Below are positions 1 to 35,382 of a DNA stretch of 35,382 nucleotides, in pieces. The DNA comes from a bacterium (lineage in GTDB: Bacteria; Cyanobacteriota; Vampirovibrionia; Gastranaerophilales; Gastranaerophilaceae). A program made the position numbers and the translations under genes. The first letter of the stretch is position 1. Each line of letters begins with the position of its first letter. The notes under the pieces were generated by a model. The model did not search any database. It saw only the letters and a list, made by a program, of their open reading frames with translations, and was not told the DNA's origin. The stretch lies in contig JAFWGJ010000141.1 in NCBI GenBank assembly GCA_017512405.1, positions 1 through 35,382 of the forward strand, given 5' to 3'.

Positions 1-1159
1 AGCTCTGATAGACAGTGATACATTAAAACAATTAAAGGAAAAAACGGAAAATATTGAGGACAGCATAAAAAGATATGAATCCAATAAAATGCAGGCTAAT
101 AATGATGTAAGTGAATTTAACAGACAAATAAAATTTGACGAATCGATTATAAATACTCGCTATGAAGAAATCACCAATATCAAGAAAAATAATGAAAAAT
201 ACGAATCAGATAAGCAAATTGCAAAAGAAGAAATTGAGCGTTTAAATTTGCAGCTGGATGATTTGAATACAAAAATTGAAGTTATCACAAGTCAATTAAA
301 AGAACTATTAGACGAACGTGATAAGATTAACGAGGAAGTGCTTGATCTTGAAAAACAAAAACACTTAAAAGAATCAGATATAGAAAAAATAGCCGAACAG
401 GTTGAATCTTTTAAAGCTCGCAGACGAGAACTTGAACCTCAATTAGAAACGGCTAAGCAGGAACTTGAATCAACAGGAGTAAATGTTGAAAATATTGAGC
501 CTTCAACAATTTCAATTGATGAACTCACTGCAAAAATACAACGCCTTCAAAAGAAAATGGATGAATTAGGCGATGTAAATATGCGCGCAATAAACGATTT
601 TGAAAGAGTTTCAACACGTCAAGCAGAAATGAAAGAACAAATTGAAACACTATCAAAAGAACGAGCTCAGATATTAGAACGAATGCAAGGTTATGAACAA
701 ACCAAAAAAGAAGCATTCATGAAAACATATAACAATCTAAATATACACTTCAAAGAAGCATTCCGAGAATTGGCAGGCGGAGAAGGAACATTAATTCTAG
801 AAAATCCGGAAGAGCCTTTCCAAGGCGGATTAACAATTGATGCTCAACCGAGAGACAAAAAACGTCAACGCCTTGAAAGCATGTCAGGAGGAGAAAAATC
901 AATTACGGCACTTGCATTTGTCTTCGCTATTCAAAAATATTTGCCTGCTCCGTTCTATGCATTTGATGAAGTAGACCAAAGCTTAGATGGAATTAATGTT
1001 GAAAAATTAGCAAATTTAATTCAAACACAATCAAAAAATACGCAATTTATAGTAGTTAGTCACAGAAAACCTATGATAGAATCAGCTAATAGGACAATTG
1101 GTGTAACACAAAAAGAAAAAGGAATTACAAAAGTTTCCGGAGTGAAATTAAGAGATTAA
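1..1159 (+). CDS. smc: Chromosome segregation ATPase SMC, C-terminal part (5' end outside window)
   Basis: The reading frame is open from base 2, so this is the 3' part of a longer gene, about 386 codons. It starts inside a long charged coiled coil (Glu/Lys-rich heptad-like sequence to about base 700) and ends in the C-terminal half of the ABC-type head. The signature motif SMSGGEKS lies near base 880, followed by a Walker B-like stretch ending FDEVDQSLD (near 960) and a switch-like VVSHRKPMIE. The GDVNMRAINDFE segment before the head is typical of bacterial SMC. SMC forms the ATP-driven ring that condenses and separates chromosomes, with ScpA and ScpB as kleisin and accessory subunits. Both follow immediately, so the complete complex is encoded in one operon. 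The ATG at base 89 is internal and not the start. Identification is firm; only the N-terminal head, hinge and first coil are missing. Confidence 0.95.
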   Translation, partial: ALIDSDTLKQLKEKTENIEDSIKRYESNKMQANNDVSEFNRQIKFDESIINTRYEEITNIKKNNEKYESDKQIAKEEIERLNLQLDDLNTKIEVITSQLKELLDERDKINEEVLDLEKQKHLKESDIEKIAEQVESFKARRRELEPQLETAKQELESTGVNVENIEPSTISIDELTAKIQRLQKKMDELGDVNMRAINDFERVSTRQAEMKEQIETLSKERAQILERMQGYEQTKKEAFMKTYNNLNIHFKEAFRELAGGEGTLILENPEEPFQGGLTIDAQPRDKKRQRLESMSGGEKSITALAFVFAIQKYLPAPFYAFDEVDQSLDGINVEKLANLIQTQSKNTQFIVVSHRKPMIESANRTIGVTQKEKGITKVSGVKLRD

Positions 1160-1163
1160 AAAT

Positions 1164-1934
1164 ATGGCAGAAGCATTTATATACGAAAACGTAGAACAAC
1201 ATAATATTTATCAGGCAGAAGGTATTGAAATTCTTGTTCAAATGGCAAAAGCAGGGAAAATTGATCCTTGGAACATAGATATTATTGATGTAACAGATAA
1301 ATATTTATCTCATTTATTTGAAGTGAAAGCTCAGAATTTGAGAGCAACAAGCAAAACTTTATTGTTTGCATCAATTTTATTACGCCTAAAATCAAACGTA
1401 CTTGAAGGTAATGACATTTTAAATTTTGATGAACAACCTGAAGATAATTATGAAATTTTAGATGATGAAATTATAGAAAACTATGAACCACCAAGAAACA
1501 ATGTAATTTCATTCAACGAAGTTTTACAAAGAAGAACAAGTGTAAAAGTAAATCGTAATCGTACAGTTACATTGAAAGACTTAATACGTCAATTAGAATT
1601 TTATGAAAAATTAGAAAAAAAACAGTCTTTAAAACAACTTCAAGAACGTTCTAAAAGACACGTACAATCTTATGCGAATTTATCAGCAGAAGATATTGTG
1701 AATTTAGCTCATGAAGAATTTATAGAAAACTCAATAAAAACAATACAAAGGAAATTGGATAAAATATTTAATAAAGATAAAAAAGTTGAATTAAACGAAT
1801 TAATTTCAATAGGTATGAGTAAAATATCCGCATATATCGCGGTTCTGTTTTTAACGGCAGAAGGGAAATGTGATATAGAGCAGGAAGAATTTTATTCAGA
1901 TTTATATGTGGTAAAGGCAGATGGAACAACTTAA
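1164..1934 (+). CDS. scpA: Segregation and condensation protein A (kleisin)
   Basis: This 256-aa protein has the usual ScpA length. The N-terminal region (about residues 15-55, with GIEILVQMAKAGKIDPWNIDI) is the characteristic SMC-neck binding start of bacterial kleisins. Next comes an acidic, poorly conserved middle (about 95-125) and then a helical part leading to a C-terminal winged helix that contacts the other SMC head. Kleisins bridge the two SMC heads and bind a ScpB dimer through the middle region. The gene begins 4 bases after the smc stop codon and overlaps scpB by 14 bases, so the three products are probably translated in a coupled way from one mRNA. Confidence 0.93.
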   Translation: MAEAFIYENVEQHNIYQAEGIEILVQMAKAGKIDPWNIDIIDVTDKYLSHLFEVKAQNLRATSKTLLFASILLRLKSNVLEGNDILNFDEQPEDNYEILDDEIIENYEPPRNNVISFNEVLQRRTSVKVNRNRTVTLKDLIRQLEFYEKLEKKQSLKQLQERSKRHVQSYANLSAEDIVNLAHEEFIENSIKTIQRKLDKIFNKDKKVELNELISIGMSKISAYIAVLFLTAEGKCDIEQEEFYSDLYVVKADGTT

Positions 1935-2457
1935 ATCAAGAATTGAAGCTGTACTTTTTACAACTGGTAAAGCACTTCAAACGGAAGAAATAGCAGAAAT
2001 ACTAGGAACAGATTCTGACAGCATAGAAGAAGCAATGCTTGATTTAATCATGGATTATTCATCACGCGATGGAGCATTGGAAATCGATGACGAAAACGGT
2101 TACATTCTGCAAGTAAAATCCGAACACATGGATATTGTTGAAAAATTATGTCCTGTTGATTTAAAACCTGCGGCACTAAAAACATTAACGGTTATTGCCC
2201 TAAAAGAACCAATCCGACAATCATATCTGAAAGAAATACGTGGAGCAAATGCTTATGAACACGTAAAAGAATTGTTAGACATGGGTTTAATATCAAGACA
2301 TAAAGATAAAAATGGTCGTTCATATAATATAAAAACAACACAAAAATTTGCAGAATATTTCAAATTAAAGGGTGATGCCAAAACGCTTGCAAAAATACTG
2401 GAGGTTGACAAAGGCATCACTGATGACGATGAACCGGCTGCACAAATGCAACAATAA
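1921..2457 (+). CDS. scpB: Segregation and condensation protein B
   Basis: This is a 178-aa ScpB, typical in size. Two winged-helix domains are apparent: residues about 1-80 (IEAVLFTTGKALQTEEIAEILG is the conserved opening) and about 85-165, containing ALKTLTVIALKEPIRQSYLKEIRG, the family's most recognisable stretch. ScpB dimers bind the ScpA linker and stimulate SMC activity in DNA condensation. The ATG lies 14 bases inside scpA in another frame, which suggests translational coupling. The C-terminal tail is acidic and Gln-rich, as is common. The operon probably ends here, although no hairpin terminator is visible before the next promoter. Confidence 0.93.
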   Translation: MEQLKSRIEAVLFTTGKALQTEEIAEILGTDSDSIEEAMLDLIMDYSSRDGALEIDDENGYILQVKSEHMDIVEKLCPVDLKPAALKTLTVIALKEPIRQSYLKEIRGANAYEHVKELLDMGLISRHKDKNGRSYNIKTTQKFAEYFKLKGDAKTLAKILEVDKGITDDDEPAAQMQQ

Positions 2458-2465
2458 AAATATAT

Positions 2466-2494
2466 TTGCCTGTAAAATTATGACATGATATAAT
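2466..2494 (+). promoter_or_regulatory. Sigma-70-type promoter with extended -10 for the sensor kinase gene
   Basis: A -35 box TTGCCT (2466-2471), a 17-base spacer and a perfect -10 TATAAT (2489-2494) are visible, with TG one base before the -10 (2486-2487), i.e. an extended -10. The start of transcription would fall about 7 bases after the -10, at or next to the A of the ATG at 2501. No ribosome binding site fits between them, so the mRNA may be leaderless. Confidence 0.65.
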
Positions 2495-2500
2495 TTACTT

Positions 2501-4393
2501 ATGGACAAGATAAAGAATATGACCACTCAAAATCGGTTGATTATTTTGGGATTACTGTCAACAACGATAGTGATGCTTTGTCTTACCTGCTTTGCAGTAA
2601 ACAAAATCAGAAAAGATTTAGATAACGGATATAAAAACTTTGGGCAGATAATATCAAAAACTCTTGCCATTGAATCGGTAGAATTAACAAAAGACTTACC
2701 GGAATTAGGTAAATATGATACTTTGCGTTCTCATACTTTATCAATTTTAAACAGCAATGATGATATCTCTTTTATAGAATTTAGAGATTCAGAGTCACGC
2801 ACAATATATTCAAGTGAGGAAGATTATTCAAAACGTGCTGAAACTGCAAAAATTGTTGTTAATTCCCCAATGTTATTAAAAGTTGGTGCAAATGCTACGA
2901 ATGTAGGCTCCGTTATGGTAGGACTGTCAGGCACCATAATTAATGAAATTACAGATACAACAACAATGTCATTAATTATGGTATTTGCACTAACTTGGGG
3001 GCTGATAGTTCTTGTTATGTTAGCCCACACAATTCTTACAACAAAAGAACTAAAACTTCTGCAAGATGGCGTAAAGAAAATTTCATCTGGAACTTTTGGT
3101 ATAAAAGTTGAATCTCAGGGCATGAGTAAGGAAGCAAAACAATTATTTGAAGCTTTTAATGATATGTCATCACGCCTTCACAAGTACGAAGAACAAAATA
3201 TTGGACAACTTACTCTTGAAAAGAACAAACTTGAAGCAATTTTGGCTTGTATAGCAAATGGTGTAGTAGTTTGTGATAACTATGATAACATAATATTGGT
3301 TAATGCACATGCTCAAAAACTTTTAGATGTTACCCCAAATGAAATTTTAAAAACAAAAATTCAACAATATTGTGATACAAGCGGAGAGATGTGCTTTAAA
3401 GAAAGAATTGAACAATTCAAAGATACACCGCTGGATATAATGGAACAAAGACCTCTTGCATTTAACATCGAGGTAAATAAAAGAATAATAAAATCTGTTA
3501 TGTCGCCAATGTTTACGGTAAACCGCGAATATGTTGGGTATATTATTGTATTAATTGATGTTACAAAAGAAATTGAAATGGATAACCTTCGCTCACACTT
3601 CATTTCTAATGTTTCGCACGAATTAAGAACACCTGTAACTGTCCTAAGAAGCTATATAGACACACTTTATAATTACGGAAACGAATTTGATTTTAATACT
3701 CAAAAAGAATTTATCGGCGTAATGAATCAGGAAATAGTGCGTCTAAACAGAATGGTTAATGATATACTTGATTTTTCACGTTATGAATCACAAAATGTAA
3801 AACTTGAAAAAACAAAACAAGATATTATGCCTGTTATTGAAGATGTTGTAGATGAAATGAAGGTTATAGCCTCAGAACACAATTTAACATTCTCAGTTAT
3901 GAAAGAGCCTGATTTACCTGAAATTCCGTTTAACAAAGACAGTATAAGAAGAGTTTTATCAAATATTGTATCAAATGCAATAAAATACTCTCCTGACGGC
4001 AAACGCATAAGGATAAAGGCAGAAAGAGCCAGAGTGGGTGATTTTGTTGAAGTAAGCGTGGAAGATCAAGGACAAGGTATAGCCGAAGAATATCTTGATA
4101 AGATTTTTGACAGATTTTTCAGAATTGAAAATGATACACATACAATAAAAGGAACCGGTTTAGGGTTACATTTAGTAAAAATTTCGGTTGAAAAGCTGCA
4201 CCAAGGACAAGTTTTTGTGCAATCAAAATTAGGTGAAGGTTCAACATTTGGTTTCAGACTTCCAATAAATCCTAAACAGGAAGATAATGAAGAAGAACAA
4301 AATAATGATGAAATGCCTGTAAAAGCACCTGAACATTCAGTTACGGAAAATAATGGAAATGACGGCTGGGAATTTTCATTTGAAAAACATTAA
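2501..4393 (+). CDS. Membrane sensor histidine kinase (HAMP-PAS-HisKA-HATPase, WalK/PhoR-like)
   Basis: The 630-aa protein has a first membrane helix (about residues 12-33), an extracytoplasmic sensor region (about 34-155) and a second helix (about 157-177). These are followed by a HAMP linker (about 180-230), a PAS domain (about 245-355), a HisKA dimerisation helix with SHELRTP (phospho-acceptor His373) and an HATPase domain with N box (SNAIKYS, Asn492) and G boxes (GQGIAEE, GTGLGL). The order matches WalK/PhoR kinases. The last 40 residues are acidic and Asn-rich. No response regulator gene is adjacent, so the partner and signal are unknown. The first ATG sits at the predicted transcription start; an alternative ATG at 2519 would shorten the N terminus by six residues and also lacks a good ribosome site. 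The stop codon overlaps the convergent lgt gene by 4 bases. Confidence 0.9.
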   Translation: MDKIKNMTTQNRLIILGLLSTTIVMLCLTCFAVNKIRKDLDNGYKNFGQIISKTLAIESVELTKDLPELGKYDTLRSHTLSILNSNDDISFIEFRDSESRTIYSSEEDYSKRAETAKIVVNSPMLLKVGANATNVGSVMVGLSGTIINEITDTTTMSLIMVFALTWGLIVLVMLAHTILTTKELKLLQDGVKKISSGTFGIKVESQGMSKEAKQLFEAFNDMSSRLHKYEEQNIGQLTLEKNKLEAILACIANGVVVCDNYDNIILVNAHAQKLLDVTPNEILKTKIQQYCDTSGEMCFKERIEQFKDTPLDIMEQRPLAFNIEVNKRIIKSVMSPMFTVNREYVGYIIVLIDVTKEIEMDNLRSHFISNVSHELRTPVTVLRSYIDTLYNYGNEFDFNTQKEFIGVMNQEIVRLNRMVNDILDFSRYESQNVKLEKTKQDIMPVIEDVVDEMKVIASEHNLTFSVMKEPDLPEIPFNKDSIRRVLSNIVSNAIKYSPDGKRIRIKAERARVGDFVEVSVEDQGQGIAEEYLDKIFDRFFRIENDTHTIKGTGLGLHLVKISVEKLHQGQVFVQSKLGEGSTFGFRLPINPKQEDNEEEQNNDEMPVKAPEHSVTENNGNDGWEFSFEKH

Positions 4394-5184
4394 TTTTTAT
4401 TTTTAATTCGTTTATAAGATATAAATAATATTGCAAAAAATATTGTTACCAATGATACTAATTGTGGTGCGTGTAAAGCACCAACGTTAACAATGCAATC
4501 AATACGCAAAGCTTCAACAAAAAATCTTACAAGAGAATATAAGAATAAATAATACGCAAAGACTAAACCGTCAATATTCTTAACAGCTTTTCTCACAACA
4601 AAAAATAATATCAATAAAACCAATATATTAAGCAAAGATTCATATAAAAAAGTAGGATGAAAATATTTATAAAATTCGTATCCTGAAATACGAAGATTTT
4701 CAGGAATAAAAACAGCTATAAAATGTTTTGAAGGAAATCCGTATGCCTCAGAGTTAAAAAAATTACCCCAGCGACCAATGGCTTGTGCAGTAATTAGTCC
4801 ATAAGAACAAATATCCGCCAATTTTAAAATAGGATATTTTTTGAAATAGCAGTATAATGAAGTTACAATAAAACCGCCAAATATTCCACCTTGTATCGCA
4901 AGTCCTCCTTGACGGATATTAAAAATTTCAAAAAAATGATTCTGGTAATAATCAAAATTTAGTGCACAATAGTACAATCTTGCAAAAATTATACCGCTTA
5001 AAATAGCAACTGTTACAACGTCAAATAAAATATCAGAACGTAAATCCTTATAATAGTTCTTAATAACGCCATAAGAAACCCAAAACCCTATCAATGCTGC
5101 AATAGCAATACAAATACCATAGTAATAAACAGGAAAAGCACCAATATTAAAAGCAACAGCTCCCGGTGAAGACAAAATAATCAT
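4390..5184 (-). CDS. lgt: Prolipoprotein diacylglyceryl transferase
   Basis: This 264-aa multi-pass membrane protein has the Lgt signature GRWGNFFNSEAYG at residues 137-149 and the RQGGLAIQGG loop at 91-100. A conserved FHPTFLYES segment follows at about 175-183, where catalytic-site residues of the family lie. Lgt transfers diacylglycerol from phosphatidylglycerol to the lipobox cysteine of prolipoproteins in the cytoplasmic membrane, the first step of lipoprotein maturation. The residue aligned with E. coli His103 appears to be Gln98 here; other family members also vary at this place, so activity is still expected. The ATG shares one base with the stop of the upstream TPR lipoprotein gene (TAATG), indicating coupling. 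The 3' end overlaps the convergent kinase gene by 4 bases. Confidence 0.94.
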   Translation of the reverse strand: MIILSSPGAVAFNIGAFPVYYYGICIAIAALIGFWVSYGVIKNYYKDLRSDILFDVVTVAILSGIIFARLYYCALNFDYYQNHFFEIFNIRQGGLAIQGGIFGGFIVTSLYCYFKKYPILKLADICSYGLITAQAIGRWGNFFNSEAYGFPSKHFIAVFIPENLRISGYEFYKYFHPTFLYESLLNILVLLILFFVVRKAVKNIDGLVFAYYLFLYSLVRFFVEALRIDCIVNVGALHAPQLVSLVTIFFAILFISYKRIKNKN

Positions 5185-5780
5185 TAGTTAGTATCAGTAC
5201 CCAAAGTTTCTAATTTAGTTCTTAACTCTTGAATATGAGCATCAACATCAGAAGCATCTTTTGCATCAGCGGCTAATTCCAAATATTTTTCATAAGCCTC
5301 AATTGAAGAATTATAGTATTGTTTTACCTTTTCAATATCACTTTCAGTAGGTTTAAAAGTACCATCCTCATTTAGAGAAGTTTTATTATCCTCATCGTCC
5401 TCTTCATTATCCATTTTTTCTTTTTGTTCTTTTGTATTACCTGCAAACAAGTCTTTTGCATAGTTTTCATACATTACAGCCATAGAATAATAAGCATCCT
5501 TAGAATCAGATTTAATATTAATAGCAGCCTTATAAGCTTCAATTGCATCTTCATAATCTTCATTTTCGGTATATGCAACCGCTAAATTATATTGTGTTTC
5601 AAAGACAGAAGGATCTAAATCAACACTTGATTTTAAACGGCTGATTGCATTTTCGTAATCACCTTTTTGCATGTACTCAGCAGCTTTATTATTCAATTCC
5701 TGAACAGCTAAATTATTAATACATGCCGTAGTAAATACAGATAAAGCTAAAATAGTCACTAAAAATAATATTTTTTTCAT
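5184..5780 (-). CDS. TPR-repeat lipoprotein
   Basis: A 198-aa protein with a signal peptide (MKKILFLVTILALS) ending in a cysteine, FTTAC; this is a loose lipobox, so lipid attachment is likely but not certain. Three TPR-like helix pairs follow (residues about 25-110: AAEYMQKGDYENAISRLK and similar), then a very acidic linker, then a further helix pair (EAYEKYLELAADAKD). I chose the ATG at 5780 rather than one four codons upstream because GGGG lies at the right distance before it and the signal peptide then begins MKK. The protein probably acts as a scaffold on the outer side of the cytoplasmic membrane; the partner is unknown. It forms a two-gene operon with lgt, whose product would modify it. 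Confidence 0.8.
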   Translation of the reverse strand: MKKILFLVTILALSVFTTACINNLAVQELNNKAAEYMQKGDYENAISRLKSSVDLDPSVFETQYNLAVAYTENEDYEDAIEAYKAAINIKSDSKDAYYSMAVMYENYAKDLFAGNTKEQKEKMDNEEDDEDNKTSLNEDGTFKPTESDIEKVKQYYNSSIEAYEKYLELAADAKDASDVDAHIQELRTKLETLGTDTN

Positions 5781-5809
5781 CACTAACCCCATAAAAATAA
5801 CTTAATAAT

Positions 5810-5838
5810 ATTTTAAAATAAATTTAATAATTTGGCAA
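5810..5838 (-). promoter_or_regulatory. Promoter for the TPR lipoprotein-lgt operon (shares -35 DNA with the opposite promoter)
   Basis: On the minus strand the -35 is TTGCCA (5838-5833), the spacer is 17 bases and the -10 is TAAAAT (5815-5810). Transcription would start near 5803, about 22 bases before the ATG at 5780. The -35 hexamer overlaps, on the other strand, the -35 of the promoter for the operon starting at 5884. Confidence 0.6.
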
Positions 5839-5861
5839 TAAAATTAAATTTAAGTTACAAT
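5832..5861 (+). promoter_or_regulatory. Promoter for the operon beginning with the ClpX-type zinc finger gene
   Basis: A -35 TTGGCA (5832-5837), an 18-base spacer and a -10 TACAAT (5856-5861) are present. A second -10-like TATAAT follows at 5861-5866 without a well-placed -35. The gene at 5884 has an AAAAGGA ribosome site at 5871-5877. The -35 is read on the opposite strand as TTGCCA for the divergent promoter. Confidence 0.55.
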
Positions 5862-5883
5862 ATAATTAAGAAAAGGAAAAAAT

Positions 5884-6153
5884 ATGTCAGAAGAAAAAGT
5901 TGTAAAATTAGGGAAAAGAACACATAAAGAACATAAACAAGAAGAACAGGAATTACCTCAGCAAAATGAGCCTGTTTTTTGCAGTTTTTGCGGTCGTCCG
6001 AATACGGAAGTTTTAAAAATGGTAAAAGGCCCCGGCGTAAATATTTGCTCTGAATGTACAATGATAGCGGTACAATATTTAATAATGAACGACAGAATGC
6101 CGTCAGAAGAAGCTCAAAAAGTTCTTGACGCTATCTGGAGGATAAGCAAATAA
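5884..6153 (+). CDS. Stand-alone ClpX-type C4 zinc-binding domain protein
   Basis: An 89-aa protein with a basic/acidic N-terminal tail (1-30) and a complete ClpX zinc-binding domain. Cys33-x2-Cys36 and Cys55-x2-Cys58 are separated by 18 residues, the same spacing as in E. coli ClpX (C15, C18, C37, C40), and GPGVNICSEC resembles the ClpX sequence. No AAA+ ATPase domain follows: the frame ends in TAA and the next gene starts on its last base. In ClpX this domain dimerises and binds adaptors and substrates, so a free copy could be an adaptor, competitor or regulator of ClpXP, or an unrelated zinc finger adapted to another use. It is the first gene of an operon with its own promoter and a good AAAAGGA ribosome site. 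Confidence 0.8.
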   Translation: MSEEKVVKLGKRTHKEHKQEEQELPQQNEPVFCSFCGRPNTEVLKMVKGPGVNICSECTMIAVQYLIMNDRMPSEEAQKVLDAIWRISK

Positions 6154-7790
6154 TGGAACAACTCAATAAAATACAATTAAAAGCGGAAATATTAACCGTA
6201 ATAACTAAGCTTCAAACAATATCCGACACATCAAAAGTAAACGATATAATTAAAGTTCTTGCAGCACAGGAAGATAAGAAGCTTCTGCTTGATTTATTAA
6301 TGCGTGAATTTATTAAAACAAAAGAAGATAAAGCCTTTATCATAAGTTTTTTGATGTTAAAATTGACAGACAAAGAACATCTTGAAAATGCTCTATGGAC
6401 ATCACTAAAAAGTCCGACAGTAAGTGATTACAATAAAGCATTAATACTTAATTTGTTAAAAGACATGGGAAACCGTGTAGATTACAATGAAATTGATGAA
6501 TATTTTGAATCTCCTGAAGATATTATTGATTCTGAAACGAGAGAACTTTTACATACGGCAATAATGAATCCGGAAGCTCAAATAGATTTTTTGGATTTTT
6601 TGGAAGCATTGCCTTATGAAGATAAATTAACTTTGGTTCAATCACTCGGTGATGATTATTCCGAAGATGCACTTGCAAATATTTTAATACCATTGTTTGT
6701 GCACGACCCGACATCAAGAATTGCAATTGTTGCTTTAAATATTTTGGGACAAACTAAATCACAACTGGCGCTTCATGCGTTAACGGAAGTACTGGAATAT
6801 GCTGATGAAGATATTGTTCCTGCAATTAAAAGAAATATTTCAGCACTAAAACTTTCCGGTGTAAGAGAAGATAATGCCATTGACTTTTACAAAGACGTTT
6901 TATCTGAATCTAAACCTTATGAATGCTATACAAGCTATCCCGACGGACACGGCAATCAGGCATTAATTTTTTCAAGAGAAAGAGAAGATGAAACAATACA
7001 GTTTTTAGCTGTTGTTGTTAATGATAAATGGGGAATTGTGGATTGCTTTGGATTTAATCAAATTACAAAAGATGAATTTGAAAAGATTGTTTCAAGATTC
7101 TATGGTGATGAAGACAGCGTATATATTAATCAAACTGTATTAAAGGCTCTATTAAACCAGGCTGAAAACATTGTTCACAGAAATGGAGAAATAGTTTCGT
7201 ATGAATATGTTTGTTGGCGCACTATAACATCTGATATCCCTATTGAACCAGTTCCTATGGAATTTATTATGGAAGACAAGTTCAAAAAAGAAGAACTTTC
7301 TAAAAATGATTTTGATAAAATATGCTTATCAGACGTAGCCCAAAAATGGTTCTTAGACACCGATTTTTCGGATGAATTTTCGGAATTTATTATAAACCTA
7401 AATAAGGAATACCATAAAGGTGATTATTCAATAGATTTAGACAAAATGATTGAAGATAATATTGATGAAATCATACCTAAGAAAGATACTAAAAAGTGGC
7501 AAAAACGAATATTAACTTCTGCATATTTAAAATATCTTGCAAACGAAAAGAATGAAGCTCAAAGATTATATTCACTCTACTTTGATGAAAAAGCAATGCA
7601 TCAAATGTTTATAAATATAGTAAGAAAGAGCATCTACGAATATTATGTAGGATTAAAATTCAGAATAAAGGAAGAATCACAGACATCAAGTATCTTCACA
7701 AGGAATAGGGGTGAAATAAGAAGAGAGTTTTCACTTGAAGAATTGGAAAAAATAATAGCAGAAATTGAAAACAGATGGGTTTCCGACTAA
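6153..7790 (+). CDS. Unknown protein with HEAT-like N-terminal half
   Basis: I do not recognise this 545-aa protein as a named family. The first ~240 residues are regular helix pairs resembling HEAT/ARM solenoids (for example NILIPLFVHDPTSRIAIVALNILGQTKSQLALHALTEVL is split over a typical repeat of about 35 residues). From about 245 the sequence changes to an alpha/beta region with aromatic-rich segments (DKWGIVDCFGFN, YEYVCWRTIT), and the last third is helical and charged. There is no signal peptide or membrane helix, so it is predicted cytosolic. It overlaps the preceding zinc finger gene by one base (TAATG) and sits directly before ruvX, so the three should be co-expressed. A solenoid next to a ClpX-type finger suggests a protein-binding role, but that is inference. 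Confidence 0.7.
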   Translation: MEQLNKIQLKAEILTVITKLQTISDTSKVNDIIKVLAAQEDKKLLLDLLMREFIKTKEDKAFIISFLMLKLTDKEHLENALWTSLKSPTVSDYNKALILNLLKDMGNRVDYNEIDEYFESPEDIIDSETRELLHTAIMNPEAQIDFLDFLEALPYEDKLTLVQSLGDDYSEDALANILIPLFVHDPTSRIAIVALNILGQTKSQLALHALTEVLEYADEDIVPAIKRNISALKLSGVREDNAIDFYKDVLSESKPYECYTSYPDGHGNQALIFSREREDETIQFLAVVVNDKWGIVDCFGFNQITKDEFEKIVSRFYGDEDSVYINQTVLKALLNQAENIVHRNGEIVSYEYVCWRTITSDIPIEPVPMEFIMEDKFKKEELSKNDFDKICLSDVAQKWFLDTDFSDEFSEFIINLNKEYHKGDYSIDLDKMIEDNIDEIIPKKDTKKWQKRILTSAYLKYLANEKNEAQRLYSLYFDEKAMHQMFINIVRKSIYEYYVGLKFRIKEESQTSSIFTRNRGEIRREFSLEELEKIIAEIENRWVSD

Positions 7791-7791
7791 A

Positions 7792-8196
7792 ATGGAAAAA
7801 ATAATGGCACTCGATATAGGTACAAAAAGAGTGGGAATAGCGTTAAGCGATTACTTACATGTAATTGCGAACGGCCATTCATATATAAGCAGAACACCTG
7901 AGGATAAAGCTATTGAAGCTATAAAAAAAATAGCCAAAGAAAACAATGTAAAAAAAATAGTAATAGGTGTACCATACAATATGGATGGTACACAAGGCTC
8001 TCAGGCTGATGATTGTATAGGATTTTCAAAAAATTTCACAGAATTTGAAGTTATACAAGAAGATGAAAGGTTAACATCTGACGAAGCAGAAGAAAATTTA
8101 AGAAACAGAAAAGTAGATTTTAGAAAAGATAAAGGTTTAGTCGATATCGAAAGTGCTTGTATAATATTAGAACAATACTTATCAAAAACAAATTAA
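7792..8196 (+). CDS. ruvX: YqgF/RuvX-family putative nuclease (Holliday junction resolvase-like)
   Basis: With the ATG at 7792 the protein has 134 aa, the usual family length. It opens with MALDIGTKRVGIALSD, the conserved RNase H-fold first strand carrying an acidic active-site residue. KIVIGVPYNMDGTQG and DERLTSDEAE follow, then a C-terminal DIESACIILEQYL that carries the last acidic position. Family members have been linked to processing of 16S rRNA 3' ends in E. coli and to Holliday junction resolution. An in-frame TTG at 7765 would add nine residues that do not resemble the family and overlap the previous gene; I rejected it. It lies directly before a DUF1292 gene, a neighbour pair also known from Firmicutes. 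Confidence 0.9.
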   Translation: MEKIMALDIGTKRVGIALSDYLHVIANGHSYISRTPEDKAIEAIKKIAKENNVKKIVIGVPYNMDGTQGSQADDCIGFSKNFTEFEVIQEDERLTSDEAEENLRNRKVDFRKDKGLVDIESACIILEQYLSKTN

Positions 8197-8211
8197 AGAA
8201 AGCAGGTTAAT

Positions 8212-8475
8212 ATGTCAGAAGAAGAAAAAAGAATTATTGAAACGATAGACGAAAACGGCAATGAAGTAAAATTTGAATTGTTTGATATAATCGTCTTTGA
8301 AGAACAGGAATATGCATTATTGACAAATCCTGAGGAAGAGGATGATGAAAATATAGTAGTTATGAAACTACTAAAAGAAGGAAGTGGATATTCTCTTGAA
8401 ACAATTGAAGATGATGATGAATTTGATAGAGTTTCAGAATATATAGAATCATTAGAAGAAGAAATAGAGGAATAA
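8212..8475 (+). CDS. DUF1292 family protein (YrzB-like)
   Basis: An 87-aa, strongly acidic protein. The stretch ENGNEVKFELFDIIVFEEQEYALL and the later NIVVMKLLKEG are typical of DUF1292/YrzB. The family has no established molecular function; it is often found beside ruvX, as here. A GCAGG ribosome site precedes the ATG. The long run of Glu/Asp near the C terminus (DDDEFDRVSEYIESLEEE) is usual. It is followed two bases after its stop by the TTG start of the Clp N-domain gene, whose ribosome site GAGG lies inside this coding region. Confidence 0.85.
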   Translation: MSEEEKRIIETIDENGNEVKFELFDIIVFEEQEYALLTNPEEEDDENIVVMKLLKEGSGYSLETIEDDDEFDRVSEYIESLEEEIEE

Positions 8476-8477
8476 AC

Positions 8478-9839
8478 TTGTTAGAAAAATTTACTGAAAA
8501 AGCAATAAATGTAGTAACAGAAGCACAAAATCAGGCTAAACTTATGCAAAATGTATCAGTTCAACCCGAACACTTTTTGCTGGCTCTTGTTAAACAAGCA
8601 AGGGGAATATCATTAAACATTTTTAGAAGCTACAACATTGATTTTAAAGAATTACAAAAAGTTGTAGAAGAAAAATTAAGATTTGAAAAATCATCAAGGA
8701 TATTTACAACACCTCCATTCAGCATAGCAAGTAAAGAATTGCTAAAAAAGGCTTCCGATATAGCGGAAAAGACGTCTAATCAGAATATTCTATATGAACA
8801 TATCTTTCTTGCGATTTTAAACGATAAAAATTCTTATGTATCAAGAATATTAGAAAAATTTAGTTTTGATGTTTATAAGTCAAAAGATTTACTTTCAAGA
8901 CTTGTTCAGAGAAAAGTTAAAAAAGTTCTCCATCCGGAAAGTGATGATACAACAAAATTACCTTCCGAATTACTTGATATAGAACATTTACTTTCAGGAA
9001 GTAAAAATGTCTTTGACAAAGCTTTATCAAAATTATCGGCATCAAATTATGAAATTCTTGGCACAGAGCAAATATTATCTTCAATTTTAGAAGATAATGA
9101 AGCCGAATTAACAAAAATTTTATCTAAGAACGGTATTAACAGCGGAAATTTTGAGAAAAAACTGGCCGAAGTTTCAAATCGAAAAGATGAATTTGAAGGC
9201 AAACAAATAATTTTTACACCTAACGCTTTTATTGCAATGAATAATGCTATTGAATGTGCAAAAGAACTTGGTTCATCAGTTGTTACCCCTACGCATTTAA
9301 TATTAGGCATATTAAAAACCAAAAAGGGAATAGCATACAATATTTTAAATCAACTTGATATATCAATTCCGAATTTGGAAAAGGAAATTTTAAAGCCTAT
9401 TGAAAATCAAATGCCGGAAACAGTTACTATAATGAAACTTGCAAAAGAAGAAGCTCGTCGTATTGGCAGAAATATAGTAGGAACGGAAATGTTCTTGCTG
9501 GGAATAATTTCAGAAGGCAACGGCATAGGCAGTCGCGTATTAAAAGAACTTGAAGTAAACATAAAAGATGCAAGAAATGCTGTTGAAGAAATCATAGGCT
9601 ACGGTGATGAATATTTTGATACAGAAATAACATTTACAGACAGAGCAAAAAAAGTTTTGGAAGAAGCCTGGAAACTTGCAAAAACAAGGAACGAATTAAA
9701 AATAGAATCCTCGCACTTATTATATGCAATAACTAATTATCCTGATTGCGTAGCAATGAAGGTTTTAGAACAGCTTGGAGCAGATGTTATTGAAATAAAA
9801 CAGGGTATTATATTAGAAAAGCAAAGAAGTGAAAAATAA
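8478..9839 (+). CDS. Tandem Clp N-domain protein without ATPase (three ClpC-type N domains)
   Basis: The 453-aa protein consists almost entirely of six repeats of the ~65-70 residue half-unit of the Clp N domain (about 3-68, 81-148, 177-233, 245-308, 312-374, 384-447), i.e. three full Clp_N domains. The opening LEKFTEKAINVVTEAQ and the segments ARRIGRNIVGTEMFLLGI and FTDRAKKVLEEAW closely resemble ClpC N termini, which bind substrates and adaptors. No Walker motifs or AAA+ module are present. The start is TTG at 8478, supported by GAGG at 8467-8470; no ATG gives a complete first repeat. The 3' end overlaps tilS by 11 bases. Function is unknown: adaptor, chaperone-like binder or decoy for ClpC substrates are all possible. 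It shares the operon with a free ClpX zinc finger. Confidence 0.85.
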   Translation: MLEKFTEKAINVVTEAQNQAKLMQNVSVQPEHFLLALVKQARGISLNIFRSYNIDFKELQKVVEEKLRFEKSSRIFTTPPFSIASKELLKKASDIAEKTSNQNILYEHIFLAILNDKNSYVSRILEKFSFDVYKSKDLLSRLVQRKVKKVLHPESDDTTKLPSELLDIEHLLSGSKNVFDKALSKLSASNYEILGTEQILSSILEDNEAELTKILSKNGINSGNFEKKLAEVSNRKDEFEGKQIIFTPNAFIAMNNAIECAKELGSSVVTPTHLILGILKTKKGIAYNILNQLDISIPNLEKEILKPIENQMPETVTIMKLAKEEARRIGRNIVGTEMFLLGIISEGNGIGSRVLKELEVNIKDARNAVEEIIGYGDEYFDTEITFTDRAKKVLEEAWKLAKTRNELKIESSHLLYAITNYPDCVAMKVLEQLGADVIEIKQGIILEKQRSEK

Positions 9840-11163
9840 AATTGAAAAATTTTTAGTTGATAATAAACTTGCATCAGAAAACAAAATTATTGCAGTTGGT
9901 TTTTCAGGTGGCTATGATTCTATGGCTTTATTGAATATACTTGCTGAATTAGCAAAAAAATATAAATTTAAACTTATTGCCTGCCATTTAAATCACAATT
10001 GGCGGGCAAAAGAGTCTCAAAATGAAATGCAAAATTGTGAAAATTTCTGCAAAATGTATAATTTGGAATTTTATACAGAAACTCTTTCTAAGGATGAAAA
10101 ACAAACAGAAACAAGGGCAAGAGAGTTAAGATATGATTTTTTTGAACGAGTAATAAACAAATATAATGCAGATGCGCTACTAACCGCTCACACAAAGAGT
10201 GATACGGCGGAGACACTTGTTTACCGGTTAATTAAAGGAACAGGGATTAAAGGTTTACAAGGAATTTCTCCTAAGCTCAATAAAATTTACCGTCCAATGT
10301 TAAATATATCAAGACAAGAAATAGAAAAATACTGTATTGAAAATAATCTGCAACCGAATGTAGACAGTTCAAATCAAAATAACAAATATGCAAGAAATTA
10401 TATACGGAATAAAGTACTTCCATTATTTAAAGAAATTAATCCGCAATATGAAAACGCATTAAATTCGTTATCACTATTGGCTTATGAGGAAGAACAAATA
10501 ATAAAAGAATACATCAATAAACTTAATATATATAATAATGAAAAAATCATAACTGCTGTTTTTAAGGATTTATCCGACTTTATGAAAAAGCGTGTTATAT
10601 ATGAAATATTTGTAAAATATGATTTTGAATATACACAGGAAAGAATAGAAAATGTATTAAAATTTATACATGAAAATCTTAATTCAAAATCTGGTAAAAA
10701 AACATCGCTCAATTCTCATGATTGGCTATTTGTTAATTCAGAATTTATTGAAGTAATAGGAAAAATTAATAAAATAAAAACAGAAATAGAAATAAAAAGC
10801 GAGGGAAAATACAAATTTGAAAATTATGAATTTATTATAGAAAAATGTAATAAAATACCTGATAAATTTCCAAAAGATAGTGAATACAAAGCATATATTG
10901 AAATTAATGAAATAGATTTCACACTAAGAACAAGACGAAATGGTGATATTATTCAACCCTTAGGAGCGAATAATAAAACCAAATTAAAGAAATATTTAAT
11001 AAATAAAAATATACCACAACATCAAAAAGACAATATTATTTTACTTTGTAAAGGTTCGGAAACGCTTTGGGTGAGCGGATATGGAATAAGTGAAAAAATA
11101 AAAGTTGTCAATAAATGCACACATGTGCTAACATTGAAGAAGAGAGAGGATACAATATGCTAA
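9829..11163 (+). CDS. tilS: tRNA(Ile)-lysidine synthase
   Basis: The 444-aa protein has the N-type ATP pyrophosphatase loop SGGYDS at residues 26-31, followed by the TilS core with LTAHTKSDTAETLVYRLIKGTG and RPMLNISRQEIEKYC. The C-terminal domain contains RTRRNGDIIQPLG and WVSGYGISEKIKV, the tRNA-binding region found in full-length TilS. TilS uses ATP to attach lysine to C34 of the tRNA(Ile) with a CAU anticodon, changing its codon reading from AUG to AUA and its charging from Met to Ile; it is normally essential. It starts with GTG inside the preceding gene and ends overlapping hpt by 7 bases. The tilS-hpt order is widely conserved in bacteria. Confidence 0.93.
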   Translation: MKNKIEKFLVDNKLASENKIIAVGFSGGYDSMALLNILAELAKKYKFKLIACHLNHNWRAKESQNEMQNCENFCKMYNLEFYTETLSKDEKQTETRARELRYDFFERVINKYNADALLTAHTKSDTAETLVYRLIKGTGIKGLQGISPKLNKIYRPMLNISRQEIEKYCIENNLQPNVDSSNQNNKYARNYIRNKVLPLFKEINPQYENALNSLSLLAYEEEQIIKEYINKLNIYNNEKIITAVFKDLSDFMKKRVIYEIFVKYDFEYTQERIENVLKFIHENLNSKSGKKTSLNSHDWLFVNSEFIEVIGKINKIKTEIEIKSEGKYKFENYEFIIEKCNKIPDKFPKDSEYKAYIEINEIDFTLRTRRNGDIIQPLGANNKTKLKKYLINKNIPQHQKDNIILLCKGSETLWVSGYGISEKIKVVNKCTHVLTLKKREDTIC

Positions 11164-11696
11164 AAATGATAACAGAACAAGACTTAAAAGTTCTTATAAA
11201 TGCAGAGGAAATACAAAATGCAATAGCCCAACTTGGAGCCAAATTAAATAATTTATATAAAAATGAAGAACTTTATGTAATATCCGTATTGAAGGGTTCT
11301 GTTATGTTTACTGTTGACTTGGTAAAACATTTAAAGATGCCTTTAAATATGAATTTTATAAGACTTTCGAGTTATGGCTCAGGGTTTACATCAACCGGTA
11401 AAGTTAATGCAGTAGATATTTCACTTCCAGACTTAAACGGTAAAAATGTAATAATAATTGAAGATATTATTGATACCGGACACACAGCAAAATTCTTAAT
11501 TGATTTTATAAACCTTAATTTTAAAACTAAATCGCTTAAATTTTGTTCGCTGTTAGACAAAAAAGAAACAAGAAAAGTAGATATACAGGCTGATTATTAT
11601 TGTTTTGAAATAGGAAATCAATTTGTTGTCGGTTATGGTCTTGATTACGATGGATTTTACAGAAATCTGCCATACATCGGGTATTTGGAAACATAA
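11157..11696 (+). CDS. hpt: Hypoxanthine (guanine) phosphoribosyltransferase
   Basis: From the ATG at 11157 (ribosome site AGAGAGGA just upstream) the protein has 179 aa, normal for HPRT. The PRPP-binding loop VIIIEDIIDTGHTA lies at about 98-111 with the acidic pair Glu102-Asp103, and LYVISVLKGSVMF near 39-51 is the conserved PP-binding loop region. RLSSYGSG is at about 69-76, and the C-terminal VGYGLDYDGFYRNLPYIG is typical. The enzyme salvages hypoxanthine/guanine to IMP/GMP using PRPP. A longer frame from 11115 adds 14 residues unlike the family and ignores the good ribosome site. The gene overlaps the end of tilS, so the two are coupled. In many bacteria ftsH follows; here a histidine kinase gene does. 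Confidence 0.93.
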   Translation: MLKMITEQDLKVLINAEEIQNAIAQLGAKLNNLYKNEELYVISVLKGSVMFTVDLVKHLKMPLNMNFIRLSSYGSGFTSTGKVNAVDISLPDLNGKNVIIIEDIIDTGHTAKFLIDFINLNFKTKSLKFCSLLDKKETRKVDIQADYYCFEIGNQFVVGYGLDYDGFYRNLPYIGYLET

Positions 11697-11698
11697 TT

Positions 11699-12931
11699 AT
11701 GAAAAAAAATTTGATTGAAATTATTCCGCAATTATTATCTACAGAAATAAATTCAGACGATTATAAAAACATATTTAATGTTATCAAAGATGTTATAAAT
11801 TTTGATAATTATTATATTTTTTTGTTAAACTTCGAAAGCATCGAATTAAAAAATACAAATAAAAATATAAAAAAAAATGTAAGTTATGATATTTCTGAAA
11901 ATTTGGCAAGGGAATTATTTAAGCCTGAAAGTTCAGTATTAACGAACAATAGCGATATAATACAGCTTTTAAAATTAAAAGGCCGTAAGTATGTAATCTC
12001 AAAATTAGCAATAAAGAATACTATTTTTGGGTTTATACTTTGGGAAAATTGTACAGATAATTTAGAAGAAATAGATGCAATAACAAGCATAATTTCATAT
12101 AGAATAAAAGATATCGAACTGACAAATGTATTTAAAATACAACAGAAAGCACTTAAAAATGCTGTTGAAGAAACACACAGTGCATACAAAACCATAAAAA
12201 GTCAAAACAAAAAAATTCTGGCTGCCGATAAAGTTAAAAATGAATTTCTGGCAAGTGTTTCTCACGAATTAAGAACACCATTAAACGCTATAATAGGCTT
12301 TTCTGACATATTAAAAGCACAAGTATACGGGAAATTAACAAAAAAACAATCTGAATATATAGAAGACATACAAGTTTCCGGAATACAATTACTTGGTATG
12401 GTAAATGAAATACTTGATATATCAAAAATAGAGGCAAACGCAATAAAATTAGTTAAGCGTTACTTTGAAATATCAAGACCAATAATTGAAGCAACCAATA
12501 TATTAATGCCGTTAATAAAAAATAAAAAAATAAATCTTACGTATGAAATACAAAAAGACATTGATATATATGCAGATTATCAAAAAATACAGCAAATTCT
12601 TTATAATTTGATTAGCAACGCTATAAAATACACTCCTCAAAAGGGCAGCATAAAAATAACGGTTACAAACACAAATAAAAAAATAAAAATTAGCGTAAAA
12701 GACTCTGGAATAGGTATCGACAAAGCAAACCATAAAAAAATTTTTCAAAAATTTGTTCAGCTGGAAGATGCTTTTTATAAAAAAGAAACTTCAACAGGAC
12801 TGGGCTTAACTATAACCAAAAAATTAGTTGATATGCATGGTGGAAAAATAAAAGTAGAAAGTGAAAAAGGAAACGGAGCCAACTTTATCGTTACACTTCC
12901 GATAGAGCAGTCTGATGCACCTCAAACCTGA
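11699..12931 (+). CDS. Soluble sensor histidine kinase
   Basis: A 410-aa protein with no membrane helix or signal peptide. Residues 1-140 look like a divergent GAF-type sensor domain (inference from length and pattern only). A helical linker (about 140-180) leads to HisKA with FLASVSHELRTPLN (phospho-acceptor His189) and then an HATPase domain with SNAIKYTP, DSGIGI and STGLGLTI motifs. It should autophosphorylate in the cytoplasm and pass phosphate to a response regulator that is not encoded nearby. The gene begins 2 bases after hpt, so it is the last gene of the long operon that starts at 5884. Its last 41 bases overlap, tail to tail, the dusB gene on the other strand. Lys/Ile/Asn content is very high even for this AT-rich window. 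Confidence 0.87.
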   Translation: MKKNLIEIIPQLLSTEINSDDYKNIFNVIKDVINFDNYYIFLLNFESIELKNTNKNIKKNVSYDISENLARELFKPESSVLTNNSDIIQLLKLKGRKYVISKLAIKNTIFGFILWENCTDNLEEIDAITSIISYRIKDIELTNVFKIQQKALKNAVEETHSAYKTIKSQNKKILAADKVKNEFLASVSHELRTPLNAIIGFSDILKAQVYGKLTKKQSEYIEDIQVSGIQLLGMVNEILDISKIEANAIKLVKRYFEISRPIIEATNILMPLIKNKKINLTYEIQKDIDIYADYQKIQQILYNLISNAIKYTPQKGSIKITVTNTNKKIKISVKDSGIGIDKANHKKIFQKFVQLEDAFYKKETSTGLGLTITKKLVDMHGGKIKVESEKGNGANFIVTLPIEQSDAPQT

Positions 12932-13874
12932 TTCTTTCCAAGGCTTTTAGCATTTGTGAATAATCATCAATTCTTACAAGCTCAGCTCTGTATTTTGCCG
13001 CATTTCTGATTCCTGAAATATAATATCCATATAATTTTCTTATACATTTGATACCTACATCAATACCTCTTAATGATATTTCATTTTCAAGATGCCGAGT
13101 TAAAATATCTAATTTTTCATCAATTGAAGGTATAGGAAGTCTTTCACCTGTCTGAAAATAATGTTCAATCCTATATGGTAATGAAACATCTCCTAATACA
13201 CCTCTTCCAATAGCAACACCATCGGCATCAGAAAGTTCAAGACATTGCTCTGCAGTATCTACAGAAACTATATCTCCATTTGCAAAAACAGGAATATCCA
13301 CCGAATGTTTTAATGCCTTAATTTTACTCCAATCAGCGTTACCTGAATACATTTGAGCCCTCGTACGAGCATGTATAGTAATAAAATCAGCTCCTGCCTC
13401 TTGCATCATTTGACCAAATTCCACATAATTCATTGTATCCGCAGTAAAACCTAATCTAAATTTTACACTTACGGGAACATTTACGGACTTTTTCACAGTT
13501 TTAACAATATCCTGAGCTAATTCAGGAGGTTTCATCAGTGCGGAACCATCACCGCCACAGGTAACTTTTTTAACAGGACACCCCATATTAATATCAATAA
13601 TATCTGTCCTGCTTTCCAGAAACTTCGCTGCCTTTGCCATAAGTTCAGGTTTATGTCCCGAAATTTGATACGCAATTGGAGAATCAGATTCTGATTTTTT
13701 TATAATGGCACAGTCATGAACATGATTTAAACCTTCCGAACTTATCATTTCAGTCGCTATAAGACAAGTTTTAGAGTATTCTCTAATTAAATTTCTAAGC
13801 ACTAAATCAGTAATTCCTGCCATTGGTGCAACAGAAACTTTTCTTGAAATAATTTTTTTTATTATATCTTCCAT
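12891..13874 (-). CDS. dusB: tRNA-dihydrouridine synthase (DusB type)
   Basis: The 327-aa protein has the Dus TIM-barrel start SVAPMAGITDLVLRNL, then DIIDINMGCPVKKV with the likely catalytic Cys99, GGDGSALM, VSVKFRLGF and FITIHARTRAQMYSG. The FMN phosphate-binding region FANGDIVSVDTAEQCLELSDADGVAIGRG follows. The C-terminal helical domain (about 240-327) recognises tRNA. Dus enzymes reduce uridines in tRNA D-loops using NADPH and FMN. The gene begins 2 bases after the stop of the large TPR gene, so it is second in a two-gene operon. Its final 41 bases overlap the convergent histidine kinase gene. DusB is the best match by length and motifs, but subtype assignment by eye is uncertain. Confidence 0.9.
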   Translation of the reverse strand: MEDIIKKIISRKVSVAPMAGITDLVLRNLIREYSKTCLIATEMISSEGLNHVHDCAIIKKSESDSPIAYQISGHKPELMAKAAKFLESRTDIIDINMGCPVKKVTCGGDGSALMKPPELAQDIVKTVKKSVNVPVSVKFRLGFTADTMNYVEFGQMMQEAGADFITIHARTRAQMYSGNADWSKIKALKHSVDIPVFANGDIVSVDTAEQCLELSDADGVAIGRGVLGDVSLPYRIEHYFQTGERLPIPSIDEKLDILTRHLENEISLRGIDVGIKCIRKLYGYYISGIRNAAKYRAELVRIDDYSQMLKALERIRFEVHQTALSEV

Positions 13875-13876
13875 AA

Positions 13877-16009
13877 TTATCTTACACTTGCAGAAAATGC
13901 TTTAAGGTCATTCAAACGAGTTTGAGCATATTTTTTATAATCATCATTTTCTGTTGAAGCAGAAACGAATTTTTTATAATAAGTATAAGCATTTGAATAT
14001 TGTCCCAAAGAATCATAAGCCGTTGCAATCAAATAATTAGATATGAATAAATCCTTATTATATTCAACGGCTTTTTTGTATTCCTCAATCGCCTGTAAGG
14101 ATTTTTGTTGGGCATCATATATCAAACCTCTGTAATAATAAGCATAAGCATTTTTATTATCCTCGGTTAGTATCTGACTAATAATTTTTAAAGCTTGATC
14201 ATAATTTTTAGCATTATATAAATCTATAACTTTATTTATTAAAAGAACATTATTTTGTTCAACAACAGTTGCAAGTAAATCATCAGCATTAACATTCTTA
14301 GGATCAATAGCTAATGCTTTCTGTAAATATATTTTTGCAGATGTCCAATTCTCCTTTTCTGCGTACAAAACACCTATATAATAAGCAATTTCAGAATCAT
14401 TCTTATCCTTCTCAAACGCTCTCTTATAATATTCAATAGATTTATCAATATTATTTAAACCTTTATAGCAAGCTGCAATTGCTATTAAAACATCTTTCTG
14501 CTGCGGATAAATCGTTAAATAAAGATTTAAAGCCTTTTGATATTCATTATTAGTGAAATATTTATTAGCTTCTTCATATTTTTTTGCAAACGATAGTTCC
14601 TTTACCTTATTATAAGTAGTTTGAATGAACTCATCTTTTGGAAATCTAGCTTTTGCTCCGTCCAGATACTTTTGAGCATTTTCAAAATCTTGCATTTCTG
14701 CATATACAAGAGCAATATTTGCATAAATCTCAGGATTATTTGCATCATGCTTTAGAACTTCTTTATAAAAAGATATAGCTTCATTATATTTTTTATTTTT
14801 ATGTAAATCCTTTGCATAATCATACATTGCACTTACGGAAGATTTATCAACAGCAGCATTATTATTAAAAGATTTAAGCATTTGTTCCGGAGTCATATTA
14901 TCTTTCATAAGCTCAAACATCTCGACTTTTGCAACTTGTTGATTAGGGTCAATAGACAAAACTTTTTTGAAAGCTTTTATTGCTTCTTCTTTTTCACCCA
15001 ATTCTTTAAGCGTCTGCGCTCTGTATAAATTTGCTTCCAAATTATTTGGATAAAGCGTGATTATTGAATTATATGCAGATAACGCACTGTTATAATCTTT
15101 CTTTTGCTGATATAATGTTCCAAGATTTAACCTTGTAGTGACAGAAGAAGGATCAATCGTTTCGGCAGCTTTGTAATAAGTTAGCGCAGCATCATATTTT
15201 TTTTGTTTTTGCAGAATAGCACCTAAATTAGCATTTAATTCAGCACTATTTGGCGATGCAGCAAGTTTTTTTGTATAAATTTTTTCTAACGCATATAAGA
15301 CTTCCGGATTTTTAGAACCGTTTTGAAGAATAGCATTATATTCTTGAACTGCTAAATCATCCTGACCTAATTTATCCAAAATTCTTGCATATTTTAATCT
15401 TAAAGCTGCATTTTCAGGATCAATTGCAACTGATTTTTGGTAATATATAACAGCTTTTTTGTTATTGTCAAGAACTGATAATATATCTCCAATATTTGAA
15501 TAAGAATGTTTTTTTATGTTATTATCACCATTTTCAGCTGCGGCAAAAAATTCATATCCCGCTGCTGCAAGATTACCGTTTTTTCTTAGTTCTACACCTC
15601 TATTATATCTTTGTTGAGGGGCTTTTGATTGTCCTAATGTACTCATGCACTGTTCCAGATTATCAACAGTTGTTGAGATAGCGCTCGCTGATGAAGATAA
15701 ATCACCATCATCAGGATAGTATTTTAAATAGAATAAAGCTGCTCTAAAATCATTTGCAGATTTTTCATAATCCTGTTCATTATTCGCATAATAAGTTCCG
15801 CGAGCAAGATATGAATTTACAAGACCAATTCTTGCAGAATTATCAAGATAATTTATTCTTAACGCCTTTTTAAATTCTGTTATGGCACTTGAATACTGAG
15901 AAGAATTTAAATAATTTTGTCCGTTATCGTAATAAGTTTTAAAATCATTCGCTAAACAAAAATTAGAACATAATAATAATAAACATACCAAATTAAATAT
16001 TTTTTTCAT
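13877..16009 (-). CDS. Large exported TPR-repeat protein
   Basis: The 710-aa protein has an N-terminal signal peptide (residues 1-20, MKKIFNLVCLLLLCSNFCLA, likely cut before Asn-Asp) and then TPR units almost without break to the C terminus. Examples are YYKAAETIDPSSVTTRLNLG, ALSAYNSIITLYPNNLEANL and SIEYYKRAFEKDKNDSEIAY; there are roughly sixteen to eighteen. No catalytic domain is visible. Such proteins act as scaffolds; outside the cytoplasm they are often tied to pili, envelope assembly or secretion. A GAGGTAGG ribosome site precedes the ATG. The gene is followed by dusB in the same operon, which gives no functional hint. The minus-strand promoter is not clear. Confidence 0.82.
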   Translation of the reverse strand: MKKIFNLVCLLLLCSNFCLANDFKTYYDNGQNYLNSSQYSSAITEFKKALRINYLDNSARIGLVNSYLARGTYYANNEQDYEKSANDFRAALFYLKYYPDDGDLSSSASAISTTVDNLEQCMSTLGQSKAPQQRYNRGVELRKNGNLAAAGYEFFAAAENGDNNIKKHSYSNIGDILSVLDNNKKAVIYYQKSVAIDPENAALRLKYARILDKLGQDDLAVQEYNAILQNGSKNPEVLYALEKIYTKKLAASPNSAELNANLGAILQKQKKYDAALTYYKAAETIDPSSVTTRLNLGTLYQQKKDYNSALSAYNSIITLYPNNLEANLYRAQTLKELGEKEEAIKAFKKVLSIDPNQQVAKVEMFELMKDNMTPEQMLKSFNNNAAVDKSSVSAMYDYAKDLHKNKKYNEAISFYKEVLKHDANNPEIYANIALVYAEMQDFENAQKYLDGAKARFPKDEFIQTTYNKVKELSFAKKYEEANKYFTNNEYQKALNLYLTIYPQQKDVLIAIAACYKGLNNIDKSIEYYKRAFEKDKNDSEIAYYIGVLYAEKENWTSAKIYLQKALAIDPKNVNADDLLATVVEQNNVLLINKVIDLYNAKNYDQALKIISQILTEDNKNAYAYYYRGLIYDAQQKSLQAIEEYKKAVEYNKDLFISNYLIATAYDSLGQYSNAYTYYKKFVSASTENDDYKKYAQTRLNDLKAFSASVR

Positions 16010-16058
16010 TAACCTACCTCATCATGTATATATATATTTTATTACGAGCAAAAATTTA

Positions 16059-16087
16059 TTGACATAGTCTGTCAGGTAATGTATGTT
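16059..16087 (+). promoter_or_regulatory. Promoter with palindrome over the -35 box
   Basis: A perfect -35 TTGACA (16059-16064), a 17-base spacer and a weaker -10 TATGTT (16082-16087) point to the gene at 16196. An inverted repeat TGACA-TAGTC-TGTCA (16060-16074) covers the -35 and could be an operator. Just downstream, TGTAAC at 16091-16096 is repeated at 16101-16106, one helical turn apart. Confidence 0.5.
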
Positions 16088-16112
16088 TTATGTAACGAAT
16101 TGTAACAAAATA

Positions 16113-16150
16113 ATTAAAACTTGAAATCGAACGAAATGAAAAGTTTTAAT
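16113..16150 (+). promoter_or_regulatory. Hairpin in the 5' leader of the 122-aa protein gene
   Basis: ATTAAAACTT (16113-16122) and AAGTTTTAAT (16141-16150) are a perfect 10-base inverted repeat with an 18-base loop. It lies between the predicted transcription start (about 16094) and the ATG at 16196 and is not followed by a T run, so it is not an intrinsic terminator. It may stabilise the mRNA or be a regulatory element. Confidence 0.5.
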
Positions 16151-16195
16151 ATTAATGTAAGGTATGTGGTTATTACCGAAAGTTAGAGGTCGCTT

Positions 16196-16564
16196 ATGGG
16201 TTACGCAGCAATACAAACAATGCTTCTCTCATATAAATTGGAAAAGTCCAATAAAGAATTTGAGCTTATGCAAATTACCAATAAGCTCACAGAAGAAGCT
16301 TCAAAAAGTCGCCAGTTGGCTGACGCTGTTATTGATGCAAAAAGTGAAGTTTCCGAAGACGATCCTGATTACGTAGAAACACTTGAAGCAATTAATGACG
16401 AATATAACTTGGAATTAGCAGAAATAGCAGAAATGGAAGATGAGTTAGACAGAAAAAAACGCTCTTGTGAAACTCAAATCGGATACCTTGACGGATATAT
16501 AGAAACATGGACTGCTGCTCTTCAACAGGATGTTGCAAAATCCCATACATACGGTGCTCAATAA
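16196..16564 (+). CDS. Unknown 122-aa helical protein
   Basis: I do not recognise this protein. It is predicted to be almost wholly alpha-helical and acidic, with long Glu/Lys-rich stretches (residues about 15-105, e.g. MQITNKLTEEASKSRQLADA and EIAEMEDELDRKKRSCETQ) consistent with a coiled coil or helical hairpin. It has one Cys and no membrane helix or signal peptide. An AGAGG ribosome site precedes the ATG. The gene stands alone: its own promoter lies upstream with a ~100-base structured leader, and a strong intrinsic terminator follows. That arrangement suggests a well-expressed or specifically regulated structural protein; a filament- or needle-like role is only a guess from the helical hairpin appearance. 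Confidence 0.75.
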   Translation: MGYAAIQTMLLSYKLEKSNKEFELMQITNKLTEEASKSRQLADAVIDAKSEVSEDDPDYVETLEAINDEYNLELAEIAEMEDELDRKKRSCETQIGYLDGYIETWTAALQQDVAKSHTYGAQ

Positions 16565-16580
16565 TTAAAAATCATATAAG

Positions 16581-16610
16581 TAAAAGGAAGCCTTTCAGGC
16601 TTCTTTTTTT
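16581..16610 (+). terminator. Rho-independent terminator
   Basis: GAAGCCT (16587-16593), loop TTC, AGGCTTC (16597-16603), then a run of T to 16610. The stem is 7 base pairs and can be extended by G-U and A-U pairs. It closes the single-gene unit of the 122-aa protein. Confidence 0.9.
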
Positions 16611-16626
16611 ATGGCAAATTTTATTG

Positions 16627-16632
16627 TAAAAT
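16627..16632 (+). promoter_or_regulatory. Candidate -10 box for a leaderless DUF3326 mRNA
   Basis: TAAAAT ends six bases before the ATG at 16639, the same distance as between TATAAT and the ATG of the sensor kinase at 2501. No ribosome site is visible upstream of 16639. The matching -35 would lie in the T run of the preceding terminator and is poor, so the call is tentative. Confidence 0.35.
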
Positions 16633-16638
16633 CTGTAT

Positions 16639-17637
16639 ATGGAATATTTTAACTATAAAAATTTAGGAGCTTTTATTATTCCTACAGGCATAGGCGCCTC
16701 AATAGGCGGATACGCAGGAGATGCAAGCCTTTATGCCAAAGAATTTTCAAAAATTTGTAAGATAATAGTCAATCCAAATGTTGTTAATGCAGGCATATTT
16801 TCAGGTATAAATGATAATATGCTATACGTTGAAGGATATGCAATAGATGAATTTTTTAAAGGGAATATTGAATTAAAAGAGAGCAAAAAAAATAAAATAG
16901 GTATCGTTTTTGATAAAAGTATACCAATAGAAATTTTAAACATACATATAAATACAATTAATGCGGTAAAAACAATCTATGGTATTAACATTAAAGATTA
17001 TGCCATTACAGAAGAAGATGTCGGAGTTGAATTTTATATTGATAGCAGCGGTATATCAACAGGCAGAGTTAAAAACATAAAAACACTATTAAAAGCTTCT
17101 GAAAGTTTAGTTAAACAAGGTTGTGAAGCGATAGCACTTGTATGCTTGTTTAATGATGATGATTTAAACGAAAATTATTCGAATGGTTTAGGTGTTGACC
17201 CAATTGGAGGTATAGAAGCAATTATTTCACATTACATAACTAAGGAACTTAAAGTACCATGCGCACATGCCCCTGCATTTAAGAACTATGAAATATCAAC
17301 ATCAATAGTAAACCCTAAAGCAGCAGCTGAATACATAACACCTACATATTTGCCTTGTGTACTTCTGGGATTAAATAATGCACCTTTATTAACAAAAAAT
17401 GGAAATTACTCCTTAAAAAATATTGATTTTTTAATTGTACCATACAATGCATTAGGTTCTATACCTGTATTTGAAGCACTAAAAAACGATATTAAGATAT
17501 ATGCAATTAAAGAAAATGTTACTATTCTTAACGTTACAAATGTGTCAATACGCAAGAGTTGTGGTATAAATATAGTAAGAACATACAGTGAAGCTTTGGA
17601 GCTAATAAAAAATGAAAGAAAAATTATCAGTACGTAA
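16639..17637 (+). CDS. DUF3326 family protein
   Basis: This 332-aa protein begins LGAFIIPTGIGASIGGYAGDA, followed by NPNVVNAGIFSGINDNMLYVEGYAID. Both are hallmark segments of DUF3326, a family known mainly from cyanobacteria and plants, without an established function. A second conserved part is GVDPIGGIEAIISHYI and PCAHAPAF (about 195-220), with a further PTYLPCVLLGLNNAP. No membrane helix or signal peptide is apparent. The gene lies 29 bases after a terminator, lacks a visible ribosome site and may be translated from a leaderless mRNA. Its last 26 bases overlap the following pseudopilin gene. The family supports the cyanobacterial affinity of the genome. Confidence 0.85.
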   Translation: MEYFNYKNLGAFIIPTGIGASIGGYAGDASLYAKEFSKICKIIVNPNVVNAGIFSGINDNMLYVEGYAIDEFFKGNIELKESKKNKIGIVFDKSIPIEILNIHINTINAVKTIYGINIKDYAITEEDVGVEFYIDSSGISTGRVKNIKTLLKASESLVKQGCEAIALVCLFNDDDLNENYSNGLGVDPIGGIEAIISHYITKELKVPCAHAPAFKNYEISTSIVNPKAAAEYITPTYLPCVLLGLNNAPLLTKNGNYSLKNIDFLIVPYNALGSIPVFEALKNDIKIYAIKENVTILNVTNVSIRKSCGINIVRTYSEALELIKNERKIIST

Positions 17638-18985
17638 CATTGCAGCAGTATCATTAATAGAAATAATGATGATTTTAACAATAATCGGTGTAGTAACAGC
17701 AGCTAGCATGGGACTTTCCAAGCCTAAGGCTGACTATATGCGAAACATAAAATTATACTCCGCATTAGTAACGCTGGAACGTGCAGGCAGAGCTATCGCA
17801 CAAGAAGGTCATATTGATTATTCTACTGACATTGGCACTTGTATGAACAGAAATTCAAGTAACATATGTTTAGACACGGCTAATTCTTTAAATAACTTAA
17901 CTAATCAACTGCCTAAAGTATCCCATAGAGATGCTTTTTCATCAACATTAGGAGATCCTGGTATTAATAGCGGATATTTTGGGAATCTTCCTGATCAGAG
18001 TAAAAATCAATATAAAACATTACAAGGCGGACTTTGTCAAAGGTTAGCTTCTGTATTAAAAGTAAACTCATCAGGACAAAATTGTGCTGATAGTGTTGCA
18101 GCTTCAAGATTAATAAATGATAGTACAAGTTATCCAACATCATTCTCTACGAGTACAAACAATATAGAGCCGGATTTATATTTACCAAACGGACAGGTTT
18201 TATACATTGGTCGCAATTTATATACAGATTTTAGTTCATCAAGTAATTCGTTACCAACAAAAAAGGTTATTTTTGCAAGTACTGCCGGTGCCGGAGATAA
18301 TTACACAACAGCAAACAATGAAGAACATAGTATTATGCATGATGCAGTTTCAGGTTTTTCAAACAAATTAACTGCAACAAATTTTGTGAACCAAAATATT
18401 GATCCTAAGCATCTTATCAATTTACCACATGAAACCAGAGTTGCTCTAATAAACAGGTATAAAAACCAATTTCCTAACGTTAACAGCCAAACAAATAAAA
18501 TTTTCGTTAATTACATAGAGCAAGTATATAAAACTAACAAGGATTATTTTATAATATATGTAGACTTAGATTGTAAAAAAGCATCAGAAGCGGATAAAAA
18601 ATGCGGTTCTGATACATTAAACGATGACATCTTTGCATTCAGAATGTATAGAGACGGAACAGTTCTGCCTGATTACAAATCGGGATTTCCACAAGATATT
18701 TTAACAGCAAAAATATATATTAGAAATCTTAATGGACAATACACACAAACAAACATAATTACAAGAGGTTTTACGAGATTACCTTACGTTAAAGCTAAAT
18801 GTTATGCAAACCTTGCAGGTAGTTACGCTGCCAGCTCAACCGCAGTTGATCATATGGGTATCTGTACTAACACTACTGTTAATGGCACAATTGTAACAGA
18901 GCAGCCGATATCAGAATGTTATTCAAATACAAGCGAAACACAATGTAAGGTGTTATTAAATAAACCAAGCTTTATAATGAGATAA
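17612..18985 (+). CDS. Type IV pilin-like / pseudopilin protein, large
   Basis: The 457-aa protein has a short basic leader (MKEKLSVRNIAA) and then VSLIEIMMILTIIGVVTA, a class III prepilin-type hydrophobic helix with Glu at +5 (Glu17). The residue before the likely cleavage site is Ala12, not the usual Gly. Beyond residue 35 there is a large, Asn/Ser/Thr-rich, mostly beta-like exported domain with scattered Cys pairs (for example GTCMNRNSSNICLD; DLDCKKASEADKKCG) that could form disulfides. It is much larger than ordinary pilins, so a minor pilin or pseudopilin with an adhesive domain is likely. GGAG lies ten bases before the ATG. The gene overlaps the end of the DUF3326 gene and converges on priA 2 bases away. 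Confidence 0.82.
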   Translation: MKEKLSVRNIAAVSLIEIMMILTIIGVVTAASMGLSKPKADYMRNIKLYSALVTLERAGRAIAQEGHIDYSTDIGTCMNRNSSNICLDTANSLNNLTNQLPKVSHRDAFSSTLGDPGINSGYFGNLPDQSKNQYKTLQGGLCQRLASVLKVNSSGQNCADSVAASRLINDSTSYPTSFSTSTNNIEPDLYLPNGQVLYIGRNLYTDFSSSSNSLPTKKVIFASTAGAGDNYTTANNEEHSIMHDAVSGFSNKLTATNFVNQNIDPKHLINLPHETRVALINRYKNQFPNVNSQTNKIFVNYIEQVYKTNKDYFIIYVDLDCKKASEADKKCGSDTLNDDIFAFRMYRDGTVLPDYKSGFPQDILTAKIYIRNLNGQYTQTNIITRGFTRLPYVKAKCYANLAGSYAASSTAVDHMGICTNTTVNGTIVTEQPISECYSNTSETQCKVLLNKPSFIMR

Positions 18986-18987
18986 TT

Positions 18988-21186
18988 TTACAAAATATCA
19001 ATAGGATCAACATCAACAGTAAGCTTTATGTCTTTTGGTAAAACTATTTGATGCAAAAAACGTGATATAAAATCATGACCTTTTTCACCCATTCTGTTTT
19101 TTACAAGAATTTGAAAACGGTATAAACCATTTAATCTTTCAAAAACACACATTGTAGGCCCTAAGACTTCAAGTTTTTCTGATATTCCAAATTTATCAAC
19201 CATTGTATTCAGGCGCAGTGCAATTTCCTGGGCGGCTTTTTCGGCTCTGAAATTATTTTCACAACTCAGTACAAAACGAATGATTTTCGAAAATGGCGGA
19301 TATTCAAATTCTTCTCTTGCTACAATTTCCGTATCATAAAATTGTCTGTAATTTTGTTCTCTTGCGGTTTGAAGTGCATAAAAATCAGGGTTATAGGTTT
19401 GGAAAAGAACTTTTCCTGTAAATTCTCCTCTGCCTACGCGTCCCGCAACTTGTGTAAGAAGTTGAAAGCCTCTTTCAGAAGCTCTAAAATCCGGAATGTT
19501 AAAACTAGCATCGGCACTTATAACACCGACAAGTGTAACATTTGGATTATCAAGTCCTTTTGCAATCATTTGTGTTCCAACTAAGATATCAATTTCACCC
19601 TTTTGAAAGCTATTCAAAATTTTAACGTGTTCATTTTTACGTTTTAGAGAGTCGCTGTCAATTCTGACAATATTAGCATCTTTAAATAATTCTTTTAAAA
19701 ACATTTCAATTTTTTGAGTACCGGTACCTGAATTATGTAAAGCATCATAACCGCATTCTGGACACTCATCAGGGAACGACATTGTTTGATTACAATAATG
19801 ACATCTTAGTCTGTTGTCTGCGGAATGCCAAATCATAGGAATTGCACAATTCGGACATTCAATAACATGCCCGCATGCCTGACATTGCGTATAAGTTGAA
19901 AACCCTCTGCGATTTATTAAAATGATTACTTGTTGTCCTTTTTCAAGTGTTTCTTTTATTTCTGTTTGCAATGGTTTTGATATAACACCTCTATATGCTG
20001 CCTGCATGTGTGTTTGCATGTTTATAACGTGAGTTTTTGCAAGTGGAGCATTATTGTACCTGTGTTTTAATTCGTAGAGTGAATTATTACCCAAGGCGTG
20101 ATAATAGGATGTAATATCAGGGGTTGCTGAGCCTAAAACTAATTTTGCATTGTGAAATTCGGCTAATTTTTCTGCAACAAGTCTTGCATCGTAACGAGGG
20201 GCTGGCGACGTCTGTTTATAAGCACTTTCGTGTTCTTCATCAATAATAATTAGTCCAATATTTTTTAGCGGTGCAAAAACCGCAGACCTTGCACCTGCAA
20301 GAATTTTTATTTCATCACGATACAATTTTTGCCAAACATCGTATCTTTCGCCCTCCGAAATTGAACTGTGCCAAATAGCTATATCGTCAATTCCGAATTT
20401 TCTTGCAAGACGTTTTGTAAGCTGAGAAGCTAGTGCAATTTCAGGAGCTAAGAATAAAACATTTTTGCCTGAGTCAAGAGTATCTTTTATAAGTTTGAAA
20501 TAAACTTCCGTTTTACCTGATGCAGTTACACCATGAATTAGAATTGGACTTTTCTGAGATGTTTTTGATATTTTTTTATAAACATTTTCTTGTTCTTCAT
20601 TTAGTTTATAAAGTTCTTCTTTTTTTACGTCAGAAAATATTTCAAGCGGATTTCTGTACAGTTCATCTTCTATTATTCTTAGGCATCCTAACTCTGCAAG
20701 TTTTTTTATTGTTGATCTTGTTGTTTTTGCTAATTTTTCAAATTCTGATAATTTTACTTTTTTAAATTTTTCCAGTAAATCCAAAACTTGTAATTGTCTT
20801 TTTGTAGCACCATCTTTTTTAACAAATTCAACTAACGCTTCTGTTTTAGCATTTTTATCTATTAATTTTAATGGAACCGCCATATTTAGTACCGTAATAA
20901 AGTCGCAGCAATAATAATTGGCAACCCACTCTAAAAGTTTTAAATATTCAAGAGAAAACAACGGCTTTTCATCAAGTATTTTACCTATTTTTTTTGCCTT
21001 AATTTCAGGAGGCAGATAATCAGAAAAACCAACTACAAAAGCATTAATAAATCCCTGACGACCAAAAGGTACCATTACAGCTTGACCAATTTGAATTTTA
21101 TCCTTAATATCGTCAGGAATTATATAACTAAATGTTTTAACACCCAAGCCCTTGATATTTACAAGAACTAAGGCATATTTAGACAC
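18988..21186 (-). CDS. priA: Primosomal protein N' (PriA replication-restart helicase)
   Basis: A 732-aa superfamily 2 helicase. The N-terminal DNA-binding part (about 1-110) is followed by a winged-helix region, then Walker A GVTASGKT (219-226), the Walker B box DEEH (316-319), LVLGSATPD and the paired-Cys zinc module (CQACGHVIECPNCA ... CHYCNQTMSFPDECPECG). Helicase motifs LVGTQMIAKGLD and QVAGRVGRG follow. PriA reloads the replisome at stalled forks. The start is GTG at 21186, sharing one base with the stop of the PC4-like gene (TAGTG), so the two are translationally coupled. The sequence is full length with all core motifs present. Confidence 0.96.
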   Translation of the reverse strand: MSKYALVLVNIKGLGVKTFSYIIPDDIKDKIQIGQAVMVPFGRQGFINAFVVGFSDYLPPEIKAKKIGKILDEKPLFSLEYLKLLEWVANYYCCDFITVLNMAVPLKLIDKNAKTEALVEFVKKDGATKRQLQVLDLLEKFKKVKLSEFEKLAKTTRSTIKKLAELGCLRIIEDELYRNPLEIFSDVKKEELYKLNEEQENVYKKISKTSQKSPILIHGVTASGKTEVYFKLIKDTLDSGKNVLFLAPEIALASQLTKRLARKFGIDDIAIWHSSISEGERYDVWQKLYRDEIKILAGARSAVFAPLKNIGLIIIDEEHESAYKQTSPAPRYDARLVAEKLAEFHNAKLVLGSATPDITSYYHALGNNSLYELKHRYNNAPLAKTHVINMQTHMQAAYRGVISKPLQTEIKETLEKGQQVIILINRRGFSTYTQCQACGHVIECPNCAIPMIWHSADNRLRCHYCNQTMSFPDECPECGYDALHNSGTGTQKIEMFLKELFKDANIVRIDSDSLKRKNEHVKILNSFQKGEIDILVGTQMIAKGLDNPNVTLVGVISADASFNIPDFRASERGFQLLTQVAGRVGRGEFTGKVLFQTYNPDFYALQTAREQNYRQFYDTEIVAREEFEYPPFSKIIRFVLSCENNFRAEKAAQEIALRLNTMVDKFGISEKLEVLGPTMCVFERLNGLYRFQILVKNRMGEKGHDFISRFLHQIVLPKDIKLTVDVDPIDIL

Positions 21187-21428
21187 TATTCTTCTGCCTC
21201 AGCAGTAAATTCTTTTATAGCTTCGTCGATAGCATCACGCAAAATTTCAAGATTTTCAGGTGAACAAGTTACGCCCTTTTTAGTAGGCAACCAAGTTTGC
21301 CCGTCATCTGTTGTATAGTGTATACGCAAATCTAAATATGATTTACCTTTGTACTCGTTAATTGAAATCTGCATTTGCTCAGTTGCACTTCTTGGAACAG
21401 TTGCGATTAATTTTGGTTCTTGTGCCAT
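21186..21428 (-). CDS. PC4/Sub1-like ssDNA-binding protein (YdbC type)
   Basis: The 80-aa protein resembles the transcriptional coactivator p15/PC4 domain: RSATEQMQISINEYKGKSYLDLR (strands), IHYTTDDGQTWLPTKKGVTC and SPENLEILRDAIDEAI (C-terminal helix). Bacterial PC4-like proteins bind single-stranded DNA as dimers. It has a strong AAGGAG ribosome site and its own promoter upstream (minus strand, 21482-21456). Its stop codon overlaps the GTG start of priA, so an ssDNA binder and the restart helicase are made together; a shared role at stalled forks is a reasonable inference. No zinc finger or extra domain is present. Confidence 0.8.
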   Translation of the reverse strand: MAQEPKLIATVPRSATEQMQISINEYKGKSYLDLRIHYTTDDGQTWLPTKKGVTCSPENLEILRDAIDEAIKEFTAEAEE

Positions 21429-21455
21429 TTTTATTTCTCCTTATTATCTAAAAAA

Positions 21456-21482
21456 ATTATAACACGGAATTTATATAGTCAA
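21456..21482 (-). promoter_or_regulatory. Internal promoter for the PC4-like gene and priA
   Basis: On the minus strand: -35 TTGACT (21482-21477), a 15-base spacer and an extended -10 TGT-TATAAT (TATAAT at 21461-21456). The short spacer is offset by the TG motif. The -10 covers the stop codon of the upstream peptidase gene. Transcription would start near 21449, about 21 bases before the PC4-like ATG. Confidence 0.5.
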
Positions 21483-22080
21483 ATATTTTATGAACAGGTT
21501 TTACTAATCTTTTTACATCAATATTTTCATCCAGTTCAAGTGTAATAGTCGGAATATTTCTCTCGACTCCGCAATAAGTTCCGAAACTTCCCGGTGTAGG
21601 ATAACCAATATCTTCTTGGACAGGATAGTTTATTATTTCTGAAATTTTTTCCGCATATTTAATAGCATCGCCATCAAAATTAACCGTGCAAAAAGGAGCA
21701 TGAAGAGAAAGAATTAATTTTGGATTATATTCTTCAATGATTTTCACCATAAATTTTGTTTCAATTTCGCTATTTGGGGCTTCTCCACCGTAAAAAGTTG
21801 TATCAACAACAAGTTCCCAGTTATTTGTCGGAAAATTTCTGTTTAAATCAACACCATTGGAGTTTTGTCTTTGATTTAATTTCATTCCGTCAGGATTTAA
21901 GCAGGGTATAAACAACATTTCTGAGTTTTGATTATTTTTTAAATATTCCTTAATTAAAAAATCACCCTGCGGTTCATCACCATGAAAAACTCCAATCACA
22001 AGAATCGGTTTGTGATTATCATTTCCTAAAAGTTCAATTTTATTACCCAATTTTGACAGAGTTTCTTTTAAAATTTTCAT
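21457..22080 (-). CDS. M14-family zinc carboxypeptidase (MpaA-like murein peptide amidase)
   Basis: The 207-aa protein carries M14 peptidase features: HGDE with zinc ligands His34 and Glu37, NPDG, NGVDLNRNFP with the substrate-binding Asn80-Arg81, LSLHAP with the third zinc ligand His127, and TLELDE with the probable catalytic Glu182. Its length and motif spelling are like the MpaA group, which splits the gamma-D-Glu-diaminopimelate bond of murein tripeptides during peptidoglycan recycling in the cytoplasm; there is no signal peptide here. The ATG overlaps the ftsY stop by 4 bases (ATGA), so it is third in the nusB-ftsY operon. The exact substrate is inference from family resemblance. Confidence 0.82.
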   Translation of the reverse strand: MKILKETLSKLGNKIELLGNDNHKPILVIGVFHGDEPQGDFLIKEYLKNNQNSEMLFIPCLNPDGMKLNQRQNSNGVDLNRNFPTNNWELVVDTTFYGGEAPNSEIETKFMVKIIEEYNPKLILSLHAPFCTVNFDGDAIKYAEKISEIINYPVQEDIGYPTPGSFGTYCGVERNIPTITLELDENIDVKRLVKPVHKIFDYINSVL

Positions 22081-22988
22081 GAGAACAACGCATTAATAAA
22101 ATCTTCAGGAATAAACTCTTTTAAGTCTTCCATTTTTTCCCCGACACCGATTAATTTTACAGGAAGTTTAAATTCTTTTGCAATAGCAAGTACAATAGCA
22201 CCCTTGGCAGAACCATCCAATTTGGTAATAGCTACTGAGGTAAGGTTTACGGCTTCAGTAAATACTTTTGCCTGTTGTAAACCATTTTGTCCCGTATTTG
22301 CATCAAGAACTAAAATACACTCTCTTAAAGCCTCAGGAGCTTTTTTGTCGATGACAGTCTTAATTTTAGATAATTCTTCCATCAAGTTAAACTTATTTTG
22401 CAATCTTCCTGCGGTATCTACAAGAAGAATGTCATAATTTTCATTCTGCGCTTTTTCTATTGCTTCATAAACAACAGCAGCTGGGTCACCTTTGTCTTTT
22501 CTAACAATATCAGCTCCTGCACGTTTGGACCAAATATCAAGCTGTTCCTCCGCAGCGGCTCTGAATGTGTCCGCAGCCGCAACAAGAACTTTTTTACCTG
22601 ATTGTTTAAACTGATATGCAAGCTTACCAATTAAAGTTGTCTTACCAACACCGTTTACACCGGTTACGAAATAAATATTTAAACCGTCAGATATTTTTAA
22701 TTTTGTATCGCCTGCCATTTTAAGAGTTTCTATAAATGAATTTTTTAAATATGATTTAACTTCTGACGGTTTAATTTTTGATTGATTTCTTAAATTATCA
22801 ACCAATTCGGATGCATAATTTACTCCTAAATCCGCAGAAATAAGCAAATCTTCCATATCTTCAAGAACAAAATCCGAAAATTCTTCTTCCTGTTCAACAG
22901 AACCAACAACATTTCCAACAAGAGATTGCGCCGTTTTAGAAACTGCATTTTTTAAATTTTCAAAAGTATTTGAGAAAAAATTAAACAT
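22077..22988 (-). CDS. ftsY: Signal recognition particle receptor FtsY
   Basis: The 303-aa protein consists of the NG module only. The N helical domain is at about 1-95, then the G domain has GVNGVGKT (110-117), DTFRAAAEEQL (140-150), DTAGRLQ (191-197) and TKLDGSAKG (255-263), ending GVGEKMEDLKEFIPEDFINALF. The acidic A domain of E. coli FtsY is missing, as in many bacteria, with a short amphipathic N terminus instead that could touch the membrane. FtsY is the GTPase receptor that docks SRP-bound ribosomes on the membrane. The gene shares one base with the nusB stop (TAATG) and 4 bases with the following peptidase gene. Confidence 0.96.
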   Translation of the reverse strand: MFNFFSNTFENLKNAVSKTAQSLVGNVVGSVEQEEEFSDFVLEDMEDLLISADLGVNYASELVDNLRNQSKIKPSEVKSYLKNSFIETLKMAGDTKLKISDGLNIYFVTGVNGVGKTTLIGKLAYQFKQSGKKVLVAAADTFRAAAEEQLDIWSKRAGADIVRKDKGDPAAVVYEAIEKAQNENYDILLVDTAGRLQNKFNLMEELSKIKTVIDKKAPEALRECILVLDANTGQNGLQQAKVFTEAVNLTSVAITKLDGSAKGAIVLAIAKEFKLPVKLIGVGEKMEDLKEFIPEDFINALFS

Positions 22989-23647
22989 TATTTAATTCCG
23001 TTTTCCTGAATAACTTTTGCAAGAACACCGTTGATAAATGAAGAACTATCCTCAGTTGAATATTTTTTAGCTAATTCAACCGCTTCGTCAACGACAACTT
23101 TATGCGGTACTTCTTCAACATACATCAATTCTGTAATTGCAATTCTCATTATATCTTTGTCAACTTTTACAAGTCTGTCAAAATCCCAGCCTATAGCATA
23201 TTCTTTGATTTGTTTATCAACTTCATCATGATGTTTTTTGAATTCGTTTGCAATTTTCATTGTATATGCTTGAACTTCTGTTGTGTTTTCAAGCGTTGTA
23301 AATTCCGCAATTTCGAGAGCCATGAGTGCTTTTTCTGAAATTTCTAACAATTCGTCAATTTTTTGTTTTAAATCTGAAGTCATAGGCAGAGGTACAGGTA
23401 CATTCGAAACGCCAATAGGTCTTGCAAGATTTGTTTCATGGTCATTTTCATATTCATCAAGATATTGCTTCATATCAATTAAGGGTCCGATTGTTAATTT
23501 CAAATCATTTGAAGCGTTGTTGGTCAAAATACGAACTGATTTTAATAAAATTTCATTAAAATCCTCTGTTGAATATTTAGAAATAACTTTATCAAATTGA
23601 GAAAATAATATAAGTGCCAATTCTCTTGCTGCTCTGCGTGCCTGCAT
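22988..23647 (-). CDS. nusB: Transcription antitermination factor NusB
   Basis: The 219-aa protein begins QARRAARELALILFSQFDK, a NusB-type opening (RxxARE), and ends with the conserved VDKDIMRIAITELMY and KVVVDEAVELAKKYSTEDSSSFINGVL. It is longer than E. coli NusB (139 aa) because of a middle segment (about residues 45-130); a long middle is also seen in cyanobacterial NusB. NusB with NusE binds boxA RNA for rRNA antitermination. An AGAGG ribosome site precedes the ATG. It is the first gene of the nusB-ftsY-peptidase operon; its promoter is not clear by eye. Confidence 0.92.
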   Translation of the reverse strand: MQARRAARELALILFSQFDKVISKYSTEDFNEILLKSVRILTNNASNDLKLTIGPLIDMKQYLDEYENDHETNLARPIGVSNVPVPLPMTSDLKQKIDELLEISEKALMALEIAEFTTLENTTEVQAYTMKIANEFKKHHDEVDKQIKEYAIGWDFDRLVKVDKDIMRIAITELMYVEEVPHKVVVDEAVELAKKYSTEDSSSFINGVLAKVIQENGIK

Positions 23648-23682
23648 TATTTTTACCTCTTAAAATTCTTTACTATAAAATG

Positions 23683-23711
23683 TTACCACAAAATTATTTT
23701 CATGGTATATT
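23683..23711 (+). promoter_or_regulatory. Promoter with extended -10 and internal palindrome for deoB
   Basis: TTACCA (23683-23688), a 17-base spacer and TATATT (23706-23711) preceded by TGG (extended -10). The spacer holds nested inverted repeats: TACCA (23684-23688) with TGGTA (23703-23707), and AAAAT (23690-23694) with ATTTT (23696-23700). Transcription would start near 23718; the ribosome site is AAAGG upstream of 23751. Confidence 0.55.
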
Positions 23712-23750
23712 TCAAATAGGAGTTTTATTTTAAAAAGAAAGGCAGATAAA

Positions 23751-24926
23751 ATGAAAAGAGCTATTGTTGTAGTTATTGACTCAATGGGTATCGGTGCAAT
23801 GCCGGATTGCAGAGATTTTAACGACATTCCGGAGTGTAATACCTTAAAGAATGTTTGTAAATTCAATAACGGATTAAATGCACCAAACTTATCAAAATTA
23901 GGCTTAGGTAACATTCAAGAATTCCAAGGAATAGCACCGGAAGCAAACCCAATAGGTCAATATGGTACGATGAAAGAAAAATCAAACGGTAAAGATACAA
24001 CAACAGGACACTGGGAAATGGCTGGTATTGTTTTAAAAGAAGCATTTAAAACATTTACGCAAACAGGTTTTCCGCAATATATAATTGATGAATTTGTAAA
24101 AAGAACTAACTGCGGTGGCGTATTAGCAAACTGTGCAGCAAGCGGGACAAAAGTTATTGTAGACTACAATGACGAACATCAAAAAACAAAATATCCGATT
24201 GTATACACAAGTGCTGATAGTGTATTCCAAATTGCAGTAGATACAGATTTAATACCATTAACACAATTATACGAATGGTGCCAAATTGCAAGAAAAATGT
24301 TTGATGACATAGGTGTTACAGTTTCACGTGTAATTGCAAGACCATACCACGTAGTTGACGGAGTTCCTACACGTATCGGTAAAGACAGACGTGATTACGT
24401 TCTTGCACCTGACCAAGATACAATTTTAACAGATGTTGCAAACAACAACGGTACAGTAATAGCTATTGGTAAAATTGAAGATATCTTCTGCAAACAAGGT
24501 GTTACTCACGCAATTCACACAGGTTCAAATACAGAAGGTCTTGAATTAACATTGAAAGCTATTAACGGCACTCTTGATTTAAAATCAATTGAATACAAAT
24601 CTGTTCCAAATGCGGATAAATCATTTATATTTACAAACCTTGTAGATACAGATATGTTATACGGTCACAGAAATGACGCAAAAGGATACGGTAAAGCAAT
24701 TGAAGAAATTGACACATACATTCCAAAATTCATCGAAGCTATGGGTGATGAAGATTATTTGGTAATAACAGCTGACCACGGCTGCGACCCAACTGTACCT
24801 GGAACTGACCATACAAGAGAATATGTTCCAATTCTTATTTACAGCAAACAATTACAACCTAAGGATTTGGGTATGTTGGAAGGATTCGACTCTGTGGCTA
24901 AGTTTATAAAACAATGGATTTTTTAA
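23751..24926 (+). CDS. deoB: Phosphopentomutase
   Basis: A 391-aa alkaline-phosphatase-superfamily enzyme of normal DeoB length. Metal-binding Asp10 lies in VVIDSMGIGAMPD. KDTTTGHWEM (81-90) includes Thr85, the position of the activating phosphothreonine in characterised bacterial DeoB. ITADHGCDPTVPGTDHTREYVP near the C terminus carries further metal ligands. The enzyme interconverts ribose-1-phosphate (or deoxyribose-1-phosphate) and the 5-phosphate, linking nucleoside breakdown to the pentose phosphate pathway. No nucleoside phosphorylase or deoxyribose-phosphate aldolase gene is adjacent, unlike typical deo operons. Its own promoter lies upstream; the ferredoxin gene 60 bases downstream seems to have a separate promoter. 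Confidence 0.95.
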   Translation: MKRAIVVVIDSMGIGAMPDCRDFNDIPECNTLKNVCKFNNGLNAPNLSKLGLGNIQEFQGIAPEANPIGQYGTMKEKSNGKDTTTGHWEMAGIVLKEAFKTFTQTGFPQYIIDEFVKRTNCGGVLANCAASGTKVIVDYNDEHQKTKYPIVYTSADSVFQIAVDTDLIPLTQLYEWCQIARKMFDDIGVTVSRVIARPYHVVDGVPTRIGKDRRDYVLAPDQDTILTDVANNNGTVIAIGKIEDIFCKQGVTHAIHTGSNTEGLELTLKAINGTLDLKSIEYKSVPNADKSFIFTNLVDTDMLYGHRNDAKGYGKAIEEIDTYIPKFIEAMGDEDYLVITADHGCDPTVPGTDHTREYVPILIYSKQLQPKDLGMLEGFDSVAKFIKQWIF

Positions 24927-24936
24927 ATTTTTGTCA

Positions 24937-24963
24937 TATAATAAACTTGTAAGTTAATTACAA
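24937..24963 (+). promoter_or_regulatory. Ferredoxin promoter -10 and adjacent operator-like palindrome
   Basis: A consensus -10 TATAAT is at 24937-24942 (its -35 is weak, near 24914). Directly after it, TTGTAAGTTAATTACAA (24947-24963) is a near-perfect palindrome with arms TTGTAA/TTACAA, centred a few bases after the expected transcription start. This is a typical place for a repressor site. Confidence 0.45.
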
Positions 24964-24985
24964 AATCAGTAAAAAGGAGAAAACA

Positions 24986-25162
24986 ATGAAAGTAACAGTA
25001 GAAGACAGCTGCATTGCATGTGGTGCATGCGAATCAATTTGCGAAGCAGTATTTACAGTATCAGACAAAGCAGAAGTAAACGCTGCAAACGTAGAAGCAA
25101 ATGCTGACAGCGTAAAAGAAGCAGCAGATTCTTGCCCGGTTGGTGCTATTGTAGTTGAATAA
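24986..25162 (+). CDS. Small 4Fe-4S ferredoxin
   Basis: A 58-aa protein: MKVTVEDSCIACGACESICE then a degenerate middle and DSCPVGAIVVE at the end. Cys9, Cys12, Cys15 and Cys50 (the last in CPVGAI) are the four ligands expected for one [4Fe-4S] cluster. Cys19 is left from the first CxxCxxCxxxC motif. The second cluster motif of bacterial 2[4Fe-4S] ferredoxins has been lost and replaced by an acidic helix (about 28-48). It is a low-potential electron carrier in the cytosol; the partner enzyme is unknown. AAAAAGGAG gives a strong ribosome site. The GC and Ala content is higher than in most neighbours, consistent with high expression. A terminator follows directly. Confidence 0.92.
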   Translation: MKVTVEDSCIACGACESICEAVFTVSDKAEVNAANVEANADSVKEAADSCPVGAIVVE

Positions 25163-25177
25163 TTACAAGAAGAATAT

Positions 25178-25209
25178 AAAAGACCTCCGAATTATCGGAG
25201 GTCTTTTTA
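25178..25209 (+). terminator. Rho-independent terminator after the ferredoxin gene
   Basis: AGACCTCCGA (25181-25190), loop ATTA, TCGGAGGTCT (25195-25204), then a T run. The stem is 10 perfect base pairs and is extended by A-U pairs. This is the strongest terminator in the window. Confidence 0.95.
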
Positions 25210-25246
25210 TTATAAACATGTAAATTTATATTAAAAATAGAATATT

Positions 25247-25290
25247 TTAAGCGATTTACGCTTAACAAATTGCGATTGTTGTAGTATAAT
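25247..25290 (+). promoter_or_regulatory. Promoter of the 1369-aa protein gene with operator-like palindrome
   Basis: The -35 is TTAACA (25262-25267), the spacer 17 bases and the -10 TATAAT (25285-25290), a near-consensus promoter. The palindrome TTAAGCG-ATTTA-CGCTTAA (25247-25265) overlaps the -35 box. Transcription would start near 25297, leaving a short leader with GGAGG at 25313-25317. Confidence 0.65.
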
Positions 25291-25323
25291 TATTACACTA
25301 AGGGAAATGTGTGGAGGAATAAT

Positions 25324-28300
25324 ATGCACAATATATCATTTTTAGGCAAACGTGAAGATAAAAACACTGTTGAACAGTTGAAAAAACAGGGAGATGCTCT
25401 AACCCTTAATAATCAACGTAATATAACAACAGCTATTGATAAATTATCAGAAGACTCATCAGAAGAAAATATTAAATTTTTGATGAATGTAGCACAAGGT
25501 TTAAGATACGGAACAAGTTTTGAACTTGACGGCAAAAAGACTAATAATGACTGGAAAGGTAAACTACAAAGTGCAACAGAAAAAGCTTTGGCGAAAACAG
25601 ATTCTCCAAACAAAGCTAAATTACAAGAACAATTTAAAGCAACTTTTATAGACAAAAAAGAAATGTCAGAAGATGAAAAGTCAATTATGGCATTACGCAG
25701 CAATATCCTTAAAACAAAAGGACTTCCACAAGCTATTAATGATTCAAAAATTGATGTCGTAAAAAATATTGCTAAAAACCTTGATTATTTTGTAATCTCA
25801 TCAGAAATTACAACAAAGGAAAAGAAATCTTGTCTTGAAAAATTAAATAAATTTATGAGCGACGATTATAAAATTAATCCGCAATTAAAAAACAAGAAAC
25901 CACAGGTTTTAGGTGAATTATTAAACGATTTGGTTGTAAAAACAGCAGAATCTGATAAACCAACAATCAAAACAACGGACCAACGCCATCACGGTATGTG
26001 TGCTGCAATTTCTACATCAAGAAAGGTTATGGCTTATGAATACAAAGATAAGTACGTAACAATGATTATGGAAGAATTGAACAACAAACCTGAAATGAAA
26101 GTTTATGACCCGACAAAATTAGGAACAAACGCAAAAATTTCCGTTCCTAAAACAGAAGTTGATTTTGATTACGCAGATGACAAGGGTTATAGAATTCTTG
26201 ATGCATCAGCATTGCAATGGATGAATATCGCAGGTAATTCAGGCAGAGGTGATATACAATCAACCAAATTCTCGGCTTTTGACAGACAATTCTTTGATAC
26301 ATTCCACGATGCACACTACATGAGAGAATTAGATGATCCTAAATTGGTTCCACACCAATATCATCTAAGAGCATTGGAGAAAGCTGATGAATTTTTGACA
26401 TCCGCTAAAAAAGGCATCGAAAAACGAGAAAAAGAAGCTGTTGAACAGAAACAAAACGAAAAATTCAATGCTCAAACAGTTGTAAAAGCTAATGCAGCAT
26501 TAAATAAAGAATTAAGTGCATTAATGCCAGAAAAAAATCAAGAAGAAATGAACAAAGTCGTAAATCGTTTCTTAAAAATGGGTGAAGTCAAAGGTACACA
26601 ATCTGATGATTTACACTTCTTTGATTACGAAGAAGAAGTGATGAAAAAACAAAAAATGGCTAACTTCATAAAAAAAGAAAATCCTAACGTAAAACAAGAA
26701 GATATAGATGCCAAAATGAATGATATCTATAACATGTATGAACTTTCAACAGAAACAACAGAATACATGAATAAAGAAATTATTCCAAAATCACCTGCAA
26801 ATAAAATGAAAAAACTTTATAAACCGCTTTTTGAAGCTGCCGGTGCTTATAGAACAGCTCAGGATAAAAAACTTGATATCCCTGAAAATCTTGCACAAGA
26901 AGTTAAAAAATACGATTTAAAACCTGATGCAACAAAAGCTGACGTTATGAAAAAGTATGAAAAGGAAGGCAAAGTTGTACCTGAAAACATATTAAGAAGC
27001 ATGCAAGATAAATACAACAAAATTGCAAAATATGCAGCAGTTGTAGAAAAAGCTGAGGTTAAAGGCGAAAAACTTGATATGCCAAATCTTTATGAAATGA
27101 CTGATGCAGAAAAAGAAGCATTAGATAAAGTTGCTAAAAATCTTAATAAAATGCAAGCTGAAATATCACGCGAAACCAAGGCAAAACAAAAAGAACTTGA
27201 ACAACCTTTAAATGCACTTGCAAAAGAAATTGGTAAAGAACAAGGTAACTTTTGGGTACATAAAGAAGGTTCTTCTGGGCTTTGTACACCACAAGAAATA
27301 AGAATTTTGGAACAAATGACCGGCAAGCCTTATTATGCAGAAGAGAGCGTTGAGGCTGCTGCAGAAAGAATAAAAAAAGGACAACATTCAGGTATAAGCG
27401 GTACATCTGTATACCACAACGACCACGGTGGACACGCTCAATACATAGCAGATGTTGCACCATTATTAGTAAAAGATCCTAAAACAGGTAAAGTTGAGAT
27501 TAAAGATGCAATTATGCACGATAATACTTGGGGTGAAGCTGAACACAAGAAGACTTGGCTTGATTCAAGAGGACTTTTAAGAACTGATTATCAATGTGGT
27601 CGTGGTGGTAAAGATGGCTACATTACAAATTCTGCTTGGCAAAACGGAACACTTGTTGAAGATTACAAATATGAACCGGGTTCTATCAATGGTAACAAGT
27701 TCAAAATGTTCTATGATGCAATATTGCCAACAGTAGAAAATGATACAACAAATACATCTGTAAGCTTAGTCCAAAATGCTTTTATTGGTCCCGATTTAAA
27801 TAAAGCCAAAGTTGCACAAGTATTACAGGCTGTAAAAAAAGTACCTGTTGAATTTTTGGATAAAGTAATGGAACGTGCTGAAAATGCAGGCGAAACCAAA
27901 AAATCAATAGAGCTTCAGGTAATGACAGATCTTGATAATATTCATTCAGAAGCAGATTTAAGCAAATCACACAAGAGAACTCAAAATTATATGAATAGTG
28001 TTGCAGAACAATTATCATTTACAAGAGATAATGCTCTTAATGCTATTTCAGAAGCTGCTCAACTTGACGTTACAGCAAAAGATATTGATAAAATTGAAGA
28101 CAAAAGTTTTCAGGTAATGAAACATTTTATTGATGAAAAATTTGATCCGAAAGATAATAAAGCATTTATTACTAAGTTCAATGAAATAAAAGCAATGGAC
28201 GAAAATGGATTAAAATCTTTAATTGAGAGTTCAACAGATGAACAGTTAGGTGTAAAAACAGTAACACCATATGATGCTGCAAGACAAATTAAAGGGCTTG

Positions 28301-29433
28301 AACCTGCTGCAACAAATGCTTTAAATTCATTGATGTTTATGGATTCAATACAAGATAACATTAAATTAACAGAAAAAGGTGATTCTTTTGAGGAAGCATA
28401 TTTCATCTTACAACGTGATTGGAATAATTTAAACGCTTCAAAAGAAATCAGACAACTAAAAAATAAAATGTATGCCCAACACGGAGTAAGAGCGGCATAT
28501 CCTGAATGTTCATTAACAACAAAAGAAGAAACTGCAGAACTTGCTAAAGACTTCTCTGAAACATTAAAAGATGGTATTAAAGTTGTAAATGACCTTAAAC
28601 AAATGAAAGACGGCAAGATAGATAAGCAAGGTCTTACCGATAAGGAAATTGATATAGCTATGAAAAATCAATTAGCCGATATTGCAGAAGGTAAAAAGGC
28701 TTTCATTGAAGCAAATATTGAACCTCAACACAGACATGCGGTAGCAGGGGCTTTAAATAATTATTTATCAGATGCAATAAAGGGCAAAAATACTGATGAA
28801 AGCTATGCTAAGTTTGAAAAGTCATTTGACAGATATCATATATTAAACAATCCGCAGGAATTGTTAAAAGAATTCGTAAGATTAGCAAAAAATAAGAATC
28901 CAGACAATAAGCAACTGCTAAAAACTTATGAAGGCTATATGATTAAGGGCTGTCAGGAACTTGCAAAATTTGACGCAGCTGTAACAATGATGTCAGAAGC
29001 AAGTAACGGACACATGCATGAAATAGCAAAAGACTTTGCAGATATCACAACACCAAAAGAATGGGATGAACTAGGTGAAGAACATAACTTAGGTACTGAC
29101 GAAGGTTTTTACGCATTCCTTGAAAAATCACAAGAAACCTGTGGTGTGGATAATACATTGACAATGTTAAATCACATTGGTCAAAATGACAGGGCTATGA
29201 GATTGGAAATGGAAAATATCAACGTACTTAACGAACTAAAAACGTTACTGTCATCTAAAACAATACCACAAATAATGGATTATGCAAAAACAAAAGCTAA
29301 TTTTGTAAATGGTTTGAACCTTTCCAAATCTCCAAAAGAAGCTAAAATGCGTGAAGAATATATGGCTAAAATGAATGAATTTATTGAATATATCAATAAA
29401 ACATCACCAACGCTTGTAACTCAGGCAAAGTAA
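25324..29433 (+). CDS. Large unknown protein with papain-like Cys-His-Asn signature
   Basis: From the ATG at 25324 (GGAGG six bases upstream) this protein has 1369 aa. I do not recognise the whole as a family. Near residue 220 it reads DQRHHGMCAAIS, like the Gln...Gly-x-Cys box of papain-fold peptidases (Gln220, Cys226). Much later, GGHAQYIADV (His704) and HDNTWGEA (Asn734, Trp736) resemble the His and Asn-x-Trp boxes. If real, about 480 residues of mostly helical sequence separate Cys from His, against about 134 in papain. The rest is Lys/Glu/Ala-rich and helical, with no signal peptide, membrane helix or clear repeat. The start at GTG 25309, five codons earlier, is rejected. The gene stands alone between its own promoter and a strong terminator. 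It could be a peptidase, a transglutaminase-like enzyme, a secreted effector or a structural protein; enzymatic activity is inference. Confidence 0.75.
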   Translation: MHNISFLGKREDKNTVEQLKKQGDALTLNNQRNITTAIDKLSEDSSEENIKFLMNVAQGLRYGTSFELDGKKTNNDWKGKLQSATEKALAKTDSPNKAKLQEQFKATFIDKKEMSEDEKSIMALRSNILKTKGLPQAINDSKIDVVKNIAKNLDYFVISSEITTKEKKSCLEKLNKFMSDDYKINPQLKNKKPQVLGELLNDLVVKTAESDKPTIKTTDQRHHGMCAAISTSRKVMAYEYKDKYVTMIMEELNNKPEMKVYDPTKLGTNAKISVPKTEVDFDYADDKGYRILDASALQWMNIAGNSGRGDIQSTKFSAFDRQFFDTFHDAHYMRELDDPKLVPHQYHLRALEKADEFLTSAKKGIEKREKEAVEQKQNEKFNAQTVVKANAALNKELSALMPEKNQEEMNKVVNRFLKMGEVKGTQSDDLHFFDYEEEVMKKQKMANFIKKENPNVKQEDIDAKMNDIYNMYELSTETTEYMNKEIIPKSPANKMKKLYKPLFEAAGAYRTAQDKKLDIPENLAQEVKKYDLKPDATKADVMKKYEKEGKVVPENILRSMQDKYNKIAKYAAVVEKAEVKGEKLDMPNLYEMTDAEKEALDKVAKNLNKMQAEISRETKAKQKELEQPLNALAKEIGKEQGNFWVHKEGSSGLCTPQEIRILEQMTGKPYYAEESVEAAAERIKKGQHSGISGTSVYHNDHGGHAQYIADVAPLLVKDPKTGKVEIKDAIMHDNTWGEAEHKKTWLDSRGLLRTDYQCGRGGKDGYITNSAWQNGTLVEDYKYEPGSINGNKFKMFYDAILPTVENDTTNTSVSLVQNAFIGPDLNKAKVAQVLQAVKKVPVEFLDKVMERAENAGETKKSIELQVMTDLDNIHSEADLSKSHKRTQNYMNSVAEQLSFTRDNALNAISEAAQLDVTAKDIDKIEDKSFQVMKHFIDEKFDPKDNKAFITKFNEIKAMDENGLKSLIESSTDEQLGVKTVTPYDAARQIKGLEPAATNALNSLMFMDSIQDNIKLTEKGDSFEEAYFILQRDWNNLNASKEIRQLKNKMYAQHGVRAAYPECSLTTKEETAELAKDFSETLKDGIKVVNDLKQMKDGKIDKQGLTDKEIDIAMKNQLADIAEGKKAFIEANIEPQHRHAVAGALNNYLSDAIKGKNTDESYAKFEKSFDRYHILNNPQELLKEFVRLAKNKNPDNKQLLKTYEGYMIKGCQELAKFDAAVTMMSEASNGHMHEIAKDFADITTPKEWDELGEEHNLGTDEGFYAFLEKSQETCGVDNTLTMLNHIGQNDRAMRLEMENINVLNELKTLLSSKTIPQIMDYAKTKANFVNGLNLSKSPKEAKMREEYMAKMNEFIEYINKTSPTLVTQAK

Positions 29434-29438
29434 TCTTT

Positions 29439-29474
29439 AAAAAATAAGGTACTCTGTTAAGAGTACCTTATTTT
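29439..29474. terminator. Bidirectional intrinsic terminator
   Basis: AAAATAAGGTACTC (29441-29454), loop TGTTAA, GAGTACCTTATTTT (29461-29474): a perfect 14-base stem. A T run follows on the plus strand, and six T on the minus strand, so it can end both the 1369-aa gene and the convergent pseudopilin/atp transcript. Confidence 0.92.
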
Positions 29475-29493
29475 TTTTATAAATTTTCCGTTA

Positions 29494-30348
29494 TTATTTA
29501 CAAGTCGGATTAGCTTCGGTCATAACATTACCGTTTTTGCAAGTACCCTTTTTATCTTTTAATTGTAGGTAATCTGCATTATCATACCTTATAATCCATG
29601 TTGCAGAATAGCATCCACCTCTAGTAAAGATTTCATCTAGTAGTGCTTCAAAGTTAACACCAAGATGATCACCAAAAGGAACCAGTTCCTGAGAATCATT
29701 ATTAATTCTAAATTTAAATATATCCTTACCATAAGTGTAAGACCCTTTCGAAGGTCCATCAATATCTACAATTATATCAATAGAGTTGTTATCACCAGAA
29801 AAACGAATTGACATACCATCAGCTGTAATAATTCTATAACTCCCTGTACCTTTATCAAATTCTTCACTATTATCACCAGTCAACATTTTTGCTTTACCGG
29901 ATGTAAAACATCCTTGCTCTGAAGCAGTTTCACAGTTTTTTGAAATTTTCATAAATTCTGTTATACGTTCACCAATACGCTTAGCTTTTAATTCATCAGT
30001 GGTATCAGTGCTTTTAATCCATTCTTCAAATGGCCCATAAACTGCTTCTGCACGACCAAATGCATCCTGCAAGTTTTGATATATCTTTTTAACCTTTGCT
30101 ACTTTTTCTTTTTCACCGGTTGAACTGTTTAAGTTTGGCAATGTCAATGCAGATACAATACCTATAACACCTATAACTATTAAAGTTTCTGCAAGGGTAA
30201 ACGCAACTGCGCATCGAATATTTGAAAAGTTAAACAGTTGAATAATATATCTTTGTAATTTTAGAAATAAATTTATCTGTAAATCAAAGAATTTAGTACA
30301 AAAAATTTTAATAGACAAGCCAAAATCTGACGAATTATACATAAGCAT
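29494..30348 (-). CDS. Type IV pilin-like protein with very long leader
   Basis: The 284-aa protein contains VAFTLAETLIVIGVIGIVSA, a prepilin-type helix with Glu54 at +5 if cleavage follows Ala49. The usual residue before the cut is Gly. The leader of 49 residues is far longer than normal (about 6-25) and itself hydrophobic and aromatic. GAGGTAAT directly before the first ATG supports the long form, and no other ATG lies nearer the helix. The mature part has a helical stalk (KVAKVKKIYQNLQDAFGRAE), a globular domain with DGMSIRFSGDNNSIDIIVDIDG, and Cys pairs toward the C terminus (GGCYSA, GTCKNG, NPTCK). It is probably a minor pilin or pseudopilin. It lies downstream of atpG (gamma), with a possible promoter of its own. 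Confidence 0.82.
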   Translation of the reverse strand: MLMYNSSDFGLSIKIFCTKFFDLQINLFLKLQRYIIQLFNFSNIRCAVAFTLAETLIVIGVIGIVSALTLPNLNSSTGEKEKVAKVKKIYQNLQDAFGRAEAVYGPFEEWIKSTDTTDELKAKRIGERITEFMKISKNCETASEQGCFTSGKAKMLTGDNSEEFDKGTGSYRIITADGMSIRFSGDNNSIDIIVDIDGPSKGSYTYGKDIFKFRINNDSQELVPFGDHLGVNFEALLDEIFTRGGCYSATWIIRYDNADYLQLKDKKGTCKNGNVMTEANPTCK

Positions 30349-30372
30349 ATTACCTCAATTAATAATAAAACT

Positions 30373-30378
30373 ATTATA
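30373..30378 (-). promoter_or_regulatory. Possible -10 box for the pseudopilin gene
   Basis: On the minus strand TATAAT (30378-30373) lies 24 bases before the ATG, in the 50-base gap after the gamma subunit gene. The -35 region is only A/T-rich (TAAAAT at 17 bases), so the promoter is weak or absent; the gene could also be read from the atp operon. Confidence 0.3.
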
Positions 30379-30398
30379 CTTTTATCAATATATTTATT

Positions 30399-31325
30399 TT
30401 ATTTCAAAGCATTAGCGCCTGATACGATTTCAACAAGCTCTTGTGTAATAGCCCATTGACGAGCCTTATTATAATCAATAGAAAGTAATCTTATCATCTC
30501 ATCCGCATTATTTGATGCAGCAGACATAGCTGTCATACGAGAAGCTAATTCACTTGCCTGTGCTTCAAGTAATGCCTGATAAATAATATTAGAAATATAC
30601 ATAGGTACAATTGATTGCAAAATACCATTAACATTTGGTTCAAAAAGCATAATCGGATCAATAGATTTAACATTATCATAGTTTTGCATATCTTCGGCAA
30701 GAGGCAAAATTTCCCAATCCTGAACAGAATATGACATCATGTTTTTAAAACGTGTTGTTAAAATTTCAATTTTATCAATTCTGCTATCAACAAAATATTC
30801 CGCCATATCTTCTGCTATAATTCTTGCACCCATTGCTGTAACATCATTAACAACGGAAATATATGATTTTGCTATTTCACAATTAAAATTAGAAACTTTA
30901 TTTTTTAAACCGGAATATCCTTTTTGACCGACAACAAATAATATAACTTTTTTACCTTCAGCATTATATTCTTTAATTCTAGATACAGTTTTACGAATAA
31001 CATTTGCGTTATAAGCACCTGCAAGTCCTTTATTTGATGTCATCACAAGTAAGCCGACCGTTTTAATATCTCTTTTTTCAAGCAATACAGGGTAATTATC
31101 AATCGCAGATTTAACACTTAAATTTTCTACAGAAAATTCCCCGTCAACCTTTTTTAACATTCGCTTGAATACAGTAGTTAATTCAGTTGCAAAAGGACGT
31201 GCAGCCTTAACAGTTGTTTCTGCTCTTTTCACTTTTGCAGCCGCAACCATTTTCATCGCACGTGTAATCTTACGCGTATTCTGAACACTTTGAATTCTAG
31301 TTTTAATATCTTTTAAATTAGCCAT
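30399..31325 (-). CDS. atpG: ATP synthase F1 gamma subunit
   Basis: The 308-aa protein opens ANLKDIKTRIQSVQNTRKIT and ends SNNADEMIRLLSIDYNKARQ...ITQELVEIVSGANAL, the paired N- and C-terminal helices that form the rotating shaft. The spelling is strikingly cyanobacterial, including SNKGLAGAYNANVI and MYISNIIYQALLEAQASELASRMTAMS. The ~35-residue insert that cyanobacterial and chloroplast gamma carry before the FEPNVNGIL-like segment is absent: LPLAEDMQNYDN leads almost directly to DPIMLFEP. The subunit turns inside alpha3-beta3 and couples rotation of the c ring to ATP synthesis. It is the last atp gene here; beta and epsilon are not in this operon. Confidence 0.96.
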   Translation of the reverse strand: MANLKDIKTRIQSVQNTRKITRAMKMVAAAKVKRAETTVKAARPFATELTTVFKRMLKKVDGEFSVENLSVKSAIDNYPVLLEKRDIKTVGLLVMTSNKGLAGAYNANVIRKTVSRIKEYNAEGKKVILFVVGQKGYSGLKNKVSNFNCEIAKSYISVVNDVTAMGARIIAEDMAEYFVDSRIDKIEILTTRFKNMMSYSVQDWEILPLAEDMQNYDNVKSIDPIMLFEPNVNGILQSIVPMYISNIIYQALLEAQASELASRMTAMSAASNNADEMIRLLSIDYNKARQWAITQELVEIVSGANALK

Positions 31326-31333
31326 AATTTATC

Positions 31334-32857
<1,524 letters not shown>

Positions 32858-32870
32858 TTATTATCCTCTT

Positions 32871-33419
32871 TTACTTTATTAATGCCATTTTATACTCATC
32901 AAGCTTACGGGCAACTGACATATCCATAACATCATCACCCATTTTAACAACTAGTCCTGCTATTAAAGACTTATCTATATTATACTTTATTACAATTTGT
33001 TTTTTTAATTTTGAAGCTAACTTAGCTTGAATATCAGCCTGCTCGCTATCATTTAATTCAATAGCAGAAATGACTTCAATTCTGGCGATATTATTTATAT
33101 CATCAAGCAACTTATTAAAAATCTGAAATATATCATATATTAAACCAAATCTGTTTTTTTGCGATAAAAGTTTTAGAAAATTAGCAACAAGCGGATCTAT
33201 CTCATTTCCAAACACCTCAGAAATAAGCACTTCCTTATTTTCAACTGAAATCATAGGATTTGTAAGAACATCAAATAAATCCTTTGATTTCGTAAGAATT
33301 AACTGAATATTTGCTAAATCAGCAGAAATTGAGACTAATGATATTTTTTCAGTTTTACCCAAATCAATTAGTGCTTCTGCGTATCTTTTTGCTATTAATG
33401 TGTTATTTTCGTTGTTCAT
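32871..33419 (-). CDS. atpH: ATP synthase F1 delta subunit (OSCP)
   Basis: The 182-aa protein has the delta/OSCP pattern: IAKRYAEALIDLG at the N terminus, a six-helix N domain, then FLKLLSQKNRFGLIYDIFQIFN and the C-terminal SLIAGLVVKMGDDVMDMSVARKLDEY, the most conserved part. Delta sits on top of F1 and ties it to the b/b' peripheral stalk. The ATG shares one base with the stop of the b subunit gene (TAATG), so translation is probably coupled. Confidence 0.94.
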   Translation of the reverse strand: MNNENNTLIAKRYAEALIDLGKTEKISLVSISADLANIQLILTKSKDLFDVLTNPMISVENKEVLISEVFGNEIDPLVANFLKLLSQKNRFGLIYDIFQIFNKLLDDINNIARIEVISAIELNDSEQADIQAKLASKLKKQIVIKYNIDKSLIAGLVVKMGDDVMDMSVARKLDEYKMALIK

Positions 33420-33916
33420 TAAAATGTAAATCCATCAAGTTCTTTAATACAATCTTCTATAAATTTTGCATGGTATTGCGGCTTTTTATCTAATACCTTA
33501 ATAATATGCTTTTTAGCTAATTCAACAGAAGTTAAAGCTGCTTCCTGAGATAAATCAGATATAATACGTTTTCCGTTCGCATCATTTAGTTTATCAGCAT
33601 TAAATAAAATACTTTCTGATTGAATATTAGCATCTGCTAATATCTTACGTTCAATACGAACTGCATTTAAATCCGCATTATCCATTATTTCTTTTATTTC
33701 TTCACCGACATTATTAACTTTTTCCTCGGCTTTTTTAAGTTCTGTTTCTGAATTAATCTTTGCTTTTTCAGAATCGTCAACATATTGTTTAACTTTTAGC
33801 TGCATTGATGAAATCAAATTACCCACTTTTGCAAATTTGATAATTATAGCAAATAAAATTACAAATATAATAAAATTAAATGTATTAGTCTGAACTATTA
33901 TATTAAAAATTTGCAT
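33419..33916 (-). CDS. atpF: ATP synthase F0 b subunit
   Basis: The 165-aa protein has a single N-terminal membrane helix (about residues 10-30, FNFIIFVILFAIIIKFAKVG) followed by a long charged helix (KAKINSETELKKAEEKVNNV...) that forms the peripheral stalk, ending in a C-terminal part that contacts delta. It is the second of two b-like genes. Position next to atpH, as in cyanobacterial operons, identifies it as b rather than b'. It starts 5 bases after the b' stop codon. Confidence 0.9.
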   Translation of the reverse strand: MQIFNIIVQTNTFNFIIFVILFAIIIKFAKVGNLISSMQLKVKQYVDDSEKAKINSETELKKAEEKVNNVGEEIKEIMDNADLNAVRIERKILADANIQSESILFNADKLNDANGKRIISDLSQEAALTSVELAKKHIIKVLDKKPQYHAKFIEDCIKELDGFTF

Positions 33917-33921
33917 ATCCT

Positions 33922-34395
33922 TTAACCCTGAGTAATACCATCCAATAATTCTTTGAAATCATCTGCGTTGATTTTTTCATTTTCACCTAAAAATTTGTCA
34001 GAAATTGCCTGAGCTAAATTAATAACCTCTCCGCGCAAGAATGCTTTTGCATCGGCAGTAGCATTTTTATAATATAAGTTATACTCTTCTATATTATTCT
34101 TCGCTTGGCTCTTGGCATCCTGAGTTATAATGTCTTTCTTATTATTAGCTTCTTCTGTTTTTTCAGAAATAAGATTTTTTGCATCAACTTTTGCCAACAA
34201 TAGTTTTTCTTCCCTTGTTTTCAAAAATTGTTCACATTTTTCAGAATTTTTATTAACTTCTTCATAATTTGCATCTACGATATTCTTACGTTTTTTAACA
34301 ATATCATTAATCGGTCTGTAAAGAATTGAATTCATTACAAACACAAAAATAATAAAACTTACAAATGCAACTATAAAAGTAGCGTTAAATTCCAT
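33922..34395 (-). CDS. atpF2: ATP synthase F0 b' subunit
   Basis: The 157-aa protein has one N-terminal membrane helix (FIVAFVSFIIFVFVMNSILY, about 7-27), then RPINDIVKKRKNIVDANYEE, the usual b/b' join, and a long helical stalk. Two different b-type genes, with this one directly after the c subunit gene, match the b' position of cyanobacterial and photosynthetic-bacterial operons. A b/b' heterodimer is then expected instead of the b2 homodimer of E. coli. The b' label rests on gene order. Confidence 0.88.
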   Translation of the reverse strand: MEFNATFIVAFVSFIIFVFVMNSILYRPINDIVKKRKNIVDANYEEVNKNSEKCEQFLKTREEKLLLAKVDAKNLISEKTEEANNKKDIITQDAKSQAKNNIEEYNLYYKNATADAKAFLRGEVINLAQAISDKFLGENEKINADDFKELLDGITQG

Positions 34396-34411
34396 GATAA
34401 ACCCTATCTTA

Positions 34412-34657
34412 CTACTTAATTAACTGTAAAGCTATAAATAATGCGTAAATAGCTGTTGCTTCTGCAAGACCTAAACCAATAATAAAGTTTGTGAATGCTT
34501 TACCTGCGATTTCAGGTTGTCTTGCCATTGCTTCCAACATTGCCTTTGTAGCAATACCAATACCAATACCACCGCCGATTGCTCCGAATCCGATTGCAAT
34601 ACCTGCGCCTAGTCTGCTGAATGCATCTACAAGTGCTGTCATTTGTTCTACTGCCAT
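34412..34657 (-). CDS. atpE: ATP synthase F0 c subunit
   Basis: An 81-aa hairpin of two membrane helices: GAGIAIGFGAIGGGIGIGIA (helix 1, Gly-rich) and the RQPEI polar loop (46-50), then helix 2 with the ion-binding carboxylate Glu66 in LAEATAIYAL. The Gln in helix 1 and Glu-Ser pair of known sodium-dependent c rings are not present, so proton coupling is expected. AAAGGAG is a strong ribosome site, fitting the high copy number of c in the ring. It lies between the a subunit gene (35 bases away) and the b' gene. Confidence 0.96.
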   Translation of the reverse strand: MAVEQMTALVDAFSRLGAGIAIGFGAIGGGIGIGIATKAMLEAMARQPEIAGKAFTNFIIGLGLAEATAIYALFIALQLIK

Positions 34658-34692
34658 AAATTTCTCCTTTATTTTATAATTTACTGTACTTT

Positions 34693-35382
34693 TTATTCTT
34701 CCTCTTCTTTTACTGCAAGCGCGATATATGTTGTTGATAGCAACGTAAATACCATTGCCTGAATAAGAGCTACGAAAACTTCAAAAAACATAAACGGCAA
34801 CGGTACAAAATATGAATACATACTTGCAAAAGTGAATACAAGTATTTCACCTGCCATTATGTTCGCAAAAAGTCGAAGTGCCAACGAAAACGGTCTTACA
34901 AACAATTCCAAAAAATCGACTAATGCAATCATAATGCCGTCAATTTTGAAATTCTCAATAAAAAATCTGAAACCTTTTTTCTTAACTCCAAAGAAAACAT
35001 AATATATAGATACAACAATTGCCATTGCTGCGGTCATGTTAATATCGTTATTTGGGGAAGCTAACTCGCCTGAATGTAAGTGAATTAAGCGCCAAGGCAA
35101 TTGACCTAGCAAATTAGCCGTAAGAATAAACATAAATAGAGTCAATAATAGAGGTAAGTGTTTTTTACCCTCTTTCTCACCCATGTTATTATCGGCTATT
35201 CCCGCAAAATACGAGATTATGGCTTCAAAAACCACCTGCATTTTTGTAGGAAATATAGACAATTTTCTTGTAGTAATAAATGACACAACAATAAGCAACC
35301 CCATCGTTATCCACATTGTGATAATGGTGTCCATATTGAACGCCAAATTCCCTATATTAACTATCCAGTGTCCTTCGCTCAT
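34693..35382 (-). CDS. atpB: ATP synthase F0 a subunit (start at window edge)
   Basis: The frame gives 229 aa with the ATG exactly at the window edge; a longer N terminus outside cannot be excluded, though the length already suits bacterial a subunits. The key segment RPFSLALRLFANIMAGEILV contains the essential Arg170 (E. coli Arg210 equivalent) that faces the c ring. TANLLGQLPW is the conserved first-half motif. Five to six membrane helices are visible. With the c ring it forms the two ion half-channels. It is followed in order by c, b', b, delta, alpha and gamma. Confidence 0.93.
   Translation of the reverse strand: MSEGHWIVNIGNLAFNMDTIITMWITMGLLIVVSFITTRKLSIFPTKMQVVFEAIISYFAGIADNNMGEKEGKKHLPLLLTLFMFILTANLLGQLPWRLIHLHSGELASPNNDINMTAAMAIVVSIYYVFFGVKKKGFRFFIENFKIDGIMIALVDFLELFVRPFSLALRLFANIMAGEILVFTFASMYSYFVPLPFMFFEVFVALIQAMVFTLLSTTYIALAVKEEEE

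Follow-up and report, generated by a model that had tools for sequence, protein, structure and literature searches.

Nearly all sampled genomes of the Gastranaerophilales encode a free zinc-binding domain (ZBD) of the kind found at the start of the protein unfoldase ClpX. We met the gene in a contig of 35,382 nucleotides (JAFWGJ010000141.1, here called the window) from a genome assembly of 1.93 Mb. Its 89-residue product is a member of the zf-C4_ClpX family (PF06689) with the treble-clef fold of the ClpX ZBD, but it is not a ClpX. The best explanation we can offer, and one we hold tentatively, is that a relative of the ClpX ZBD arose before the radiation of the order, became specialised, and now serves Clp proteolysis in trans, as a docking module or a decoy, held by the HEAT-repeat protein encoded next to it. 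In that role the free ZBD probably steers protein degradation from outside the protease.

The gene, its upstream region and its operon partners are arranged in the window as follows.

5793 to 5883: AT-rich divergent intergenic region
5832 to 5861: promoter-like sequence TTGGCA-18-TACAAT, a match to the consensus only
before the ATG of the ZBD gene: GGAAAA-type ribosome site
5884 to 6153, plus strand: stand-alone ClpX-type zinc-binding protein, 89 amino acids
5977 to 6078, plus strand: zf-C4_ClpX domain, residues 32-65, with Cys 33, 36, 55 and 58
6153 to 7790, plus strand: HEAT-repeat-like all-helical scaffold, 545 amino acids, with a central beta domain at 253-304
7792 to 8196, plus strand: ruvX (YqgF-type), core operon member
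8212 to 8475, plus strand: DUF1292 protein, core operon member
8478 to 9839, plus strand: Clp_N domain array, 453 amino acids, detached ClpC N-domains lacking an AAA+ domain

The ZBD protein itself has four parts.

K5-V-V-K-L9: conserved N-terminal motif
after the motif to about residue 30: disordered linker, variable and charged
residues 32-66: C4 treble-clef ZBD
residues 74-87: C-terminal helix with an invariant W85

The Pfam model zf-C4_ClpX matches the protein at 50.4-51 bits (cut-off 27, E 2.1e-13). The initial annotation had noticed that the four cysteines follow the ClpX spacing; the pattern, C-x2-C-x18-C-x2-C, is indeed identical in the ClpX of the same genome and in that of Escherichia coli. 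These cysteines are the predicted zinc ligands, and the protein presumably binds zinc. When the PDB was searched with the family profile, ClpX alone was found with confidence (1ovx, E 2e-11; 2ds5, E 1.8e-10). The AlphaFold2 model, in which residues 1-24 are disordered and helices span 56-68 and 74-87, likewise has ClpX ZBD structures as its best fold match, superposing on 2ds8_B at 0.7 Å over 37 columns with a probability of 1.00. The core is about 35-40% identical to the ClpX ZBD.

The likeness goes no further than this domain. The chain stops at residue 89, and the open reading frame bears out the early observation that the AAA+ module, with its Walker A and B motifs, is missing. The NCBIfam clpX models reach 26-31 bits against cut-offs of 359-371, and whole-protein ClpX models align to the protein through their own first 47-50 positions only; it is not a ClpX unfoldase. 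Searches with domain models found no SspB or RssB substrate-binding domain in the protein and no match to a DNA-binding family. The genome has two places that match zf-C4_ClpX. One is the gene described here and the other is an intact clpX of 443 amino acids directly behind clpP on contig C104, the full-length copy that the initial annotation had asked to see. ClpXP is intact in this cell.

Conservation covers much more than the cysteines, which account for just four of the 26 invariant columns in an alignment of 21 diverse members. On this count the protein is under strong purifying selection. All four cysteines are kept in every member examined. Loss of a cysteine in some relatives was considered and rejected: the outliers differ merely at the glycine after the second cysteine. 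Across 86 distinct proteins the order of parts is the same: a disordered tail with the motif K-[VI]-[VIL]-x-[LIF] (86 of 86, usually preceded by Asp or Glu), a variable charged linker of 13-29 residues, the ZBD, and the C-terminal helix with its invariant tryptophan. A version of the motif reading K-hydrophobic-hydrophobic-K/R occurs in 58 of them. In deep families the motif is KVVS, and its general form is K-V-V-[KS]-L.

A survey of relatives found the stand-alone gene in 262 of 286 genomes and in all 50 sampled genera of the order; among close relatives it is present in 38 of 39. Such a spread puts a chance reading frame out of the question. Nineteen of the 20 genomes listed without it belong to a single genus, g36. 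Part of this genus has lost the free ZBD gene and kept ClpX and the HEAT gene (loci L175, L176, L177, L179 and L180). One pair of g36 loci reads aroE-ZBD-HEAT on one side and aroE-HEAT on the other, aroE being read from the flanking frame. Another genome of the genus, G351, carries a tandem duplication of 187 nucleotides at the start of clpX (L244:2291-2664, copies 95% identical), which leaves a stand-alone ClpX ZBD of 57 amino acids just before clpX. The duplication apparently gave rise, recently and for the second time, to a free ZBD, within a genus prone to losing the older gene.

Outside the order, in the other families sampled across the phylum, the hits of this profile are essentially single and ClpX-like and lie in full-length frames; where second copies were checked (family f31 and genome G259), they proved to be ClpX paralogues of full length. 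In family f8, which belongs to the class of the order, there are many other small, often tandem ClpX-type zinc fingers, some of them fused to other domains (L203, L205, L206, L207, L209, L211 and L240-L243). A mobile or phage origin of the ZBD gene was rejected: phage records, plasmids and viral contigs hold no close relative, and their matches cover the ZBD core only, many of them being annotated clpX genes.

The ZBD gene stands first in its operon, as had been read from the window at the outset. The gene on its 5' side (Lgt / TPR lipoprotein) is divergent, on the minus strand, and the ZBD stop overlaps the HEAT start by 1 nt (TAATG, 6151-6155). Downstream come HEAT, ruvX, DUF1292, the Clp_N array, tilS and hpt. 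At testable loci the ZBD gene is followed by the HEAT gene (98 of 98), ruvX (98 of 98) and DUF1292 (97 of 97), and the Clp_N array is present in about four fifths of them (77 of 93); some of the loci in these counts are the same contig fetched twice. The ZBD and HEAT genes usually overlap or lie a few nucleotides apart. Counted from the other side, 89 of 94 distinct HEAT loci have a ZBD gene directly upstream, 87 as counted by the scan plus two it overlooked because the predicted HEAT start lies further upstream; the five loci without one are all from g36. Housekeeping genes are among the neighbours (ruvX, tilS and hpt), so linkage alone is no proof of a shared pathway. Elsewhere in the window, a frame of 1374 amino acids with a GTG start (25309-29433) has no Pfam match at 1e-8; it lies upstream of an ATP synthase gene cluster on the opposite strand.

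What are the two unusual partners in this operon? The HEAT protein was modelled with a mean pLDDT of 88.8, and a Foldseek search of the PDB with the model gave weak, generic matches to helical repeats, none below an E of 0.001; a sequence search of the PDB found nothing useful. Apart from two distant relatives in other members of the sampled phylum, the protein is confined to the order, and its gene adjoins ruvX-DUF1292 in all order loci examined. The idea that ZBD and HEAT form an obligate pair was rejected, as part of g36 and outgroups have the HEAT gene and not the ZBD gene. In a mirror-tree comparison, the distance matrices correlate at 0.29 for ZBD and HEAT and at 0.26 for ZBD and the Clp_N array, with bootstrap intervals that include zero. 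The Clp_N domains of the array stand in tandem, and its C-terminal module (residues 318-445) shares 46% identity with the genome's own ClpC N-domain. Arrays are present in the order members tested, G008 having a short Clp_N frame only, and none was found in the three other families of the class that were tested (f9, f12 and f14). Clp_N arrays without an AAA+ domain seem to be characteristic of the order.

The free ZBD was also compared with the ClpX of the same order, whose ZBD is nearly invariant. It consistently departs from this ClpX at about a dozen positions, each fixed or nearly so for a different residue. The free-form residues include M60 and V63, together with R38, P39, N40, M46, N53, S56, Q64, Y65 and I67, which replace K, S/T, Q, L, Y, D, E, I and D/E of ClpX, respectively. 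Polar ClpX residues in the last helix of the ZBD become hydrophobic in the free form, which also has an extra C-terminal helix beyond the ClpX ZBD. In the adaptor pocket, Phe16 of ClpX is retained as F35 and Ile46 is replaced by an invariant tyrosine, Y65. In ClpX these two residues are needed for the effect of trigger factor, and they overlap the lambda-O site (PMC7804408). The exchange of Ile46 for tyrosine, taken with the other type-specific positions, means that binding specificity has probably changed. The pattern looks like the result of selection for an altered binding surface rather than of drift.

How might such a domain work? Adaptors and some substrates dock on the ClpX ZBD (PMC7804408, PMC7226468, PMC9035409), a domain that can fold and dimerise by itself (PMC9035409). 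When supplied in trans, the isolated E. coli ZBD inhibits ClpXP in its degradation of sigma-S, which depends on RssB (PMC7226468). Judging from its anatomy, the free ZBD would bind adaptors or substrates of the kind recognised by the ClpX ZBD, and its altered last helix and added C-terminal helix would anchor it to the HEAT-repeat protein with which it is co-translated. For ClpC, the same role would fall to the detached array of ClpC N-domains. This, too, has a counterpart in mycobacteria: ClpC2 there is partly homologous to the N-domain of ClpC1 and sequesters a ligand of that unfoldase (PMC10030653). As an alternative to adaptor or substrate binding, the free ZBD might dock on ClpX by its N-terminal tail. 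The XB peptide of SspB, RGGRPALRVVK, docks on the ClpX ZBD (PMC3983244), and the K-V-V-[KS]-L tail might do likewise; the motif is short and has no counterpart to the leucine of LRVVK, and we take the resemblance as a lead only.

Several observations speak for the docking or decoy reading. Homology and fold lead to the ClpX ZBD and to nothing else; the predicted zinc ligands and the equivalent of Phe16 are kept; purifying selection is strong and the gene widespread; the ZBD-HEAT-RuvX-DUF1292 operon is fixed; and a second detached Clp recognition module, the ClpC N-domains, is encoded in the same operon. The free E. coli ZBD and the ClpC2 decoy provide experimental precedents, and the N-terminal motif resembles the XB peptide. 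The reading is weakened by the tyrosine in place of Ile46 and the other type-specific positions, by the part of g36 that retains ClpX and the HEAT gene with no ZBD gene, by the shortness of the N-terminal motif, by the mirror-tree intervals and by the housekeeping nature of neighbouring genes. A link of the ZBD protein to Clp proteolysis is inferred from its sequence and its setting. A more elaborate version strikes us as unlikely: the operon would be dedicated to recognition in trans, and ClpX ZBD, ClpC N-domain array and HEAT scaffold would together make up an adaptor platform outside the proteases, one that selects or withholds substrates of ClpXP and ClpCP, the ZBD being docked on ClpX by its XB-like tail.

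The main rival is a real possibility, if a somewhat lesser one. The finger may have been exapted as a structural or docking subunit of a HEAT complex, perhaps with RuvX and DUF1292, and touch neither ClpX nor an adaptor. The strict adjacency of ZBD and HEAT would be expected of such a subunit, and so would surface positions fixed differently from ClpX and a new C-terminal helix. ClpX-type fingers have also entered other settings: family f8 places small or tandem ones in other architectures, and stand-alone ones are annotated on plasmids of Streptomyces and Priestia. Exaptation leaves the second Clp recognition module in the operon to be accounted for, and it must contend with HEAT genes that occur without a ZBD gene in part of g36 and in two distant members of the phylum (one of them with no adjacent ZBD gene). 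As HEAT persists without it, the ZBD is not needed by HEAT as a structural subunit.

A role in binding nucleic acid, either as regulator of the operon or in a DNA or RNA function linked to RuvX, is improbable. The N-terminal linker is rich in Lys and His, ruvX lies in the operon, and a precedent for autorepression exists in the stand-alone Clp recognition protein ClpC2 of mycobacteria (PMC10030653). Against this, the linker holds at least as much Glu as Lys (19% against 17%), no DNA-binding family was matched, and the relatives of the ClpX ZBD bind peptides.

Slightly less probable still is a heterodimer of the protein and the ClpX ZBD through which the ClpX hexamer would be altered or poisoned. 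The initial annotation had proposed a regulator of ClpXP working either by heterodimerisation or by binding adaptors, and these two parts fare differently. The second is consistent with the free-ZBD precedent in E. coli. The first can appeal to the self-folding, dimerising nature of the ClpX ZBD and to the identity of the cores, but simple heterodimerisation is argued against by the type-specific residues, including the tyrosine for Ile46, when the order's ClpX hardly varies; the hydrophobic replacements on the last helix, together with the extra helix, suggest a different partner surface. Finally, the missing AAA+ domain could make the gene the relic of a second clpX, an idea refuted by conservation and of vanishing probability, given a frame that is intact order-wide with added conserved ends, an intact clpX elsewhere in the genome and no ATPase remnant found beside the ZBD gene.

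Clp protease adaptors and anti-adaptors are known in a few model bacteria; we know of none in the Gastranaerophilales, which are mostly uncultured gut bacteria. Stand-alone ClpX-type fingers already have a name in the databases, and our search of the literature found nothing that describes an order-wide, operon-bound free ZBD beside a ClpC N-domain array; this form appears to be undescribed. Should the docking or decoy reading be correct, it would show that recognition modules of Clp can be detached and put to work in trans; a free ZBD nearly universal in an order, with a detached ClpC domain beside it, offers a compact and testable system.

The nearest known structure is the ClpX ZBD itself (1ovx, 2ds5-2ds8), with which the free ZBD shares the C4 treble clef, the cysteine spacing and the core C-S-F-C and V..K..x-G-P-x-V-x-I-C-x-E-C. 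The free form differs in having no AAA+ domain and in adding the KVV[KS]L tail, the linker and the C-terminal helix with W85. The database class 'ClpX C4-type zinc finger protein', known from the Streptomyces and Priestia plasmids, consists of zf-C4_ClpX-like stretches not annotated as clpX; these match residues 33-62 at most and fall outside the free-ZBD family.

In Firmicutes, IreB/ReoM (PF06135) controls the degradation of MurA by ClpCP, and its gene adjoins ruvX and DUF1292. Like the ZBD protein, it is small, linked to Clp and encoded with these two genes; it works with ClpC and has no sequence relation to the ZBD protein, and PF06135 has no match in that protein or in the whole genome. 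The flexible linker and short basic-hydrophobic motif of the ZBD protein may be compared with adaptors of the SspB and RssB type, the motif being a putative docking tail that resembles the XB peptide; the ZBD protein lacks their domains and carries its motif at the N-terminus. Actinobacterial ClpC2 is likewise a detached Clp recognition domain alongside an intact unfoldase, and there the decoy function has been demonstrated (PMC10030653). ClpC2 is a ClpC N-domain rather than a ClpX ZBD, and its closer parallel is the Clp_N array of this operon (8478-9839).
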